From contig NZ_CP016757.1 in the NCBI RefSeq assembly GCF_001701045.1, positions 1,233,501-1,297,500 of the forward strand: DNA of 64,000 nucleotides, in the 5' to 3' direction. Source of the stretch: Cloacibacillus porcorum. Lineage in GTDB: Bacteria; Synergistota; Synergistia; Synergistales; Synergistaceae. The notes beneath the pieces were generated by a model. The model was not told the DNA's origin. It made no database searches and saw only the letters and a program-made list of their open reading frames with translations. Of the stretch, positions 1 to 64,000 are shown piece after piece; position 1 is the stretch's first letter, and every line of letters starts with the position of its first letter. A program made the position numbers and the translations under genes.

Positions 1-198
1 AAGGGAACCGGAGAAGTACGCCACGCTGATCATCATGAACCGGGATATCTCTTCCAGCATGGAAGTTTTAAAATTCAGAAAGGGCAGGCGCGACAGTATC
101 TGCAAGGTGACGGCCGCGACCAGGATGATCATGAATATCAGTAACAAATATTCGATTACACGGTTGATTTTATCTATAAACAGCACGTAGTTTTTCAA
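1..198 (-). CDS. dctQ: TRAP transporter small permease, DctQ family (5' part only)
   Basis: The first 66 residues of the small membrane subunit of a TRAP (Na+-driven organic acid) transporter lie on the minus strand; the rest runs off the left edge. The start is taken as TTG at 198, preceded by an AAGGGGAT ribosome site. A hydrophobic helix at about residues 17-37 is followed by the family-typical stretch MLEEISRFMMISVAYFSG (about 48-64), which matches the LEEISR motif of DctQ proteins. It lies 85 bp downstream of the periplasmic binding protein gene and is probably cotranscribed with it. The large permease dctM is expected beyond the window. Confidence 0.8.
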   Translation of the reverse strand, partial: MKNYVLFIDKINRVIEYLLLIFMIILVAAVTLQILSRLPFLNFKTSMLEEISRFMMISVAYFSGSL

Positions 199-283
199 TT
201 TTACGATCCCCTTCTATTTATCAGGCCCGGCAGATGACCTGGGAAGAATTTCCGCGATCATTTGCCGGGCCTCTGTTCGTTGC

Positions 284-1291
284 TTAATACTCTTTTTTGA
301 GTATCCGATCTATTTTGTTGCCATAGACTTTGCTGTATTTCTTATAAAGGGGTTTGACCGCGTCGCGGAAGGCCTGCAGATTTATTTTATTCACCTTCAC
401 GCCGGCCTTTTCCAGGAACTTCAAGTCCTCGGCCGTTCTGTCGTCCAGATGCTTTCCGCTGGCGCGGGCCGCTTTCTCAACGCCCTCTTTGACGATCGCC
501 AGCTGCTTGGGCGTAAGCTTCGAGGCTACCGCGTTGCTTACGGGCAGAATGTAGAGGCTGAAGGTGTGTCCTGTCAGGGACATGTACTTCTGCACTTCGT
601 AGAAGCTGTTTGATTTGATCGCGGTGATCGGGTTTTCCTGTCCGTCGATGACGCCGGTCTGCAGGGCGCTGAAGACCTCGCCGACGTTCATGGAGACGAC
701 GTTCGCCCCCAGCAGCTCCCAGGTCTCGACCGGAAGGTTTGCCACCATCGTGCGGATGGTCAGCCCTTTAACGTCGGCCGGTACGGTGACGGGGCGGACG
801 TTGTTCGTCAGCATTCTAGCTCCGAGCGCGGCCGCGCCGTAGGGCTCCATGCCCAGCGCGCGGATCTGCTTCTTCATGGGCTCGCAGATATCGCTGTTCC
901 AAATGGCGGAGGCGGCGTCAAAGTTTTCTATGATAAAAGGAATGTCAAAGAGCCCCGTTTCACTGCACCAGTTCTGGAAGACGGAGATGGTGATCAGCGC
1001 CATGTCTATCGTACCGGCCTGCAGCCCTTCAACATAGTCCGTTTCGCCGCCGAGGGACGAAGAGGGGTAGATGTCGATCTTTATCTCGCCGTTTGATTTC
1101 TTTTCAACATAATTCTTCACGTCGCGGGCGATGTCCTGCGCGATCGAATTTTCGGACATAACATGGGCGAAGCTAAGGGTTACCGGCTTTGCCGCGCAGA
1201 ATGCCGGTTTGCACACGCCCAAAATACCGACGCAGGCTATGGACATTATCATCAGAGCCGCCGCGAATGATTTTTTACTGCTTTTACTCAT
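284..1291 (-). CDS. dctP: TRAP transporter substrate-binding protein, DctP family
   Basis: Periplasmic solute-binding subunit of a TRAP transporter, about 335 residues. The N-terminus is a signal peptide (Ser/Lys-rich start, hydrophobic stretch, cleavage near Ala-Phe-Cys-Ala-Ala). The mature part opens with VTLSFAHVMSENSIAQD and contains the DctP-type motifs IYPSSSLGGETDYVEGLQAGTIDM and VFSALQTGVIDGQENP (split here only for description). The ATG at 1291 is preferred over an upstream GTG at 1300 because GGGAG lies eight bases before the ATG, and the GTG overlaps that site. The ligand is unknown. The neighbouring 2-oxo-pentenoate hydratase and semialdehyde dehydrogenase suggest an organic or sugar acid; this is inference. 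Confidence 0.9.
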   Translation of the reverse strand: MSKSSKKSFAAALMIMSIACVGILGVCKPAFCAAKPVTLSFAHVMSENSIAQDIARDVKNYVEKKSNGEIKIDIYPSSSLGGETDYVEGLQAGTIDMALITISVFQNWCSETGLFDIPFIIENFDAASAIWNSDICEPMKKQIRALGMEPYGAAALGARMLTNNVRPVTVPADVKGLTIRTMVANLPVETWELLGANVVSMNVGEVFSALQTGVIDGQENPITAIKSNSFYEVQKYMSLTGHTFSLYILPVSNAVASKLTPKQLAIVKEGVEKAARASGKHLDDRTAEDLKFLEKAGVKVNKINLQAFRDAVKPLYKKYSKVYGNKIDRILKKEY

Positions 1292-1463
1292 TTTTACCAC
1301 TCCCTATTTAGATGTAAACTAATCGATCTACGGATTAGAATTGCCGCCTCCAAAAAGATTCCGATACCGCTTCATGTCAATCGCCGGCAAAAGAAGCTAA
1401 GTCAAAGATATCCCTCCCGCCTTTCAAATCATTGTTGGGACGAGCGCCGGAGGCCCGGCCGCG

Positions 1464-2276
1464 TCAGGATACGAATGAGACCATAAGATCTCCGATGTTG
1501 TCGCTGAATACCGCGTGATAATTCTCACCGGGGGCGATGGGATGCATGAGGCATATCGAACCCGTCATTATTACTTCGCCCTCATAGAGGCCGACTCCGA
1601 ACTGCGCCAGTTTATTTGCGAGCCACGCGACGGACATGATGGGCGTCCCTAACACGGTCGCGCAGCAGGCGCTGTCGATCAGGCTCCCATTCTTCTCCAA
1701 ATAGACGCCGATGCTCTTTAGATTAAGATTTTCTATGGGAGTGAGCTTGCTTCCGAGGACGATCTTCCCGCAGGCGGCGTTGTCGCATACGCTTTCTTCT
1801 ATAGTCTTGGAGAGCGGGTACATACGGCGTTCCACTATCTCAAAGGCCGGCAGGATCCCCTCCACCGCGTGATACGCCTTCGCTACGGTGACGCCGGGGC
1901 CGATCAGGTCACGGCGCATGACAAAGGCCAGCTCGACTTCAATGACCGGATGGACCATCAGCGACGCGATACTGATGGGGTCTCCCTCGGGGATGATGTT
2001 ATGGTCGAAGATATGTCCGTAGTCCGGCTCAAGGATTCCGCGCTGCTTTTGAACCTCTTTATTGGTCAGTCCGACCTTTTTGCCGACGATTTTCCAGCCA
2101 GAGGCGAGCTTATTTTCCGCCGCGGCCATCTGGACGGCATATGCCTCTTCTAGTGTAAGGTCCGGGAATTCGTCGTGAATGGGAGCGATCGGCTGTTTGG
2201 TAGTTTCGGCCTTAAAAAGCCGCTCTGCGATATCCTTGATCCTTGCCGTTCTCAAGGTAGATTGTTTCTCACACAT
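1464..2276 (-). CDS. 2-keto-4-pentenoate hydratase family protein (MhpD-like)
   Basis: A 270-residue member of the fumarylacetoacetase-fold hydratase/decarboxylase family, as in 2-keto-4-pentenoate hydratase and 4-oxalocrotonate decarboxylase. These enzymes use a divalent metal to add water to, or decarboxylate, a 2-oxo-enoate. Recognisable blocks are GKKVGLTNK, HPVIEVELAFVM with the acidic metal ligands, AFEIVERR, and the C-terminal ICLMHPIAPGENYHAVF. Length is normal for the family. The ATG at 2276 is chosen; a GTG at 2285 is an alternative and neither has a strong ribosome site. It is 172 bp upstream of dctP on the same strand, suggesting a catabolic operon for the transported acid. The exact substrate cannot be told from sequence. 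Confidence 0.8.
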   Translation of the reverse strand: MCEKQSTLRTARIKDIAERLFKAETTKQPIAPIHDEFPDLTLEEAYAVQMAAAENKLASGWKIVGKKVGLTNKEVQKQRGILEPDYGHIFDHNIIPEGDPISIASLMVHPVIEVELAFVMRRDLIGPGVTVAKAYHAVEGILPAFEIVERRMYPLSKTIEESVCDNAACGKIVLGSKLTPIENLNLKSIGVYLEKNGSLIDSACCATVLGTPIMSVAWLANKLAQFGVGLYEGEVIMTGSICLMHPIAPGENYHAVFSDNIGDLMVSFVS

Positions 2277-2441
2277 ACTTATCACACTCTCTCTTATATT
2301 ATTGATTCGAGGAACCTTCTTGTGAAAATACCGTTTTACACTAAAAATATAACCTAATTCCGCTCTTTGCCAAATATATCACGATAATATTAAAAACGCA
2401 ATATTATCAAAATTTAATTTTATATATCCTGAAAAATATCT

Positions 2442-2500
2442 ATTTTTGATATTTAATTATCATTTTTGATATTGACTTTTTATAATTGAGAATATAATAT
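2442..2500 (+). promoter_or_regulatory. Promoter with tandem operator-like repeats upstream of mmsA
   Basis: TTGACT at 2472-2477 and TAATAT at 2495-2500 are spaced 17 bp (an overlapping TATAAT gives 15). ATTTTTGATATT occurs at 2442-2453 and again at 2462-2473, exactly 20 bp apart, the second overlapping the -35 box. Two direct repeats two helical turns apart on a promoter suggest a regulator binding site. The region also lies between divergent genes, so it may control both. The regulator is unknown. Confidence 0.5.
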
Positions 2501-2546
2501 CTGCGTTGCAGAGAGCAGTATCAATGTTTATTAAGGGGGAGAAATA

Positions 2547-4070
2547 ATGTCGGAAGTAAAAAAGATGAAATATTTTGCTGGCGGAGAATGGCTTGATACC
2601 CGGACAGGGAACTATTCTCCTGTTTTTAATTCGAGTACCGGAGAGGTCATGGCCGAAATTCCTAATTGTTCCGCCGATGAGGTGGCCCACGCTATAGAGT
2701 GCGCAAAAAAGGCTTTCCCGATGTGGCGCGACACGCCGGTCATGAAGAGAACACAGGTCCTATATAAGTTCCGTGAGCTGCTGATGGCCCATTTTGACGA
2801 ACTGACAGAGCTGTGCGCCCGCGAACACGGGAAGAACTGGACGGAATCGGCCGGCGACATAGCGAAGGTAAAAGAGCCGGTTGAGTTTGCCTGCGGGGTT
2901 CCCTCTCTTATGGTGGGCGAATCCCTGATGAACACTTCAAAGGGTTATGACACCGTCACATACAGGGAGCCGCTGGGAGTATTCGCCGGTATCTCTCCCT
3001 TTAACTTTCCCGGAATGATCCCTATGGGATGGATGGTCCCCATTTGCATAGCGACCGGCAATACGATCGTCGTCAAAGCGGCCTCCAAGACGCCGCTTAC
3101 CGCTATCCGCTGCGCCGAACTGTGGCAGGAGGCCGGGCTTCCCGACGGCGTTCTCAACATCGTCACCTGTACGAGGCACGAATCGGAGCAGTTCCTCACG
3201 CATCCCGATATCAAGGGCATCTGCTTTGTCGGCACATCTTCCGTCGGAAAGCATATATATGGGATAGCCGCTTCGCACGGCAAACGGGTGCAGGCGCAGA
3301 CCGAGGCCAAAAACCATGCGCTGGTGATGGCGGACGCCGACCTTGAACGGACCGCCAGGAGCATCATCAACTCCGCCTTCGGCTGCGCCGGTGAAAGATG
3401 TATGGCGCTTCCCGTGGTATGTGTTCAGGAGAGCGTCGCGGACAAACTGGTGGAACTGGTCGTAAAATTCGCGAAAGAATTAAAGATTGGCCCCGCCTAC
3501 GATAAAACGACGGACCTCGGTCCGCTGGTGGACGCCGCGCATAAGGCCCGTGTCTCCGGCTGGATAGATAAAGGCGTCGAAGAGGGCGCGACGCTTGTGC
3601 TTGACGGCAGAAACGTTGTGGTCCCCGGATATGAGAACGGTTTTTACCTCGGCCCCACCATCTTCGATAACGTAACGCCGGGGATGTCGATCGGAGACGA
3701 AGAGATATTCGGCCCCGTCCTCTGTATAAAGCGCGTCAAGAATTTCGAAGAGGGGCTCGCCGTCATGAACGGCAACCAATTCGCCAACGGTTCGGTGATT
3801 TACACGCAGAGCGGCTATTATGCGCGCGAATTCGCCTATAGGACCGACGGCGGCCAGGTTGGCGTCAACGTCGGTATCCCCGTGCCGGTGGGGATATTCG
3901 CCTTCAGCGGACATAAGGAAAGTTTCTACGGCGATCTGCACTGTCTCGGCAAAGACGGCGTGCGTTTCTTCACCGAGGTGAAGGCGGTCACGACGCATTG
4001 GTTCGATGCTGAGGAGAGGCCCTCCGGCAAGGTGGATACCTGGGAGGGCTCGGTCGGGGGAAGTATGTAA
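2547..4070 (+). CDS. mmsA: Methylmalonate-semialdehyde dehydrogenase (CoA-acylating), aldehyde dehydrogenase family
   Basis: A 507-residue aldehyde dehydrogenase of the MmsA/IolA type. These enzymes oxidise malonate or methylmalonate semialdehyde with NAD+ and CoA to acetyl- or propionyl-CoA. Seen: the Rossmann-type segment TPLTAIRCAELWQEAGLPDGVLN, the cofactor loop FVGTSSVGKHIY, and the catalytic cysteine in FGCAGERCMALPV, which is characteristic of the acylating subgroup (split here only for description). It ends with a KAVTTHW segment typical of MmsA. Start ATG is preceded by AAGGGGG. It is divergent from the hydratase/TRAP genes and followed by a terminator, so it appears monocistronic. 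Role in myo-inositol, valine or sugar-acid breakdown is plausible but not fixed by sequence. Confidence 0.88.
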   Translation: MSEVKKMKYFAGGEWLDTRTGNYSPVFNSSTGEVMAEIPNCSADEVAHAIECAKKAFPMWRDTPVMKRTQVLYKFRELLMAHFDELTELCAREHGKNWTESAGDIAKVKEPVEFACGVPSLMVGESLMNTSKGYDTVTYREPLGVFAGISPFNFPGMIPMGWMVPICIATGNTIVVKAASKTPLTAIRCAELWQEAGLPDGVLNIVTCTRHESEQFLTHPDIKGICFVGTSSVGKHIYGIAASHGKRVQAQTEAKNHALVMADADLERTARSIINSAFGCAGERCMALPVVCVQESVADKLVELVVKFAKELKIGPAYDKTTDLGPLVDAAHKARVSGWIDKGVEEGATLVLDGRNVVVPGYENGFYLGPTIFDNVTPGMSIGDEEIFGPVLCIKRVKNFEEGLAVMNGNQFANGSVIYTQSGYYAREFAYRTDGGQVGVNVGIPVPVGIFAFSGHKESFYGDLHCLGKDGVRFFTEVKAVTTHWFDAEERPSGKVDTWEGSVGGSM

Positions 4071-4096
4071 AAAGTCAATAAAATTTAATAGATGGT

Positions 4097-4152
4097 AAAA
4101 AGCTGATGGGTGGACGCTGGAGATTATCCAGGCGTACATCCATTAGCTTTTT
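4097..4152 (+). terminator. Rho-independent terminator after mmsA
   Basis: AAAAAGCTGATGG at 4097-4109 pairs with CCATTAGCTTTTT at 4140-4152 with one G-T pair, ending in a T run. The stem encloses a long loop. Confidence 0.65.
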
Positions 4153-4273
4153 CGTCCGCCAGCCTTTCTATAGTCCTCCATGCCGGTCCGTATCTTTTTC
4201 CCGCCGCCTATGTTAGAGTAAATGTGTTATATGATAGGAAGCGGAATTTGTAATTGCTGTGTGGAGGAAGACG

Positions 4274-5179
4274 ATGGCGAAGGTATTATGTTTTGGTTCC
4301 ATGAATATCGATTATACATATAAGGTACGCCATTTTGTAAAAAAGGGAGAGACCATCTCCGCCGATTCCTTACGCATATTCAGCGGCGGGAAGGGGCTGA
4401 ACCAGGCGATTGCTCTCTCAAGGGCGGGGGCGGAGTCCTGCCTCGCCGGCTGTATCGGCGAAGACGGCCTGTTCCTGCTGAAAGAGCTGGAGGCCGCGGG
4501 CGTCGATACCGGATACGTTCGTGTGCTGGGAGATGTGCGGACTGGCAGCGCGGTCATTCAAAACGACGCGGAGGGCGATAACTGCATCATCCTGTACGGC
4601 GGCGCGAACCGCGCCGTGACGCGGGAGCAGGCGGATATCGTCCTGGCCGGTTTCCAACGCGGCGACTGCCTTGTCCTGCAAAACGAGATAAACGAGATTC
4701 CATACATCATCCGCCGGGCGCATGAAAGAGGGATGTGGGTGGTGCTGAACCCTTCGCCGATGGAGGTCTCGGTTCTGGACTTCCCCCTGGAATATGTGGA
4801 CTGCTTTATGCTGAACCGCGTAGAATCGGCGCAGCTGCTGGGAATTGAGAACGAACCGCGCGCGGCGGAGGCGGAGCTTATGGCGGCACTGGGTGAAAAA
4901 TTCCCAGCAGCGGAGATCATCTTGACGCTGGGTGAGGAGGGCTCCGCCTATATTGGCTGCGGCGAGACGGTGCGCCAGCGCCCCTATCATATAAAAACGG
5001 TCGACACGACCGCCGCCGGAGACACCTTCACGGGGTTCTTCATCGGCGGCAGGATGAGAGGGCTTTCCGTATCGGAGGCGATGGATCTGGCCTCCAAAGC
5101 GGCGGCGCTGAGCGTAACCAAACCGGGGGCCTCTCCCTCAATCCCCACTCTGGCGGAGGTCACGGAGTATTTTTCGTAA
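4274..5179 (+). CDS. rbsK: PfkB-family carbohydrate kinase, ribokinase type
   Basis: A 301-residue sugar kinase of the PfkB/ribokinase family. It carries the N-terminal signature region FSGGKGLNQAIALSRAG (ribokinase typically GGKGANQA) and the C-terminal PfkB motif DTTAAGDTFTGFF with the catalytic aspartate in AAGD. These enzymes transfer phosphate from ATP to the primary hydroxyl of ribose or a similar furanose. The start is ATG at 4274, six bases after GGAGGA; a GTG at 4259 would precede the ribosome site and is rejected. It stands alone between terminators. Substrate assignment to ribose is by similarity in motif pattern only. Confidence 0.85.
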   Translation: MAKVLCFGSMNIDYTYKVRHFVKKGETISADSLRIFSGGKGLNQAIALSRAGAESCLAGCIGEDGLFLLKELEAAGVDTGYVRVLGDVRTGSAVIQNDAEGDNCIILYGGANRAVTREQADIVLAGFQRGDCLVLQNEINEIPYIIRRAHERGMWVVLNPSPMEVSVLDFPLEYVDCFMLNRVESAQLLGIENEPRAAEAELMAALGEKFPAAEIILTLGEEGSAYIGCGETVRQRPYHIKTVDTTAAGDTFTGFFIGGRMRGLSVSEAMDLASKAAALSVTKPGASPSIPTLAEVTEYFS

Positions 5180-5227
5180 ATACAGCGCGGTTCACTGCCA
5201 TAAAATCATTCCCACGATGTTATTTAT

Positions 5228-5260
5228 CGGCGGCTCGGCCCTATATCGGTCGGGCCGCCG
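5228..5260 (+). terminator. GC-rich hairpin after the ribokinase gene
   Basis: CGGCGGCTCGGCC at 5228-5240 pairs with GGTCGGGCCGCCG at 5248-5260, with G-T wobbles. There is no clear T run, so termination is likely but not certain. The rest of 5180-5472 shows nothing else I recognise apart from an AT-rich upstream region of the next operon. Confidence 0.45.
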
Positions 5261-5472
5261 CTATGCGTATTTGCCGTTATATAGTTTAAATACAGCAAAA
5301 CCTCGCTCTAAAGTCCGTGAATATCACATTAAACGACAACCATAATTTTACCCTCTGTATTTAATCAAAATGTTTCCAATAAGGCTTTGCTATGTTATGC
5401 TACCTTATAGGGAGTAGATATTGAAAGGGAGCGGTCTTTTGACAGACGGCGTCTTTAGAAGAGGGGGATAAA

Positions 5473-5949
5473 ATGGGAGGACTTTGGGATCTGATAACGG
5501 CGAATCCGGTGATTTTCTGGCTGATCGTCGCGGTTGTGGCCGGGATTTTTGAGGCGGCGACGGTCGGGCTTGTCTCAATATGGTTTTCGATCGGCGCGCT
5601 GGTGACGATGCTGCCCGCCGCCTTTGGCATCGGTTTCAATTTTCAGATCATAGTATTTATCGCCGCCAGCGTCGTTGCGATGATCTTCACGCGCCCGTTT
5701 TTGAAAAACATCCTGCACGTGGAAAAGACTCCGACGAACGCCGACCTGGTGATCGGGCAGAAGGGGGTCGTCGTCTCGCCGGTAGACAATATCCTGGAAA
5801 AAGGACGCGTTCTGGCGAACGGCCTTGAATGGGCGGCGCGCAGCGCTGACGGGACGAAGCTCGATAAGGGGGCAGTCGTCCTTGTCAAAGAATTGCGCGG
5901 CGTAAAGCTGATCGTGGAAAAGGTTTCTGATAAAGAGGAGGAAAATTAA
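5473..5949 (+). CDS. NfeD-like membrane protein
   Basis: A 158-residue NfeD-family protein. The N-terminal half has two or three transmembrane helices (about 10-30, 38-55 and 60-78); the C-terminal half from about residue 90 is the soluble beta-barrel (OB-fold) NfeD domain with the pattern IGQKGVVVSPVDN...RVLANGLEWAARS. The family partners with SPFH proteins in membrane organisation. The downstream gene starts directly after its stop codon, which is the classic nfeD-SPFH operon. GAGGGGGAT precedes the ATG. It lacks the ClpP-like protease domain of long NfeD proteins. Confidence 0.88.
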   Translation: MGGLWDLITANPVIFWLIVAVVAGIFEAATVGLVSIWFSIGALVTMLPAAFGIGFNFQIIVFIAASVVAMIFTRPFLKNILHVEKTPTNADLVIGQKGVVVSPVDNILEKGRVLANGLEWAARSADGTKLDKGAVVLVKELRGVKLIVEKVSDKEEEN

Positions 5950-6858
5950 ATGCTTTCAACGATATTTCTGACATTCATCGTATTTGTGCTGATAATGATC
6001 GTCATGGCCAACGTCCGCATCGTGCCGCAGGGCAGCGTCTACGTTGTGGAACGGCTTGGGACCTACCTCTGCACCTGGGGCGCGGGGCTGCATGTCAAAC
6101 TGCCCTTTGTGGACCGTATCGCGAATAAGGTCTCGATCAAGGAGCAGGTGGTGGATTTTGTGCCGCAGTCGGTCATCACCAAGGATAATGTTACGATGCA
6201 GATAGACACGGTGGTATTCTTCCAGGTGACGGACGCCAAGATGCTTACCTACGGTGTGGAATATCCGCTCTCGGCGATAGAGAACCTCACCGCGACCACG
6301 CTGAGAAACATAATCGGCTCTCTGGAACTCGACCACACCCTGACCTCAAGAGACCAAATAAACTCCACCATTACGGAGACGCTTGACAAGGCCACCGATA
6401 AATGGGGCATCAAGGTCAACCGGGTGGAGGTCAAAAACATCGTGCCGCCGCAGGAGATCATGGCGGCGATGGAACGCCAGATGAAGGCCGAACGTGAGAA
6501 ACGTGAATCGATACTGCTCGCAGAGGGAGAAAAGCAGAGCAAAATCCTCATCGCCGAGGGTGAAAAAGAGTCGGCGATACTGCGCGCCGACGCCGTCAAA
6601 GAGCAGAAGATACGCGAGGCGGCCGGCGAAGCGGAGGCTATCCTCGCAGTACAGCGTGCGGTAGCAGACAGTATCAAAATGCTCAACGAATCGGCCCCCT
6701 CCAAAGAGGTGGTGGCCCTCAAGAGCCTGGAAGCCTTCGGCAAGGCCGCAGACGGACAGGCGACAAAGATCATCATCCCCTCGGAGATACAGGGACTCGC
6801 GGGGCTTGCCGCCTCGCTCAAAGAGCTGGTCAAAGAAGACCCCAAAGAGGCAAAGTAA
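5950..6858 (+). CDS. SPFH/Band 7 (stomatin-like) membrane protein, QmcA type
   Basis: A 302-residue stomatin/prohibitin-type protein. One N-terminal membrane anchor (about residues 1-20) is followed by the SPFH core starting VRIVPQGSVYVVERLGTY and by an Ala/Glu-rich coiled coil (about 170-250: repeated LLAEGEKQSKILIAEGEKES), then a short C-terminal tail. Such proteins assemble into ring-shaped scaffolds on the membrane and work with NfeD partners. It follows the NfeD gene with no gap, with GAGGAGG as ribosome site inside the end of nfeD. Physiological role in this organism is unknown. Confidence 0.9.
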   Translation: MLSTIFLTFIVFVLIMIVMANVRIVPQGSVYVVERLGTYLCTWGAGLHVKLPFVDRIANKVSIKEQVVDFVPQSVITKDNVTMQIDTVVFFQVTDAKMLTYGVEYPLSAIENLTATTLRNIIGSLELDHTLTSRDQINSTITETLDKATDKWGIKVNRVEVKNIVPPQEIMAAMERQMKAEREKRESILLAEGEKQSKILIAEGEKESAILRADAVKEQKIREAAGEAEAILAVQRAVADSIKMLNESAPSKEVVALKSLEAFGKAADGQATKIIIPSEIQGLAGLAASLKELVKEDPKEAK

Positions 6859-6896
6859 GGCGGGCGAAATTATTTTTTAGATATAAAGGAATCCGA

Positions 6897-6936
6897 TCTC
6901 GGCGGCCCTCTGTTTAGCGGCTGCCGAGAATTTTTT
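6897..6936 (+). terminator. Rho-independent terminator after the SPFH gene
   Basis: TCTCGGCGGCC at 6897-6907 pairs with GCGGCTGCCGAGA at 6917-6929, followed by TTTTTT. From 6937 to 7146 there is only an AT-rich leader and the GGGGG ribosome site of the next gene. Confidence 0.75.
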
Positions 6937-7146
6937 ATTTAAAAATGTAACTATTTCAGTCATCGGTATTTCTACCGTTCTTTTCCTAAATAAAATGGCT
7001 ATGCTTTGTGTAGTATTCGTGGTATGCAAATATAGGAAAATTTCTCGTTAAAGTATTCATTTGGGGGATACTTGAGGAGTTTTGTGTGTGCCCGCGGAGG
7101 CTGTTCAGTTTTTTAGTACAAATAACTTTAATGGGGGAATATCTTC

Positions 7147-9573
7147 ATGAAGACCGGACGTTCTTTATCCGTTCTGTTGGTTGCTTTTGCCTTGCTGTTG
7201 TCTTTTTCTGTCTGTGGGTTTGCGGCGGGGGAGGGTGATTTATTGATTTCAGATGCAGACGGTCTCCGGGCCTTTGCGAAGGAAGTCAATGAAAATCAAA
7301 ATTCATACGAGGGCAAAGTTGTTAAGCTCACGGCCGATATTGATTTGGCAAACGAGCCGTGGACGCCAGTGGGGAGCAATAGCGGTTCCTTTAAGGGAAC
7401 ATTTGATGGGCAAGGATATGCTATAACTGGTATGTACGTGGACGCTCCTTTTAATAATAGGGCTGGTTTTTTTGGTCTGATAGATAACGCCGTTGTAAAG
7501 AATCTCACGGTATCTGGCGATATAAAAGCATCAGCAAACAACATTGGTATTATTGTAGGAAATGTCTCGTGGGATGGTGGCAGCAGGATTGAAAATTGCA
7601 GAGCAGTTGGTTCGATATTAAATGAAGCAACTGGCAACAACATTAACATCGGCGGGATCATAGGAACTTCTCAAGCTGGTGGTGCGGAAATATACATAAT
7701 AAATTGCATTTCGGAAGTGAACATTACAACTGGCAATTTAAAGTGTGGTGGAATTGTAGGTTTCTCTGAAAATACTTATATACTTAATTCCTACAGTTCT
7801 GGACAAATTAAAATTAATGTTGAAGCAGGGGCAAGGAATGCTGGTTATGGTGGAATTGCAGGTTACGCAAACGATAATGTACAGGTAATTAACTGTGTGT
7901 CGTCTGTGAAATTTGACACAGAAACAGATTACGTGGGCGGTATAGTGGGAAACTGTAACAAGAAGATCTCTATATTTAATTGCGTTTCTGGTTCCGAAGT
8001 TGAAGGCCGGAATAATCTTGGCGGTATATCTGGCAATCAGCAAAACGTGGACTGTTCAATAAGAAATTGCGCAGTAGTTGGTAATGTCAAGTCAGTCACA
8101 GGCGGAAGATATCCGGATGTGGGTGCTATATCAGGAAATGATGCCGGTGCGATAGCTAATTGTGGCTGGCTAAAGAGTGTGGCAGCGAAAGCTGTAGGTG
8201 GGGGGGATACTAGCAACCAAGGCACGGATATCTCAAATTTTAGTGATTTGTCTAACGTAGTCTGCGCCTACACCGTGGACCCTGCCTCCCTCTCATTTAA
8301 TAGGGAAGCAGGCATAGCTAATCCTCTCTTTCGTACCTGGCCCGGCAATGATCCATCGGCGGTCTTAAATTGGAGCTCCAGCGATGTTCCCGGCGTCACC
8401 TTAACGCAGGATGGTGATAATAACACCGTAATCTCGGCGACGAAAAAGGGCGTATTCAATGTCGGTGCCTCCCTGACACTCACCGCCACAAAGTTTGGGA
8501 AAAGCGACGTCTTACCTTTGCGTTTGGCCGGCGATACCGCCGACACTTCCTCCAATCCGTTATTGGCCCCGGCGCTTTCCGCCGCCGTCAGGGTCACGAG
8601 CGACATTACACGCGTAAAATCAATAAAGATAACAAACGCTCCGCAGTCGCTGAAAGAGGGTGAGGCCTTTAATCTCATCTGCGAAGTGCTGCCGGAGGAC
8701 GCTACAAATAAAGATCTCGTCTGGAGCAGCAGCAATAATAAGGTGGCGGCGGTCACGGGGCAGAGTGGGGAGATCACGGCGCTTTTGGCGGGTGAGACGG
8801 TGATAACCGTGGAGGCGAGGGACGGCAGCGGCATACGCGATCAGTTTACCCTCACGGTGAAAAAAGATTATCTCTCCAACCCGAAGCCGGAACGGCCGGC
8901 GGTGAAGACCGATACGGCGGCGCTCTCCAAGCCTGAATACTACGGAGAGAGCGAAATAGAGGAATTGGCGAAGGCCATCAGCATGGATAAGAGCCTGTTG
9001 ACGGCCAAGGAGGACGGCAGCGTAATTTTGCGCCAGGATGTTGTCGGCGGGGCGCTCGAATCTGTGAAAAAAGAGAACCCCGGCCTTTACTACGAGAGCG
9101 TGATGCCGGTGCCTCTCATCAAGGCGGCCTGCGGTTCAGCCGAGAGCGGCCGGATTATCGCCTTTGGTTTTACGGTGAGCGGGGATAACTTCGGCAAGGC
9201 GGACAGCGCGCGGGATATTAAGGTGATGAAGGTGCTTCCGGACGGCAGGGGCGTGCTTTTCAAGGCCATCGGCGAAGAACGCGAGATCGAAGACCGCAGC
9301 TGTGCCCTTTATAAGGACGGCGAAATATACAGCGGTCCGGTGATGCCGGAAGAGAATTATGTCCTGACTCTCTTTATAAAAGACGGCGGGGAGTTCGACC
9401 TTGACGGCGCGGAAAATGGCTCTGTCATAGACCCGCTGGTGGTGCTGAAGGCGAAGGAGGCCCCCGCGCGTGAGAGTTCGTCTGGCGGCGGCTGCAGCGC
9501 CGGGTTTGGCGGAGCCGCGCTTCTCGCGCTAGCGGCGCTGCCGGTACTGCTGCGCGGACGGCGCCGGAGGTAA
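7147..9573 (+). CDS. Exported GLUG-repeat and Big-2 surface protein with Synergist-CTERM sorting signal
   Basis: An 808-residue cell-surface protein. Residues 1-27 form a signal peptide ending FSVCGFAAG. Residues about 75-330 contain repeated GLUG-type units (GGIVGFSENTYILNSYSSG, GGIAGYANDNVQVINCVSS, GGIVGNCNKKISIFNCVSG), which in other proteins form a beta-solenoid. A bacterial Ig-like (Big-2) domain follows at about 495-575, then an uncharacterised alpha/beta region. The end is a Ser/Gly linker, the motif GGGCSAGFGG, a hydrophobic helix and RGRRRR. This matches the Synergist-CTERM tripartite signal, which I know from family descriptions of Synergistetes and which presumably directs processing and anchoring. 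The GLUG region is AT-richer than the C-terminal half. Ligand or adhesion role is unknown. Confidence 0.85.
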   Translation: MKTGRSLSVLLVAFALLLSFSVCGFAAGEGDLLISDADGLRAFAKEVNENQNSYEGKVVKLTADIDLANEPWTPVGSNSGSFKGTFDGQGYAITGMYVDAPFNNRAGFFGLIDNAVVKNLTVSGDIKASANNIGIIVGNVSWDGGSRIENCRAVGSILNEATGNNINIGGIIGTSQAGGAEIYIINCISEVNITTGNLKCGGIVGFSENTYILNSYSSGQIKINVEAGARNAGYGGIAGYANDNVQVINCVSSVKFDTETDYVGGIVGNCNKKISIFNCVSGSEVEGRNNLGGISGNQQNVDCSIRNCAVVGNVKSVTGGRYPDVGAISGNDAGAIANCGWLKSVAAKAVGGGDTSNQGTDISNFSDLSNVVCAYTVDPASLSFNREAGIANPLFRTWPGNDPSAVLNWSSSDVPGVTLTQDGDNNTVISATKKGVFNVGASLTLTATKFGKSDVLPLRLAGDTADTSSNPLLAPALSAAVRVTSDITRVKSIKITNAPQSLKEGEAFNLICEVLPEDATNKDLVWSSSNNKVAAVTGQSGEITALLAGETVITVEARDGSGIRDQFTLTVKKDYLSNPKPERPAVKTDTAALSKPEYYGESEIEELAKAISMDKSLLTAKEDGSVILRQDVVGGALESVKKENPGLYYESVMPVPLIKAACGSAESGRIIAFGFTVSGDNFGKADSARDIKVMKVLPDGRGVLFKAIGEEREIEDRSCALYKDGEIYSGPVMPEENYVLTLFIKDGGEFDLDGAENGSVIDPLVVLKAKEAPARESSSGGGCSAGFGGAALLALAALPVLLRGRRRR

Positions 9574-9591
9574 TTTGAGAAGATAATAACA

Positions 9592-9627
9592 GCCCGCGGC
9601 CTGATGACAGATGCCGCGGGCGTTTTT
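9592..9627. terminator. Terminator between convergent genes
   Basis: GCCCGCGGC at 9592-9600 pairs with GCCGCGGGC at 9613-9621, followed by GTTTTTG. It lies between the convergent surface-protein and flavoprotein genes and may serve both strands. Confidence 0.75.
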
Positions 9628-9639
9628 GTATTTTTTAAG

Positions 9640-10983
9640 TTATCTCCTGCCGAGCGCTTTCTCGATCAGGTCGCCCGCGACGTTTACGATATCCTTCGGC
9701 GTGCCGAAGGGCGGGGCGTAGCAGAGTTCGATGCGCGTCAGGTCGTGCGCTGTTGCGCGCATACGGATGGCCGTTGCCATCACGTCGCAGCGTTTGTCCA
9801 CGCCGTCCAGTCCGGTAAGCTGTGCGCCCAGTATCCTCCCCGTGCCTTTTTCAAAGACCACCTTCATGAATATCTCCTCGGCTCCGGGGTAATAACCGGC
9901 GTGCGAGGGGTATTCGAGGCTTACGCTGCCGCAGTCTATGTTGTGGCGGCGCGCCTTCTCCTCATTGATACCAGTGCAGGCCGCCGTCATGCCGAATATT
10001 TTCAGGATGCCGCTGCCCTGCGCGCCGTCGTAACGGCTGTCGCCGCCGAGGATATTTTCCGCCGCGACGCGCCCCTGCCTGCTGGCGGGGCCGGCGAGCG
10101 GGACAAAATCCGCTTCGCCGGTGACGAAGTTTGTCACCTGTACGGCGTCGCCGACGGCGTAGATGTTGGGATCGGAGGTGCGCATACCCGCGTCGGTGAT
10201 TATCGAGCCTTTTTTGTTCATCTCCAGCCCCGCCGCCTGCGCGAGGCCGGTGTCAGGGCGCACGCCCGCGGCGAGGATCACCATGTCGGCGCTCCTTCTC
10301 TCAGGACACATCTGCACCGCGAGACCTCCCTCATCGTCGATGCGCCTTACCTGGCAGCCTATCTGTACGCCGACGCCGTTGTTTTCGATATGGCGCTGGA
10401 CGCGCGCCGCCACATCCGTGTCGAAGGGGGCCATCAGCTTGTTGCCCATCTCGACTATGAATGTGTCTATATCCCTTTTTTTGAGGTTCTCGGCGCACTC
10501 CAGGCCGATATAGCCGCCGCCGATGACGACGGCCTTTTTTACGCCGCGCTCGGTTATCCAGCTCTTAATAGCCTTTGCGTCGCCGAGGCTTCTGAGGGTG
10601 AATACTCCCGGCAGCGCCGCCCCCGGGAACGGCGCGCGGTAGGGTTCCGCGCCGGTGGCGATCAGCAGCTTGTCATAGCTCTCAGTGTACCGTTTTCCGT
10701 GAGACTCGACGGTTACGTTCTTATTTTTACGGTCTATCGCGGTGACGCGGCTCTCCACCCGTACCTCCGCGCCATGTCTTTCTTTGAACTCCTCCGGTGT
10801 GAAGGGAGTCAGAGAGGAGGCGTCCTTTATTTCATCGCCGATGAAATATGGAAGGCCTCAGGTTCCCAATGAAATGAAGGGCCCCTTCTCAAACATCACC
10901 ACCCTGGCTTCCTTTGACAGTGAACCGATACGCGCGGCGGCTGTGGCTCCTCCGGCCACGCCCCCGATGATCACAATTTTCAT
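9640..10983 (-). CDS. Predicted selenoprotein: CoA-disulfide reductase/NADH oxidase-family flavoprotein with Sec at the catalytic Cys position
   Basis: A 447-residue flavin-dependent pyridine-nucleotide oxidoreductase. From ATG at 10983 (GGAGG nine bases upstream) the frame encodes the FAD-binding start VIIGGVAGGATAAAR, then FISLGT, an in-frame TGA at 10858-10860 (codon 42), then GLPYFIGDE and the complete rest of the enzyme: NAD-binding VIGGGYIGLECAENL, second FAD motif IYAVGDAVQV, and C-terminal YAPPFGTPKDIVNVAG. In relatives this place reads NCGLPYY, with the redox-active cysteine at 42-43 of the chain. The UGA therefore sits exactly on the catalytic Cys, and a SECIS-like hairpin follows at once. 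I infer selenocysteine insertion. Ignoring this would give a 372-residue protein without its FAD-binding N-terminus. The partner thiol (CoA disulfide, persulfide or O2) is unknown. Confidence 0.82.
10817..10859 (-). promoter_or_regulatory. SECIS-like hairpin directly downstream of the in-frame UGA
   Basis: Read on the minus strand, TATTTCATC and GATGAAATA form a perfect 9-bp stem around the loop GGC (10837-10839). An outer stem GAGGC/GCCTC (10855-10859 with 10817-10821) closes it, with CTT pairing to AAG between. The loop begins 18 bases after the UGA and has G in its first two positions; both agree with the general bacterial SECIS rules as I know them. It lies within the coding sequence, as bacterial SECIS elements do. 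Confidence 0.7.
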
Positions 10984-11310
10984 ATACTACCGCCTCCGCC
11001 GCCGCGCCATGACGCGCGGCGCAAGATATAAACAATGTAGCCGATCTCCGCCCATTTTAGTGTGCCTCCCGCGTTACGCAACTGAAAAAGGAGGGATATG
11101 GGTGCGTGAAAACACGTAACGGCGGCAAATACCCGCCGGCTCTGAATCAGCGTCAGCTCCAAACTCTCTTACCGCATAATAGCATACGGCGCCGCCAAAG
11201 CGTATGACCGGTTTTGCCGGTCGTTACAAATATCTCTGCGATGTCCTGTCGGGCATTTTTGTGAATAACATCTTTATTGCCGCTATCTGCCAATATATTC
11301 AAGGATGGGG

Positions 11311-11339
11311 TTAACAAAAATAAAATCTTATTATATAAT
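11311..11339 (+). promoter_or_regulatory. Promoter of the ZTP riboswitch-pflB transcript
   Basis: TTAACA at 11311-11316 and TATAAT at 11334-11339 with a 17-bp spacer. Transcription would start near 11346, just ahead of the riboswitch. In the remaining intergenic stretch from 10984 to 11310 I see only the ribosome site of the minus-strand flavoprotein gene. Confidence 0.7.
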
Positions 11340-11354
11340 GTCCAGACATTAATC

Positions 11355-11432
11355 ATCGTCCGTGGTCCCTGACGGATAATTGTGGAGCACCACAGTGGGA
11401 TCACGGTGATATAGAGCCGACCGTCTGGGCAG
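11355..11432 (+). promoter_or_regulatory. ZTP (pfl motif) riboswitch
   Basis: The leader of pflB contains the hallmarks of the pfl RNA motif, which senses ZTP/ZMP, the alarmone of folate (10-formyl-THF) shortage. The 3' signature GCCGACCGTCTGGGCA (11416-11431) matches the conserved CCG-CC-CTGGGC segment. The 5' part has a GTCCGT...ACGGA stem (about 11359-11376) and a GTGG-loop-CCAC hairpin with GTGGGATCACGG. The aptamer runs directly into a terminator hairpin that shares its 3' bases GGGCA, the usual arrangement for ligand-dependent antitermination. Exact stem limits need covariance modelling. Confidence 0.85.
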
Positions 11433-11458
11433 CATTCCTTTTCGATGCTGCCCTTTTT
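11427..11458 (+). terminator. Riboswitch expression-platform terminator
   Basis: GGGCAGCAT at 11427-11435 pairs with ATGCTGCCC at 11445-11453 and is followed by TTTTT. The 5' arm overlaps the aptamer's conserved CTGGGCA, so ligand binding would block terminator formation and allow pflB transcription. Confidence 0.8.
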
Positions 11459-11522
11459 CGTGTTTTACATGAAAAAGGGCGCAGGGAAGGAATGTTTTTA
11501 TTATGAACGGGAGGAAAGCTGT

Positions 11523-13754
11523 ATGAGAGAGGAATGGCAGGGTTTTCGCGAGGGGAGATGGCTGGAGGCCGTCGATGTGAGGGATTTTATCCAAACAAAT
11601 TACCGGCCTTATGAGGAGGGCGCGGAGTTTCTCTGCGGCCCGACGGAGCGCACGGAAGCCCTCATGAAAAAACTTGAACATCTTTTTGACCTTGAACGGC
11701 AGTTTGGCGGCGTGCTGGATATCGATACGCAGACGGTGACCTCGCTGACAAATTACCGCGCCGGGTATCTGGACAAGGAGCGGGAGATCATCGTCGGCCT
11801 GCAGACAGACAGGCCGCTGCGCCGCGGCGTCAACCCCTTCGGCGGCATCGCGATGACGCGCAAGGCCTGCGAAGCCTACGGCTATTCGCTGTCGGACAAG
11901 GTGGAGAGGGAGTTTCAATACCGCACGACACATAACGACGGCGTATTTCGTGTCTATTCCGATGAGATCAAGACAGCGCGTCACTGCGGCATTATTACGG
12001 GACTGCCCGATTCTTACGGGCGCGGGCGCATCATCGGCGATTACCGCCGCGTCGCGCTTTACGGCGTGGACCGCCTTATAGAAGAAAAGAGGAGAGACAA
12101 GGCGCGCATCGCGGCTGCGGGCGTGATGCTGCAGGATAACATCCGGCTGCTTGAGGAGCTTTATCAGCAGATAAATTTCCTCGGCAAGCTCAAGGAGATG
12201 GCCTCCCTTTACGGCTTCGACATCTCCCAACCGGCGGCGAACGCCCGCGAGGCCGTACAGTGGCTCTATTTCGCCTATCTCGGCGCGATCAAGGAGCAGA
12301 ACGGCGCGGCGATGTCCATCGGGCGCGTTTCGACCTTCCTCGATATTTATTTCGAGCGTGACCTGGCGCGGGGACGGCTTGACGAGCGCGGCGCGCAGGA
12401 GATAATGGATGATTTTGTGATGAAGCTGCGCATGGCGCGTCATCTGCGTACGCCGGAGTATAACGAGCTCTTTGCGGGCGATCCGATGTGGATAACGGAG
12501 GCCCTTGGCGGCGTGGGCGAGGACGGACGTACGCTGGTTACAAAAAATACCTACCGTATGCTCAACACCCTCTATAATCTGGGGCCGTCCGCCGAACCGA
12601 ATCTCACGGTGTTGTGGTCGGAGGCGCTGCCGGAGGCCTTTAAACGCTTCGCGGCGAAGGTCTCCTGCGATACCGACGCGATACAGTACGAGAACGACGA
12701 CCTCATGAGGCCGGTCTACGGCGACGATTACGCGATCGCCTGCTGTGTCTCGGCGATGCGGGTGGGTAAGGAGATGCAGTTCTTCGGCGCGCGCGCCAAT
12801 CTCGTGAAGCTGATGCTGATGAGCCTCAACGGCGGGCGCGACGAGAAGAGCGGCGAGCAGGTCGGCCCCGCGCACGCGCCGTATGAGGGAGAGATCCTTG
12901 AATATGACAAGGTGCTGGCGCTGATGGATCTTTACCGCCCGTGGCTTGCCGGGACCTATGTTTCGGCGATGAATATGATCCACTATATGCACGACAAATA
13001 TGCCTACGAAAAGACGCAGATGGCGCTGCACGACACCGAGGTGCACCGCTATATGGCCTTTGGCGCGGCGGGACTCTCCGTGCTTGCCGATTCGCTGTCG
13101 GCGATAAAGTACGCGAAGGTGCGTGCGGTACGCGGCGAAGACGGGCTTATCACCGATTTTATCACCGAGGGCGATTACCCTGCCTTTGGCAACGACGACG
13201 ACCGGGTCGACGCCATCGCGCGCGAACAGATAGAGCTGTTTCTCAACGAGCTGAAAAAGAACCCAGCCTACCGTGGGGCGGAACACACGCTGTCGATCCT
13301 CACGATAACCTCGAATGTAGTCTACGGAAAAAAGACCGGCTCGACGCCTGACGGGCGCATGGCCGGCGAGCCGTTTGCGCCGGGTGCGAACCCGATGCAC
13401 AACCGCGAGAAGAACGGGGCGCTGGCCTCGTTGAACTCCGTCGCCAAGCTGTCTTACGCGGCCTGCCGTGACGGCATCTCCAACACCTTCTCGATCATCC
13501 CCGAGGCGCTGGGCCATTCTCAGGATGAACGGCTCGGCAACATGGTATCGGTGCTTGACGGTTATTTCGCGCAGGGAGCGCACCACCTCAACGTCAACGT
13601 GCTGAACCGCGAGACGCTCTGCGAGGCGATGAAATATCCGGAGAAATATCCGAACCTCACGATCCGCGTCTCCGGCTATGCCGTGAACTTCCATAAACTC
13701 TCGCGCGCGCAGCAGCGTGAGGTGGTCTCGCGCACCTTCCACGGCGTCATGTAG
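11523..13754 (+). CDS. pflB: Pyruvate formate-lyase (formate C-acetyltransferase)
   Basis: A 743-residue glycyl-radical enzyme that converts pyruvate and CoA to acetyl-CoA and formate in anaerobic cytoplasm. The adjacent active-site cysteines are seen in [11 protein letters not shown], and the glycyl-radical loop near the C-terminus reads [18 protein letters not shown]. These mark a true pyruvate formate-lyase rather than a diol dehydratase. The start is ATG at 11523, seven bases after GGGAGG; upstream in-frame starts lie within the riboswitch terminator region and are rejected. It is followed one base later by its activase. Control is by the ZTP riboswitch, linking formate/one-carbon supply to folate status. 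Confidence 0.95.
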
Positions 13755-13755
13755 G

Positions 13756-14469
13756 ATGAAGGGGCGCGTCTGCGGTTTTCAGAGCATGGGAGCGGTCGAC
13801 GGTCCCGGCCTGCGCTGCGTGGTATTCGCGCAGGGGTGTCCGCTGCGCTGCGCTTACTGCCATAATCCGGAGAGCTGGGCGGCGGACGGCGGATATGCGG
13901 TCTCCGTGGATGAGCTGGCCGCGAAGATCGAACGGCTGCGCCCCTACATTATCAAAAATGGCGGCGTCACGCTCTCCGGAGGCGAGCCTCTTATGCAGCC
14001 GGATTTTGCGGCGGCGCTGTTTCGTGAGCTGAAGGCGCGCGGCTGTCACACGGCGCTTGACACCTCGGGGGCCTGCGGAACGCGCGGCGCGGCGGAGGTG
14101 CTGCGCTGTACCGACCTTGTGATCTGCGACATAAAATTCACGACGGAGGAGGACTACGCCAGATACTGCGGCGGCTCGCTCGCGCCGGTGATGGAGTTCC
14201 TCGCGCTGACGGCGGAGATGAAAAAACCGCTGTGGCTGCGGCAGGTGATCGTGCCCGAGATAAACGACGGGGCGGCGGAGGCGGCGCGCCTTGGCGAACT
14301 GGCGCGCGGCTTCGCCAATCTGGAGCGCCTCGAACTGCTGCCCTTCAGAAAAATATGCGCCGCGAAGTACGAAAAACTGGGTATCGCCTTTCCGTTGAAG
14401 GATTATCCCGAATGTCCAACGGAGCGGATCGCGGAGCTGCAGAGGGCAGCCGGTATCCGGCGGCCATAA
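13756..14469 (+). CDS. pflA: Pyruvate formate-lyase-activating enzyme (radical SAM)
   Basis: A 237-residue radical-SAM activase that generates the glycyl radical on PflB. The [4Fe-4S]-binding CX3CX2C motif is in FAQGCPLRCAYCHNPESW, followed by the SAM-binding GGVTLSGGEPLMQPDF region. Start ATG at 13756 lies immediately after the pflB stop, so the genes are translationally coupled. Length is normal for PflA. The partner is pflB upstream. Confidence 0.94.
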   Translation: MKGRVCGFQSMGAVDGPGLRCVVFAQGCPLRCAYCHNPESWAADGGYAVSVDELAAKIERLRPYIIKNGGVTLSGGEPLMQPDFAAALFRELKARGCHTALDTSGACGTRGAAEVLRCTDLVICDIKFTTEEDYARYCGGSLAPVMEFLALTAEMKKPLWLRQVIVPEINDGAAEAARLGELARGFANLERLELLPFRKICAAKYEKLGIAFPLKDYPECPTERIAELQRAAGIRRP

Positions 14470-14510
14470 ATATCTTATGCCGAGGCCCCGCCTATCGGCA
14501 ATACTACGAT

Positions 14511-14539
14511 TTGACTAAAGTTGTTCAAACAGGTATAAT
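14511..14539 (+). promoter_or_regulatory. smpB promoter
   Basis: TTGACT at 14511-14516, 17-bp spacer, TATAAT at 14534-14539: near consensus. The -10 box contains the ATG at 14538, so that ATG cannot be the translation start of the main transcript. Confidence 0.8.
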
Positions 14540-14558
14540 GCCTCTCGAGGTGAGAATA

Positions 14559-15032
14559 GTGCCGGAAGACAAGACAGTTGCCCAGAATCGAAAGGCAAGG
14601 CATGAGTATTTCATCATAGACTCCTTTGAGACTGGCATCGTTTTGTCGGGGACTGAAATAAAGTCCATCCGCGAGGGCAGGGCCAATCTTAAGGATGGTT
14701 TTGCCTCCGTAGAGGGCGGCGAGCTATGGCTTCACAACGTCCATATCTCTCCCTATGAGAAAGGTACTATCTACAACAAAGACCCGCTGCGTCCGCGCAA
14801 GCTGCTCGTCCACAAGACGGAGATACGCAGGCTGCTCGAAAAGACGCGCGAAAAGGGCTTCACACTCGTCCCTCTCAAGATATACTTAAAAGAGGGAAAG
14901 CGGGCCAAAGTTGAGCTTGCCGTGGCAAAGGGCAAGCAGCTCCATGACAAACGCGACAGTGCCGCCGAACGCGACGCCGCGCGTGAAATAGAGAGAGCAG
15001 TCCGCCGCAAAGGCCGCGGCGAAGACTATTAA
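14559..15032 (+). CDS. smpB: SsrA-binding protein SmpB
   Basis: A 157-residue tmRNA-binding protein required for trans-translation of stalled ribosomes. It has the family pattern VAQNRKARHEYFI, the central GTEIKSIREGRANLKDG and the basic C-terminal tail (RDAAREIERAVRRKGRG). The start is GTG at 14559, preceded by GAGGTGAG at 14547-14554. The in-frame ATG at 14538 overlaps the -10 box of the promoter and is rejected. Its RNA partner, tmRNA, is encoded 63 bp downstream, as in many bacteria. Confidence 0.93.
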   Translation: MPEDKTVAQNRKARHEYFIIDSFETGIVLSGTEIKSIREGRANLKDGFASVEGGELWLHNVHISPYEKGTIYNKDPLRPRKLLVHKTEIRRLLEKTREKGFTLVPLKIYLKEGKRAKVELAVAKGKQLHDKRDSAAERDAAREIERAVRRKGRGEDY

Positions 15033-15095
15033 CTGAACACCGGAACGCGGCTTACGAAAGCGGCCCGGCGTTTTGCACCATCCGTACCACCCACT

Positions 15096-15449
15096 GGGGA
15101 CGACAGGTTTCGACAGCAGATGGAGGGTCGGAGGGAGCGTGCCGAGGATGGGGAATCCTCGTTAATCCGGCTCCAAAACAATAATTGTCGAAGACAATTA
15201 CGCACTCGCTGCTTAGTTAAGCAGCGCGCTCTCCGGGACTTCCGCCGTCGGGTCCCGCTAGAGCGTCACAAAGATGGCTGGGATTGCGGCAGAGCTTTTC
15301 GGCTGACGTCCGAGATTCAGGAAAGGCTAGGGAAAGAGTATCCTGTCTGTGGGAGCCTCCAACCCGAAATTTAAAGCATAGACTACGCACGTAGCGCCCT
15401 CCAGGTCGGCCTCTGTTGGACCGGGGTTCGATTCCCCGCGTCTCCACCA
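15096..15449 (+). ncRNA. ssrA: Transfer-messenger RNA (tmRNA, SsrA)
   Basis: A 354-nt tmRNA. The 5' GGGGACG (15096) pairs with 3' CGTCTCC (15439-15445) to form the acceptor stem, followed by ACCA encoded in the gene. The T arm GGACCGGGGTTCGATTCC is intact. The tag reading frame ends in codons for TIIVEDNYALAA (15178-15213) and TAG at 15214, matching the usual -ALAA degradation tag. A pseudoknot-rich middle is evident but not drawn. The gene's 3' end is the attachment site of the island that follows; the repeat begins inside the acceptor stem, so the gene is restored on integration. Confidence 0.95.
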
Positions 15450-15492
15450 GACATTATTATCAAGCCCCCGCAAGGGGGCTTGTTTCGTTTTT
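15438..15492. repeat. Left attachment site (attL) of the tmRNA island, with terminator
   Basis: A 55-bp segment identical to 30574-30628. It covers the last 12 bases of tmRNA, a short spacer and the terminator hairpin AAGCCCCCGCAAGGGGGCTT plus T run. Duplication of a tmRNA 3' end is a standard footprint of tyrosine-integrase elements. Confidence 0.9.
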
Positions 15493-15672
15493 CAAGCCTT
15501 CTCAAAGTATTGTTGAATACTGTATAATACTGGAAAATTCGTGGTTTGGGGTATTGTGTGCTTTCTCATTTTGTCTCATGTAAAATCAAGCCTAATCACG
15601 AAGAAATTGTACTATAAACTTCTTAAAGTTGTACTAAAACGAAATTTATAGTACAAGGGAGGTCGAGATAGG

Positions 15673-16830
15673 ATGTTGACGGAGATTTCCGTGCGTGATA
15701 TGAAGCCGCGCGACGTTCGCTATATGAAGGCTGACGGCAAGGGGCTTTATCTGGAGGTTGTTCCGGCTGGACAAAAGTATTGGTGGCTGCGTTTAACCAT
15801 GGATAAAAAAACTAAGAAGTTTATGTTGGGAAAGTGGCCCGACCTTTCCGTGAAGGAGGCCCGCGAGGCCTGCGCTTTGAAGAAGCGGGAGATCGGTATC
15901 GCCTCCGGGCTTGACGTGCCTGATGTTAGGTTTGGCGAGCTGGCTGAGGAATGGTATAAAACGCGCATTTTGCCGCAGTCTGAGAATTATAGCCGGACTG
16001 TCCGCATGAGGCTGGATAAGTACGTCCTGCCGCGGTTTAAGGATAGGCCGGCGGCTTTTATAAAGGGTAAAGAGATTCTTGCTCTTTGTAAGGAGATCGA
16101 GCAGGAGGGGTATATCGAGACGGCGCATCGGGTGCTGGATATTTTTGCGGCGGCGTTTCAGTTCGGGATTCCTACCGGTATTGTCGCGGCCGATCCTACC
16201 GCCGGTCTTTCCGTCAATCTAATGCCTGTACGGAGCGCGCATTTCGCCGCGCTGACTGACAGGCGGGATGTGGCGGAGCTTATGCGCGGAATAAGGTATT
16301 ATAGGCAGCGGCGGGTGCGCAACGCGCTTTTTTTCAGCGCTTATACTTTCTGCCGTCCAGGGGAGGTTAGAGGCGCGTTGTGGCATGAGTTAGACCTGTT
16401 GCGCTGCGAGTGGCGCATCCCTGCGGAGCGCATGAAGGGCAAAAGGGAGCACGTCGTGCCGCTGTCACGGCAGGCTGTCGAGATATTAAAAGACGAAAGG
16501 CTGCTGCTTGACGAGGATGGCAATAAGTCGGAGTTCGTCTTTCCCTCGGAGCGGTCACCGCTGCGGCCGATGTCGGAGAATACGGTGCGGGTAGCTATCC
16601 GCTCTATCGGCTTTGGAGCTGACAAGATGACGGCGCACGGTTTCCGGCATATGGCCTCAACAATTCTCAATGAGTCCGGGCTATGGTCGCCGGACGCGAT
16701 TGAGATGCAGCTTGCACATTACGCCGGCGGGGTGCGCGAGGTTTATAACCAGGCGAAGTATATGCCGGAGCGAGTGAGGATGATGCAGTGGTATGCGGAT
16801 GAGCTGGATGGGCTGAGGGATGAGGGATAG
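15673..16830 (+). CDS. int: Tyrosine site-specific integrase (P4-type)
   Basis: A 385-residue integrase. The N-terminal arm-binding domain (about 1-85, MKADGKGLYLEVVPAG and LGKWPDLSVKEAR) is of the P4/DUF4102 type; a core-binding SAM-like domain lies at about 90-190. The catalytic tyrosine-recombinase domain shows Arg in FCRPGEVRGALW, His-x-x-Arg in TAHGFRHMAST, a following His in QLAHYAGG and the nucleophile Tyr in REVYNQAKY. P4-type integrases commonly use tRNA or tmRNA 3' ends. Its position 180 bp from attL and orientation away from tmRNA fit. AGGGAGG lies 12 bases upstream of ATG. Confidence 0.93.
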   Translation: MLTEISVRDMKPRDVRYMKADGKGLYLEVVPAGQKYWWLRLTMDKKTKKFMLGKWPDLSVKEAREACALKKREIGIASGLDVPDVRFGELAEEWYKTRILPQSENYSRTVRMRLDKYVLPRFKDRPAAFIKGKEILALCKEIEQEGYIETAHRVLDIFAAAFQFGIPTGIVAADPTAGLSVNLMPVRSAHFAALTDRRDVAELMRGIRYYRQRRVRNALFFSAYTFCRPGEVRGALWHELDLLRCEWRIPAERMKGKREHVVPLSRQAVEILKDERLLLDEDGNKSEFVFPSERSPLRPMSENTVRVAIRSIGFGADKMTAHGFRHMASTILNESGLWSPDAIEMQLAHYAGGVREVYNQAKYMPERVRMMQWYADELDGLRDEG

Positions 16831-16992
16831 TAGGCGGATGGTCTATTGGGTGAGCGTAGGTCTTCATGCAGGTACACACATCTTACGCCTATGAGTTAAG
16901 TGCGGCTGGTGGTACTTGAAACTGGAGAAGCATTTTAGATGATTGTGACAATAAATGTGTGCAATGAAAATAAATGGGCGTTGAGAAATATA

Positions 16993-18057
16993 TCAGCGTC
17001 CAATGATCTTTAAGTGTCTTGCTATGCTCTGTGCTATCACTCTACCCAGTTCCACAGGAACGGCATTGCCGATTTGTCTGCCTAAAATTTTAGTGACATA
17101 CTTTCCACCGGGTTTTACAAATTGATAATCCATCGGAAATGTTTGGAAGAGAGCGGCCTCGCGCAAGGAGATTGCCCTATCCTGTTCGGGATGCCCAAAT
17201 CTCCCGTTACCATATCCGAAGCATAAAGTCGTCATCGTCGGAGAAGGCTCGTCCCACGACATTCTGCCATAGACGGAGGCGAAAGTCGCGCCGCTCGTCT
17301 TTTTATGACATTCTGCGATTATAGAGTCGGGCCAGTCGCGCCACGTACCTCCTGGCTTCGACGCTTTGATTCTGCTCAGATTCTTAGCTTCCAGCCTAGC
17401 GCATCGATGCAGCGGATCGTCCTGCGACGTCTCGCCGGCTTTTAAGGGCGGCAGTGCGCTTATTGCGTCTCTCACTGTTTTATAATCCGCAGGTGTTTTG
17501 CACGTCGGTGGGATGAGGTCTATCGCTGCGTATTTGGATCCGAGGACCACCAAGCGTTTTCTATGTTGCGGTATCCCATATTCTTCACAATTTACAATAA
17601 ATTCAGTGACATAATATCCCGCTTCTAGCAGAGATTCTTTAAAATCCGATAAGACTTTCCCTTTATCAAAAACTTTCAGCGCCGGAACGTTCTCCATGGA
17701 AAAGACATCGGGAGAGACTTCTTTAATCAGCTCTGAAAACTTATACAGCAGCCGCCATTTGCCGTCTTTTTTCCTATCGTCGGCGTTGTTGTATGTGGAG
17801 AACGGCTGACACGGGGCGCATCCGATTAGAATTTTTATATTGGTGTCTTTCAGGTATCCTTTGATTGTATCGCTTTTTAATTTCATTACGTCTTCTTTTA
17901 AAAAGACGGCGTGGTTGTTGAATTCGAAAGGAAATTGGCAAGTACCGTCAAAATCTATACCCGCCGTGATATTGAAACCTTCTTTTATAAAACCATGTGT
18001 CAATCCGCCTGCGCCGCAGAAAACGTCAACTACAGCCGTACGCTTTACAATGCACAT
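16993..18057 (-). CDS. dcm: DNA (cytosine-5-)-methyltransferase
   Basis: A 354-residue C5-cytosine methylase. Motif I is VDVFCGAGGLTHGF, motif IV with the catalytic cysteine is GCAPCQPFSTY, motif VI is SMENVPAL, motif VIII is PQHRKRLVVLGS, and motif X is RQIGNAVPVELG. All key residues are present. The start is ATG at 18057, six bases after GAGGTG; a GTG at 18066 overlaps that site. A Vsr gene follows the usual Dcm-Vsr association, two genes upstream on the same strand, suggesting it methylates a sequence whose deamination Vsr repairs. No separate restriction endonuclease is visible, so it is either a solitary methylase or part of the cluster with the GHKL-TIR protein. Confidence 0.93.
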   Translation of the reverse strand: MCIVKRTAVVDVFCGAGGLTHGFIKEGFNITAGIDFDGTCQFPFEFNNHAVFLKEDVMKLKSDTIKGYLKDTNIKILIGCAPCQPFSTYNNADDRKKDGKWRLLYKFSELIKEVSPDVFSMENVPALKVFDKGKVLSDFKESLLEAGYYVTEFIVNCEEYGIPQHRKRLVVLGSKYAAIDLIPPTCKTPADYKTVRDAISALPPLKAGETSQDDPLHRCARLEAKNLSRIKASKPGGTWRDWPDSIIAECHKKTSGATFASVYGRMSWDEPSPTMTTLCFGYGNGRFGHPEQDRAISLREAALFQTFPMDYQFVKPGGKYVTKILGRQIGNAVPVELGRVIAQSIARHLKIIGR

Positions 18058-18120
18058 ATCTGTCACCTCTTTCTTTATACAGTATTATAGCTAAATCATG
18101 CGTTCTCGTCGATGTATTCT

Positions 18121-20016
18121 TTAAGATACACTAGAGAACCCTAATCTTTCAAGTTTCTTCTTGTTATCATCTCGTCCTTTAGGTTTGTAATGTAGATATC
18201 TGCTGATATGTTCTATAAATTGGCAAAATGTGTCGAAGTTTACACTGTCAGCACGTAGCCCTATGCCGTCTATGCGTTGGCTGGTCTGCCAAGTAGAAAA
18301 AACATCAAGAGGTTGTTGGGGTTGAAATTCGTTTATTGTAAATATTTTGTGCTCAGAGCGAGTAATCCACGCCGCTCCAACCTCTACGAGCGCACCCCAG
18401 GAATTCCTCATATCTAGGCTTGTTATAAAAATTACAAAAATATTTTGATCAGACCTACTTTTTACAAAAAAATCTCTTAAGTAATCATAAACTCCGTATT
18501 TTCTATTTACGCCAACTGGAATTCTGGCGGTTTCGTCGTCGCAATTTGTATAAAGAATGTCGGTTTTAGGAATGTTGTTGAACAGCAACATCTCGTATAC
18601 GACGTCTGCGAAATCTTTATCACTCTTAGTATGGCTTATAAGCAACTTCTTTTTCGCTTCGTCTATGCGCGGTTTCAGTCCAAGCTCAGCGCTGTTGTCG
18701 TTGATCGTGTCTCTTATAATTTTTTCTGCTTCCTGCGGGGTTCCTTGGCCGAAGGCGTTCACCATGCGCTGGGCAGCTTCTGAAGACGTCTTCTTTATGA
18801 ATGTTTCTACTTGTTCTTGAAATTTCTTTTCGTTTTCTTTTTGTTTGTCGAGTTTCTTTTTGTTCTGCTCAGCTTTCTTAAAAGAAGCATATTTTGTGCG
18901 TAGCTCCAATATTTGCGGAAGCAACTCGTTTCTTGCGTATTCAATCACAGTTCGGTAACGAACGTCGTCGGTTCTATATCCTTGCCTGTTGCTGAGCGCC
19001 ATGTCGTCAAGCTCTGAAAGTTCAAATATATCGACATGAAGCTGTCCTACCACGTACACCTCATTTAATTTATTCTGCCCGATTGATGGAAGAATATTGA
19101 ATTCTCCCATTTTGTTATTCGCATATAATGAAATAAAATTATCTGGAAAATCAGATGCCACCTGTTTTCTGTTGGAAGTAGTTTTATATGCGCCGATCCA
19201 GCCCTTTACGACGATATTGTAAGGGCGTTTTTCTTTTAGGTTGTTGTTCATAATTTCAACGCCTTCGAACACCTTTTCCGGCAATATTTTTAGCAGCTCA
19301 CCTTTTGTGCCATCAATGCCAGAGTCGAAATACGTCCCGTATTTTGCAAATGGCTCGCCGAATGTTATCAACGCGCACAGCTCTTCAACCATCGATTTGT
19401 CCGATCTTGTGACTATCTTATCTTCATCGTTTCGTATTAAGTGTATTTTGAAGCCTTCTCCAATCGTTGGGAAGATTCGCAGCAAGTTCTTTTTGACTGC
19501 GTCCAGAGTAGCGTGAAGTGTATATTTAGGTTTCAGCATTACTACCGCTGTTCCATGCCTTTTCACTTTATTAAATTTGACCTCTTGTTCCGTCAACGGC
19601 TCTAGAAGATTTCCCTCTTTAGGGTACCTGGACAGTATGAAACCTGATTTTTCACCATCGGCGATTGTCTTAATGACTACATTTTCGGATACTGACAGCG
19701 CCGCCAATTTGCCCACGCCTTTTCGTCCCATTTTTTTCCTGCCGGACGGAGTGTATGCGTCTTCTTCCCCAGTCCTTGTGACTTCGGCAACGTTGAGGTA
19801 TTTCTTTATATCGCCTTTTTCGTACGACATTCCTTTGCCGTCGTCTTCGACTGTAATTGCATCTTTGTCATCAAAAATCCACACATTGTGAGCGTCAGCA
19901 TCATAGGCGTTTGCTATCAGTTCGGCAAGTATGTAGTATATATTTGTGTATAAGTTCGGGCCAAGAAGTTCTAGAATGCGTGGTGATATGTCGATTTCAT
20001 ATTTTTTGTCCGCCAT
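18121..20016 (-). CDS. MORC/MutL-like GHKL ATPase fused to a C-terminal TIR-like domain
   Basis: A 631-residue two-part protein. The N-terminal GHKL ATPase has the N box LAELIANAYDADA (about 31-42), the D-x-G-x-G box VEDDGKGM (56-63) and the glycine lid GRKGVGKLAAL (97-107). A transducer region and a Lys/Gln-rich coiled coil (about 390-440) follow. From residue 458 the segment LLISHTKSDKDFADVVYEML opens a TIR-type fold, with a candidate catalytic Glu in SWGALVEVGAAW. ATG at 20016 is eight bases after GAGGAG. It sits between dcm and vsr on one strand. Bacterial MORC-like ATPases are known near restriction-modification genes, and TIR domains often degrade NAD+ in anti-phage systems; a defence role here is inference. 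Confidence 0.82.
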   Translation of the reverse strand: MADKKYEIDISPRILELLGPNLYTNIYYILAELIANAYDADAHNVWIFDDKDAITVEDDGKGMSYEKGDIKKYLNVAEVTRTGEEDAYTPSGRKKMGRKGVGKLAALSVSENVVIKTIADGEKSGFILSRYPKEGNLLEPLTEQEVKFNKVKRHGTAVVMLKPKYTLHATLDAVKKNLLRIFPTIGEGFKIHLIRNDEDKIVTRSDKSMVEELCALITFGEPFAKYGTYFDSGIDGTKGELLKILPEKVFEGVEIMNNNLKEKRPYNIVVKGWIGAYKTTSNRKQVASDFPDNFISLYANNKMGEFNILPSIGQNKLNEVYVVGQLHVDIFELSELDDMALSNRQGYRTDDVRYRTVIEYARNELLPQILELRTKYASFKKAEQNKKKLDKQKENEKKFQEQVETFIKKTSSEAAQRMVNAFGQGTPQEAEKIIRDTINDNSAELGLKPRIDEAKKKLLISHTKSDKDFADVVYEMLLFNNIPKTDILYTNCDDETARIPVGVNRKYGVYDYLRDFFVKSRSDQNIFVIFITSLDMRNSWGALVEVGAAWITRSEHKIFTINEFQPQQPLDVFSTWQTSQRIDGIGLRADSVNFDTFCQFIEHISRYLHYKPKGRDDNKKKLERLGFSSVS

Positions 20017-20085
20017 CGGAGACACTCCTCAAAAGTTTGTTAGTATGTCTAAACCTTGTTAATTATATCCGTTGCTGCTGGTTTG

Positions 20086-20541
20086 TTACAAATTTTTTTG
20101 TATTTGTAGAATCTTTTGCATTTCATTAATGTTCTGTTCGACTGTCTCTAATACTGATTCGACGCATACATCTAAATCGCGGGTTATCTCCCTTCCCCAG
20201 AAGCGCAGCACCGTCCAGCCCAGTTTTTGGAGTTCGGCGTCTACGCGACGGTCGCGCTCTATGTTTCTTTTTATTTTTGCTTCCCAGTATGACTTGTTCG
20301 TATCGAATCGCATCTTGCCAGCCTCGAAGCCTTTTCCGTGGAACAGCTCTCCGTCGCAGAAGATTGCGATCCGGTATTTTGTTATGGCGATGTCTGGCGT
20401 GCCAGGCAGACGTTTGTAGTTTTTGCGGTAGCGCACGCCGCTGTGCCATAGGGCTTTGCGAAGTTTTAGCTCTATGGAAGTGTTTTTCGTCTTAATTCTC
20501 GACATCGCTTTGTGGCGTTGCTCTGGTGTCAGTTTGTCCAT
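20086..20541 (-). CDS. vsr: Very-short-patch repair endonuclease (Vsr)
   Basis: A 151-residue Vsr-type nuclease of the restriction-endonuclease fold, which nicks beside T:G mismatches that arise from deaminated 5-methylcytosine. It starts MDKLTPEQRHKAMSRIKTKNT as in the family (split: MDKLTPEQRHKAMSRI). It has the catalytic Asp region PGTPDIAITKYRIAIFCDGE, with LFHG in place of the common FWHG, and the C-terminal WTVLRFWGREI. It lacks some zinc-site Cys/His seen in E. coli Vsr. It is first in a minus-strand run vsr, GHKL-TIR, dcm, with about 70 and 63 bp gaps, probably one transcript. Confidence 0.9.
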   Translation of the reverse strand: MDKLTPEQRHKAMSRIKTKNTSIELKLRKALWHSGVRYRKNYKRLPGTPDIAITKYRIAIFCDGELFHGKGFEAGKMRFDTNKSYWEAKIKRNIERDRRVDAELQKLGWTVLRFWGREITRDLDVCVESVLETVEQNINEMQKILQIQKNL

Positions 20542-21029
20542 ATTTACCTGTATTTTATTATTTTGTCTTAACGTCCGTAGTTTTCTTGACTATTTTTATA
20601 GTAAAACTTTGTGTTGTACCTTCATTGTGATTTTGCACCTGGACGTCGTATTCTGATTCTTTTTGTTCTGCTCTGACAGCACTTACTATTGACGTTGCCG
20701 CTGAAAAATAAAATGCCACAATAGTAAATGTGGTTGAGAGCAAAAATAGTGTTTGGGGCTGAAGGTTTGCTATCAGCAGATAGTCGCTAGTATTAGATAC
20801 AACTATATAATATATTCCCCAATATATAGCGAGGGTGAAGGAAAAAGTTGAGATAGAGATGTTCCATAGTTGGTTTTTATAACTTACTTTGTTTATATTA
20901 AATCTTAAAAAGGTAGCAAATGAAAACAACAGTATAACGAAAAAGAAGACGATAAGTGTATGGAAGGCCGGAGGGACTATTGCCCTGGCAAAATAAAATA
21001 CTGTAATGATAGATACCAGTGTTGTAAAT

Positions 21030-22508
21030 GGGCGTGTGAAAAAAACTCTGTAAATATGGACCTTCTGTGAGAAATCCAATACAACTAGGGCTAATAACGA
21101 TCCCTGTATAACAAAATTATCAACCTATTAAGTGGCCAGTGTCAATACAAACACTGGCCGCTTTTTATTATTCTTAGCCTATTCAGGCATCCGTCCTTCA
21201 TACATTACAGCTAGTTCACCAAGGATACTGCGCCAGTTCCTAACTGGCATACTCCATTTCTTGGTTGCTTCAAAAGTAGCAAGATATAAGGCTTTCAGAA
21301 GGGCGCCTGCGCTGGGGAATACGCTTCTTTGGCTGTTGAGCCTGCGATAGGTGGAATTAAGGCTTTCTATCGCGTTTGTCGTGTAAATGACCTTTCTTAC
21401 CTGGCAAGAAAATTTAAATATCGGAGAGATCGTATCCCAGTTGCGCTCCCACCCCTTCACTGCATTTGCATATTTTAATCCCCACTTCTCAGCAACATGC
21501 TCCCTCGCTTCCAGCGCATGGGACTCGTCGGGAGCTTGATATATTGTTTTTAGGTCTGCGGCAAATTCTTTGCGGTCTTTTTCAACCACATATTTCATAG
21601 TGCTCCTGACCTGATGTATAAGGCAGCGCTGGTATTCAGTCTGCGGGAACGCACTTTCTACTGCTTCGCGCATTCCGCTAAGGCCGTCTGCACAGAGAAT
21701 GAAGATATCCTTTACACCACGGTTCTTCAGGGAATTCAGGACTGTCAGCCAGTATTTGGCGCTTTCATTTTCTCCCACCTGCAGACAAAGCACTTCTTTT
21801 ATACCGTTGCTGTTGATTCCAAGTATTACATAGGCTGCGAGCTTCTTTACAGCGTTATCTTCCCTGACAGAATAATGAATCGCATCTATAAAAACAATGG
21901 GATAGACTTCGGAGAGTGCCCTGTTCTGCCATTCTTCGATCTGCGGCATTATCTTGTCAGTCACATCCGATATGAAGCCTTCTGAAACGTCGAACCCGTA
22001 AATATCCTGTATCGTTGCCGATATCTGACGGGTAGTCATTCCTTTAGCGTACATAGATATTATTTTCTGGTCTATCTCGGAAATATCTTTTTGTCGCTTT
22101 CTTACTATCTTAGGATCGAAGCTGGATTCCCTGTCCTGAGGAACGTCTATGCAAAACTCTCCAAAACTTGAGTTTACATGCTTTTGTTTGTATCCGTTGC
22201 GGTAGTCGCTGCCTTCTGAACGCTGAGATTTCTTATAACCGAGATGTTCGTCCATCTCAGTCTCCATCATCTCTTTAATCGTACCCCCCAGAAGATCTTT
22301 CAGCGCATCCTGGATATCCTTTGCAGATTTGATATCGTATTCCTGAAGTAGGTATCTGATGATATCTCTTTTCCCGTCTGTCATCTGAACTTTGTGAGTA
22401 ATCTTCTTATCTTTTGCCATTTTAAAGGCCTCCTGTAAGTAATTTTAATTTATCACAGAAGGCCTTTTTGGGCGATTTCTTTATTTACAGAGTTTGTTTC
22501 ATAGGCTC
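21030..22508 (-). mobile_element. IS256-family insertion sequence, copy 1
   Basis: 1479 bp, flanked by the 8-bp target duplication TTGTAAAT (21022-21029 and 22509-22516). The ends are inverted repeats: GGGCGTGTGAAAAAAACTC inward from 21030 and GAGCCTATGAAACAAACTC inward from 22508, both continuing TGTAAATA. It carries a single transposase gene and a terminator-like inverted repeat (GGCCAGTG/CACTGGCC) after it. Copy 2 at 44984-46462 looks identical and has the opposite orientation. Confidence 0.93.
21179..22420 (-). CDS. IS256-family transposase (copy 1)
   Basis: A 413-residue DDE transposase of the IS256/Mutator family. The catalytic Asp residues are visible in VFIDAIHYSVRED and FILCADGLSGM, the characteristic CLIHQVRSTMKYV follows, and the Glu is in YTTNAIESLNSTYRRL. 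The N-terminus has the family DNA-binding region with MEMDEHLGYKKS-like sequence (ETEMDEHLGYKKSQRS). GGAGG precedes the ATG. The protein is the same, residue for residue, as that of copy 2, which implies recent transposition. Confidence 0.96.
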   Translation of the reverse strand: MAKDKKITHKVQMTDGKRDIIRYLLQEYDIKSAKDIQDALKDLLGGTIKEMMETEMDEHLGYKKSQRSEGSDYRNGYKQKHVNSSFGEFCIDVPQDRESSFDPKIVRKRQKDISEIDQKIISMYAKGMTTRQISATIQDIYGFDVSEGFISDVTDKIMPQIEEWQNRALSEVYPIVFIDAIHYSVREDNAVKKLAAYVILGINSNGIKEVLCLQVGENESAKYWLTVLNSLKNRGVKDIFILCADGLSGMREAVESAFPQTEYQRCLIHQVRSTMKYVVEKDRKEFAADLKTIYQAPDESHALEAREHVAEKWGLKYANAVKGWERNWDTISPIFKFSCQVRKVIYTTNAIESLNSTYRRLNSQRSVFPSAGALLKALYLATFEATKKWSMPVRNWRSILGELAVMYEGRMPE

Positions 22509-22617
22509 TTGTAAATGGATACGATATCACCATTCTTCCTATAAAGTTTTTCATTTGTGTTAATATTGCTATCATGCTTACACTCCTTTTGTGTCAATGA
22601 TGACTTAGTATGATATT

Positions 22618-22746
22618 TTAGTATATGGATGTAAAAAAGATGCTGTCATTTCCCATGTCACGTACATGTTCTTCTGAAGCCTGCTGCTTTGGTAAGGGGT
22701 TTTTGTTTTCTTCGCCTCTTCTATCCACGATCTTCAGGTGGGTCAT
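22618..22746 (-). CDS. Possible 42-residue small protein
   Basis: A short frame beginning MTHLKIVDRRGEENKN and ending FFTSIY. It resembles the start of another tiny frame at 23095-23154 (MPHMKIVERKNNKKG), also on the minus strand and also between membrane protein genes. The repeated M-x-H-x-K-I-V-[DE]-R beginning is the only support. No strong ribosome site is visible. It could instead be a duplicated non-coding segment. The rest of 22576-22777 shows nothing. Confidence 0.3.
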   Translation of the reverse strand: MTHLKIVDRRGEENKNPLPKQQASEEHVRDMGNDSIFFTSIY

Positions 22747-22777
22747 TTTTCTGATCAGAAATGTTACCGAAAACAGG

Positions 22778-23098
22778 TCAATATCCATATTTTGCGAAGT
22801 TGTTGTATTCCCGGATGAATGAATTTATTTCATCTAGGGCGTCGTCACGTTCTCTTTGTATGCTGAGGATGTCCTGATCGCAATTTTCGATGTATTCTTT
22901 TCCTCGCCGGACATATTCCTCCGCCTCGCGCTGGTAGTTTGAGAGGGAGAATTCATCATCGGAGAAGGGTTTTCTGGGACGGCGTTGTTCCATGCTAAAT
23001 GATGGATATGTTATAAGGTTGCCGTATAAGAACCCCATGGATGCGGAAGCTGTTATTATAACTAAAATAAGTGCGGTAGTTACAGCCAGTTTCTTCAT
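22778..23098 (-). CDS. Small membrane-anchored or exported protein, unknown function
   Basis: A 106-residue protein with one N-terminal hydrophobic segment (about residues 5-25, LAVTTALILVIITASASMGF) acting as anchor or signal, then a charged helical region rich in Glu/Arg/Asp (about 45-100) likely to form a coiled coil. AAAGGGAG precedes ATG. I do not recognise the family. It lies in a minus-strand run of small membrane proteins between the repressor and the vsr-dcm cluster of the island. The predicted tiny frame 23095-23154 overlaps its start by ATGA. Confidence 0.6.
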   Translation of the reverse strand: MKKLAVTTALILVIITASASMGFLYGNLITYPSFSMEQRRPRKPFSDDEFSLSNYQREAEEYVRRGKEYIENCDQDILSIQRERDDALDEINSFIREYNNFAKYGY

Positions 23099-23154
23099 AT
23101 CGACAGGTCTCCCTTTTTATTGTTTTTCCTCTCCACGATCTTCATGTGGGGCAT
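23095..23154 (-). CDS. Possible 19-residue leader-like peptide
   Basis: A frame reading MPHMKIVERKNNKKGDLSI whose TGA stop overlaps the ATG of the following gene (ATGA), a layout that allows translational coupling. Its start resembles the 42-residue frame at 22618-22746. Short length makes this a weak call. Confidence 0.25.
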   Translation of the reverse strand: MPHMKIVERKNNKKGDLSI

Positions 23155-23268
23155 TTTTTTGCCTAAAAGTATAGAGGTGTTGTCCATGTAGGACATAGTT
23201 GCTTGGGCTGAAGGTAGCTTTGTATAAAGCGAAGCATGGGTTATTGGTGATGTGACTAAATGTCCATC

Positions 23269-24057
23269 CTAGCCCAAATCAAGTGATTTCCACATTCCCA
23301 TGACGTTAAGTGTAACCGTTGTTGTAACGCGTTTTTGAAGTTCTATCGTGAGATACCCGTCGCCCATATGTATGATTTTAGGTTGCTCAATTCCTATAAA
23401 CTGCGCAAATAATGGAGACCCCGCAAACATTGCAGGATAAACAATTCTTATTTGTTCACTTGTATATTCTTGAGCCCCAATTCCGTCAAGGACTTTTGTT
23501 ATTATCATAAGGCCGTTCTTAAACTTAACGTATTTACCATTAGCATTGGATCCTACTTCAAGGGGGTCTTTCTCTATGAGTTCATTGTGTGCTAAAATAT
23601 CTTTTATTTGCGGCATTTCTATCTTCCCCTTTGACTTTTTAATGTTTTCCTGAACTTCTTCGGTTCTCCGTTTTATATTTTTTGCCTTTTCTTCAATTAT
23701 CGAGAGATTATCTTTACTTAAAGAATCTAGATTTAATGAATTCAAAATCTCATTTGCATCATCATGGATGCTATGTATGCTGCTTTCCTGCATACTAAAT
23801 GATATCTCAAGTAAATTTAAAATCTTTAATCTGTTTATCTTTGCCTTTTGCATAAAGTCTATTATTTGTAATCTATAGATGTATGCAATAATTACAATCG
23901 CTGATATGAATGAAGGCAGCCACGCGCACGCAGATACTCCAATAGCTATAGATATGGCTATCAATAACACTGCTGCGATCCACAAGACGGTAGCACGAGG
24001 GCTGTCTTTACAACAGTTTTTAAACCATTCGGTTATCTCACGCCATAGTTCTTTCAT
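23269..24057 (-). CDS. Membrane protein with coiled coil and phage tail-fibre-like C-terminal domain
   Basis: A 262-residue protein. Two hydrophobic helices lie at about 25-42 and 47-65, then a helical coiled-coil region (about 70-145). The last hundred residues, from NGKYVKFKNGLMIITKVLDG through VYPAMFAGSPLFAQFIG to VTLNVMGMWK, resemble the C-terminal domain found on phage tail fibres (gp53-like: KLPNG..I....FP.AF...P). That combination is unusual, because a tail-fibre receptor domain would be carried on a membrane protein. ATG at 24057 is chosen after AGGA. Function is unknown; superinfection exclusion is one guess. Confidence 0.55.
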   Translation of the reverse strand: MKELWREITEWFKNCCKDSPRATVLWIAAVLLIAISIAIGVSACAWLPSFISAIVIIAYIYRLQIIDFMQKAKINRLKILNLLEISFSMQESSIHSIHDDANEILNSLNLDSLSKDNLSIIEEKAKNIKRRTEEVQENIKKSKGKIEMPQIKDILAHNELIEKDPLEVGSNANGKYVKFKNGLMIITKVLDGIGAQEYTSEQIRIVYPAMFAGSPLFAQFIGIEQPKIIHMGDGYLTIELQKRVTTTVTLNVMGMWKSLDLG

Positions 24058-24095
24058 AATAATCACGTCCTGGTATTTTTACTTTATTACAGGTC

Positions 24096-24434
24096 TTATT
24101 TAGTTTGCTGTAATACTATGATTTGTTTTTCTAGCTGGTGGATCTGTTCTTGCATTTGGTAGTGCTTCTCTGAGATGCTTGTGTTTACGCTGTTGTTGTA
24201 ATAGGCAACTGCCGCCCATCCAGAAATTACAGCGGCCATGATTATAGGTAACAATACGACGGCTATTGTCTTAAATATCACTTTTGAATACCGCTCTGTA
24301 ATTTCCTTTTTAATAGGTTGCTGTAACTCTCTCATCATTTCTTTCATAACTTCTTCATCGAAGATAAGGTATCCTTCTTCGTTAATCGTAAACATTGGCT
24401 TCTTGTCGTTTTCTTGGCTATTCTGCTCTGTCAT
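24096..24434 (-). CDS. Single-pass membrane protein, unknown function
   Basis: A 112-residue protein with an acidic N-terminus (MTEQNSQENDKKPMFT), one transmembrane helix at about 55-80 (FKTIAVVLLPIIMAAVISGWAAV) and a short coiled-coil tail with QMQEQIHQLEKQI. GGTGGAG precedes the ATG. It is the second of four minus-strand genes coding for membrane proteins in this part of the island. No family recognised. Confidence 0.55.
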   Translation of the reverse strand: MTEQNSQENDKKPMFTINEEGYLIFDEEVMKEMMRELQQPIKKEITERYSKVIFKTIAVVLLPIIMAAVISGWAAVAYYNNSVNTSISEKHYQMQEQIHQLEKQIIVLQQTK

Positions 24435-24532
24435 CCTGCCGCTCCACCTTTTATTTTTCTCTTCGCTTTTTGTCCTTTATCTGAATATTTGTCTAGCTTA
24501 TTTATTGTGGACATAAGCGATCCTCATTTTTA

Positions 24533-24988
24533 TTAGGGGTTGCCGTCTAATAGATCTTTTCGTCCTTTTTTGACAACAGCTCTCCAGTTATAAACCGTAA
24601 CCTTCTTATAATATTCTGTAAAATTTTTGTAATTATATAATGAATATATTCCGCTATTATTCTCACAATAATCTTTCCAGCTAATGTAAAGATTAAAAGA
24701 TTCCGCAATAAATCCATAAAAACAAAGGCCAACTATGCCCTTAAGCAATAGGTCTGTAATATAACTTCCCGTATAAAATCCATTACGTTGAACAAAGGCT
24801 ACGATAAAAAATAAAGTTACGGGCGTTAATAAGGCATAAAGCCAATTAGAATACAGTGAGAAATATACAGGGGTAAGCATAAACGCAACATAAACGGCCG
24901 GTACTGATAATGGTCTCCAATCTCCGGTGAAAATTCCCCATGTGATACCGAAAATCGTGCATAACACCATAAGAGAAAAAATAATCAT
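24533..24988 (-). CDS. Multi-pass membrane protein, unknown function
   Basis: A 151-residue protein with about four hydrophobic helices (roughly 1-18, 27-45, 48-66 and 85-105) and a polar C-terminus rich in Tyr and Lys. It is AT-rich compared with the core genes, like its neighbours in the island. It lies downstream of the CI-like repressor gene on the same strand, 35 bp after its stop, so it may be expressed from the lysogenic transcript. No family recognised. Confidence 0.55.
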   Translation of the reverse strand: MIIFSLMVLCTIFGITWGIFTGDWRPLSVPAVYVAFMLTPVYFSLYSNWLYALLTPVTLFFIVAFVQRNGFYTGSYITDLLLKGIVGLCFYGFIAESFNLYISWKDYCENNSGIYSLYNYKNFTEYYKKVTVYNWRAVVKKGRKDLLDGNP

Positions 24989-25023
24989 CTTGTACTCCTA
25001 ACGCTTATTAGGATTTATGTAGA

Positions 25024-25449
25024 TTACGCCGTCTTGGCCGATTCTGTATCTTTTTTAGCTTGCAATGTTTCCTTGCAAAGATCTAACATTGAGCAAACCA
25101 CAGTTGTTTCAGCTGTTGTTAAGATAGGTGCCAGTTGCTTCAAGTTTTCGTTTAGTTGATTAAGTGTCTCCAGCAACTGCTTTGATTCGCTTATTGGATC
25201 TTTCATTATTATTTTATTCTTATAAGTCTCGACCTCTTCTTCTAAGAGTTCTAAATCATCACGTAATATCTCTATAGGGTTAACTTTAAACGCCTTTGCT
25301 AACGCAAAAATGGCCTCAAGCGAAGGTACAACCAACCCCTTTTCAAATTTACTAATTTGAGCCTGGCTTATTCCAGTTATATTATAAAGTTCAGTCTGCG
25401 ATAAATGCGACGATTGCCTCAAATCCTTGATTCTATCTTTTATTGCCAT
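25024..25449 (-). CDS. XRE-family transcriptional repressor (CI-like)
   Basis: A 141-residue regulator. The N-terminal helix-turn-helix (residues about 5-60) contains SQTELYNITGISQAQISKFEKG. The rest is helical with a coiled coil (LELLEEEVETYKNKI), with no peptidase domain. ATG at 25449 follows GAAAGGGTG; an upstream start would place the ribosome site inside the gene. It is divergent from the right-hand phage genes, and palindromes lie in between, the usual arrangement of a prophage immunity switch. It probably represses the rightward promoter and its own. Confidence 0.82.
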   Translation of the reverse strand: MAIKDRIKDLRQSSHLSQTELYNITGISQAQISKFEKGLVVPSLEAIFALAKAFKVNPIEILRDDLELLEEEVETYKNKIIMKDPISESKQLLETLNQLNENLKQLAPILTTAETTVVCSMLDLCKETLQAKKDTESAKTA

Positions 25450-25505
25450 TCTCTCACCCTTTCTAATTATTCCATTTGATAATAAAAAATGCAAACAACA
25501 AAACA

Positions 25506-25590
25506 GAATAAATTATTCATAATTACTTGACATATTATTCCTATACGCTATAATTATAACTAATGAAATTTTTATATTCAAATAGAATAT
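25506..25590. promoter_or_regulatory. Divergent phage promoter with operator palindromes
   Basis: A rightward promoter TTGACA (25527-25532) and TATAAT (25549-25554), 16-bp spacer, is flanked by two palindromes: GAATAAATTATTC (25506-25518) and ATATTC-AAATA-GAATAT (25574-25590). They share the half-site GAATA/TATTC. They lie between the CI-like repressor and the first rightward gene and are good candidates for its operators. Confidence 0.65.
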
Positions 25591-25607
25591 TTAGGGAGGT
25601 CAACACG

Positions 25608-25865
25608 ATGATTCTAAAATGCCGGTTAAAAGAGCTTTTCTTCTTTATCTTCTTTATCTTCTTTATCTTTTTTATATCGGTCTGTGTTTTGGTACTTTTT
25701 TTAATGTTCGGCATGTGCGTTGTTTTTTTTCGTTACGGTTTTCTGTTGCTGATAAACTATTGTGCTTTCCCATGGATAGCTGCGTATATCGTCTGCTTTA
25801 TTGCCTGTTCCAGCGTGGCGACAATTTGCTGGTGGGTCGCAATGTCTTATTTTTTTAAGGATTGA
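25608..25865 (+). CDS. Small hydrophobic membrane protein of the prophage
   Basis: An 85-residue, almost wholly hydrophobic protein with two or three transmembrane helices, opening MILKCRLKELFFFIFFIFF. AGGGAGG lies eight bases before ATG at 25608. The Phe-rich part is encoded by a short tandem repeat (tctttatct units, about 25639-25675), which could be slippage-prone. First gene of the rightward operon. Function unknown. Confidence 0.5.
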   Translation: MILKCRLKELFFFIFFIFFIFFISVCVLVLFLMFGMCVVFFRYGFLLLINYCAFPWIAAYIVCFIACSSVATICWWVAMSYFFKD

Positions 25866-25899
25866 CGAATGCATATTGTTTCTACGGGAGGTGGATTGC

Positions 25900-26082
25900 A
25901 TGGCAAAATGGAAATTACAGGCATCTATCCTAGATCTGGATGACCGCCTTAAAAACGATCTGTCGCCTGGTTTCAGACTAATTTTCTCCTGTTTAAGAGA
26001 GCTGTATGCGCACGCTTCCAAGGTAGAAGAGATTTTTGAAGCTGAGAAAGAGACACGTTATATAGAGATTCGGAGGAGGTGA
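25900..26082 (+). CDS. Small phage protein, unknown function
   Basis: A 60-residue protein, MAKWKLQASILDLDDRL at the start and basic at the end. CGGGAGGTGG precedes ATG at 25900. It lies between the small membrane protein and the second XRE regulator with short gaps. No family recognised. Confidence 0.5.
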   Translation: MAKWKLQASILDLDDRLKNDLSPGFRLIFSCLRELYAHASKVEEIFEAEKETRYIEIRRR

Positions 26083-26088
26083 TTTTAA

Positions 26089-26355
26089 ATGATCGACACG
26101 AAGCTGATGAGGTTGCTGAGGCTTGAGGCTGGGCTGACTCAGATGGATATGGCGGAACGGACGGGGATTTCACAGGCGCATTATTCTTTCATCGAGAAGG
26201 GCAAGCGTATTCCGGCGATTCCATATCTGGAGGCTATTGCGGCGGTGTTTGGCGGCACGGCGAAGGATTTTATTGTGGAGGAGGCAAACCCTCCCACCAC
26301 CCGGAAGGTGGCGAGGTCGAGAACGCGGGAGTCCGGGATGGCGGCGGTGGCGTAG
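26089..26355 (+). CDS. XRE-family transcriptional regulator
   Basis: An 88-residue helix-turn-helix protein. The DNA-binding domain spans residues about 6-60, with LTQMDMAERTGISQAHYSFI and a C-terminal Arg/Thr-rich tail. GGAGGAGGTG precedes ATG. A Cro-like or second phage regulator is likely from its place in the rightward operon opposite the CI-like repressor. GC content is higher than in the leftward genes. Confidence 0.72.
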   Translation: MIDTKLMRLLRLEAGLTQMDMAERTGISQAHYSFIEKGKRIPAIPYLEAIAAVFGGTAKDFIVEEANPPTTRKVARSRTRESGMAAVA

Positions 26356-26516
26356 GGGCAAGAGACGCTGATGAACAAACTGGCCGATTCGCACAATTTG
26401 CGGAACCGGCAAATTGGCTCTCTGTCCATGGATCCCGCATAGAGGCATTGCGGGATGACGGGCGGGAGAATGTTATAAGGCTGGAGCTGGTGATCCGGCG
26501 GGAAGGAGTGGAGGTT

Positions 26517-26771
26517 ATGAATTGCGGAAATATGGCAGCGGCGATGCAAAGTGAGATGCGGGTGGAGTTGGCGATCGTGGGTGGTGAGCCGCGCGTGGAG
26601 GTCTGCGGGCGGACGGTTCTAGGGGCGACGGCGGAGGATATTGCGAAGCTGTTTGACGATCTGAAGGCCGGCGCGATCGCGGCGCTGAGGTCGTTCGCTC
26701 CGGAGGTAAAGAATACGTCGGAGGCCGGAACGACGGAGAAAGGAGATGGCAGATGTGTTGGTATCAGATAA
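26517..26771 (+). CDS. Small phage protein, unknown function
   Basis: An 84-residue protein starting MNCGNMAAAMQSEMRVELAI; ATG at 26517 follows GAAGGAG. It overlaps the start of the next gene by 26 bp. A start further upstream (TTG at 26448) is possible but has no ribosome site. No domain recognised. Between 26356 and 26516 I see no convincing gene. Confidence 0.45.
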   Translation: MNCGNMAAAMQSEMRVELAIVGGEPRVEVCGRTVLGATAEDIAKLFDDLKAGAIAALRSFAPEVKNTSEAGTTEKGDGRCVGIR

Positions 26772-27234
26772 GTGCATGTTGACGACGGAGCAGATAGCGG
26801 CGGCGGACCGGGCACGTGACCGTTTGCTGGATCTAAATGAGGAGATGGACGAGGATTATGCGCGTACTAAAGCAATATTCCAAGCGGTACGGCTGTTCGA
26901 CTCGCTGGGGCTGCGTGATGTGGCCGACGCTTTGGAGGAAATAGTTTGTTTAGAGGCTGTTTCCCGAGGCCGTGTTGGCGCACGGCTTATGCGAGATCTT
27001 AAGGCTCTTTTGGATGGCATTTACGGGCCTTTCAGCAGGCTTTCGGCGGAGGAGCGCAGTGTTTTGGCCCTGCGTTATTGGCGGAAGCTCGACGTTGCGG
27101 CCGTCGCGCGTGAACTTACGTTCAGCGAGAGGAATGTTTATCGGGTGACAAGCCGTGCGCTCGGCCGTCTTTACCGGCCTGTTTTGGAGGTGCAGGGACT
27201 GCTTGAGGACTGGCGGGTGGGTAGGCTGAAATGA
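26746..27234 (+). CDS. Phage late-gene transcriptional activator-like protein (sigma-70 region 4-type HTH)
   Basis: A 162-residue protein. Its C-terminal third contains LSAEERSVLALRYWRKLDV and VARELTFSERNVYRVTSRAL, a sigma region 4-like helix-turn-helix as in ArpU/RinA-type phage regulators, which drive late or packaging genes. It precedes the terminase genes in the phage operon, as such regulators do. AAAGGAG touches the ATG at 26746, so GTG at 26755 may be the true start. Followed by a terminator. Confidence 0.65.
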   Translation: MADVLVSDKCMLTTEQIAAADRARDRLLDLNEEMDEDYARTKAIFQAVRLFDSLGLRDVADALEEIVCLEAVSRGRVGARLMRDLKALLDGIYGPFSRLSAEERSVLALRYWRKLDVAAVARELTFSERNVYRVTSRALGRLYRPVLEVQGLLEDWRVGRLK

Positions 27235-27390
27235 ACTTTATGCTCTGTGTAATGAAAGCCGGGTCATCCGTATAGTGTCGTTCGATGTGTATTGGTCAAA
27301 GTTTTGGCCGGATGAATTATATAGAATTGTTGTCAATTTTTTGACAGGATTTTCTGCTATACTTTTCTATAATGGATTTTGCCGTAAACG

Positions 27391-27436
27391 AAAAACAGGA
27401 GCCGCTTCTCTCGTCAGGGAGGCGGCTCCTGTTTTG
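27391..27436. terminator. Bidirectional terminator
   Basis: AAAACAGGAGCCGC (27392-27405) pairs with GCGGCTCCTGTTTT (27422-27435). A and T runs on both sides suit both the rightward regulator gene and the leftward toxin gene. Nothing else is visible between 27235 and 27390. Confidence 0.85.
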
Positions 27437-27456
27437 TTCGCGCGTTTTTATTTCTT

Positions 27457-27741
27457 TTATTTGTTGAATATCTCGGCGTGGCTGCCGGTACGGGTGAGGG
27501 TGAGGACAAGGACGTCGTTTTCGATGAGATAGATGAGCAGCCAGTCCGGCGAGAGATGGCACTCTCGATAACCTTCCCAGTTGCCGGTGAGGGCATGATC
27601 TTTGAATTTAGGCGGCAAGGGCTCGCCGGAGGAGAGAAGCGCAGCCGTTGTTTTCAGCAACGCCATGTTCTTGCCCTGTTTTTCGGCGCGCTTCGCCTCT
27701 TTTTTAAATCTGGACGTGTACTTGACCGTGTATTTACTCAT
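27457..27741 (-). CDS. YafQ-family mRNA interferase toxin
   Basis: A 94-residue RelE/ParE-fold toxin of the YafQ type, which cleaves mRNA on the ribosome. Family features are the basic start YTSRFKKEAKRAEKQGKN, then DHALTGNWEGYRECHLSPDW, and the C-terminal TLTRTGSHAEIF. His, Asp-Trp and the final His correspond to YafQ catalytic residues. It overlaps the upstream antitoxin gene by 8 bp. Such modules often stabilise islands. Confidence 0.88.
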   Translation of the reverse strand: MSKYTVKYTSRFKKEAKRAEKQGKNMALLKTTAALLSSGEPLPPKFKDHALTGNWEGYRECHLSPDWLLIYLIENDVLVLTLTRTGSHAEIFNK

Positions 27742-28018
27742 CCGCCAACAGGTCTTTCATCAGCTCGTCCATGTCGGTGTAGCCTTTTACGTTCGGATCG
27801 TGCGCGATGCGTTTAGCCTCTTTCATGGCCGCGATGGTCTCGGCGTTGTATGTCGGTGCGGTCACTTCAAACGGAAAGCCGGATGAATAGATGGCTTTGT
27901 GCAGGAATATTTTAACGGCGTCGGAGGTCGTGATGCCTATTTGCCCGAAGATGTAATCGGCTTCTTCTTTTATCTCCGGTTCTATCCTTATGTGCAGCAT
28001 GGCGGTCTTGGTGGCCAT
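27734..28018 (-). CDS. RelB/DinJ-family antitoxin
   Basis: A 94-residue antitoxin. The N-terminal ribbon-helix-helix MLHIRIEPEIKEEADYIFGQ and IGITTSDAVKIFLHKAI are typical of DinJ, followed by a flexible toxin-binding C-terminus. It comes first in the operon with the YafQ-type toxin (8-bp overlap). The pair is expected to repress its own promoter. GGGGGAATC lies before the ATG. Confidence 0.88.
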   Translation of the reverse strand: MATKTAMLHIRIEPEIKEEADYIFGQIGITTSDAVKIFLHKAIYSSGFPFEVTAPTYNAETIAAMKEAKRIAHDPNVKGYTDMDELMKDLLADE

Positions 28019-28115
28019 TATGATTCCCCCTTTGTTTTTTTATGTGTCTATATTGTATCTCAAACAGGAGCAAATGTGTAACGTATTTTATGAAACCAGA
28101 AAGGAGGCGGTACGG

Positions 28116-28745
28116 ATGGCGCTTAGCGAGATGCAGGAGCGTTTTTGTCAGTTTTATGTCGGTGAATGCCGTGGCAACGGGACTGAGGCAGTCGTCCGCG
28201 CCGGGTATACTGAGAATAGAAGTTCTACCGCTGTTATTGCCAGCCAGAACTTAAGGAAGCTTAATATTATCAGTCGTATCAAGGATTTAAGACGTGAAGC
28301 ACTCGAAGCCTCCGGCTTTGATAAGGAGCGGGTGCGTGAGGCGATAATGCGGCGAATGATGGGGATCGTGAGCACGAGCCTGACGGATATCGTGCATATT
28401 TCACCCAGCAGGGACGATCCTCACCGCGGTGAGATATTAAAAGAGCTTGCTGAGAAGAACGGCGGCCAGCAGATACTTGATTTCGGCGAGCTGCTTTTTG
28501 TGCCGACGACGGGGCTGACCGATGAGGCGGACGGCGCGATCAAGAAGTTCAAGGCGATTCAGCCGACGGAGCATTCCGACGGCGGTCTTGAGGTGGAGAT
28601 GCACGACCCCATTGCCGCCGCGCGTCTGTTGGCGGAGATATCGGGGCTCAAACAGCCGGATACGGAGGTAAACGTGAATGTCTCTCCGGCGGTGATTTTA
28701 CAGCAGGTGGAGGCCCGCAAGGCGGGGGCGAGCGCCAATGGATAA
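28116..28745 (+). CDS. Phage terminase small subunit
   Basis: A 209-residue DNA-recognition subunit of the phage packaging terminase. It starts MALSEMQERFCQFYVGE and has the N-terminal helix-turn-helix typical of the Terminase_2 family (GNGTEAVVRAGY, then SAVIASQNLRKLNI-like). AAGGAGGCGG precedes ATG at 28116. It overlaps the large-subunit gene by 8 bp. It looks intact although its partner is broken. Confidence 0.85.
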   Translation: MALSEMQERFCQFYVGECRGNGTEAVVRAGYTENRSSTAVIASQNLRKLNIISRIKDLRREALEASGFDKERVREAIMRRMMGIVSTSLTDIVHISPSRDDPHRGEILKELAEKNGGQQILDFGELLFVPTTGLTDEADGAIKKFKAIQPTEHSDGGLEVEMHDPIAAARLLAEISGLKQPDTEVNVNVSPAVILQQVEARKAGASANG

Positions 28746-30098
28746 CGGTCTTGTAGAACTGGTGGAGCGCTGGCGTGATTCTCCTCGCGATTTTGTGATC
28801 GAGTGTCTTGGCGCAACGCCTACGGAGCAGCAGCGGGCGGTGCTTGATACGCTTGCAAGCCCGGGCGCTAAGATTACGATTCGTTCCGGGCACGGAACTG
28901 GAAAGAGTACGCTGTTTGCCTGGACTGCTTTGTGGGCGCTTTGCTGTTTTTTAGATGTTAAGGTTCCGGTTACAGCTCCTACGGCGCACCAACTGTCGGA
29001 TGTTTTGTGGGCGGAAATCAAGAAATGGCACGGGAGTATGCTTGAGCCGTGGAAGAGCTCTATTAAGTTTAAAGCAGATAAGATTATTATGGAGAATTCG
29101 CCGGGGTTTGTGGCGGCACGCACCGGAAGGAAGGAAACGCCGGAAGCTTTGCAGGGGTTTCACGCGAAGAATTTAATTTTCCTCATAGATGAAGCGTCCG
29201 GCATTCCGGAGCAGGTTTTTGAGACTGCAAGAGGTTCTCTTTCGACGCCTGGGGCACGTATCTTAATGGCGGCGAATCCTACACGTCTGACTGGATATTT
29301 TTATAATTCGCATCACAAGAACCGAGACTTATGGTCGCGGTTTGTTTTTTCGTGTGTCAACAGTCCCAACGTGGATGCTGAATATGTGAAGCAGATTGCC
29401 GAGGAGTACGGGGAGGACAGCGATATGTACCGCGTGCGCGTGCTGGGGGAGTTTCCGCACGCCTCTGTCTCGCAGTTTATGCCCGGCGACGTCGTAGAGG
29501 CGGCGATGGGGCGATGTTTGGCGGCGACCGTTCGGTTATTTTTCTGAGGCAGGGGCTTTACAGCAATATTCTCTATCAGGTGCGCGGCAACACCCCAGAG
29601 ACGCTGGCGGCTCACGCGGCCAGGCTCTATGACGAATACAAGGCCGACGCGCTCATCGTGGACGCGACTGGCGTCGGCGAGGCGGTTATGAGTTCTCTCC
29701 GCCTGATGAACCGCTCTCCCATCGCCTTTTACGCCGGCGAGAGATCCCTTCTTCCCAACTGCGTCAACAGGCGTACGGAGGTCTGGTATAAGATGCGCGA
29801 GTGGTTTCGCTCTGGCGGAGCGATACCGGATGATTCCGATCTGCGAGACGACCTTGTGGGGCCGGAGTTTCAGTACACACACGGCAGCCACAAGATTCAG
29901 CTCGAACGCAAGCAGGATATGGCGAAGCGCGGACTTGCCAGTCCGGATCTTGCCGACGCGCTGGCGGTTACTTTCGGCGCGGAGGTTCAGGCGAAGAGGA
30001 TGAACGCGGCAGGTCCCGGTATTCAGAATTTGCGGAGCGCATGGAAGCCGACGGATATGAAGAGCCGAAGGTATAGAGCTCTGGACAGGAGGCGGTGA
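28738..30098 (+). pseudogene. Phage terminase large subunit, broken by deletion and frameshift
   Basis: The first 269-codon frame (28738-29547) carries the ATPase motor: Walker A SGHGTGKST, Walker B NLIFLIDEASG and the coupling motif MAANPTR. The second frame (29514-30098) carries the nuclease part with FGGDRSVIF and IVDATGVGEAV. At about 29508-29520 the frame changes. The expected stretch with the first catalytic Asp of the nuclease (usually GVDVAR before FGGDRS) is missing, so DNA has been lost at the joint, not just one base. Packaging should not work. Confidence 0.85.
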
Positions 30099-30159
30099 GA
30101 TGACGTGAGCGGCGTTGTCTGTCAGTTTAAAGGAGTTTTTATAGAAGGGAGGAGAAAAG

Positions 30160-30372
30160 ATGTGTACAAGTTCACCAAAGGTTCCAGATCCCGCGCCTCT
30201 GCCGCCGCAGGTCGAGGAGCCCTCTAAGAGCGTCGGCGAGGCTAATACCGGCGCCAGGGATACGACTAGAAAGAAAAGGGCTGCCGGTCTCTCGCGAAGC
30301 GACACTCTGCTTACGGGGGATTCTTCTCTGGGAACGGCCCCGGGGCAGAAGAAGACGCTCTTAGGTGGCTGA
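30160..30372 (+). CDS. Small phage protein near portal gene
   Basis: A 70-residue polar protein, MCTSSPKVPDPAPLPPQ at the start and ending GQKKTLLGG. Proteins with this Pro-rich start and TLLG end are found between terminase and portal genes in podovirus-like phages, as I recall; I give no function. GGGAGGAG precedes ATG. Confidence 0.55.
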   Translation: MCTSSPKVPDPAPLPPQVEEPSKSVGEANTGARDTTRKKRAAGLSRSDTLLTGDSSLGTAPGQKKTLLGG

Positions 30373-30373
30373 G

Positions 30374-30472
30374 ATGCCGGATATCAGGCGCATTAAGGCC
30401 AGGCTGGAGGGGCTCAAGAAGGAACGGCAGCGGAATCTTATACTCACCACAAATTACTTATTCCCTATTTAG
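30374..30472 (+). pseudogene. Portal (head-tail connector) gene stub
   Basis: Directly after the previous gene, ATG at 30374 opens MPDIRRIKARLEGLKKERQR, which resembles the start of podovirus-type portal proteins. After about 22 residues it runs into AT-rich DNA and stops at 30472. The phage structural region thus ends here, about 100 bp before attR. Confidence 0.6.
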
Positions 30473-30573
30473 GTTTTGAATGTTAAAAGATAACTATAAA
30501 AAGTACTATAACAGTTAATGTATACTTAATTTGCTATTTGTATATCTGTATATTTTAAAAATTTGCGAAGTTA

Positions 30574-30628
30574 GCGTCTCCACCAGACATTATTATCAAG
30601 CCCCCGCAAGGGGGCTTGTTTCGTTTTT
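30574..30628. repeat. Right attachment site (attR) of the tmRNA island
   Basis: The same 55 bp as 15438-15492: tmRNA 3' end, spacer and terminator hairpin. The preceding tmRNA body is absent, which shows that this is the displaced copy. It marks the island's right limit. The stretch 30473-30573 is AT-rich with no gene. Confidence 0.9.
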
Positions 30629-30709
30629 ATGACTTCTCAAACATTGTGTAACGCTGATCAGACTGTGATTTTTACTTTAATAATCTTACCTGCTGGACTA
30701 TCTACAGAG

Positions 30710-30931
30710 CTACGGCCTGCATACCTTGCAGGGCCGGTGACCGTCGTTTATCGCCTCGTCTCTTGTGCTGTAATAGACGGCGTTCTCCGGGGATATCTTC
30801 TTTGCCCAGCGGCAGCTAAGCGTATGAAAGGGCTTATTATGACGCGAGGCGACATACTTTTCTCCGGCGGCGCATAGGGCTGCCGTCATAAGTATCGCCA
30901 GTATGACGATGGCTGTGGTCAGCCTTTTCAT
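30710..30931 (-). CDS. Small exported protein with Ada-like Cys motif
   Basis: A 73-residue protein. ATG at 30931 follows GAGGGAGG. A signal peptide (MKRLTTAIVILAILMTAALCAAG) is followed by a mini-domain with KYVASRHNKPFHTLSC and GHRPCKVCRP, the pattern of the Ada-type metal-binding domain seen in short exported proteins and at the ends of some nucleases. The three cysteines plus His could bind zinc. Function unknown. A long poorly structured gap (30932-31179) separates it from guaA. Confidence 0.6.
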   Translation of the reverse strand: MKRLTTAIVILAILMTAALCAAGEKYVASRHNKPFHTLSCRWAKKISPENAVYYSTRDEAINDGHRPCKVCRP

Positions 30932-31179
30932 TTTTTTGCCTCCCTCTCTACAGTTGAAGGTACGGAATATTCTTGTTGTGCTCTGCCAATATACCAACTA
31001 TAGCATAATAAAGCGCGGCGAGATATTTTCTTTGGGAATGCCGGCAATAAAAATATCCGAGTATTTTTCCTTTGATCTGTGAAATTGTCACCCTTGTATC
31101 TAGTATTTCGTGAAATTTTATGTCATACTTAAACGTGCACTTTAACGACGGCCGGAGGTGACGGGGCGAAGCCCCTGCT

Positions 31180-32718
31180 ATGAAAAGAGAGAATAAGATA
31201 CTTATTATTGACTGCGGTTCACAATATACACAGCTGATAGCCAGACGCGTACGCGAGCTGGGTGTTTACAGCGAGATACTTTTCTGGGATTCACCGATAG
31301 AGAAGCTCAGAGAATCAAATCCGACAGGAATTATAATTTCCGGCGGCCCGCGCAGCGTACTTGACGGCGACGCGCCCGCCGTCCCGATGGAAATCCTTAA
31401 CGCCGGCGTCCCCGTGCTGGGGATATGCTACGGCATGCAGCTGCTGGCGCATCAGTTCGGCGGCGCAGTCGAGCGCGGCAGCTCAGCGGAATATGGGCGC
31501 GCGGCGGTAGAAGTTGATGAGGGACGCCTCTTTACACGCTGCGGCGGCGATAAAAAACTGACGGTCTGGATGAGCCATTGGGATGAGGTAAAGAGACTCC
31601 CAGATGGTTTCAAGGTCACGGCGCGCAGCGAGAGCGGCGCGATGGCGGGCTTTGAATCGCCTGACGGCCGCGTGACGGCACTGCAGTTCCATCCGGAGGT
31701 GGCGCATACGCCTAAGGGACAGGAGATCCTCTCCGCGTTTCTCTTTGATATCTGCGGCTGCACTGCAGACTGGACGCTTGGCAATGAATGGATAGACCAT
31801 GAAATAGAAAAAATACGTGCGAAGGTCGGCGGCGGAAAGGTCATCTGCGGCCTCTCCGGCGGCGTCGATTCGACCGTCTCGGCGGTGATCACGCAGCGCG
31901 CCGTCGGCAGCCAGCTCCACTGTATCTTTGTCGACCACGGGATGCTCCGTAAAGATGAGGGGCGGCAGGTCATGGAGACATACCGCTCGCTGAACCTCAA
32001 TGTGCATTTCGTGGACGCCAGCGAGCGCTTCCTGACCGCCCTCGCCGGAGTGACGGAGCCGGAGCGCAAGCGTAAGATCATCGGCGAACTCTTCATCCGC
32101 GTATTTGAAGAAGAGGCGCGCCGCCTCGGCGGCTCCGACTGGCTGCTGCAGGGGACGATCTACCCCGACGTCGTAGAGAGCGGGCACGGCGGCGGCGGCG
32201 TTATCAAGAGCCACCACAATGTCGGAGGCCTGCCCGACGATATGAAGATGGGACTGCTTGAGCCGCTGCGCGACCTCTTTAAGGACGAAGTGCGCCGCGT
32301 CGGCAAGGTGCTCGGCATTGCGCCGCATTTCCTTGGACGCCACCCCTTCCCCGGACCGGGACTGGCCGTGCGCTGCCTTGGAGAGCTTAAAAAAGAGCGT
32401 CTCGACATTCTGCGTGAGGCGGACGCGATATTTATTGAAGAGACCCGCAAAGCGGGGCTATATGATTCCATCTGGCAGGCCTTCTGCGCTCTGCTGCCGG
32501 TGCGCAGCGTCGGCGTGGTCGGCGACGTGCGCACCTACGGCGAAACGATCGCGCTGCGCGCCGTCTCCTCGCTGGACGCTATGACGGCGGAGTGGGTGCA
32601 TCTGCCCTACGAACTGCTCGACACAGTCTCGCGCCGCATCTGCAACGAAGTCCCGCAGGTCAACCGCGTGGTGCTTGACGTAACCTCCAAGCCTCCGGCA
32701 ACTATTGAGTGGGAGTGA
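31180..32718 (+). CDS. guaA: GMP synthase (glutamine-hydrolysing)
   Basis: A 512-residue enzyme that aminates XMP to GMP. The N-terminal class I amidotransferase has the catalytic Cys in GICYGMQLLAHQ and His/Glu in QFHPEVAHT. The ATP-pyrophosphatase domain has the P-loop GLSGGVDSTVS, and the dimerisation domain ends in IEWE, as is normal. The 3' end is the integration site of an 8-kb mobilizable element: the GAGTGGGAGTGA that encodes Glu-Trp-Glu-stop recurs, with two changes, at 40718-40729. The present last codons therefore probably come from the element. The native terminator now lies at 40749. Confidence 0.97.
   Translation: MKRENKILIIDCGSQYTQLIARRVRELGVYSEILFWDSPIEKLRESNPTGIIISGGPRSVLDGDAPAVPMEILNAGVPVLGICYGMQLLAHQFGGAVERGSSAEYGRAAVEVDEGRLFTRCGGDKKLTVWMSHWDEVKRLPDGFKVTARSESGAMAGFESPDGRVTALQFHPEVAHTPKGQEILSAFLFDICGCTADWTLGNEWIDHEIEKIRAKVGGGKVICGLSGGVDSTVSAVITQRAVGSQLHCIFVDHGMLRKDEGRQVMETYRSLNLNVHFVDASERFLTALAGVTEPERKRKIIGELFIRVFEEEARRLGGSDWLLQGTIYPDVVESGHGGGGVIKSHHNVGGLPDDMKMGLLEPLRDLFKDEVRRVGKVLGIAPHFLGRHPFPGPGLAVRCLGELKKERLDILREADAIFIEETRKAGLYDSIWQAFCALLPVRSVGVVGDVRTYGETIALRAVSSLDAMTAEWVHLPYELLDTVSRRICNEVPQVNRVVLDVTSKPPATIEWE
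32707..32718. repeat. attL of the guaA-integrated element
   Basis: GAGTGGGAGTGA, the last four codons of guaA. The partner GAGTGGGAATAA at 40718-40729 also encodes Glu-Trp-Glu-stop. guaA 3' ends are a known insertion site for mobile elements. Confidence 0.8.
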
Positions 32719-32778
32719 GTTTTTGAAACTCCGAACCCGTTGCGGCACAACGATTTTGCGGTTTTATATCTCTCTTTT

Positions 32779-32795
32779 GATAACGATTTGATAAC
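32779..32795. repeat. Candidate integrase arm site, left
   Basis: GATAACGATTTGATAAC, nearly identical to GATAACAATTTGATAAC at 40599-40615. A pair of direct GATAAC hexamers near each end of the element fits arm-type integrase or excisionase binding sites. Confidence 0.55.
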
Positions 32796-32928
32796 GCTCC
32801 CCATAGGCCGTATCATTCTGTATCCCCAGTGGATTGCGGGTAAAGAATGTTCTTTTGCGGCTTATAAGTGAGGACAACCATATTAGAAAGCCCTTACCGA
32901 TGGCAACGTCGGTAAGGGCTTTTGCTGT

Positions 32929-33462
32929 CTATTCATCAGTATCGGGGCTATCTTTGAGTGCATCCACCAGGAAATCACTCAATTCCTGTGAGGGAACTTT
33001 TGCCCACCGCAGGGTGGTGTCGTACTTGGGGTAGTTGTACCGCCAGCGGTCATAGTCCTCCCTGGTGATCTCCCCGGCCTCCAGCTTCTTGGCCTGCTCC
33101 GCCCAGGCGGACAGCATATCAAGCATATTGGCATAGGTCTTGCCTTTGGATTTGTCCAGACGCAGACAAACCTCGCCGTCAATCTCCCCAATAGTCAGCC
33201 CCCGAATATCCTCCAAAGCAAAGAGGGTGTGCATCAGGCCGATGTCGGTATCTATGTCAGGGACGGTCAGGGCATCAGGGGAAATATCAAAGAAGTCAGC
33301 CAGGGTCTTTGTCAGGTCGGCCTTGGGGGTGCGGCTCCCGGTTTCATACTGTGCCATACGCACATCGGCGGAGCGTTCCGGGAAACCCACCACCATGCCA
33401 AGATACTTCTGTGTGATGCCCTTCATGTTGCGGAAGAAACGAATACGTTCACCAATCGCCAT
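32929..33462 (-). CDS. XRE-family transcriptional regulator of the element
   Basis: A 177-residue regulator. The helix-turn-helix lies at about 3-60 (IRFFRNMKGITQKYLGMVVG, with SADVRMAQYETGSRTPK completing it), then an uncharacterised C-terminus ending DALKDSPDTDE. ATG at 33462 follows TTGGAGTTGG. It is transcribed towards guaA and away from xis-int, so it probably controls excision or its own expression. It may be hit by transcripts reading out of guaA. Confidence 0.75.
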   Translation of the reverse strand: MAIGERIRFFRNMKGITQKYLGMVVGFPERSADVRMAQYETGSRTPKADLTKTLADFFDISPDALTVPDIDTDIGLMHTLFALEDIRGLTIGEIDGEVCLRLDKSKGKTYANMLDMLSAWAEQAKKLEAGEITREDYDRWRYNYPKYDTTLRWAKVPSQELSDFLVDALKDSPDTDE

Positions 33463-33651
33463 AACTGCCAACTCCAATCTATGTAATGGGGACACTTGAA
33501 GTATAACAGATATGTTTAGACCAGTCAAGAGAAAAATAAATAAATTTGTTTATATTTTCTCGTTGGAAGGTCTTGACATAACGGAATAGAGTTAGTATAA
33601 TAGGACTACGTTAAGCAAATAGCGTTAAATCAAAAGAAAGGAGGAATCCAT

Positions 33652-33840
33652 ATGGAGAACAGATTCATCCGGGCGGAAGAAGTTGCGGACGAGCTGGGTG
33701 TATCGAAGCCCTACGCCTATAAACTCATCCGGCAGCTCAACGAAGAATTGAAGGACAAGGGCTTCATCACCATCGCAGGGCGGGTCAACCGCCAGTATTT
33801 CAACGAACGGCTCTACGGGGCCAGAAAGGAAGGGAACTAA
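33652..33840 (+). CDS. xis: Excisionase-like helix-turn-helix protein
   Basis: A 62-residue winged-helix protein, FIRAEEVADELGVSKPYAYK at the start, as in small excisionase/DNA-binding proteins next to Tn916-type integrases. AAAGGAGGAATC precedes ATG. Its stop codon abuts the start of the integrase gene, so the two are coupled. Excision function is inferred from position. Confidence 0.7.
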   Translation: MENRFIRAEEVADELGVSKPYAYKLIRQLNEELKDKGFITIAGRVNRQYFNERLYGARKEGN

Positions 33841-34917
33841 ATGCCAGTCTTTAAGGACGAAGCAAGAGGAACATGGTACGTCATGGTGCGGTATCAGGAC
33901 TGGACGGGGGAGCGCAAACAGAAGTGCAAGCGTGGCTTTGCCACCAAACGGGAGGCCCAGGAGTGGGAGCGCAGTTTCCAGATGCAGACCTCCGGCGACC
34001 TGGATATGACCTTTGAAGCCTTTACCGAGCTTTACACCAAGGATATGAAACCCCGGCTCAAGGAGAACACCTGGCTGACCAAGGAGAACATCATCCAGAA
34101 GAAAATTCTGCCCTACTTTGGCAAGCGGAAGATTAGCGAGATCACCACCAAGGACGTGATCGCATGGCAGAACGAGTTGCTGGCCTACCGGGACGAGAAG
34201 CGCAAGCCCTACTCGGCTACCTACCTCAAAACCCTGCACAACCAGCTTAGCGCCATCTTCAATCACGCTGTCCGCTTCTATGAGCTGCGCTCCAATCCCG
34301 CCGCCAAGGCTGGGAACATGGGGTCAGAGGAACGGAAGGAAATGCTGTTCTGGACGAAAGCGGAGTACCAGAAGTTTGCAGATGCCATGATGGACAAGCC
34401 CGTTTCCTACTACGCCTTTGAAATGCTCTACTGGTGTGGTATTCGGGAGGGGGAACTGCTGGCCCTGACCCCGGCAGACTTTGACTTTGAGGCCGGGACG
34501 GTGAAAATCAGCAAGTCCTATCAGCGGCTCCACGGCAAGGACGTCATTACCACGCCAAAGACGAAGAAAAGCAACCGCACCATTAAAATGCCCAACTTCC
34601 TCTGTGACGAGATGAAGGATTACCTGGGGATGCTCTACGGTATCAAGAAGAAGGAGCGCATTTTCACCATCACGAAAAGCTATCTCCACCATGAGATGGA
34701 CAGAGGGGCGAAGTCGGCAGGGGTCAAGCGTATCAGAATCCACGACCTCCGGCATTCGCACATCTCACTTCTGATTGACATGGGCTTCTCCGCTGTGGCG
34801 ATTGCTGACCGTGTGGGGCATGAGAGTATCGAGATCACCTATCGCTATGCCCACCTGTTTCCGTCCAAGCAGACGGAAATGGCAGACAAATTGGACTTTG
34901 AAAGGATGGGAGCGTAA
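33841..34917 (+). CDS. int: Tyrosine integrase of the guaA element (Tn916 type)
   Basis: A 358-residue tyrosine recombinase. The N-terminal arm-binding domain is of the AP2-like type (GTWYVMVRYQDWTGERKQK), followed by a SAM-like core-binding domain (about 65-165). The catalytic residues are Arg in YWCGIREGELLAL, His-x-x-Arg in RIHDLRHSHIS, His in DRVGHESIE and Tyr in TYRYAHLFP. It lies between xis and the MobC-like gene, with a one-base overlap at the latter. It is distinct from the P4-type integrase of the tmRNA island. Confidence 0.92.
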   Translation: MPVFKDEARGTWYVMVRYQDWTGERKQKCKRGFATKREAQEWERSFQMQTSGDLDMTFEAFTELYTKDMKPRLKENTWLTKENIIQKKILPYFGKRKISEITTKDVIAWQNELLAYRDEKRKPYSATYLKTLHNQLSAIFNHAVRFYELRSNPAAKAGNMGSEERKEMLFWTKAEYQKFADAMMDKPVSYYAFEMLYWCGIREGELLALTPADFDFEAGTVKISKSYQRLHGKDVITTPKTKKSNRTIKMPNFLCDEMKDYLGMLYGIKKKERIFTITKSYLHHEMDRGAKSAGVKRIRIHDLRHSHISLLIDMGFSAVAIADRVGHESIEITYRYAHLFPSKQTEMADKLDFERMGA

Positions 34918-35237
34918 TGTCAGCTAAGAATTTGGACACTCACAACCGCTGGAGGAACAAGACCGTGGCCTTCCGGGTATCCCCGGAGGAAAACAAGCAG
35001 ATTGACGCCGCTGTGCGGCTCTCTGGCCTGACGAAGCAGGACTACATCACCCGGCGGCTCTTAGACCGGGCCGTGGTGGTGCAGGGCAATCCCAGGGTCT
35101 ACAAGGCCCTGCGTGACCAACTCGCCGCCGTCCTGGGGGAACTGCGGCGCATTGAGGCCGGGGGCGACGTGGGGGATGAACTTCTCGCCACCATTGACCT
35201 TATCTCAGTGACGCTGGGCGGCATGAAGGAGGATTGA
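34917..35237 (+). CDS. MobC-like mobilization protein
   Basis: A 106-residue protein with a ribbon-helix-helix-like N-terminus (KTVAFRVSPEENKQIDAAV) and the following helical region, as in plasmid mobilization relaxosome proteins. Its ATG overlaps the integrase stop. It would help the relaxase at oriT. Assignment rests on general pattern and context. Confidence 0.65.
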   Translation: MSAKNLDTHNRWRNKTVAFRVSPEENKQIDAAVRLSGLTKQDYITRRLLDRAVVVQGNPRVYKALRDQLAAVLGELRRIEAGGDVGDELLATIDLISVTLGGMKED

Positions 35238-35244
35238 TAGATTG

Positions 35245-36399
35245 ATGGATTCCAGAGAAACGAAAAGGACTGTCCCGGTTCCGTCTGTTGGCGCAGACGG
35301 GGAACAGCCCAATTCTCAAACAACTACCCAAAGTATAGCAGAGGAAACGGCTGAAAACAACCCCCAAGAGAAAGATTTAGAGGAAATGCTCCGGGATATG
35401 CGGCGCATGAACGACCCAGCCTACCTCCACACAGTTTCCATGAACGACCTTTACCAGAACATCTACCAGAGCAGACCGCCCGTAATAGACGGTCTGCTCT
35501 ACCCTGGGACGTACCTCTTTGCGGGAGCGCCCAAGGTGGGCAAGTCGTTCCTGATGGCCCAGCTTGCCTACCATGTCAGCATGGGCCTCCCCCTGTGGGG
35601 CTACCCTGTCCACAAGGGGACTGTCCTCTATCTGGCGTTGGAGGACGACCACCGCCGCTTGCAGGGGCGGCTATACCGAATGTTCGGCACAGAGGGCACC
35701 GACAATCTGCTCTTTGCGGTCTACGCCAAACAGCTTGGCGTTGGCCTGGAGGAACAGCTAAAGAAGTTCGTCCGGGAACACCCGAACACCAAGCTGATTA
35801 TCATTGACACCCTCCAGAAAATCCGGGAGGCTGGTGGGGATAAGTACAGCTACGCCAACGATTACGAGGTGGTGGGTAAGCTGAAACGCCTTGCCGATGA
35901 TTGCGGCGTCTGCCTCCTGCTGGTACACCACACTCGAAAGCAACAGGCAGATGACAAATTCGATATGATCTCCGGCACCAACGGTCTGCTGGGAGCGGCG
36001 GACGGGGCCTTTCTTCTTCAAAAGGAGAAGCGGACAGACGGCAGCGCCGTTCTGGACGTGGCCGGGCGTGACCAGCAAGACCAGCGATTCTATCTTACCA
36101 GGGACAAGGAACGGCTGATATGGACGCTGGAGCGTACGGAAACGGAGGCATGGACAGAGCCGCCCGACCCGGTGCTGGAGGCCATAGCCGCCCTTGTGAC
36201 GGCGGAGAAGCCGACCTGGGGTGGTACGGCCACCGAGCTGGTAGCGGCGCTCCAGACCGACATGAAGCCCAACGCCCTGGCGATGCGGCTAAACGTCCGG
36301 GCCGGGAAGCTGCTGATAGACTACCACATCCGCTATGAGAACAGCAGGAGCCACGCCGGGAGAAGTATCAGCCTGACGCTGGAACCGTCCCAGGCGTGA
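35245..36399 (+). CDS. RepA-like AAA ATPase
   Basis: A 384-residue RecA-fold ATPase of the AAA_25/RepA helicase type. Walker A is in GAPKVGKSFLMAQLAYH, Walker B in KLIIIDTLQKIRE, and LLLVHHTRKQ follows. Such genes occur in mobilizable elements and may support transient replication after excision. ATG at 35245 follows AAGGAGG; TTG at 35242 is an alternative. The C-terminal region is a winged-helix-like tail. Confidence 0.8.
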   Translation: MDSRETKRTVPVPSVGADGEQPNSQTTTQSIAEETAENNPQEKDLEEMLRDMRRMNDPAYLHTVSMNDLYQNIYQSRPPVIDGLLYPGTYLFAGAPKVGKSFLMAQLAYHVSMGLPLWGYPVHKGTVLYLALEDDHRRLQGRLYRMFGTEGTDNLLFAVYAKQLGVGLEEQLKKFVREHPNTKLIIIDTLQKIREAGGDKYSYANDYEVVGKLKRLADDCGVCLLLVHHTRKQQADDKFDMISGTNGLLGAADGAFLLQKEKRTDGSAVLDVAGRDQQDQRFYLTRDKERLIWTLERTETEAWTEPPDPVLEAIAALVTAEKPTWGGTATELVAALQTDMKPNALAMRLNVRAGKLLIDYHIRYENSRSHAGRSISLTLEPSQA

Positions 36400-36470
36400 C
36401 GACCGTGACGGCTGTGACGGCTTTTTTGAGAGTGGCGGCGGTGTCTGAAACATCGTCACGGTCGTCACGG
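36397..36470. repeat. Inverted repeat after the RepA-like gene
   Basis: GTGACGACCGTGAC (36397-36410) is the exact reverse complement of GTCACGGTCGTCAC (36457-36470). Further GTGACGG units (GTGACGGCTGTGACGG and GTCACGGCTGTCACGG) extend both arms. It could be a terminator-like structure, iterons or a protein-binding site linked to replication or transfer. The arm begins in the last codon of the ATPase gene. Confidence 0.6.
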
Positions 36471-36618
36471 CTGTCACGGGGAGCAGCAAAGTTTAGGCGG
36501 GGTGCAGGGTGCCCTTTTCAAAGGGCGGCCCTGCTGGGGGAGGCAACCGCAGTTGCCGGGGGCAAAGCCCCCACACCCCCTCGGAGAGCCCACGACACTT
36601 TGCAGACCGAAGGGATGA

Positions 36619-36644
36619 AAGTGTCATAGTAGGTTATTACACTT
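36619..36644 (+). other. oriT: Candidate origin of transfer (oriT) for the MobV relaxase
   Basis: Imperfect inverted repeat AAGTGT...ACACTT enclosing ATAGTAGGTTAT, about 75 bp upstream of the relaxase gene. pMV158-type (MobV) origins have a similar hairpin with a nick in TAGTGTG/TTAT; the matching point here would be between G36633 and T36634. An 18-bp perfect palindrome CACTTCCTGCAGGAAGTG (36640-36657) overlaps its right side. Position and pattern agree, but this is inference. The rest of 36471-36719 is GC-rich with small hairpins and no gene. Confidence 0.55.
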
Positions 36645-36719
36645 CCTGCAGGAAGTGCCTCCCCCGAACCCCCGTCCTCTTTCAACAACCCAACATCTGA
36701 AACAGGAGGATTTTTGCCT

Positions 36720-38063
36720 ATGGCGAGAGGCGACGGTATTGACCGTACCAACGCAAGAAATATGAGGCTGACCGAAACCAAGATCGGTAACACCCAGCAG
36801 CACAACGAGCGTGAGAAGGATTCCTATGTCAATCAGGACATTGTACTGGAGCGGACGCCGCTCAATGTCCATTTCAAAACCCCGTCTGCCGGGTATCGGG
36901 AGATGTTTGCTCAAATGGAGGCCGACGGCGTGATCTCCACCCGTGGCATCAAGGAGGATGCCTTTCGATACGGTGAGTTGGTCTTTGATGTAAACTCCGC
37001 TTACTTCTACAATCACGGCGGGTATGACTTCGCAAAACAATTTTACACCGAAGCCTATAAAGCCGCAATCAAAATCGTGGGCGGAGAGCAGTATATTTTG
37101 TCGGCGGTCATGCACGCTGACGAGCGCAACCGGGCCATGTCCGAGGCGCTGGGGGAGGACGTGTACCACTACCACCTCCATGTGGTTTATATCCCGGTAG
37201 TGGAGAAGGAGATACGCTGGACAAAGCGGTGCAAGGACAAGTCCCTGGTGGGCAAGGTCAAGGAAACGATCATGCAGGTGAGCATGAGCAAGAAGTGGGC
37301 GTCCAAGCCCATTCTGGACGAAACTACCGGGGAGCCGTTACGCACAGCTAAGGGCAAACCCGTTCTACGAAAGTCGTACAGTGTCCTGCAAGATGATTTC
37401 TTTGAGCATATGCGCTCCGCTGGCTATGACGATGTAGAGCGTGGGGAACGTGGTAGTTCCGAAGAACATTTGACTGTTACGCAGTTCAAGACGGAGCGTG
37501 AGCAGGAACGGCTTGCACAGCTTCAAGAGGTGTCGGCGCTGGCCCAGGTTGAGGCCGACAAAAAGAATAAGGAGGCAGCATCAGCTGAGAAGAAAGCGGC
37601 CCAGGCCAGGGCTAAGCTGGACGATGTAGCGCCCTTGCTCAAGGGCATGGAGAAACTGGCGGCGGACTTCTCCGACGACCCGGAGCGGACGCTGCCGGAG
37701 GCGGGGCCGCTGGAATCGGCCAAGTCCTACCGGGAGAAAAAGGCCAAGCCCCTTTGGGAGAAGATCGTCAAGGTGCTGCGCTCCGTCTACCGGGCCTACT
37801 TCGACCTCAAGAGCAAGTTTGAGCGGTTGCAGAGCGCCTATGATCGTGAGGTCAGTAAGAACGGCTCCCTGTCAGCCAGGATTTATGAGGTTTGTGCCGA
37901 GAGGGACGGCTTGAAAGGGCAAGTCAGGGACTATGAGCGGGTCAGACGGGCCATTGGCCCGGAACAGGCGGACAGGATACTGGAGGCAGCTTACCAGCAG
38001 GAACAGGTCGAAAAGGAGCAGAAATGGGGTGCAAGGTCAAAAATAAGGGTAGGCGCACGATAA
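36720..38063 (+). CDS. mob: MobV-type relaxase (plasmid recombination enzyme, Mob/Pre family)
   Basis: A 447-residue relaxase. The N-terminal domain has the conserved start NARNMRLTETKIGNTQQHNE and the metal-binding HxHxHxV-like motif YHYHLHVVYIP of the Mob_Pre family. The C-terminal half is a long coiled coil (about 250-300 and 350-440). It nicks oriT and pilots the element's strand through a helper conjugation channel. ATG at 36720 follows CAGGAGG; TTG at 36714 is an alternative. Confidence 0.88.
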   Translation: MARGDGIDRTNARNMRLTETKIGNTQQHNEREKDSYVNQDIVLERTPLNVHFKTPSAGYREMFAQMEADGVISTRGIKEDAFRYGELVFDVNSAYFYNHGGYDFAKQFYTEAYKAAIKIVGGEQYILSAVMHADERNRAMSEALGEDVYHYHLHVVYIPVVEKEIRWTKRCKDKSLVGKVKETIMQVSMSKKWASKPILDETTGEPLRTAKGKPVLRKSYSVLQDDFFEHMRSAGYDDVERGERGSSEEHLTVTQFKTEREQERLAQLQEVSALAQVEADKKNKEAASAEKKAAQARAKLDDVAPLLKGMEKLAADFSDDPERTLPEAGPLESAKSYREKKAKPLWEKIVKVLRSVYRAYFDLKSKFERLQSAYDREVSKNGSLSARIYEVCAERDGLKGQVRDYERVRRAIGPEQADRILEAAYQQEQVEKEQKWGARSKIRVGAR

Positions 38064-38086
38064 TCACAAAAAATGGAGGTAATTTC

Positions 38087-38201
38087 ATGGAAAAGTACAT
38101 CTTTGACGAGGGCAACGGTCTGTGGTATGAGTTGCAGAGGGACTAACAATATTCGGGCGTGTGCGGCGGAAATCGTGGACACAGAAATTATTTGCGCATG
38201 A
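38087..38201 (+). pseudogene. tnpV remnant with internal deletion
   Basis: ATG at 38087 (GGAGG upstream) encodes MEKYIFDEGNGLWYELQ, the start of the small TnpV protein found on Clostridiales mobile elements, then stops at 38144. In another frame NIRACAAEIVDTEIICA, the C-terminus of the same protein, follows up to TGA at 38201. The middle (about 80 residues) is missing. This is a deletion scar, not a working gene. Confidence 0.7.
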
Positions 38202-38269
38202 GGCCCCAAATCGGAGGGTGTCCCGGTGAATGCCCTCCTGATTTATTTGGGACAGCGGGTAAAAACTTC

Positions 38270-38298
38270 TTGCATTTTAGAGTGTGCTATGCTATACT
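38270..38298 (+). promoter_or_regulatory. tet(W) promoter
   Basis: TTGCAT at 38270-38275 and TATACT at 38293-38298 with a 17-bp spacer. It lies ahead of the leader peptide and attenuator hairpins that precede tet(W). Confidence 0.75.
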
Positions 38299-38330
38299 GC
38301 TGTCATCCTGATTTGAGGAGTCTATTCAAC

Positions 38331-38354
38331 ATGCGGCAAGGTATTCTTAAATAA
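38331..38354 (+). CDS. tet(W) leader peptide
   Basis: A seven-residue frame, MRQGILK, 33 bp after the -10 box and upstream of the resistance gene. The same short peptide occurs in the leader of ribosomal-protection tet genes such as tet(M), where drug-stalled or slowed translation is thought to prevent premature termination. The 3' half of the peptide gene (GGTATTCTTAAATAA) can pair with TTTAAGAATGC about 60 bp downstream. Confidence 0.65.
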   Translation: MRQGILK

Positions 38355-38501
38355 AATTTGATAATGGGCACAAAAATAATTGCCCCTTGCAGGGGCTTGG
38401 TTTTTGTACCCAATTTAAGAATGCTTTTGCCTTTTTATCAAATATCGTGACGGATAACGGCTCATGTTAGCTGAATGCGTTTCTATGTATCCGAAGTCAT
38501 G

Positions 38502-38540
38502 ATCCCCAGCGGTAAAAGTATTTGCCGCTGGGGATTTTTG
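38502..38540 (+). terminator. Attenuator hairpin ahead of tet(W)
   Basis: ATCCCCAGCGG (38502-38512) pairs perfectly with CCGCTGGGGAT (38525-38535) and is followed by TTTTTG. It lies about 30 bp upstream of the tet(W) start. With the leader peptide it forms the transcription-attenuation unit known for this gene class. Other pairings are possible between 38355 and 38460. Confidence 0.75.
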
Positions 38541-38571
38541 CGCCCTTTTGGGCCTTGTATGGAGGATAGAC

Positions 38572-40491
38572 ATGAACATTATCAATATCGGGATTCTTGC
38601 CCATGTAGATGCGGGCAAGACGACACTGACAGAAAGCCTGCTGTATGCCAGCGGAACCATTTCAGAGCCGGGGAGCGTCGAAAAAGGGACAACGAGAACG
38701 GACACTATGTTTTTGGAGCGGCAGCGTGGAATTACCATTCAAACGGCAGTCACTTCTTTCCAGTGGCACAGTTGTAAAGTCAACATTGTGGATACTCCCG
38801 GCCACATGGATTTCTTGGCAGAGGTATACCGCTCTCTGGCCGTTTTGGACGGGGCCATCTTGGTGCTCTCCGCTAAAGATGGCGTGCAGGCCCAGACCCG
38901 AGTTCTGTTCCATGCCCTACGGAAATTGAACATCCCCACCATTATCTTTATCAACAAGATCGACCAGGTTGACATTGATTTGGAGGGCGTATATCAGTCT
39001 GTTCGGGATAAGCTCTCCGCCGATATTATCATCAAGCAGACGGTATCGCTGTCCCCGGAAATAGTTCTGGAGGAAAATACCGACATAGAAGCATGGGATG
39101 CGGTCATCGAAAATAACGATGCATTATTGGAAAAGTATATCGCAGGAGAACCAATCAGCCAGGAAAAACTTGCGCGGGAGGAACAGCGGCGGGTTCAAGA
39201 AGCCTCCCTGTTTCCGGTCTATCATGGCAGCGCCAAAAAGGGCCTTGGCATTCAACCGTTGATGGATGCGGTGACAGGACTGTTCCAACCGATTGGGGAA
39301 CAGGGGAGCGCCACCCTATGCGGCAGCGTTTTCAAGGTTGAGTACACCGATTGCGGCCAGCGGCGTGTCTATCTGCGGCTATACAGCGGAACGCTGCGCC
39401 TGCGGGATACGGTGGCCCTGGCCGGGAGAGAAAAGCTGAAAATCACAGAGATGCGTATTCCATCCAAAGGGGAAATTGTTCGGACAGACACCGCTTATCC
39501 GGGCGAAATTGTTATCCTTCCCAGCGACAGCGTGAGGTTAAACGATGTATTAGGGGATCAAACCCGGCTCCCTCGTAAAAGGTGGCGCGAGGCCCCCCTC
39601 CCCATGCTGCGGACGACGATTGCGCCGAAAACGGCAGCGCAAAGAGAACGGCTGCTGGACGCTCTTACGCAACTTGCGGATACTGACCCGCTTTTGCGCT
39701 GCGAAGTGGATTCCATCACCCATGAGATCATTCTTTCTTTTTTGGGACGGGTGCAGTTGGAGGTCGTTTCCGCTTTGCTGTCGGAAAAATACAAGATTGA
39801 AACAGTGGTAAAGGAACCCACCGTCATTTATATGGAGCGGCCGCTCAAAGCAGCCAGCCACACCATCCATATCGAGGTGCCGCCCAACCCGTTTTGGGCA
39901 TCTATCGGACTGTCTGTTACACCACTCCCGCTTGGCTCCGGCGTACAATACGAGAGCCGGGTTTCGCTGGGATACTTGAACCAGAGTTTTCAAAACGCTG
40001 TCAGGGATGGTATCCGTTACGGGCTGGAGCAGGGCTTGTTCGGCTGGAACGTAACGGACTGTAAGATTTGCTTTGAATACGGGCTTTATTACAGTCCAGT
40101 CAGCACGCCGGCGGACTTCCGCTCATTGGCCCCGATTGTATTGGAACAGGCATTGAAGGAATCGGGGACGCAGCTGCTGGAACCTTATCTCTCCTTCACC
40201 CTCTATGCGCCCCAGGAATACCTTTCCAGGGCTTATCATGATGCACCGAAATACTGTGCCACCATCGAAACGGCCCAGGTAAAAAAGGATGAAGTTGTCT
40301 TTACTGGCGAGATTCCCGCCCGCTGTATACAGGCATACCGTACTGATCTGGCCTTTTACACCAACGGGCAGAGCGTATGCCTTACAGAGCTAAAAGGGTA
40401 TCAGGCCGCTGTCGGCCAGCCGGTCATCCAGCCCCGCCGTCCAAACAACCGTTTGGATAAGGTGCGCCATATGTTCAGTAAGATTCCTTGA
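38572..40491 (+). CDS. tet(W): Tetracycline resistance ribosomal protection protein Tet(W)
   Basis: A 639-residue elongation-factor-G-like GTPase that removes tetracycline from the ribosome. G1 is [10 protein letters not shown]3 is [13 protein letters not shown]4 is NKID. The sequence closely follows the Tet(W) I remember (for example [20 protein letters not shown] and [20 protein letters not shown]) rather than Tet(O) or Tet(M), and the length equals that of Tet(W). The start is ATG at 38572 with GGAGG seven bases upstream; TTG at 38548 would be eight codons longer and has no ribosome site. Mosaic structure with other tet alleles cannot be excluded without alignment. It is the cargo of the guaA element. 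Confidence 0.95.
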
Positions 40492-40598
40492 TACGCCACA
40501 GCAAGGATGGTTATTGCATTTCCCTGCCTTTCGTGGTAAAATGTAGTTGTAAACCACCAGAGAAAACAACAACCCTGCTACCCCCCGTTATCACCACC

Positions 40599-40615
40599 GA
40601 TAACAATTTGATAAC
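40599..40615. repeat. Candidate integrase arm site, right
   Basis: GATAACAATTTGATAAC, one base different from 32779-32795 and in the same orientation. A further inverted GTTATC lies at 40587-40592. About 100 bp inside attR. Confidence 0.55.
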
Positions 40616-40717
40616 AGCCCATCGTATAGGGCTGGATAATATGGACACATCAAATAATCAAAAAAATGAGGTATCAAATTTATGAAGCAAAATCCGTTAA
40701 ATATGATGCCCAACAAC

Positions 40718-40729
40718 GAGTGGGAATAA
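40718..40729. repeat. attR of the guaA-integrated element
   Basis: GAGTGGGAATAA, differing at two positions from the attL copy in guaA (32707-32718). It probably is the original end of guaA, because a terminator follows it 20 bp downstream. Confidence 0.75.
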
Positions 40730-40748
40730 CACCATACACAACAAAGAT

Positions 40749-40781
40749 ACGGCCTTCCGCAAACAGGGAGGCCGTTTTTTA
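40749..40781 (+). terminator. Displaced native guaA terminator
   Basis: ACGGCCTTCC (40749-40758) pairs with GGGAGGCCGT (40666-based arm at 40766-40775) with one bulge, followed by TTTTTT. It sits right after attR and has no gene of its own, so it is best explained as the original guaA terminator. Confidence 0.7.
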
Positions 40782-40814
40782 TTGCTGCCGCATTGTTTCG
40801 CCTCTTTATCTTTC

Positions 40815-40843
40815 TTGCAATTAGACCGACGGCGTGTCATAAT
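40815..40843 (+). promoter_or_regulatory. Promoter of the intact hybrid sensor kinase gene
   Basis: TTGCAA at 40815-40820 and CATAAT at 40838-40843, 17-bp spacer. Confidence 0.55.
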
Positions 40844-40917
40844 GAGTAAGGTTAATCTTAATAACGTATTTTTAATAATAATTAATGAAAGATACCCTTT
40901 CTGAGGAGTTTTTTGCT

Positions 40918-43900
40918 ATGCGCGGACGCGTATTATCTCCTTTTGTTATATTTTGTTTAGCTGCACTGTTTTTGTTTTCCCAGTTTTTTTCTTCCGAGGC
41001 GTATGCTCAGCGGCGTCTGCGCGTGGGATTTTTTCATTTTGACGGCTATCATATGGAGGACGAACAGGGAAACAGGTCCGGTTATGGATATGAATATTTG
41101 CAGCACATGCTGTTATATGCGGACTGGAAGTATGAATATGTCGGGTACGACAAAAGCTGGAGCGAGATGTTGGGCATGTTGGAGCGCGGTGAGATCGATA
41201 TCCTCACGTCGGCGCAAAAGACTAAGGATCGTGAGAAACGCTTCGGTTTTTCAAAGAACAGCATAGGCAAAAGTAAGACCATCGTCACCGTAAAATCAGG
41301 AAACACAAGGTATATGAGCGGCGATTGGCGGAAGTGGTCCGGCATCCGGGTCGGCATGCTAAAAAATAATTCGCGCAACGAGAGCTTCGCGGCGTTCGCG
41401 CGGGAAAAGGATTTTTCATATGTCCCCGTCTATTTTAACGATATGCAGAAGATGCTGCGGGAGCTTCAGGAGGGTGGTTCCATCGACGCCGTCGTTACCA
41501 GTAATCTGCGCGCGACCAGCAGCGAGTGGGTCGTCGCCGAATTCTCTCCGTCTCCATTTTATATAATTACCCGCAAAGAGGACTTCGCCCTGCTGCATGA
41601 GATAGACGACGTCCTTTCCAAGCTGCAGGCTGACGACGTCACTCTGGAAGAATCCCTGATGGACAAATTTTATACGCCTAAAAACGGCTCCGAGCTCCCA
41701 TTCACGGTTGAGGAACGGAAATATATAGAGAATGCGCGCCGCAGCGGCAGGCGGTTCAAGGCCATGTTAAATCCAGAGTGGGAACCGTTTTCCTACCGTG
41801 ACGAGCAGGGGCGTCCCGCGGGGGCTTTTGTTGAAATTGCCAAGCTGATCGCCGCGCGCAGCGGGCTGGAGTTTGAATTTATCACCACAGCGAACAGAGA
41901 GGAGCATTTAAAAAAGAAAGAGAGCCGTGAGGCAGACATTATTCTGGATCTCCGCTGCGATTACAATATGGCGGAGAAAAGGGGCTATCGGCTGACAAAT
42001 CCCTATATCCACCTGAACGTTACAAAACTTTCTCTGAAGAATAATCATGGGGACATGAAAACGGTCGCCGCGCTGCGTTTTTCAAACATAACCGAGCAGT
42101 TTATAAAGACGTATTTTCACGAAAAAGACATCGTATTTTATGATACCCAGCAGGAGTGCGTGGACGCGGTGCTGGCTGGGCGTCAGGACTGCCTGTTCCT
42201 CTACGCGGGCGGCGCCCAGTTAGTGATGAACAGGGATATAACAAACAGCCTCCTCGCCAACGTGATTTACGGGTGGAAGACCTATTATGGAGTAGGGGTT
42301 ACCTACCGTGAGCCGCCGCTGCTGGCGTCGATCATGGATAAAAGTATGCGCGGCCTCGAGGAGCGCGAGGTAAACGACATTCTCGCCAAGTACACGGCCT
42401 TTCCGCACGAAGATCTCTCTCTGAAGGCCTTTCTTTACGGTAACCCTCTCTTCGCCGTAGGGGGGATTTTTGTCCTCTCTATGCTGGCGATAATCCTCGT
42501 GCTCTATCTAACGACGCGCAGACGCCGCGCCGAGGCGCTGGCACGCGGCAGGGAGCTAGAGCGGTTTATAACCTACGTATGCGGCGCCAACGACGTAGTC
42601 GGCGAGGTGGACGTCTCAAACGGAACAAGGGTGCTGTACGGCGTATCCGACGGCAGGGTCATGCAGCAGACGGAAAGTTACAGCCTCGAAAAAGACCTTC
42701 TGCCGCACATTCACCCCGACGACTGCGAAAGGGTTGGGGCGCTGCTTGGAGCCGCCAGTCTCGGCAGACTTGTGGATGAGGGCGGGGCGCTATATTTCGA
42801 ATGTCGGATGAAAAACGGCGGCGGCCAGTATGAATGGTTTTCTTATACGGTGCTGGCAATGAACAGAGAAAGCGTTTCGAGGACCGGCTTCATGTTCTTC
42901 ATCCGCTGTATAGAGGAGGCCAAGCGCCGTGAGGATATGAGCCGGCGCGCGCTGGTCGACGCGCTGGAATCAGCGCGCAACGCTTCAAATTCCAAGAGCT
43001 CTTTCCTATCAAGGATGTCACACGACATTCGCACGCCGCTCAACGCCATCATCGGCTTTACGGCGATCGCCAGGGAGAGCCTGTCATCGGCGGCGGAAGA
43101 TAGAAACAAGGCCCTCGGATGTCTTGAAAAGACAGAATTGGCCTCCCGCCACCTTCTGACGATCCTCAACGAAGTTCTTGACATGGCCTCGATCGAAAGC
43201 GGGAGGGTAAAGATTGCGGACGTTCCCTTCGACCTCTCCGGGCTGCTGTCGTCCCTCGAAAGCATTTTCTCCACACAGGCGAGGGGAAATGGGGTCGCTT
43301 TCTCTGTGGAGGCAAAGGACGTTGCGGGACTGCGCCTTACGGGAGATTCCATGAGGCTGGATCAGATACTGATGAACCTTCTATCCAACGCGGTGAAATT
43401 CACTGAGAAGGATGGTCGTGTAGCTCTGACGGCTGAGGTGGTGGCGGTGAAAGAGAATAAAGTCTACATACGTTTCACCGTGGCCGACACCGGCATCGGC
43501 ATCGCACCTGAGTTTCTCGAACACATATTCGAACCTTTTGAACAGCAGGATAACTCTATCGCCAGACAATACGGCGGTACGGGGCTGGGGATGTCGATAA
43601 CGAAAAACCTCGTTGGCATGATGCACGGCGCGATAAGCGTATCGAGCATTGTCGGAGAGGGCTCTTCCTTTTCCGTCGAGCTGCCGTTCGGAATATCGGA
43701 AGAAAACGGCGGAGAGCCGGCGATTGGCGAGGGAACGCCGGAAGCCGCCGCGGACAAATATGATTTTGGCGGAGCAAGGCTGCTGCTTGCGGAAGATAAC
43801 GAAATGAATATGGAGATAGCGTCAGAGATACTGAAAAGCGGCGGATTCTCCGTTGACTGGGCGAAAAACGGCGAGGAGGCCGTGCGGCTCTTTGAAGAGT

Positions 43901-44160
43901 CTCCTGCCGGGTACTATAGCGCCATATTGCTCGACATCCAAATGCCGGTGATGGACGGATATGAAGCGGCGCGCCGCATACGCGCCTCGCGCCACCAGGA
44001 GGCGGCCTCTGCCGTGATTATCGCCATGTCGGCCAACGCCTTCGCGGAAGACGTCGCCGCCTCGCTGGCGGCGGGCATGAACGACCATGTGGCGAAACCT
44101 ATTGATCCCGCATATTTATTCAGGACTCTGCGGAAGTATATCGGCGGCAAAGCCGGTTAG
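40918..44160 (+). CDS. Hybrid sensor histidine kinase with two periplasmic solute-binding domains
   Basis: A 1080-residue membrane receptor. Signal peptide about 1-30; two tandem SBP_bac_3 (amino-acid-binding type) domains, about 30-245 and 255-500; one transmembrane helix about 512-535 (followed by TTRRRRAEALARG); a PAS-like region about 555-670; HisKA with the phospho-accepting His702 in SHDIRTPLNAIIGF; an ATPase domain with N, G1 and G2 boxes (LLSNAVKF, VADTGIGIAP, GGTGLGMSI); and a C-terminal receiver with Asp1006 in LLDIQMPVMDGYEA. ATG at 40918 follows CTGAGGAG. The ligand may be an amino acid or other small nutrient. No separate response regulator is adjacent. A paralogue lies just downstream. 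Confidence 0.9.
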   Translation: MRGRVLSPFVIFCLAALFLFSQFFSSEAYAQRRLRVGFFHFDGYHMEDEQGNRSGYGYEYLQHMLLYADWKYEYVGYDKSWSEMLGMLERGEIDILTSAQKTKDREKRFGFSKNSIGKSKTIVTVKSGNTRYMSGDWRKWSGIRVGMLKNNSRNESFAAFAREKDFSYVPVYFNDMQKMLRELQEGGSIDAVVTSNLRATSSEWVVAEFSPSPFYIITRKEDFALLHEIDDVLSKLQADDVTLEESLMDKFYTPKNGSELPFTVEERKYIENARRSGRRFKAMLNPEWEPFSYRDEQGRPAGAFVEIAKLIAARSGLEFEFITTANREEHLKKKESREADIILDLRCDYNMAEKRGYRLTNPYIHLNVTKLSLKNNHGDMKTVAALRFSNITEQFIKTYFHEKDIVFYDTQQECVDAVLAGRQDCLFLYAGGAQLVMNRDITNSLLANVIYGWKTYYGVGVTYREPPLLASIMDKSMRGLEEREVNDILAKYTAFPHEDLSLKAFLYGNPLFAVGGIFVLSMLAIILVLYLTTRRRRAEALARGRELERFITYVCGANDVVGEVDVSNGTRVLYGVSDGRVMQQTESYSLEKDLLPHIHPDDCERVGALLGAASLGRLVDEGGALYFECRMKNGGGQYEWFSYTVLAMNRESVSRTGFMFFIRCIEEAKRREDMSRRALVDALESARNASNSKSSFLSRMSHDIRTPLNAIIGFTAIARESLSSAAEDRNKALGCLEKTELASRHLLTILNEVLDMASIESGRVKIADVPFDLSGLLSSLESIFSTQARGNGVAFSVEAKDVAGLRLTGDSMRLDQILMNLLSNAVKFTEKDGRVALTAEVVAVKENKVYIRFTVADTGIGIAPEFLEHIFEPFEQQDNSIARQYGGTGLGMSITKNLVGMMHGAISVSSIVGEGSSFSVELPFGISEENGGEPAIGEGTPEAAADKYDFGGARLLLAEDNEMNMEIASEILKSGGFSVDWAKNGEEAVRLFEESPAGYYSAILLDIQMPVMDGYEAARRIRASRHQEAASAVIIAMSANAFAEDVAASLAAGMNDHVAKPIDPAYLFRTLRKYIGGKAG

Positions 44161-44290
44161 ATAGACGCCCGGGCCAGCCATGACGGCCACCGAATACGCC
44201 CTGCTCATCGGGGATGAAATCAACGCCCTGATGCAAAGCTGCTGCATAAATGTCGGTTTTTCATTAACGGCTAAGTTATCCGCGATGTCA

Positions 44291-44319
44291 TTGTCTTTTG
44301 ATTTCACATACTGTATTAT
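44291..44319 (+). promoter_or_regulatory. Promoter of the broken sensor kinase gene
   Basis: TTGTCT at 44291-44296 and TATTAT at 44314-44319, 17-bp spacer, upstream of the gene starting at 44384. The remaining 44161-44290 shows nothing I recognise. Confidence 0.5.
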
Positions 44320-44983
44320 AGGTAAAATTACTTAGTAAGCATGCGGTCGGTCAGTAGAATGGATTTTAAAGGAGCAAATATTCATGGAGCCTCAGCGCGA
44401 TCTAGAATCTGACCATCTCAGGGAGCGGCATATACCGAAGGAGCACGGTGTCCCGCTGGAGATGCTCGGAGTTGGTGTCAGCAAGCATTTATTGGATAAA
44501 GATTTGACCGTCTTATGGGCTAACGCCCAGTTTTGCAATGATGCCGGATATACGGAGGAAGAATACCTCGCACAATTTTCCAGTCTGCGCCAGCATTATG
44601 AAGAATATCCCGTTGATTTTGAATTACTGCGAAACAAGCTGCGGCACTTGCATGAAGGCTGTGATACTAAAGCTTCGATGACCTGCCGGATGCCTGTCAA
44701 AGGCGGCGGCTTCTGCTGGGTCCGCGTAGCGGCAAGAGCCGCCGATGACCTCGTCTCCGGCGTGCCGGTGCTCTGCCTGACGACTGTCAACGTTGATGAC
44801 ATGATCTCCTCTGAAAATGAGAAGAAACAGTATTTTGAGTTCATGATGGAAGAGTATGCGGGAAATATCTATATCAGCGATATGGATACTTACGAGCTGC
44901 TCTATTTGAATCAGTGCACTAGTCAACAAAACCTGGACAGTTGACTTGCTTAACTCTGTATAGTAGGGGGGTATCTCGTTACG

Positions 44984-46462
44984 GAGCCTATGAAACAAAC
45001 TCTGTAAATAAAGAAATCGCCCAAAAAGGCCTTCTGTGATAAATTAAAATTACTTACAGGAGGCCTTTAAAATGGCAAAAGATAAGAAGATTACTCACAA
45101 AGTTCAGATGACAGACGGGAAAAGAGATATCATCAGATACCTACTTCAGGAATACGATATCAAATCTGCAAAGGATATCCAGGATGCGCTGAAAGATCTT
45201 CTGGGGGGTACGATTAAAGAGATGATGGAGACTGAGATGGACGAACATCTCGGTTATAAGAAATCTCAGCGTTCAGAAGGCAGCGACTACCGCAACGGAT
45301 ACAAACAAAAGCATGTAAACTCAAGTTTTGGAGAGTTTTGCATAGACGTTCCTCAGGACAGGGAATCCAGCTTCGATCCTAAGATAGTAAGAAAGCGACA
45401 AAAAGATATTTCCGAGATAGACCAGAAAATAATATCTATGTACGCTAAAGGAATGACTACCCGTCAGATATCGGCAACGATACAGGATATTTACGGGTTC
45501 GACGTTTCAGAAGGCTTCATATCGGATGTGACTGACAAGATAATGCCGCAGATCGAAGAATGGCAGAACAGGGCACTCTCCGAAGTCTATCCCATTGTTT
45601 TTATAGATGCGATTCATTATTCTGTCAGGGAAGATAACGCTGTAAAGAAGCTCGCAGCCTATGTAATACTTGGAATCAACAGCAACGGTATAAAAGAAGT
45701 GCTTTGTCTGCAGGTGGGAGAAAATGAAAGCGCCAAATACTGGCTGACAGTCCTGAATTCCCTGAAGAACCGTGGTGTAAAGGATATCTTCATTCTCTGT
45801 GCAGACGGCCTTAGCGGAATGCGCGAAGCAGTAGAAAGTGCGTTCCCGCAGACTGAATACCAGCGCTGCCTTATACATCAGGTCAGGAGCACTATGAAAT
45901 ATGTGGTTGAAAAAGACCGCAAAGAATTTGCCGCAGACCTAAAAACAATATATCAAGCTCCCGACGAGTCCCATGCGCTGGAAGCGAGGGAGCATGTTGC
46001 TGAGAAGTGGGGATTAAAATATGCAAATGCAGTGAAGGGGTGGGAGCGCAACTGGGATACGATCTCTCCGATATTTAAATTTTCTTGCCAGGTAAGAAAG
46101 GTCATTTACACGACAAACGCGATAGAAAGCCTTAATTCCACCTATCGCAGGCTCAACAGCCAAAGAAGCGTATTCCCCAGCGCAGGCGCCCTTCTGAAAG
46201 CCTTATATCTTGCTACTTTTGAAGCAACCAAGAAATGGAGTATGCCAGTTAGGAACTGGCGCAGTATCCTTGGTGAACTAGCTGTAATGTATGAAGGACG
46301 GATGCCTGAATAGGCTAAGAATAATAAAAAGCGGCCAGTGTTTGTATTGACACTGGCCACTTAATAGGTTGATAATTTTGTTATACAGGGATCGTTATTA
46401 GCCCTAGTTGTATTGGATTTCTCACAGAAGGTCCATATTTACAGAGTTTTTTTCACACGCCC
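44984..46462 (+). mobile_element. IS256-family insertion sequence, copy 2
   Basis: 1479 bp with the 8-bp target duplication TCGTTACG (44976-44983 and 46463-46470). Same ends as copy 1 (GAGCCTATG... and ...CACACGCCC), opposite orientation. It landed just behind the OrfB stop codon of the IS3-family element; the stop TAA lies inside the duplicated target. Confidence 0.93.
45072..46313 (+). CDS. IS256-family transposase (copy 2)
   Basis: A 413-residue DDE transposase, identical in sequence to that at 21179-22420. Catalytic Asp in VFIDAIHYSVRED and FILCADGLSGM, Glu in TTNAIESLNSTYRR. CAGGAGGCC lies before ATG. Being inside another insertion sequence, its own transcription start is not clear. Confidence 0.96.
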   Translation: MAKDKKITHKVQMTDGKRDIIRYLLQEYDIKSAKDIQDALKDLLGGTIKEMMETEMDEHLGYKKSQRSEGSDYRNGYKQKHVNSSFGEFCIDVPQDRESSFDPKIVRKRQKDISEIDQKIISMYAKGMTTRQISATIQDIYGFDVSEGFISDVTDKIMPQIEEWQNRALSEVYPIVFIDAIHYSVREDNAVKKLAAYVILGINSNGIKEVLCLQVGENESAKYWLTVLNSLKNRGVKDIFILCADGLSGMREAVESAFPQTEYQRCLIHQVRSTMKYVVEKDRKEFAADLKTIYQAPDESHALEAREHVAEKWGLKYANAVKGWERNWDTISPIFKFSCQVRKVIYTTNAIESLNSTYRRLNSQRSVFPSAGALLKALYLATFEATKKWSMPVRNWRSILGELAVMYEGRMPE

Positions 46463-46465
46463 TCG

Positions 46466-47296
46466 TTACGTCCTACTCCTAAAACTGCCGTTTCCGCTAT
46501 ACGCCTCCTTATACTGTTTCGGCGTCATGTATCCCAAAGCATAGGCCGGACGCTCTTCATTGAAGAATTTTATGTATTCCTCTATCTCCCGCTCTATGTT
46601 TTCTTTGCCTGTTACATGAAAGTCTGTAAACAGCTCCGCTTTCAGCCAGCCGTTTATCGCTTCCATCGCCGCATTGTCCGTAGGAGTTCCGCTTCTGGAC
46701 ATGGAGTGGGCTATATGGTTCAGTTCCAAGATGTCGTTGTATTTCTTGGAGGCGTATACCGCGCCCTGGTCTGTGTGCAGTATCGTCTGCCATTCCGTTT
46801 TTTTATCTTTATTCATTATCAGTCCTTCCAGCCCGTCTATGTATGTCATTCTGTCTCCGCGCCTTGAAGACAACGCATGGCTTACTATTTCGTTGTTCCA
46901 TAGGTCCATATACAGTGTCAGCTCATAGTACGTACCTTTGAAGCAGAATGCCGTCATATCGCTCGCTATGTACTGCATCGGTGAGTATACCGGCAGGCCT
47001 GCAAGAAGCAGGTTGGGGAATAATCTGTACGGATTGCCTGGTTTTTTATAACGGTAGTGTTTTGCCTTGCTCTTTATACCGGCAGCCCTGCAACATTTAT
47101 AGGCGTACGGATCTGAATGGACTATTCCGGTGTCAAGGCGTATCTTCGCGTTAAGCCATCTGTATCCGTGCGACGGATATCTTTTATGATATTCCATAAA
47201 GAGCATTACGCTTCTAGCAAAATCCCTCGCTCTTTTGGACGGTTCAAACAGGCTGCGTTTCCAGTTATAGAAGCTGCTTCTGGGAATCCCCGTCAC
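46466..47296 (-). CDS. IS3-family transposase OrfB (integrase core)
   Basis: A 276-residue DDE integrase. HTH_21-like start (MTGIPRSSFYNWKRSLFE), then the rve core with Asp in YIASDMTAFCF, Asp in ILHTDQGAVYASKKY and Glu in DNAAMEAINGWLKAELF, and the usual FNEERPAYALGYMTPKQY near the end. The frame stays open upstream to about 47340 (ILELSEYFPVVILCRVTG), so OrfB is probably made as an OrfAB fusion by -1 frameshifting. The given start, GTG at 47296, is only the internal one. Its stop codon lies in the IS256 target duplication. Confidence 0.9.
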   Translation of the reverse strand: MTGIPRSSFYNWKRSLFEPSKRARDFARSVMLFMEYHKRYPSHGYRWLNAKIRLDTGIVHSDPYAYKCCRAAGIKSKAKHYRYKKPGNPYRLFPNLLLAGLPVYSPMQYIASDMTAFCFKGTYYELTLYMDLWNNEIVSHALSSRRGDRMTYIDGLEGLIMNKDKKTEWQTILHTDQGAVYASKKYNDILELNHIAHSMSRSGTPTDNAAMEAINGWLKAELFTDFHVTGKENIEREIEEYIKFFNEERPAYALGYMTPKQYKEAYSGNGSFRSRT

Positions 47297-47340
47297 ACGG
47301 CACAGGATGACTACAGGAAAATACTCGGATAGTTCCAGAA

Positions 47341-47706
47341 TTACTTGGTATTCGAGCTGTCTAAAAGGATATATTCCTTTACCGGACCATCTCCTTTCAC
47401 CTCGTAGCCTTTTTTTAATCTTGCTTCCGCTACTTTCGCTTTAATCAACTCAACAATGAGTTCTTTTTTTGTCATGGACTCATAATCTGATAGGTCAGGC
47501 TGTCTTTCGGAAGGCTTGTAAACATAACTGTCCGAACCGTTTCCGGAAGACTTGGGCGGCAGACTGTTGGAATCACGATACATCCGCATATAGTCCCTAG
47601 CCGTGTCGTCGCTGATGCCGTAGGCTTCGGCAGCCTCGTAACGTGTCATTATCCCCTCATAAACTTTTCGTCCGATTTCAAGACGCTCTTCTTTCGTGTA
47701 TCGCAT
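47341..47706 (-). CDS. IS3-family OrfA (helix-turn-helix)
   Basis: A 121-residue DNA-binding protein starting MRYTKEERLEIGRKVYEG with a helix-turn-helix (TRYEAAEAYGISDDTARDYM) and ending in a helical coiled-coil segment, as in OrfA of IS3-family elements. AGGAGGCC precedes ATG at 47706. OrfB lies in the -1 frame downstream. Confidence 0.85.
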   Translation of the reverse strand: MRYTKEERLEIGRKVYEGIMTRYEAAEAYGISDDTARDYMRMYRDSNSLPPKSSGNGSDSYVYKPSERQPDLSDYESMTKKELIVELIKAKVAEARLKKGYEVKGDGPVKEYILLDSSNTK

Positions 47707-49770
47707 TACAGGCCTCCTGTGCATATAAACATGGCTCTTGTGCCACAAGATATTATTGTCATGTATAAAAGACAATTATATCTTGTCTCACTTTTACCCC
47801 CTATATGTACAGGATTAGTTTAGCAGTGCAATCTTGAACGCTTCAATGAGTGCTTCTCCCGCGAAGCGATGCTCAGGATTTTCGAAGAGGGGAAAAATCA
47901 GATATCCCTGCGCCTGCGCCGTCTGACTCCCAGCGGATCTTACCATATGGCAGAGTTCACTGCTAAGCGGATCGACGATCCTGAGGCAAATGAGTGCTGG
48001 TGCGTACTTGTCTTTCGTGACGTCCAGGAGGAATATCTGCTGGAACAGCGGCGGAATGTCGAGACCAGCCAGCTGGCGACCGCCGCCCAGACTGCTTACC
48101 AGATGTTGATCGCGGTAAACCTGACGCAGAATACCTATCACATGTTGGAATATAACCGTTTCCCCGTTAAAAGACCGGTTGCCGAGGGCTGTTTCGACGA
48201 TCTTATACAAACAGAATTATCCACGGTACACCCTGATTACCGAGATGAATTTATTGGAAAATTCATGCGCGCCTCTCTCTGTGATGTCTTTTCACGCGGA
48301 GAGCTCCTTGTGACGATGACGGTGCCCCATCTCGGAGACGACGGCGCCTATCACTGGTATTTTACCCAGGTGGTGCAGGTAAAAAGCCCCTATACCGACG
48401 ACATGATAGAGATTACGCTGTCAAGGAACATCGACGATGAACGCCGGATGCAGGAGGAGGCTCTGGAGAAGGAGCGTCAGGCGAAACAGTTGCTGGAAGA
48501 CGCCCTGCAAAAGGCGGAAAACGCCAGCAAGGCCAAGAGCTCCTTTCTCTCGCGCATGAGCCACGACATTCGTACGCCGATGAACGCGATCGTCGGAATG
48601 ACCGAACTGGCGAAGCTGCATATCGGTGATGAAGAGCGGCTGCGCGGGTATCTCGAAAAGATCGCCGCCTCCGGCGCGCACCTGCTTGGCCTCATCAATG
48701 AAGTTCTGGATGTCAGCAAGATAGAGAGCGGAACAGTTGAGCTGGAGGAGGCCGAATTTGACCTCTGCCGCCTGCTGGACGAGGCGGTGGAGCTGATACG
48801 GCTATCCGTTGAGAAGAAGGGGCAAATAGTATCCGTTCATACCGGCGAGGGGCTGCATCAGCTGGTACTCGGTGACGAGAGACGTCTGAAGCAGGTGCTG
48901 GTCAATATTCTTGAAAATGCCTCCAAGTACACCGGTGAGGGCGGCAGGATATCTTTGTCGGTGGATGAACTTGATAAAGGGGAGTCAACGGTGGGTACAT
49001 ACCGCTTCGTGGTCGAGGATAACGGGATCGGCATGAGTCCTGAATATATAGAGCATATCTTTGAACCGTTCAGCCGCGCCGACGACAGCCGGACCAATAA
49101 GATCATGGGTACCGGTCTGGGTATGACGATTGTCAAGAACATTGTCTCAATAATGGGCGGCGACGTCCGTGCGGAGAGTGAGTACGGAAAAGGGTCGCGG
49201 TTTATTGTCACCCTCTGTCTTGCCAAGAGCGCCGCCGCCGGCGAGGTCACGGCGGAGGGAGCGCATACGGATGAATCTTTCTCCGATCTGCGCGTCCTGC
49301 TGGTAGAGGATAACGAGCTCAACCGTGAGATCGCCGCCGAAATGCTTGCTTTGCTGGGCGCGTGGGTGGAGTCTGTTGAGAATGGACGCCTGGCGGTGGA
49401 GGCGGTCTGTTCTCATCCGCCCTACTACTATGATATTGTCTTTATGGATATCCAGATGCCGGTATTGAACGGCTATGACGCCGCAAAAGAGATTCGTGGC
49501 TGCGGAATGAAAAGTATCGGCGACCTGCCGATAATCGCGATGACTGCCGACGCCTTTGCCGAGGATGCGAAGCTGGCGCGGCTGGCTGGAATGAACGGAC
49601 ACCTTGCCAAACCGATCTCCATCGAACAGCTGAAAGGCGCGTTGTCCGGTTGTGTCGCCTGGAAGCGGCGCAGCCGCGGCGGCGATATTCTCAATATTGG
49701 CGATTGATTTCCCTTTGTATGGTGTGACGTCGGGGTTGTAGCTTTATTTATGGAGAGGCGGCGAGTGTAG

Positions 49771-50592
49771 ATGCCGGAGCTGCCGGAGGTTGAGACGGTA
49801 AGGCGAATTTTAGAACCGCAGGTCAGGGGCCTGCGGATAGTATCTGTGACGGTCAACCATCCTGCGGTCATCGCACGTCCTTCGCCGGAGGAGTTCTGCC
49901 GCCTTACGGCGGGGCGGCAGATTTCAGGCATGTCGCGCCGGGGAAAATTTCTCTCTCTATGTCTGGAAGGCGGTGGCAGGATCGTGCTGCATCTGCGCAT
50001 GACGGGTTCCCTTTTGCTGACGCCGCCCGATTATCCTCTGGAAAAGCATACCCACCTAATCTTTTATCTGGACGACGGCAGGGAGCTGCGCTTTACGGAC
50101 CTTCGCCGCTTCGGGCGCTTCTGGCTGATCGAAAACGGTGAAGATGATATATTCAGCGGCGTTAATCGTCTGGGGCCGGAGCCGCTTGACGGTGATTTCA
50201 GCGCCGCCTCCCTGCGGCTGGCCTTCGCGAAGCGGAAAAAAGCCGTAAAAAGCTGTCTGCTAGACCAGGAATTTATCGCCGGTATCGGCAACATATACGC
50301 CGACGAAAGTCTTTTCTTGGCAAAGATACGTCCCGACCGTCCCGCCGGCAGCCTCACAATGGCGGAGTGGGAGCGGCTCGCCGCGGCGATAAAAGAGGCG
50401 CTGCTGCTTGGCATTGAGGAGAACAGGATGAGTGCGGAGGAGTATCTCGCCGGTAAGGGCCGCGGTTACCGCTCCCGCTATCTGAACGTGTACGGACGTG
50501 CGGGCGAGCCCTGCCGCCTATGCGGCGGGCGCCTTTGCCGCTCCGTCGTCGGCGGACGCGGCAGCGTCTATTGCCCGAAGTGCCAGAGGTAG
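49771..50592 (+). CDS. mutM: Formamidopyrimidine-DNA glycosylase (Fpg/MutM)
   Basis: A 273-residue base-excision enzyme that removes 8-oxoguanine and nicks the DNA. It starts PELPEVETVRRIL with the catalytic Pro2/Glu3 (after Met removal), carries Lys in SRRGKFL, the helix-two-turn-helix QEFIAGIGNIYADESLF, and the C-terminal zinc finger CRLCGGRLC...YCPKCQR. All parts are complete. GAGGCGGCGAG precedes ATG. Followed by a membrane permease gene after a 147-bp gap. Confidence 0.96.
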   Translation: MPELPEVETVRRILEPQVRGLRIVSVTVNHPAVIARPSPEEFCRLTAGRQISGMSRRGKFLSLCLEGGGRIVLHLRMTGSLLLTPPDYPLEKHTHLIFYLDDGRELRFTDLRRFGRFWLIENGEDDIFSGVNRLGPEPLDGDFSAASLRLAFAKRKKAVKSCLLDQEFIAGIGNIYADESLFLAKIRPDRPAGSLTMAEWERLAAAIKEALLLGIEENRMSAEEYLAGKGRGYRSRYLNVYGRAGEPCRLCGGRLCRSVVGGRGSVYCPKCQR

Positions 50593-50739
50593 GAAAAATT
50601 CACCGTTGCCACGCAATCGAAGGCGGTACTCTTGACCTCTCAGCGGCATCTTTGCCGGTATTTTTCTATGGATATGGAGCGTAAAAAGCTTTATACTAAA
50701 TGAGAAGCCGTAGCGATAATGATTTGGGAGGCCTGCCAG

Positions 50740-51867
50740 TTGACCACGAACAGATATATACTTGCCGCGAAGAAGATCCGTACCAGCGTTATTCCTCTGG
50801 TCATCCTCCTCGCCTTTTTTGCCATGATCTCATGGTATATCATCAAGCCGCTGGCAATGCCTCTCATGTGGTCGATCCTCTTCTCCTATTTCGCCTACCC
50901 GATCTTCACCTTTTTGCATGAGCGGCTTTTTCATGAAAGATACCGCAATGTCGCCGCCGCTGTCAGCACCGGCGTGATCCTTGTATTCATCGCGCTGCCG
51001 CTGCTGACGCTGTCCATCTTTGTCACGCGGGAGGCTATCCGTATCAGCCGGCAGCTTATGGAGAGCGGCCTCATATCCGGCTCTTACGCCGATATCATCA
51101 TTGCCGTCAAGTCGCTTCCCATCTTCGGCGGTTTTGTAAACGAACTTGACCTTATCACTGATCTGCCAATAGTCGACGCGCTGATAAAGGACAGCGCGCG
51201 CTACGTAACGACCTTTCTGACGATGGTCTCCAGCCATATTTTCGAGAGCATCCTTAAGCTCGCGCTGATAATTCTGATCGTCGCCATCACCTCTTTCTTT
51301 CTTGTACGCGACGGACGCCGGATGATAGATTATGCTACGGACCTGCTGCCGCTGCCGGAGGAGGAGCGGGCCGGCTTTGTGCGGCGCACCGCTGTGATGC
51401 TGAGAGCCGTAGTCTGCGGCATCATTATGACGGCGGCGGTTCAGGGCACTCTCGGCGGCCTTGGCTGGTGGTATGTTGGTCTCCCTCATCCCGTATTTTT
51501 CGGCTTCTGTATGTTCATGACGGCGATGATCCCCTTTGTCGGCACTCCGGCGATCTGGGTGCCCGGTTCTGCGGTGCTCTTCCTGCACGGAGACCTTTCG
51601 AACTGTGTCATTCTTTTGTTGTGGGGGCTGCTTGTCGTCAGTTCGATAGATAATTTTATCAAGCCGATCTTTATCTCCGAGGGCAGTAAAATACACATGC
51701 TTCTGATCTTTATCGGTCTTTTCGGCGGCCTCTACGCCTGGGGATTCCTCGGCGTCTTCGTCGGACCGCTTATCCTCTCGCTCGCGCTCTTCCTGCTCGA
51801 CATATACCACAGTATCATCAAGACACCTGGTGATAACTGTTTTATGGAGGCTAAAGAGGATGATTAA
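50740..51867 (+). CDS. AI-2E family transporter (PerM-like permease)
   Basis: A 375-residue membrane protein of the AI-2E/PerM family with about eight transmembrane helices. Typical parts are the N-terminal pair of helices (about 20-55), FLVRDGRRMID in the middle, and the C-terminal VVSSIDNFIKPIFISEG with SKIHMLLIFIGLFGGL. Members export or exchange small molecules; substrate cannot be predicted. TTG at 50740 is chosen because GGGAGG lies eight bases before it; an upstream ATG at 50719 would place that site inside the gene. It overlaps the next gene by 8 bp. Confidence 0.82.
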   Translation: MTTNRYILAAKKIRTSVIPLVILLAFFAMISWYIIKPLAMPLMWSILFSYFAYPIFTFLHERLFHERYRNVAAAVSTGVILVFIALPLLTLSIFVTREAIRISRQLMESGLISGSYADIIIAVKSLPIFGGFVNELDLITDLPIVDALIKDSARYVTTFLTMVSSHIFESILKLALIILIVAITSFFLVRDGRRMIDYATDLLPLPEEERAGFVRRTAVMLRAVVCGIIMTAAVQGTLGGLGWWYVGLPHPVFFGFCMFMTAMIPFVGTPAIWVPGSAVLFLHGDLSNCVILLLWGLLVVSSIDNFIKPIFISEGSKIHMLLIFIGLFGGLYAWGFLGVFVGPLILSLALFLLDIYHSIIKTPGDNCFMEAKEDD

Positions 51868-52501
51868 AATTTTCGCCGTGTCGGGATTTAAAAACAGCGG
51901 TAAGACGACCCTCTGCCGCAGGCTTCTCGCCGAACTTGCGGAACTTGGGGTACGGACGGGATATATAAAAAGAAGCTCAGACGATGTCCTGGAAGATGGA
52001 GGCACCGATACCGCCTCCGTGGAGAAAATGGGAGTTGCCGCAGCGCTGTGGGGTAAGGACGGCCTGCGCTTCGAAGAGGCGGAGCTGGAGCCCTTTACGC
52101 CGGAATATATCGTCTCGCAGTATTTTCCTGACGCGGAGATCGTGATCCTGGAGGGCGGCAAATATCTCAGTCTGCCCAAGATATGGGTGGAGAACGGAGA
52201 ACCTCGCCCCGCCGATGTGCGCGGAGTATTTATGGTGTATGACAGAAAAGGGGCAGGCGACGGGGAGATGCGCTTCGGTGAGGGCGATGAGGCTCTTATC
52301 GCCGAGAGGCTGGCGGCCACCGTCCGCGGAAAATATTACCGCAGCTCTAAGGTCTATATCGGAGACCGTCCGCTGCCGATGAAAGACTTCATCGCCGATT
52401 TCGTCCGCGGGGCGGTCCTCGGCATGCTCGCCTCCTTAAAGGGCGGAAAGGGCCCTAAAGCGCCGGTTCGCATATATCTTGACGGTGAAGTGAAAAAATA
52501 G
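51860..52501 (+). CDS. MobB-like P-loop GTPase (molybdopterin-guanine dinucleotide biosynthesis family)
   Basis: A 213-residue protein with the P-loop VSGFKNSGKTTLCRRLL at its N-terminus, as in MobB, and EIVILEGGKYLSLPKIWV (Walker B-like region). MobB helps supply molybdenum or tungsten cofactor for enzymes such as formate dehydrogenase. The C-terminal third (KVYIGDRPLPMKDFIADFV) is family-consistent. ATG at 51860 follows GGAGG inside the end of the permease gene. A molybdoenzyme link is inference. Confidence 0.75.
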   Translation: MIKIFAVSGFKNSGKTTLCRRLLAELAELGVRTGYIKRSSDDVLEDGGTDTASVEKMGVAAALWGKDGLRFEEAELEPFTPEYIVSQYFPDAEIVILEGGKYLSLPKIWVENGEPRPADVRGVFMVYDRKGAGDGEMRFGEGDEALIAERLAATVRGKYYRSSKVYIGDRPLPMKDFIADFVRGAVLGMLASLKGGKGPKAPVRIYLDGEVKK

Positions 52502-52546
52502 GCCGGATTTATTGTGAATACGCCCAAATTAGGCTCTTTGACGATA

Positions 52547-52575
52547 TTGCTTAATGCGTCTCTTGAAGATATAAT
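52547..52575 (+). promoter_or_regulatory. hppA promoter
   Basis: TTGCTT at 52547-52552, 17-bp spacer, TATAAT at 52570-52575, 59 bp ahead of the hppA start. Confidence 0.6.
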
Positions 52576-52634
52576 AGTTCACTGATTCGACACACAGTCG
52601 ATAATATAAAACCTTCAAGGGGGGCACTTCAACA

Positions 52635-54596
52635 ATGAATATCTTAACCATTGTAGGAGGCATAGGAGTAATCGCATTGCTGTTCGCGGCATATGCGTCG
52701 GGCAAAATCACGGTGTTCAAAGTAGAAAACGACCGTGTAAACGAACTATCCGGAATCATTCAGGGAGGAGCGATGGCGTTCCTCTACAGAGAGTACAAGG
52801 CGCTTGTACCCTTCGTCATTATAGTAGCGGCGCTTCTGGCGTGGAAAATAAGCGTACCGAGCGCCATCTGCTTCGTCTGCGGCGCGATATGCAGCGCCTT
52901 CACGGGCTACGTCGGCATGAAAGTGGCGACCAAATCCAACGGTAAGACGGCCTTCGCGGCTATGCACGGCATGAACGACGCCCTCACAATCGCCTTCATG
53001 GGCGGCAGCGTCATGGGCATGACGGTAGTCGGAGTGGGCCTCATCGGAGTGGTAGCCATGTACTTCCTCTTCCAGAGCCCGGACACCATAACGGCCTTTG
53101 GATTCGGAGCGAGCTCCATAGCGCTCTTCGCGCGAGTGGGCGGCGGCATCTACACCAAAGCGGCCGACGTGGGAGCGGACCTTGTAGGTAAAGTAGAGGC
53201 TGGAATCCCCGAAGACGACCCGCGCAACCCTGCGGTCATCGCGGACAACGTTGGAGACAACGTAGGAGACATCGCGGGAATGGGAGCGGACCTCTTCGAA
53301 TCCTACGTCAACTCCATAATAGCGGCCATGGCCATAGGAGCCATAACCCTTGAAGCCACGGGAGTCATCTACCCGCTCATGCTTGCGGCAATCGGAATAA
53401 TCGCCTCAATACTTGGAACCTTCTTCGTGCGCGTCAAAGAGGGAGGAGACCCTGCGAAAGCCCTTCGCTACGGCCTTGGCTCCACGGGGCTCTTCATGCT
53501 CGTCGGCACCTACTTCCTCACCAACTGGATATTCGGCGGCGACCTAACCCTCTTCTACGCCGTTCTCTCGGGAGTCGTCTCCGGACTTCTCATCGGAGCG
53601 GCGACAGAATACTACACCTCGGGAGACTACCCGAGCGTCAAAGAAATAGCCTCCGCCTCTGAGACGGGAGCGGCGACCAACATCCTCGCGGGACTTGGAG
53701 TAGGAATGAAATCCACGGCCCTGCCCGTAATCCTCGTCTGCTGCGCGATAATCGCGGGAGTCTACTTCGGCGGCCTCTACGGAATCGCTTGCGCGGCGGT
53801 GGGAATGCTGGCCATAACCGGCATGGCCCTCTCAGTTGACGCCTACGGCCCCATAGCGGACAACGCTGGAGGCATAGCGGAAATGGCGGAACTCCCTGAA
53901 GAAGTGCGTGAAATCACCGACCACCTTGACGCGGTAGGCAACACCACGGCGGCGGTAGGCAAAGGGCTTGCGATAGGCTCCGCGGCGCTGACGGCGCTGG
54001 CGCTCTTCGTAGCCTTCGCGGAGGCGACCAACCTTAAATCCATAGACCTCAAAGACCCCTACGTCATGGTGGGCCTCTTCATCGGGGGACTACTGCCCTT
54101 CATCTTCAGCGCCCTCTCCATCCAGGCGGTGAGCCGCGCGGCAGAAAAAATGATAGAAGAAGTCAGAAGACAATTCAGAGAAATCCCCGGAATCATGGAA
54201 GGAACGGGACGTCCTGAATACGAGCGCTGCGTAGACATCTCCACGGCGGCGGCCTTAAGAGAAATGGTCGTTCCTGGAATCATGGCGGTTCTTGCGCCGG
54301 TGCTTGTAGGTTACCTCCTTGGAGCGGCGGCGCTTGGAGGAATGCTTGGCGGATCGATAGTGACGGGAGTAATGATGGCGATCTTCATGTCCAACTCCGG
54401 AGGAGCGTGGGACAACGCGAAAAAATACATAGAATCGGGTCACTTCGGAGGCAAAGGCACGGCGCCGCACGCGGCGGCGGTAGTTGGAGACACGGTAGGA
54501 GACCCCTTCAAAGATACAGCGGGTCCTAGCCTCAACATCCTCATCAAGCTGATGTCCGTGGTCGCCACCGTTCTTGCCCCTCTATTTGCACTGTAA
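52635..54596 (+). CDS. hppA: Membrane-bound ion-pumping pyrophosphatase
   Basis: A 653-residue integral membrane pyrophosphatase with about 16 transmembrane helices that couples PPi hydrolysis to Na+ or H+ export. The substrate-binding segments include [20 protein letters not shown] (DNVGDNVGD), [16 protein letters not shown] and [13 protein letters not shown]. The [10 protein letters not shown] site has Ala where K+-independent enzymes have Lys, so it belongs to the K+-dependent class; Na+ pumping is likely but not proven. GGGGG precedes ATG. Codon choice is strongly biased compared with neighbours, suggesting high expression. Confidence 0.94.
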
Positions 54597-54630
54597 GGCG
54601 ATAAACAGATTAAAAGCTGTGATAATATAA

Positions 54631-54662
54631 ATTAGAGGGAGAGTTACAGCTCTCCCTCTAAT
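54631..54662 (+). terminator. Terminator after hppA
   Basis: TTAGAGGGAGAG (54632-54643) pairs with CTCTCCCTCTAA (54650-54661), followed by TCTTCTT. The rest of 54663-54818 shows a GC-rich leader but no gene. Confidence 0.75.
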
Positions 54663-54818
54663 CTTCTTAATGAAGCCCCGCATATCAATATCCGTGCGGC
54701 GCTGATGAACGGTTTCGCAGACAGCGGCGCGGAGTGCCGCCGCTAACCTGCGAGATATACATTACGAAGCGTTGACGTTGAGGCGAAAGTTCAGTCCTTT
54801 GCGAAGAGGAGGCAGTCT

Positions 54819-56561
54819 ATGGCATCTGACGATGTCCGTGAAATAAAATCAAGGCTCGACATCGTTGAGATCGTATCCGAGTATGTGAAACTCAAGAGGA
54901 ACGGGCGTACCTTCTGGGGATGCTGCCCCTTTCATAATGAGAAGACGCCCTCTTTCAGCGTCTCGCCGGAGCGTCAGACTTACCACTGTTTTGGCTGTGG
55001 AAAGGGCGGAGATATCTTCTCCTTCATTATGGAGACGGAACATCTTGAATTTCGCGAGGCCCTTGAGAGGCTTGCCGAAAGGGCCGGTGTTACGCTGTCG
55101 AGAGGACAGCAGAATTCTGCGGCGCAGCGTGTGAACAGAGATATAAATCTCACGGCGCTTGACTTTTTTTTAGAATCACTGACGGCTGCCAGCGGAGAGC
55201 CGGCGAGAAAATATCTTGAGAGGCGTTCCCTTCCTCTTGATGTATGCCGCCGTTTTGAAATAGGCTGGGCTCCGAACTCCTGGGATATGTTGGTTCGCAG
55301 GCTCCAGAAGAAGGGTTTCACCTCCGCGCAGATACTCGAAAGCGGCCTTGCCGGCGAGGGGCGCGACGGAGGATGCTATGACCGATTCCGTGGGAGGGTG
55401 ATCTTCCCAATATACAATATAACCGGACGTCTGATCGGCTTCGGCGGCAGGATGATCGACGGAGAGGGAGCGAAATATCTCAACAGCCCGGAGAGCAGGC
55501 TCTTTAACAAGAGACATAACCTCTATCTGCTCGATAAGGCGAAGACTTCGATGAATGCTAAGGGGCACGCGATACTGACCGAGGGATACCTTGACGCGAT
55601 ACGCGCGCACCTCTTTGGATATACAAATACGGTGGCCTCTCTGGGTACGGCGCTTACCCAGGAGCAGGCTTCGCTGATAAAACGCATGACAGGATTGTGC
55701 TATATCTGCTATGATTCAGACTCCGCCGGACAGGAGGCGGCGCTGCGTGCCATGTACACTCTTCACGCGGAGGGGGTCGTGGCGAAGCGTGTCATCTGGC
55801 AGGGAGGCAAGGACCCCGACGAAATATTGCTGCAGCCGGGAGGTCCCGAGCTTTTTGAAGGAGCCATCGCGGAGGCGCTGCCGCTGCCGCTCTTTCACGC
55901 GCAGCTGCGAAGCGAGGCGCTGAGGGATCCGGTGCTGGCGCCGGAGGCGCGCAGAGATCTGCTTGACGGTCTCGCGTCGCTTTCGATTTTTGACGTAATG
56001 CCATACTTGGACGAACTGGGAAATATACTCGGCGTATTTCCCCACGAGGTACAAAGTATGCTGGAGGAGCGAAAACGCCAAAGGCCGGAGGTTCATTCAA
56101 GGAACAGACGAGAGCGGGATGAAGGTGATTTTGTCCCTCCCGAGCAGAACTACGCGGACGACCTTGAATATATGCTCTGCAGCCTGCTGTGGAGCAGAAA
56201 GGATATACGCGAGGCGTACCGGGCCGAGGAGCTTATGTGCTACATAGAGGATATGGGGATACAAAATATCGTATTTGCGCTGCTCAGCGGCGACGATCCG
56301 GAGGAGTTGGAGCGGCGCTGGCAGCAGATGAACGATATGAGCGGAATGCAGATAATCGCCCGCGGAAACAGCCTTCTTTCCCGGGAGGGGATCAGCGGGG
56401 AGACCGCCGAAAAGCTGATGGGGACTTTAAGGCGCAAATATTTGAAAAATCGGCTCGCCTCCCTTGTCAGGAAGATAAAAGAGGGCAATATTTCAGAGAG
56501 CGAATACGAGGAATATTTAAAATATACAAGATTATTAAAAGGAGGGAGCATAAAGGCATGA
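54819..56561 (+). CDS. dnaG: DNA primase
   Basis: A 580-residue replication primase. The N-terminal zinc-ribbon (CHC2) is [11 protein letters not shown]...[11 protein letters not shown] (about 36-65); the catalytic core at about 125-350 has the TOPRIM signatures [12 protein letters not shown] and [14 protein letters not shown]. The C-terminal helicase-interaction region is short and divergent. AGAGGAGGC precedes ATG. Its stop overlaps the rpoD start (ATGA), forming the common dnaG-rpoD operon. Confidence 0.96.
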
Positions 56562-57901
56562 AGAAGACAAAGAGTAAAAAAGAAGAAATTATGCCCGAAG
56601 AGACGTCCCCTATAACGGAAGATGGCGCGGAGTCTATGAATGATGAGGCGATGGCTGACGATATATCGTCTGTGGACGACGTTGATATCGACCAGCTCAG
56701 CCTTGAGGAGCCGCCTGTTGATGAGCCGGATCTGATCGACGTCATAGCGCCGATCGACGAACCCGAGGAGGACAGCTCCGTATCGCCGCTTGGAGACGAT
56801 ACCGAGGGAGCCGACTACAGCGCCTACATAGATAACGTGCGCGACCTGCTGCACGAGGGCCGCGAGAAGGGCTTTGTAACATACGAGGATATCGAAAAGA
56901 GGATGCCGAAAGATTTCCTCACCGCCGACATTCTTGACAATCTATATATGAATCTTATGGAGCTCGGCGTTGACGTCCTCGACGAGCCTAAGACGAAGGT
57001 CGACCCCTCAGAGGGAGAGGCCCTTGTGCCTACGACGGTCAACAACGAGGATATGGGCGACCTGGAAGATCTGCCGCTATCCGATCCCGTGCGTATGTAT
57101 CTCAGGGAGATCGGCAAGATACCGCTTCTCACTTCGGAAGACGAGGTCATGCTCGCCAAGGGGGTGGAGTCGGGAGACGTCGCCAGCAAGGACGCGCTTG
57201 TAGAGGCTAACCTCAGGCTCGTCGTCAGTATCGCAAAAAAATATATCGGCCGCGGTATGCTCTTCCTTGACCTGATACAGGAGGGCAACCTTGGGCTGAT
57301 CCGCGCGGTGGAGAAGTTTGACTATCATAAGGGCTATAAATTCAGCACTTACGCGACCTGGTGGATACGGCAGGCGATAACGCGCGCGATCGCGGACCAG
57401 GCGCGCACGATACGTATACCGGTTCATATGGTCGAGACGATCAATAAACTTATCCGTGTTTCACGTCAGCTCGTGCAGCGGCTGGGACGGGAACCGACGG
57501 CGGAGGAGATAGCGGCCGGAATGGAGATACCCTCCGACCGCGTCGAGGAGATACAGCGTATTGCGCAGGAACCCGTATCACTTGAAACCCCGATCGGAGA
57601 AGAGGAAGACAGCCAGCTGGGAGATTTCCTTGAGGACAAGGATCTGCCCAGCCCCGAAGAGGCCGCCGCGAGCCAAATACTGCGCGAGCAGCTGGACGAG
57701 ATGCTTGACGACCTCACCGACCGCGAACGCGAGGTTCTGAGGCTGCGCTTCGGACTTGAGGACGGCCACGCCCATACCCTCGAAGAGGTTGGCCGGCGTT
57801 TCGGTGTGACACGCGAGCGCATTCGGCAGATAGAGGCGAAGGCACTGAGAAAGTTGCGGCACCCGAGCCGCAGCAAGAAGCTCAAGGATTTCCTGGAATA
57901 G
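56558..57901 (+). CDS. rpoD: Primary sigma factor RpoD (sigma-70)
   Basis: A 447-residue housekeeping sigma factor. An acidic N-terminal stretch (about 10-85) precedes region 1.1; region 1.2 has [21 protein letters not shown]; regions 2.1-2.4 include [30 protein letters not shown], and the -10-recognising [17 protein letters not shown]; region 3 has [12 protein letters not shown]; and region 4 ends with [21 protein letters not shown] at 56558 follows AGGAGGG and overlaps the dnaG stop. Length is short of E. coli because the non-conserved region is small. Confidence 0.97.
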
Positions 57902-57910
57902 GTATGGAAG

Positions 57911-57943
57911 AGACACCCGGCATGTAACTGACGGGTGTCTTTG
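57911..57943 (+). terminator. Terminator after rpoD
   Basis: AGACACCCG (57911-57919) pairs with CGGGTGTCT (57932-57940), followed by TT. Confidence 0.7.
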
Positions 57944-57966
57944 CCGTTTAGGAACTTTGCTACTTA

Positions 57967-57995
57967 TTGCACGAACGCTGTAGAAGCATTATACT
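57967..57995 (+). promoter_or_regulatory. Promoter of the S4-protein/enolase/rex genes
   Basis: TTGCAC at 57967-57972, 17-bp spacer, TATACT at 57990-57995; 25 bp upstream of the S4-domain gene. Confidence 0.65.
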
Positions 57996-58020
57996 TTTGA
58001 AGTATAAGTGGGGTGAGATT

Positions 58021-58293
58021 TTGAGGCTGGATAAATATCTGAAGCTGTCGCGCCTGATAAAGCGCCGGACGGTGGCGCAGGAGATGGCGGAGATCGGCGC
58101 GGTGCGTGTCAACAAGAGGCAGTGCAAACCCGCCGCCGAAGTTCGTGAGGACGATGTTGTTGAGATTGCCTATCCGCGTCGTATTCTGACGGTTAAAGTG
58201 CTGACGGCGGACGAAACGGCCCTCAAGAGGAACGCGACCGCATATACAGTGATAGAGGAGAAAGAGGCCGCCGCCGGCGAGAAGCCGTGGTAG
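58021..58293 (+). CDS. S4-domain RNA-binding protein (RqcP/HslR-like)
   Basis: A 90-residue protein made almost only of an S4 RNA-binding domain: MRLDKYLKLSRLIKRRTVAQ and VRVNKRQCKPAAEVREDDVV. Such small proteins (RqcP, Hsp15) bind 50S subunits carrying stalled nascent chains. TTG at 58021 is used, after GGGGTGAG. It is followed by enolase 41 bp downstream on the same strand. A ribosome-rescue role complements SmpB/tmRNA but is inferred. Confidence 0.85.
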   Translation: MRLDKYLKLSRLIKRRTVAQEMAEIGAVRVNKRQCKPAAEVREDDVVEIAYPRRILTVKVLTADETALKRNATAYTVIEEKEAAAGEKPW

Positions 58294-58334
58294 GTATAAA
58301 AGAGTCAGCCCGAAAGAGGAAAGGGGAAATCAGG

Positions 58335-59612
58335 TTGTCACGTATAGAGAGTATTCACGCCAGAGAGATATTGGATTCCAGAGGCTTTCCGACCGTAGAG
58401 GTCGAGGTCAGGCTTGACTCGGGGACGATGGGAGGCGCGAGCGTGCCCTGCGGAGCTTCCACCGGTACCTATGAGGCATTTGAGATGCGTGATAAGGACA
58501 GCGGAAGATATCGTGGCCGCGGCGTCCTCGACGCGGTAAAGAATATAAACGAGGTCATCGCTCCCGCGCTTAAAGGGATAGACCCGACGGAACAGGCGCT
58601 CGTCGACAATACGATGATCGAGCTTGACGGGACGCTGCATAAAATACGTTTGGGTGCGAACGCGACCCTCGGCGTTTCGCTCGCTGCGGCGCGCGCCGCG
58701 GCTAACGATCTCGTGATCCCCCTCTGGCGTTATCTGGGAGGGCTCAACGCCGATCTGATGCCGGTGCCGATGATGAACGTCATAAACGGCGGCGTACATG
58801 CCGACAACAATCTGAATATACAGGAGTTCCTCATCATCCCGCACGGAGCGCCCTCCTTCGCAGAGTCGCTGCGTATGGGAACCGAGACATACCACGCGCT
58901 GAAGGATATCCTCGCGCGTACGGGAAAACCTACGGGTACGGGGGACGAGGGCGGCTTCTCCTGCGATTTCCGTGACCCGGACGAGGTGCTGGAGACTCTG
59001 ATGCTCGCGATAAGCGAGGCCGGATACCAGCCGGGACGCGATATTTCGATCGGCCTCGACGTGGCTGCAAGCCAGTTCGCGGTCGAGGGGGCCTACCAGT
59101 TCCCCGGCTCCAACTGCCGTTTCACCGCGTGTGAGCTTATCGATATGTATGAGAATCTCTGCGCGAAATATCCCGTTATCTCGATCGAGGACGGCCTTGC
59201 GGAGGATGACTGGCAGGGCTGGGTCTCGCTCACCGAGCGTCTCGGCAAAAAGATCGAGCTTATAGGCGACGATCTCTTTGTGACACATAAAGACCGCCTG
59301 AAGATAGGTATTGAGAAGCACGCGGCGAACGCGGTCCTCATTAAGCCGAACCAGATCGGTACGCTGACGGAGACGCTGAATGTCTGCGAGATGGCGCTGC
59401 GCGCCGGATATAACCGGATAATTTCCCACCGCTCCGGCGAGACCTCCGATTCTTTCATCGCCGACCTCTCGGTGGCGACGGGAGCCGGACAGATAAAGGC
59501 GGGAGCGCCGCGCGGCATGGAGCGGGTCCGTAAATACAACAGGCTGATACGCATAGAGGAGGCCCTTGCGGGGCGTTCCGAGTTTGCGGGAAAACCCTCT
59601 CCCAGGGTATAG
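58335..59612 (+). CDS. eno: Enolase
   Basis: A 425-residue glycolytic enzyme interconverting 2-phosphoglycerate and phosphoenolpyruvate. Motifs: IHAREILDSRGFPTVEVEV, GASTGTYEAFEMRD, catalytic Glu region in the GDEGGFS loop, metal ligands in SIEDGLAEDDW and the LIKPNQIGTLTET signature, then SHRSGETSD. The start is TTG at 58335, with AAAGGGG upstream; length matches the family. Some residues differ from the usual form (for example RRMGTE-like region reads RMGTETYH). Rex, a redox regulator, follows closely. Confidence 0.97.
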   Translation: MSRIESIHAREILDSRGFPTVEVEVRLDSGTMGGASVPCGASTGTYEAFEMRDKDSGRYRGRGVLDAVKNINEVIAPALKGIDPTEQALVDNTMIELDGTLHKIRLGANATLGVSLAAARAAANDLVIPLWRYLGGLNADLMPVPMMNVINGGVHADNNLNIQEFLIIPHGAPSFAESLRMGTETYHALKDILARTGKPTGTGDEGGFSCDFRDPDEVLETLMLAISEAGYQPGRDISIGLDVAASQFAVEGAYQFPGSNCRFTACELIDMYENLCAKYPVISIEDGLAEDDWQGWVSLTERLGKKIELIGDDLFVTHKDRLKIGIEKHAANAVLIKPNQIGTLTETLNVCEMALRAGYNRIISHRSGETSDSFIADLSVATGAGQIKAGAPRGMERVRKYNRLIRIEEALAGRSEFAGKPSPRV

Positions 59613-59625
59613 AGGAGGACAATAT

Positions 59626-60258
59626 ATGAAAGTAGCGGAACCAACGGTAGAGAGGCTCATACAATACTACCGCCTCCTGATGCTGATGAAGGAGGAGGGA
59701 CGAAAGGTCGTCTCCTCGCTTCAAATGGGTGAGATGCTCGGCATCAAGGCGAGCCAGGTGCGCAAGGATCTCTCCTACTTCGGCGAAATAGGAAAGCGCG
59801 GCGTCGGTTACCATGTGAACCGTCTCTGTGCGCATATTGAGAATATACTCGCCTCGCCGCGCGTATGGCGGGTGGCGCTGGCCGGCGTGGGAAACCTTGG
59901 CACCGCGCTGATGGGGCACACCGCCTTCCAGAGCTATAAGTTCAACGTTGAGGCGCTCTTCGACGTCGACCCGGAGAAGGTCGGCCGTAAGGTGATGGGG
60001 GTGGAGTGCTTCCATTCGGACGACATCGCCAGGGTGATGGAGGAGCGGAACATAGAGGTGCTTCTGCTCGCGGTACCGGCCGCGGCGGCGCAGGCCTGCG
60101 TCGATAAGGCCGTCGCCTCGCCGACACTGAAGGGAATACTCGCCTTCACACCCGCGACGGTGGTCGTCCCCGAGAGGATACTCTTTTACCGCGTGGATAT
60201 CTTCGTCGAACTTGAGAAGCTTCTCTTCTTTCTCAAGGAACAGGAAAAACAGCATTAG
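59626..60258 (+). CDS. rex: Redox-sensing transcriptional repressor Rex
   Basis: A 210-residue NADH/NAD+-sensing repressor. The N-terminal winged helix (about 1-80) has ASQVRKDLSYFGEIGKRGVG, typical of Rex; the Rossmann domain has GVGNLGTALMGH and the family-conserved ending. It represses fermentation and anaerobic energy genes when NADH is low. GAGGAGGAC precedes ATG at 59626. It follows enolase with a 13-bp gap and probably shares its transcript. Confidence 0.95.
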   Translation: MKVAEPTVERLIQYYRLLMLMKEEGRKVVSSLQMGEMLGIKASQVRKDLSYFGEIGKRGVGYHVNRLCAHIENILASPRVWRVALAGVGNLGTALMGHTAFQSYKFNVEALFDVDPEKVGRKVMGVECFHSDDIARVMEERNIEVLLLAVPAAAAQACVDKAVASPTLKGILAFTPATVVVPERILFYRVDIFVELEKLLFFLKEQEKQH

Positions 60259-60285
60259 CGCCAAATCTGAAAAAATGGATATAGT

Positions 60286-60321
60286 CACAACGGGCGATAT
60301 CATGATAAAATACCCGTTGTG
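60286..60321. other. Inverted repeat upstream of yajC
   Basis: CACAACGGG (60286-60294) and CCCGTTGTG (60313-60321) are exact inverted repeats around an 18-bp AT-rich spacer that contains GATAAAATA. It may be a rex terminator without T run, or a regulator site at the yajC-secDF promoter. Confidence 0.45.
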
Positions 60322-60366
60322 GCGGAAGAAACAAATTAAAAACAAGTTTTGTAAGGAGGAATTTCT

Positions 60367-60852
60367 TTGGGCCAGCAGGGCGGTTTAACAAGTATGTTGC
60401 TACCTCTCGCAATGTTTGCGGCGATATTCTATTTCATGATTATCAGGCCGCAGAAGAAAAAACAGAAGGCGCATGAAGATATGCTCGCCAGCATCAGTAA
60501 GGGAGATACGGTGATAACCGCCGGAGGGTTCTTTGGAATAGTCCGCGAGACCCTCGATGACAGCTACATCATCGAACTTGACGAAGGCGTTAAGGCGCGT
60601 ATCCTTAAAAGCTCCATCTCGATGAAAAAGAGCGACGGCAGCACGGCAGGCTCACAGCCTAAGAAAAAGAAGTCTAAGAAATCCGAGGCTTTGGCTGAGG
60701 AAAATAAGCCGGAGACCGAAGCGGCCAAACCGGTGGAGGAGGCTCCCTTGCTGGAGGCCGCCGCGGTAGAGGGCGATCCCGATGCCGACGTAGTCGAAGA
60801 GAGCATCGCCGCCGCCGAAGATAAAGATGAGGAAGCTAAGAAAGAGGCGTAA
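60367..60852 (+). CDS. yajC: Preprotein translocase subunit YajC with acidic C-terminal extension
   Basis: A 161-residue accessory subunit of the SecDF complex. One N-terminal membrane helix (about 9-28, LLPLAMFAAIFYFMIIRPQ) is followed by the YajC beta-barrel with GDTVITAGGFFGIV and LDEGVKARILKSSIS. From about residue 95 comes a Lys-rich then Glu/Ala-rich tail not found in short YajC proteins. TTG at 60367 is used, after AAGGAGG. It heads the yajC-secD-secF cluster. Confidence 0.92.
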   Translation: MGQQGGLTSMLLPLAMFAAIFYFMIIRPQKKKQKAHEDMLASISKGDTVITAGGFFGIVRETLDDSYIIELDEGVKARILKSSISMKKSDGSTAGSQPKKKKSKKSEALAEENKPETEAAKPVEEAPLLEAAAVEGDPDADVVEESIAAAEDKDEEAKKEA

Positions 60853-60940
60853 GCACAGCCTTTAACGTTACTCTGTTTTTCTACGGAGAGGACAACTTTA
60901 ACGGGTCCACTCCGTTTTCTTTGTGAGGAGGCGCATGTAG

Positions 60941-62323
60941 ATGCTAAAGAGAGACAAATGGCGGCTTATTCTGGTCGTTGTAGTTGTCATAATTGCCGCG
61001 GCAGTGGCATTTCCCGTAAAGGGGAAAATACGCCTTGGCCTTGACCTTAGAGGCGGCGTCCATATCATACTTCAGGCGAAGGGGACGCCGGAGAATCCGC
61101 TCACCCCGGACAGCCTTGAGAGACTTCTTGTCGTTCTCCGCTCCCGCGTGGACCAGTACGGCATCGCCGAACCGGTGATCCAGCGCGAGGGCGAAGACCG
61201 TATCGCCGTAGACCTTCCCGGGATAGAAGATCCGGAGGCGGCTCTCGACCTTATCGGCCGCACCGCCGTTCTGCAGTTCCGCCAGGTACTTGGAGAATCC
61301 CCGCGTGTGCCGGCGAAGCCCGTGCGCGCGAATTATGACAGCGACGAGCAGTTCAAAACTGCCGAAGATCGCTGGACGGCGGCGAAGAACGAGGTTGACC
61401 TTTACATAAAACAGATGGAAGAGGCGGTCAAATCAAATCCCGATATGGCGGTCGCCAGAAGCGAAAACGGCAGCGCCTACCTCCTAGGCAAGCAGTATGT
61501 CGGCGGCGGAGAGCTTACAAAGGCGGAGACGAACTTTGACCAGTTCGGCAAGGCGGCGGTCTCTCTGAAGTTCAACACGGAGGGCGCGAAGCTCTTTGAC
61601 GAGGCGACGGCAGCCAACATCGGCAAACAGATCGCCATCGTGCTCGACGGCATCGTCATCTCCGCGCCGGTCGTTCAGCAGCGTATATCAGGCGGAGAGG
61701 CCCAGATCACCGGCTCCTTCTCTACCGCGGAGGCCAACAGGCTTGCCATTATGCTCCGCGCAGGCGCGCTTCCGGTCTCTGTCGAAGTCCTGGAAAACCG
61801 CTCTGTCGGCCCCTCCCTTGGAGCGGACTCAATACATGACGGAATCAAATCCGGCCTCATCGGCGCGGCGCTCGTCGTCATCTTTATGGTGGTCTACTAC
61901 GGACTGCTGGGGATCGCCGCCGATATCGCGCTTGCCGTAGCGATGTTACTCGTCGTATCCGCGCTCATTATGCTTAAATCGACGCTTACGCTTCCCGGCA
62001 TCGGAGGTATGATCCTTACGATAGGTATGGCGGTGGACGGCAATATTCTTATATACGAAAGAATGAAAGAGGAGTTCCGCTCCGGCAAGACGATGATGGC
62101 GGCCCTTGACACCGGCTTCCGCAAGGCGCTCATCGTAATCCTGGACTCGAACATTACTACGCTCATCGCCGCGGCGATACTCTTCTACTTCGGAAGCGGC
62201 CCGATACGCGGCTTCGCCGTCACGCTGAGCATAGGCGTCGTCGCCTCCGTCTTCTGCAATACGGTGGTCACGCGGACGCTGTTGGGAATAGTCCTCTCGG
62301 CGCGTAAGACCCATACTCTATAA
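60941..62323 (+). CDS. secD: Protein translocase subunit SecD
   Basis: A 460-residue membrane protein that, with SecF, uses the ion gradient to pull secreted proteins across the membrane. One N-terminal helix, the periplasmic domain with LGLDLRGGVHIILQA and VDLPGIEDPEAALDLIGRTA, then five C-terminal helices with GGMILTIGMAVDGNILIYERMKEE (TIGMAVDGNILIYERMKEE) as in the RND-type family. GAGGAGG precedes ATG. SecF follows after 17 bp. Confidence 0.96.
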   Translation: MLKRDKWRLILVVVVVIIAAAVAFPVKGKIRLGLDLRGGVHIILQAKGTPENPLTPDSLERLLVVLRSRVDQYGIAEPVIQREGEDRIAVDLPGIEDPEAALDLIGRTAVLQFRQVLGESPRVPAKPVRANYDSDEQFKTAEDRWTAAKNEVDLYIKQMEEAVKSNPDMAVARSENGSAYLLGKQYVGGGELTKAETNFDQFGKAAVSLKFNTEGAKLFDEATAANIGKQIAIVLDGIVISAPVVQQRISGGEAQITGSFSTAEANRLAIMLRAGALPVSVEVLENRSVGPSLGADSIHDGIKSGLIGAALVVIFMVVYYGLLGIAADIALAVAMLLVVSALIMLKSTLTLPGIGGMILTIGMAVDGNILIYERMKEEFRSGKTMMAALDTGFRKALIVILDSNITTLIAAAILFYFGSGPIRGFAVTLSIGVVASVFCNTVVTRTLLGIVLSARKTHTL

Positions 62324-62340
62324 GAAGGAGGCAATAGGAA

Positions 62341-63222
62341 ATGGCTACATTTGACGCTTCAAAACTCAACTTTCCGTTTATGAAGTACCGGAAGATGCTG
62401 ATAGGCATCAGCCTCGTATGTATCCTCGCATCGTTTGGCCTCCTGATGACAAAAGGGCTGAATCTCGGCGTTGACTTCACCGGAGGGCTCGTCCTTCAGG
62501 TCAAATTTGAAAAGCCGGTCGACATTGCTGAGGTGCGCTCGGCGCTGAGCAAGATCGACCAGGGCAACGCGACGATACAGGCCTTTGACGCCACGGACGT
62601 GCTCCTGCGCTTCCAGGCACAGGACGATCAGGTCCGTAAGGATGTGCTCGACGTGCTTAAGACCGATGTGGGAAACTATAAGGTCCTGCGTATAGATAAG
62701 ATCGGCCCCGTAGTCGGCAGCGAGCTCCGCGCGCAGGCGACATACGCGCTGCTGCTTGCCCTTGCCGGCATTCTCATCTACATGGCCTTTCGCTTCCGCT
62801 TCCGTTTCGGCGCCGCGGCCGTCATATCCCTAATGCACGACGTAATTCTGATGCTCGGCGTTTACAGCCTTACCGGCAAAGAGGTCTCTGTCACCTTTAT
62901 CGCGGCGATCCTCACCGTTGCCGGATACTCGCTGAACGACTCGATAGTCGTGCTCGACCGTATCCGTGAGAACTGGGGACAAGTCCGCGGAAAGGGTATC
63001 GTCGAACTGGTAAACACCTCGATAAACCAGACCCTTTCGCGTACGATCAACACCTCGGTGACGACGCTGCTGCCGGTCATCTCCATGTATCTTTTTGGCG
63101 GAGAAGTTATTAGTAATTTCGCCTTCGCCTTCCTCATCGGTATCGGCGTCGGTACATACAGCTCGATCTATATCGCAAGCTCTATGCTGGTAGAGTGGTA
63201 CCTGCGCTCGCCGAAGTACTAA
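62341..63222 (+). CDS. secF: Protein translocase subunit SecF
   Basis: A 293-residue partner of SecD. The start FPFMKYRKMLIGISLVCIL and LNLGVDFTGGLVLQVKF match the family; the C-terminal five helices include TVAGYSLNDSIVVLDRIREN and NQTLSRTINTSVTTLL. AGAAGGAGG precedes ATG. A strong terminator follows, closing the yajC-secDF operon. Confidence 0.96.
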   Translation: MATFDASKLNFPFMKYRKMLIGISLVCILASFGLLMTKGLNLGVDFTGGLVLQVKFEKPVDIAEVRSALSKIDQGNATIQAFDATDVLLRFQAQDDQVRKDVLDVLKTDVGNYKVLRIDKIGPVVGSELRAQATYALLLALAGILIYMAFRFRFRFGAAAVISLMHDVILMLGVYSLTGKEVSVTFIAAILTVAGYSLNDSIVVLDRIRENWGQVRGKGIVELVNTSINQTLSRTINTSVTTLLPVISMYLFGGEVISNFAFAFLIGIGVGTYSSIYIASSMLVEWYLRSPKY

Positions 63223-63246
63223 CGCGGGCAGTTACGTCAAATACTT

Positions 63247-63283
63247 AAAAAATCTCTCCCCTTGCGGGGGAGAGATTTTTTTT
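63247..63283 (+). terminator. Terminator after secF
   Basis: AAAATCTCTCCCC (63249-63261) pairs with GGGGAGAGATTTT (63267-63279), with A and T runs on both sides. Confidence 0.88.
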
Positions 63284-63359
63284 ATGTTATGTTGTATCAT
63301 ATAACCGTATATGAAGACAGGCAAAGGCCATTGCCCTTTGCCGACTGGAGGGATTTTGT

Positions 63360-63716
63360 TTGAAAAGCTATATACTCGCGATTGTACTGACCATGTTTCT
63401 CTCTGCGCTGTTTGCCTTTCAGAATATCGGCGACGTAACCATCCGCTTCCTTATCTTTGAATGGACGCTGCCGCAGGGAGTGTGGGAGGTAGTGCTCTTC
63501 TCTTCAGGGGCGGCCATTATGTGGTTCTTCTCCCTCTTCTCAGTCTTTGAGGTGCGCTCAAAGTATAAGAAAGAGCTGAAGCAGAAGGATGAAAAGATCG
63601 CCGCTTTAGAACAGGAAAAGAAGACGATCCTCGACTCCTTCGTTGCCAGGACCGAGGCAGCGCCGGAGAACCGCTCACAGGACAGCGGTGCCCCGGAGGC
63701 GGGAACGGCGGAATAA
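63360..63716 (+). CDS. LapA-domain membrane protein
   Basis: A 118-residue protein with two transmembrane helices (about 3-22 and 40-62), the pattern FAFQNIGDVTIRFLIFEWTL of the LapA (YciS) family, and a coiled-coil tail with KELKQKDEKIAALEQEK. TTG at 63360 is used after GGAGGG. LapA-type proteins bind partners in envelope assembly; here the role is unknown. The next gene follows directly. Confidence 0.75.
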   Translation: MKSYILAIVLTMFLSALFAFQNIGDVTIRFLIFEWTLPQGVWEVVLFSSGAAIMWFFSLFSVFEVRSKYKKELKQKDEKIAALEQEKKTILDSFVARTEAAPENRSQDSGAPEAGTAE

Positions 63717-63719
63717 CCT

Positions 63720-64000
63720 TTGGTCGTACGCTGTACCAAAGACTCACTGAACATCTTTACCCAGTCAGCGGTCTCAGCGGAAATAGCGGCGAAATTTAAT
63801 TGTTCACCTTTGCAGGCGTCATTGTTGGAGATGCGCGGGCTTACCGCGGATGTGATGCCGCGTGAGGTGGAAAATTGGCTTTCCCCACATTTACCGCGCC
63901 TGTTGGAGAAGCTTGATTTGGGGGCAGAAAATAATAGAGCGGCGGAGTTGGTGCGGGGTCTCACACCAACCTCAAATGTCGTTGTCTACGGCGATTACGA
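63720..64000 (+). CDS. recJ: Single-stranded-DNA exonuclease RecJ/DHH-family protein (5' part only)
   Basis: The frame from TTG at 63720 runs to the window edge and encodes 93 residues: an N-terminal segment with SLLEMRGLTADVMPREVENW and then NVVVYGDYD, the first DHH-family motif (VGVYGDYDVDG in RecJ). RecJ degrades single-stranded DNA 5' to 3' in repair. It begins three bases after the previous stop. The start codon and length upstream are not certain. Confidence 0.75.
   Translation, partial: MVVRCTKDSLNIFTQSAVSAEIAAKFNCSPLQASLLEMRGLTADVMPREVENWLSPHLPRLLEKLDLGAENNRAAELVRGLTPTSNVVVYGDY

Follow-up and report, generated by a model that had tools for sequence, protein, structure and literature searches.

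The locus and the selenocysteine machinery

The window analysed here, a stretch of 64,000 nucleotides from the genome of Cloacibacillus porcorum, carries at 9640..10983 (-) a complete coding sequence of 447 aa, which frame, profile, alignment and structural model identify as that of a putative selenoprotein, a CoA-disulfide-reductase-like, FAD/NADH-dependent flavoprotein. The frame runs from ATG 10983-10981 (-) to TAA 9642-9640 and its sole internal stop is the UGA of codon 42, at 10860-10858 (-), in the context ...FISLGT-U-GLPYFIGDEI...; this codon is aligned with the redox-active Cys42/Cys43 of relatives and is predicted to be read as selenocysteine (Sec). A candidate ribosome-binding site, GGAGG, lies 9 nt upstream of the ATG (10993..10997 (-)), and a SECIS-like hairpin follows directly after the UGA (10819..10857 (-), core 10828-10848). 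The frame confirms what a preliminary description had noticed, namely an intact N-terminus from ATG 10983, a UGA as codon 42 and a full-length remainder. Ordinary annotation was also expected to cut the protein to 372 residues, and the longest conventional ORF downstream of the UGA is indeed a GTG ORF of 372 aa (9640..10758 (-)), without the FAD-binding N-terminus and the Sec residue.

On one side the gene has a convergent gene for a Synerg-CTERM protein and on the other a divergent gene for pyruvate formate-lyase, and it stands alone between them; a functional clue was sought in this neighbourhood and none was found. Local gene order is the same in a congeneric species (G014) and different in a Synergistaceae MAG of another genus (G043). 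The convergent gene, at 7147-9573 (+), encodes an 808-aa protein with a Synerg-CTERM sorting domain and is unmatched in the syntenic region of G014. On the other side, a ZMP/ZTP riboswitch (RF01750 in Rfam, 47.9 bits) at 11357-11437 (+) lies directly before the pyruvate formate-lyase gene at 11445-13754 (+) (TIGR01255), which has a pyruvate formate-lyase activase next to it (13717-14469); the Rfam name of the motif, pfl, agrees with the known association of riboswitch and enzyme. Further along, a tmRNA gene at 15096-15449 (+), with smpB just upstream, is followed within ~220 bases by an integrase (15673-16830 (+)) and then by a DNA cytosine methyltransferase (16993-18066 (-)), and the 15096-18066 region resembles a mobile element that has inserted at the 3' end of the tmRNA.

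The genes for Sec synthesis and insertion, which the preliminary description had proposed to look for, are all present in the genome, a single contig of 3,585,187 bases. The tRNA-Sec lies at 2128382-2128474 (77 bits, the gathering score being 47), selB and selA adjoin at 1346071-1349380 (380 and 562 bits, respectively) and selD is found at 1842426-1843355 (321 bits), with one in-frame TGA of its own.

Conservation of the UGA codon and the hairpin

Three Synergistaceae genomes have the UGA form of the gene: C. porcorum, G014 (87% identity) and G043 (57%), the gene of the latter having the same sequence as the L053 locus. A search of 167 Synergistota genomes with a completeness of 80% or more yielded no further UGA copies at E <= 1e-105. 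The Synergistaceae relatives examined from other genera, with 51-53% identity, have TGC or TGT at the site of codon 42, and the alignments display Cys/Sec exchange at exactly the codon where Cys had been anticipated in relatives; a check of these for other stop-causing mutations found no other disruptions. Between C. porcorum and G014, the Nei-Gojobori estimates are dN 0.070 and dS 0.77 before the UGA, 0.076 and 0.84 after it, giving a ratio of ~0.09 on both sides; selection thus maintains the two halves as a single protein. This ratio, together with the presence of the same UGA codon in a congener and in another Synergistaceae genus, bears out the earlier argument that a random nonsense mutation would be improbable. 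The C. porcorum genome contains also a Cys paralogue (L110, 1340820-1342115) with a longer C-terminus, its extended frame in L066 amounting to 543 aa; this frame, L066:4821-6452 (+), lies ~4 kb from selB-selA (about 10060-13405 (-) in L066), and G014 is arranged likewise.

The hairpin after codon 42 combines a lower stem with a 9-bp upper stem, UAUUUCAUC/GAUGAAAUA, enclosing a GGC loop (GGC or GGU in the Synergistaceae Sec forms); the distance from UGA to loop is 18 nt and the free energy is -14.4 kcal/mol over 42 nt. Searched against Rfam (E <= 10), positions 9400-11600 produced chance matches only and none to a SECIS family at the UGA; three other tests were therefore applied to the hairpin, namely published rules, recoding with synonymous codons and covariation. 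It agrees with the rules for bacterial SECIS elements, which specify a loop of 3-9 nt with G in its first two positions, a distance of 16-37 nt from the UGA and a minimum free energy <= -7.5 (PMC13188914). When an MFE-based version of these rules, devised for this analysis, was applied across the family, 23 of 29 Sec forms qualified vs 24 of 86 Cys forms (Fisher p 1.8e-6, with relatedness ignored). In each of the three species the hairpin is more stable than when the same peptide is recoded with synonymous codons (z -3.0, -1.9 and -2.9). Against dinucleotide shuffles (z -2.8, -0.9 and -2.9) two of the three stand out, and the free energy of the G014 hairpin (z -0.85) is not unusual, a result that counts against the element. 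Codon identity after the UGA is likewise not extreme over all three species, with no 12-codon peak there; in the G000-G043 pair, a 27-nt identical run extends over the hairpin and is joint longest in the gene. Over 11 Sec forms of the 18-nt type, 96% of pairs are kept, with 7 cells compensated on both sides, vs 25-72% for slid partners; because these forms were picked for showing the hairpin, the result is supportive and not independent.

The apex of the hairpin encodes Ile-Gly-Asp as ATC-GGN-GAT in 14 of 28 Sec forms, from Synergistaceae, Thermodesulfobacteriota, one Bacillota MAG and one Tissierellaceae MAG, while Ile-Gly-Asp occurs in only four Cys forms. We infer from this that the SECIS element has steered the amino acids at the apex; the recurrence of ATC-GGN-GAT across phyla may be a new observation. 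One Cys form, in another Synergistaceae genome (G041, L020:1501-2841 (+)), has ATC-GGA-GAT and, again at an 18-nt spacing, a 6-bp counterpart of the hairpin, possibly a SECIS left over from Sec-to-Cys reversion or a product of chance.

Because machinery and hairpin are both in evidence, we infer that UGA codon 42 is decoded as Sec, a reading which looks almost certain from the sequences and which the conservation of the UGA, the Cys/Sec exchange and the dN/dS values support as well, as the preliminary description had thought likely. The UGA could otherwise stem from a nonsense mutation or an assembly error, leaving a pseudogene or a gene expressed only as the 372-aa fragment from GTG 10758. 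A conventional gene caller does see this ORF only, and the related L059 locus looks like a dead or mis-assembled copy; yet the UGA is common to three separate assemblies, purifying selection acts on the N-terminal 41 codons as on the rest, the frame has no other disruption, the hairpin is conserved and the genome has full Sec machinery, so that such decay is very improbable. Even less credible is suppression, by which the UGA would be read as Cys or Trp: this would suit the Cys that relatives have at the position of residue 42, but not the tRNA-Sec and selAB of the genome, nor a selD that needs UGA reading itself, nor a SECIS-like hairpin at the spacing needed for Sec insertion.

Protein family and probable activity

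The read-through protein matches the CoA-disulfide reductase profile TIGR03385 along its whole length (E 6e-135, residues 2-437 on 1-439 of 439), with a score of 450 bits vs a curated cut-off of 578.8; two other CoA-disulfide reductase comparisons give 397 vs 458 and 317 vs 394, and because these scores lie below curated cut-offs the exact activity of CoA-disulfide reductase is not assured. The profile of H2O-forming NADH oxidase, NF046103, scores 266 bits against a cut-off of 600. NADH-dependent persulfide reductases (Npsr) are defined by a rhodanese domain at the C-terminus, some 100 aa long (PMC7969121), which the C. porcorum protein lacks. What it does have are the broad characters of CoA-disulfide reductase-like PNDORs: Pyr_redox_2 and Pyr_redox_dim domains, a single redox Cys/Sec at 42-43 and the Tyr motifs, both CoADR regions being kept (SHAGYYPGA and CYAPPFG). 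In alignments with structurally characterised CoA-disulfide and persulfide reductases (3ntd, 3icr), residue 42 falls on their redox-active Cys. An AlphaFold model, with Sec entered as Cys, has a pLDDT of 91.7; in the PDB it is matched best by the folds of the Shewanella persulfide reductase and of Bacillus CoADR-RHD, with a TM of 0.96.

These two enzymes, Npsr of Shewanella loihica (3nta/3ntd) and CoADR-RHD of Bacillus anthracis (3icr), share with the C. porcorum protein 42-43% identity, the position of the active-site Cys and the Tyr motifs; the latter differs in having Sec for Cys and no C-terminal rhodanese. The stand-alone CoA-disulfide reductase of Staphylococcus aureus (1yqz) resembles it in length, domain order and the single redox Cys next to FAD, but is only 31% identical, whereas the Sec-containing protein groups with rhodanese-fused enzymes in the tree. 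Closest in kind are the Sec FAD-dependent oxidoreductase of the WP_011365774.1 type and the Sec 'NADH oxidase' of Geobacter metallireducens, which have the same TIGR03385/COG0446 fold, the UGxP motif and Sec at the flavin-proximal Cys; the difference is that the Synergistaceae Sec trio forms a clade apart from the Thermodesulfobacteriota and Chloroflexota Sec clades found here.

On these comparisons, the gene very probably encodes a selenoprotein, decoded with SelB, that is a flavoenzyme of the CoA-disulfide/persulfide reductase group. SelB with Sec-tRNA-Sec would bind the hairpin just after codon 42 and the UGA would be decoded as Sec, which, judging from alignment and fold, would replace the single redox-active Cys beside the flavin. 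The product would be an FAD/NADH oxidoreductase, dimeric by analogy, in which electrons would pass from NADH to FAD and then to Sec42; the selenolate would attack a disulfide or per/polysulfide of CoA or of a small thiol, forming a Se-S intermediate to be reduced by the flavin. In known persulfide reductases, a rhodanese Cys takes up the sulfane sulfur and CoA passes it to the Cys beside FAD (PMC7969121). The Sec form, lacking the rhodanese domain, is therefore more likely to use small soluble disulfides or persulfides as direct substrates.

As to the substrate, the CoA-disulfide/persulfide type has about an even chance of being the right one; a point against it is that persulfide reductases of the same fold, such as the Npsr of A. 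fulgidus, may not reduce CoA-disulfide at all (PMC7969121). The protein might also be a genuine selenoprotein with a different function, a NADH-dependent peroxidase or oxidase guarding the anaerobe from O2 or peroxide by Sec-SeOH chemistry. Selenols are good peroxide reductants, the fold is the same as that of NADH peroxidase and NADH oxidase, and 'NADH oxidase' is the name of the Sec family in the literature. Moreover, the A. fulgidus Npsr has NADH oxidase activity (PMC7969121). Nevertheless, the sequence is nearer to CoADR/Npsr than to Nox/Npx, both in that NADH oxidase profile score and in the ranking of PDB sequences, its neighbours in the tree are rhodanese-fused Cys enzymes of CoADR/Npsr type and the CoADR Tyr motifs are kept; hence we consider a peroxidase or oxidase unlikely, though deserving of attention.

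Distribution and evolution of the Sec forms

When 84,980 species genomes were scanned for the pattern, 17 matches were obtained, of which 14 are real UGA copies; the other three (L049, L062 and L063) fall outside genes of this kind and are due to chance. Genomes of Thermodesulfobacteriota, Chloroflexota and Firmicutes have UGA at the same site. The tRNA-Sec scores over the cut-off in 12 of the 14 genomes with real copies; of the two others, one is a MAG whose copy is truncated (L052) and one is the genome of a broken copy (L059). The latter, from an Oscillospiraceae MAG, has UGA at the same catalytic codon, within the match at 4279-4307 (+); it was rejected as a working selenoprotein, its frame being broken 137 codons after the UGA and its genome having no tRNA-Sec over the cut-off, and it is probably a dead or mis-assembled copy. 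Of 118 genomes sampled from the phylum of Desulfoferrobacter, 14 contain a copy with UGA (E <= 1e-80); in every one examined the UGA is at the Cys site, and some have variant motifs such as UETPYY.

In a tree of 108 rows, the Synergistaceae Sec trio forms one clade (support 100) inside Cys enzymes and far from other Sec clades, and the starred branches force at least four changes. A single origin of all Sec forms, in one common Sec clade, is rejected on a 34-row set (delta lnL 339, p-AU 2.8e-60). The trees cover the Sec clades found here, and within this scope the Synergistaceae clade appears to have arisen separately from the others, which may be new. The 108-row tree alone gives no direction of Cys/Sec change; given that all the neighbours are Cys forms, it is simplest to suppose that Synergistaceae gained Sec in place of Cys.

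A C-terminal extension of at least 60 aa is found in none of the 19 Sec forms with enough flank vs 62 of 76 Cys forms. Four close Cys relatives from Synergistaceae were tested, and in each the extension proved to be a rhodanese domain (PF00581); this domain is absent from all three Synergistaceae Sec forms; its lack in the Sec clade, compared with all close Cys relatives examined, may be another new feature. As far as sampling resolves, Sec gain and rhodanese loss in Synergistaceae fall on the same branch. The Cys forms that neighbour the remaining Sec clades are short already, and because of this the association of Sec with a short C-terminus across the family partly reflects shared ancestry.

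The preliminary description had supposed that a Sec flavoprotein of this kind may be little described. This does not hold for its sequence: the Sec NADH oxidase of G. metallireducens has been on record since 2006 (PMC1794560), an ocean survey lists Sec NADH oxidase under PRK09564 (PMC2398784) and two reviews give the Sec family as CoA-disulfide reductase (TIGR03385, UGxP), with Kryukov & Gladyshev 2004 as the source (PMC9312934, PMC13188914). For C. porcorum CL-84(T) itself (GCA_001701045.1), deep-Sep (2025) counts 18 selenoproteins, all from known families and none from a new one (PMC12013277), and the gene with UGA at codon 42 is probably among these 18. The supposition does stand for biochemistry, since no biochemical study of any Sec NADH oxidase or CoA-disulfide reductase was found in the literature searched. 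Because such enzymes have been catalogued as selenoproteins since 2004-2006, the kind itself is not new, and what our analysis contributes is one more member together with some novel detail on its evolution.

The analysis puts right a gene that routine annotation would cut short, and provides a well-supported example, from a gut-associated anaerobe, of a selenoprotein family known, in the literature searched, only from sequence catalogues. Somewhat speculatively, Synergistaceae could have made their own Sec enzyme on one branch together with loss of the rhodanese domain, producing a specialised selenoenzyme with a substrate unlike that of its Cys parents, perhaps small disulfides, persulfides or peroxides, while the need for a SECIS changed the protein itself, converging on the Ile-Gly-Asp (ATC-GGN-GAT) apex in several phyla. 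The paired forms within one bacterial family, Cys enzymes fused to rhodanese and stand-alone Sec enzymes, constitute a natural experiment on what a flavin disulfide/persulfide reductase gains from selenium, and the same pair is informative also on how a SECIS within the coding region constrains its protein.
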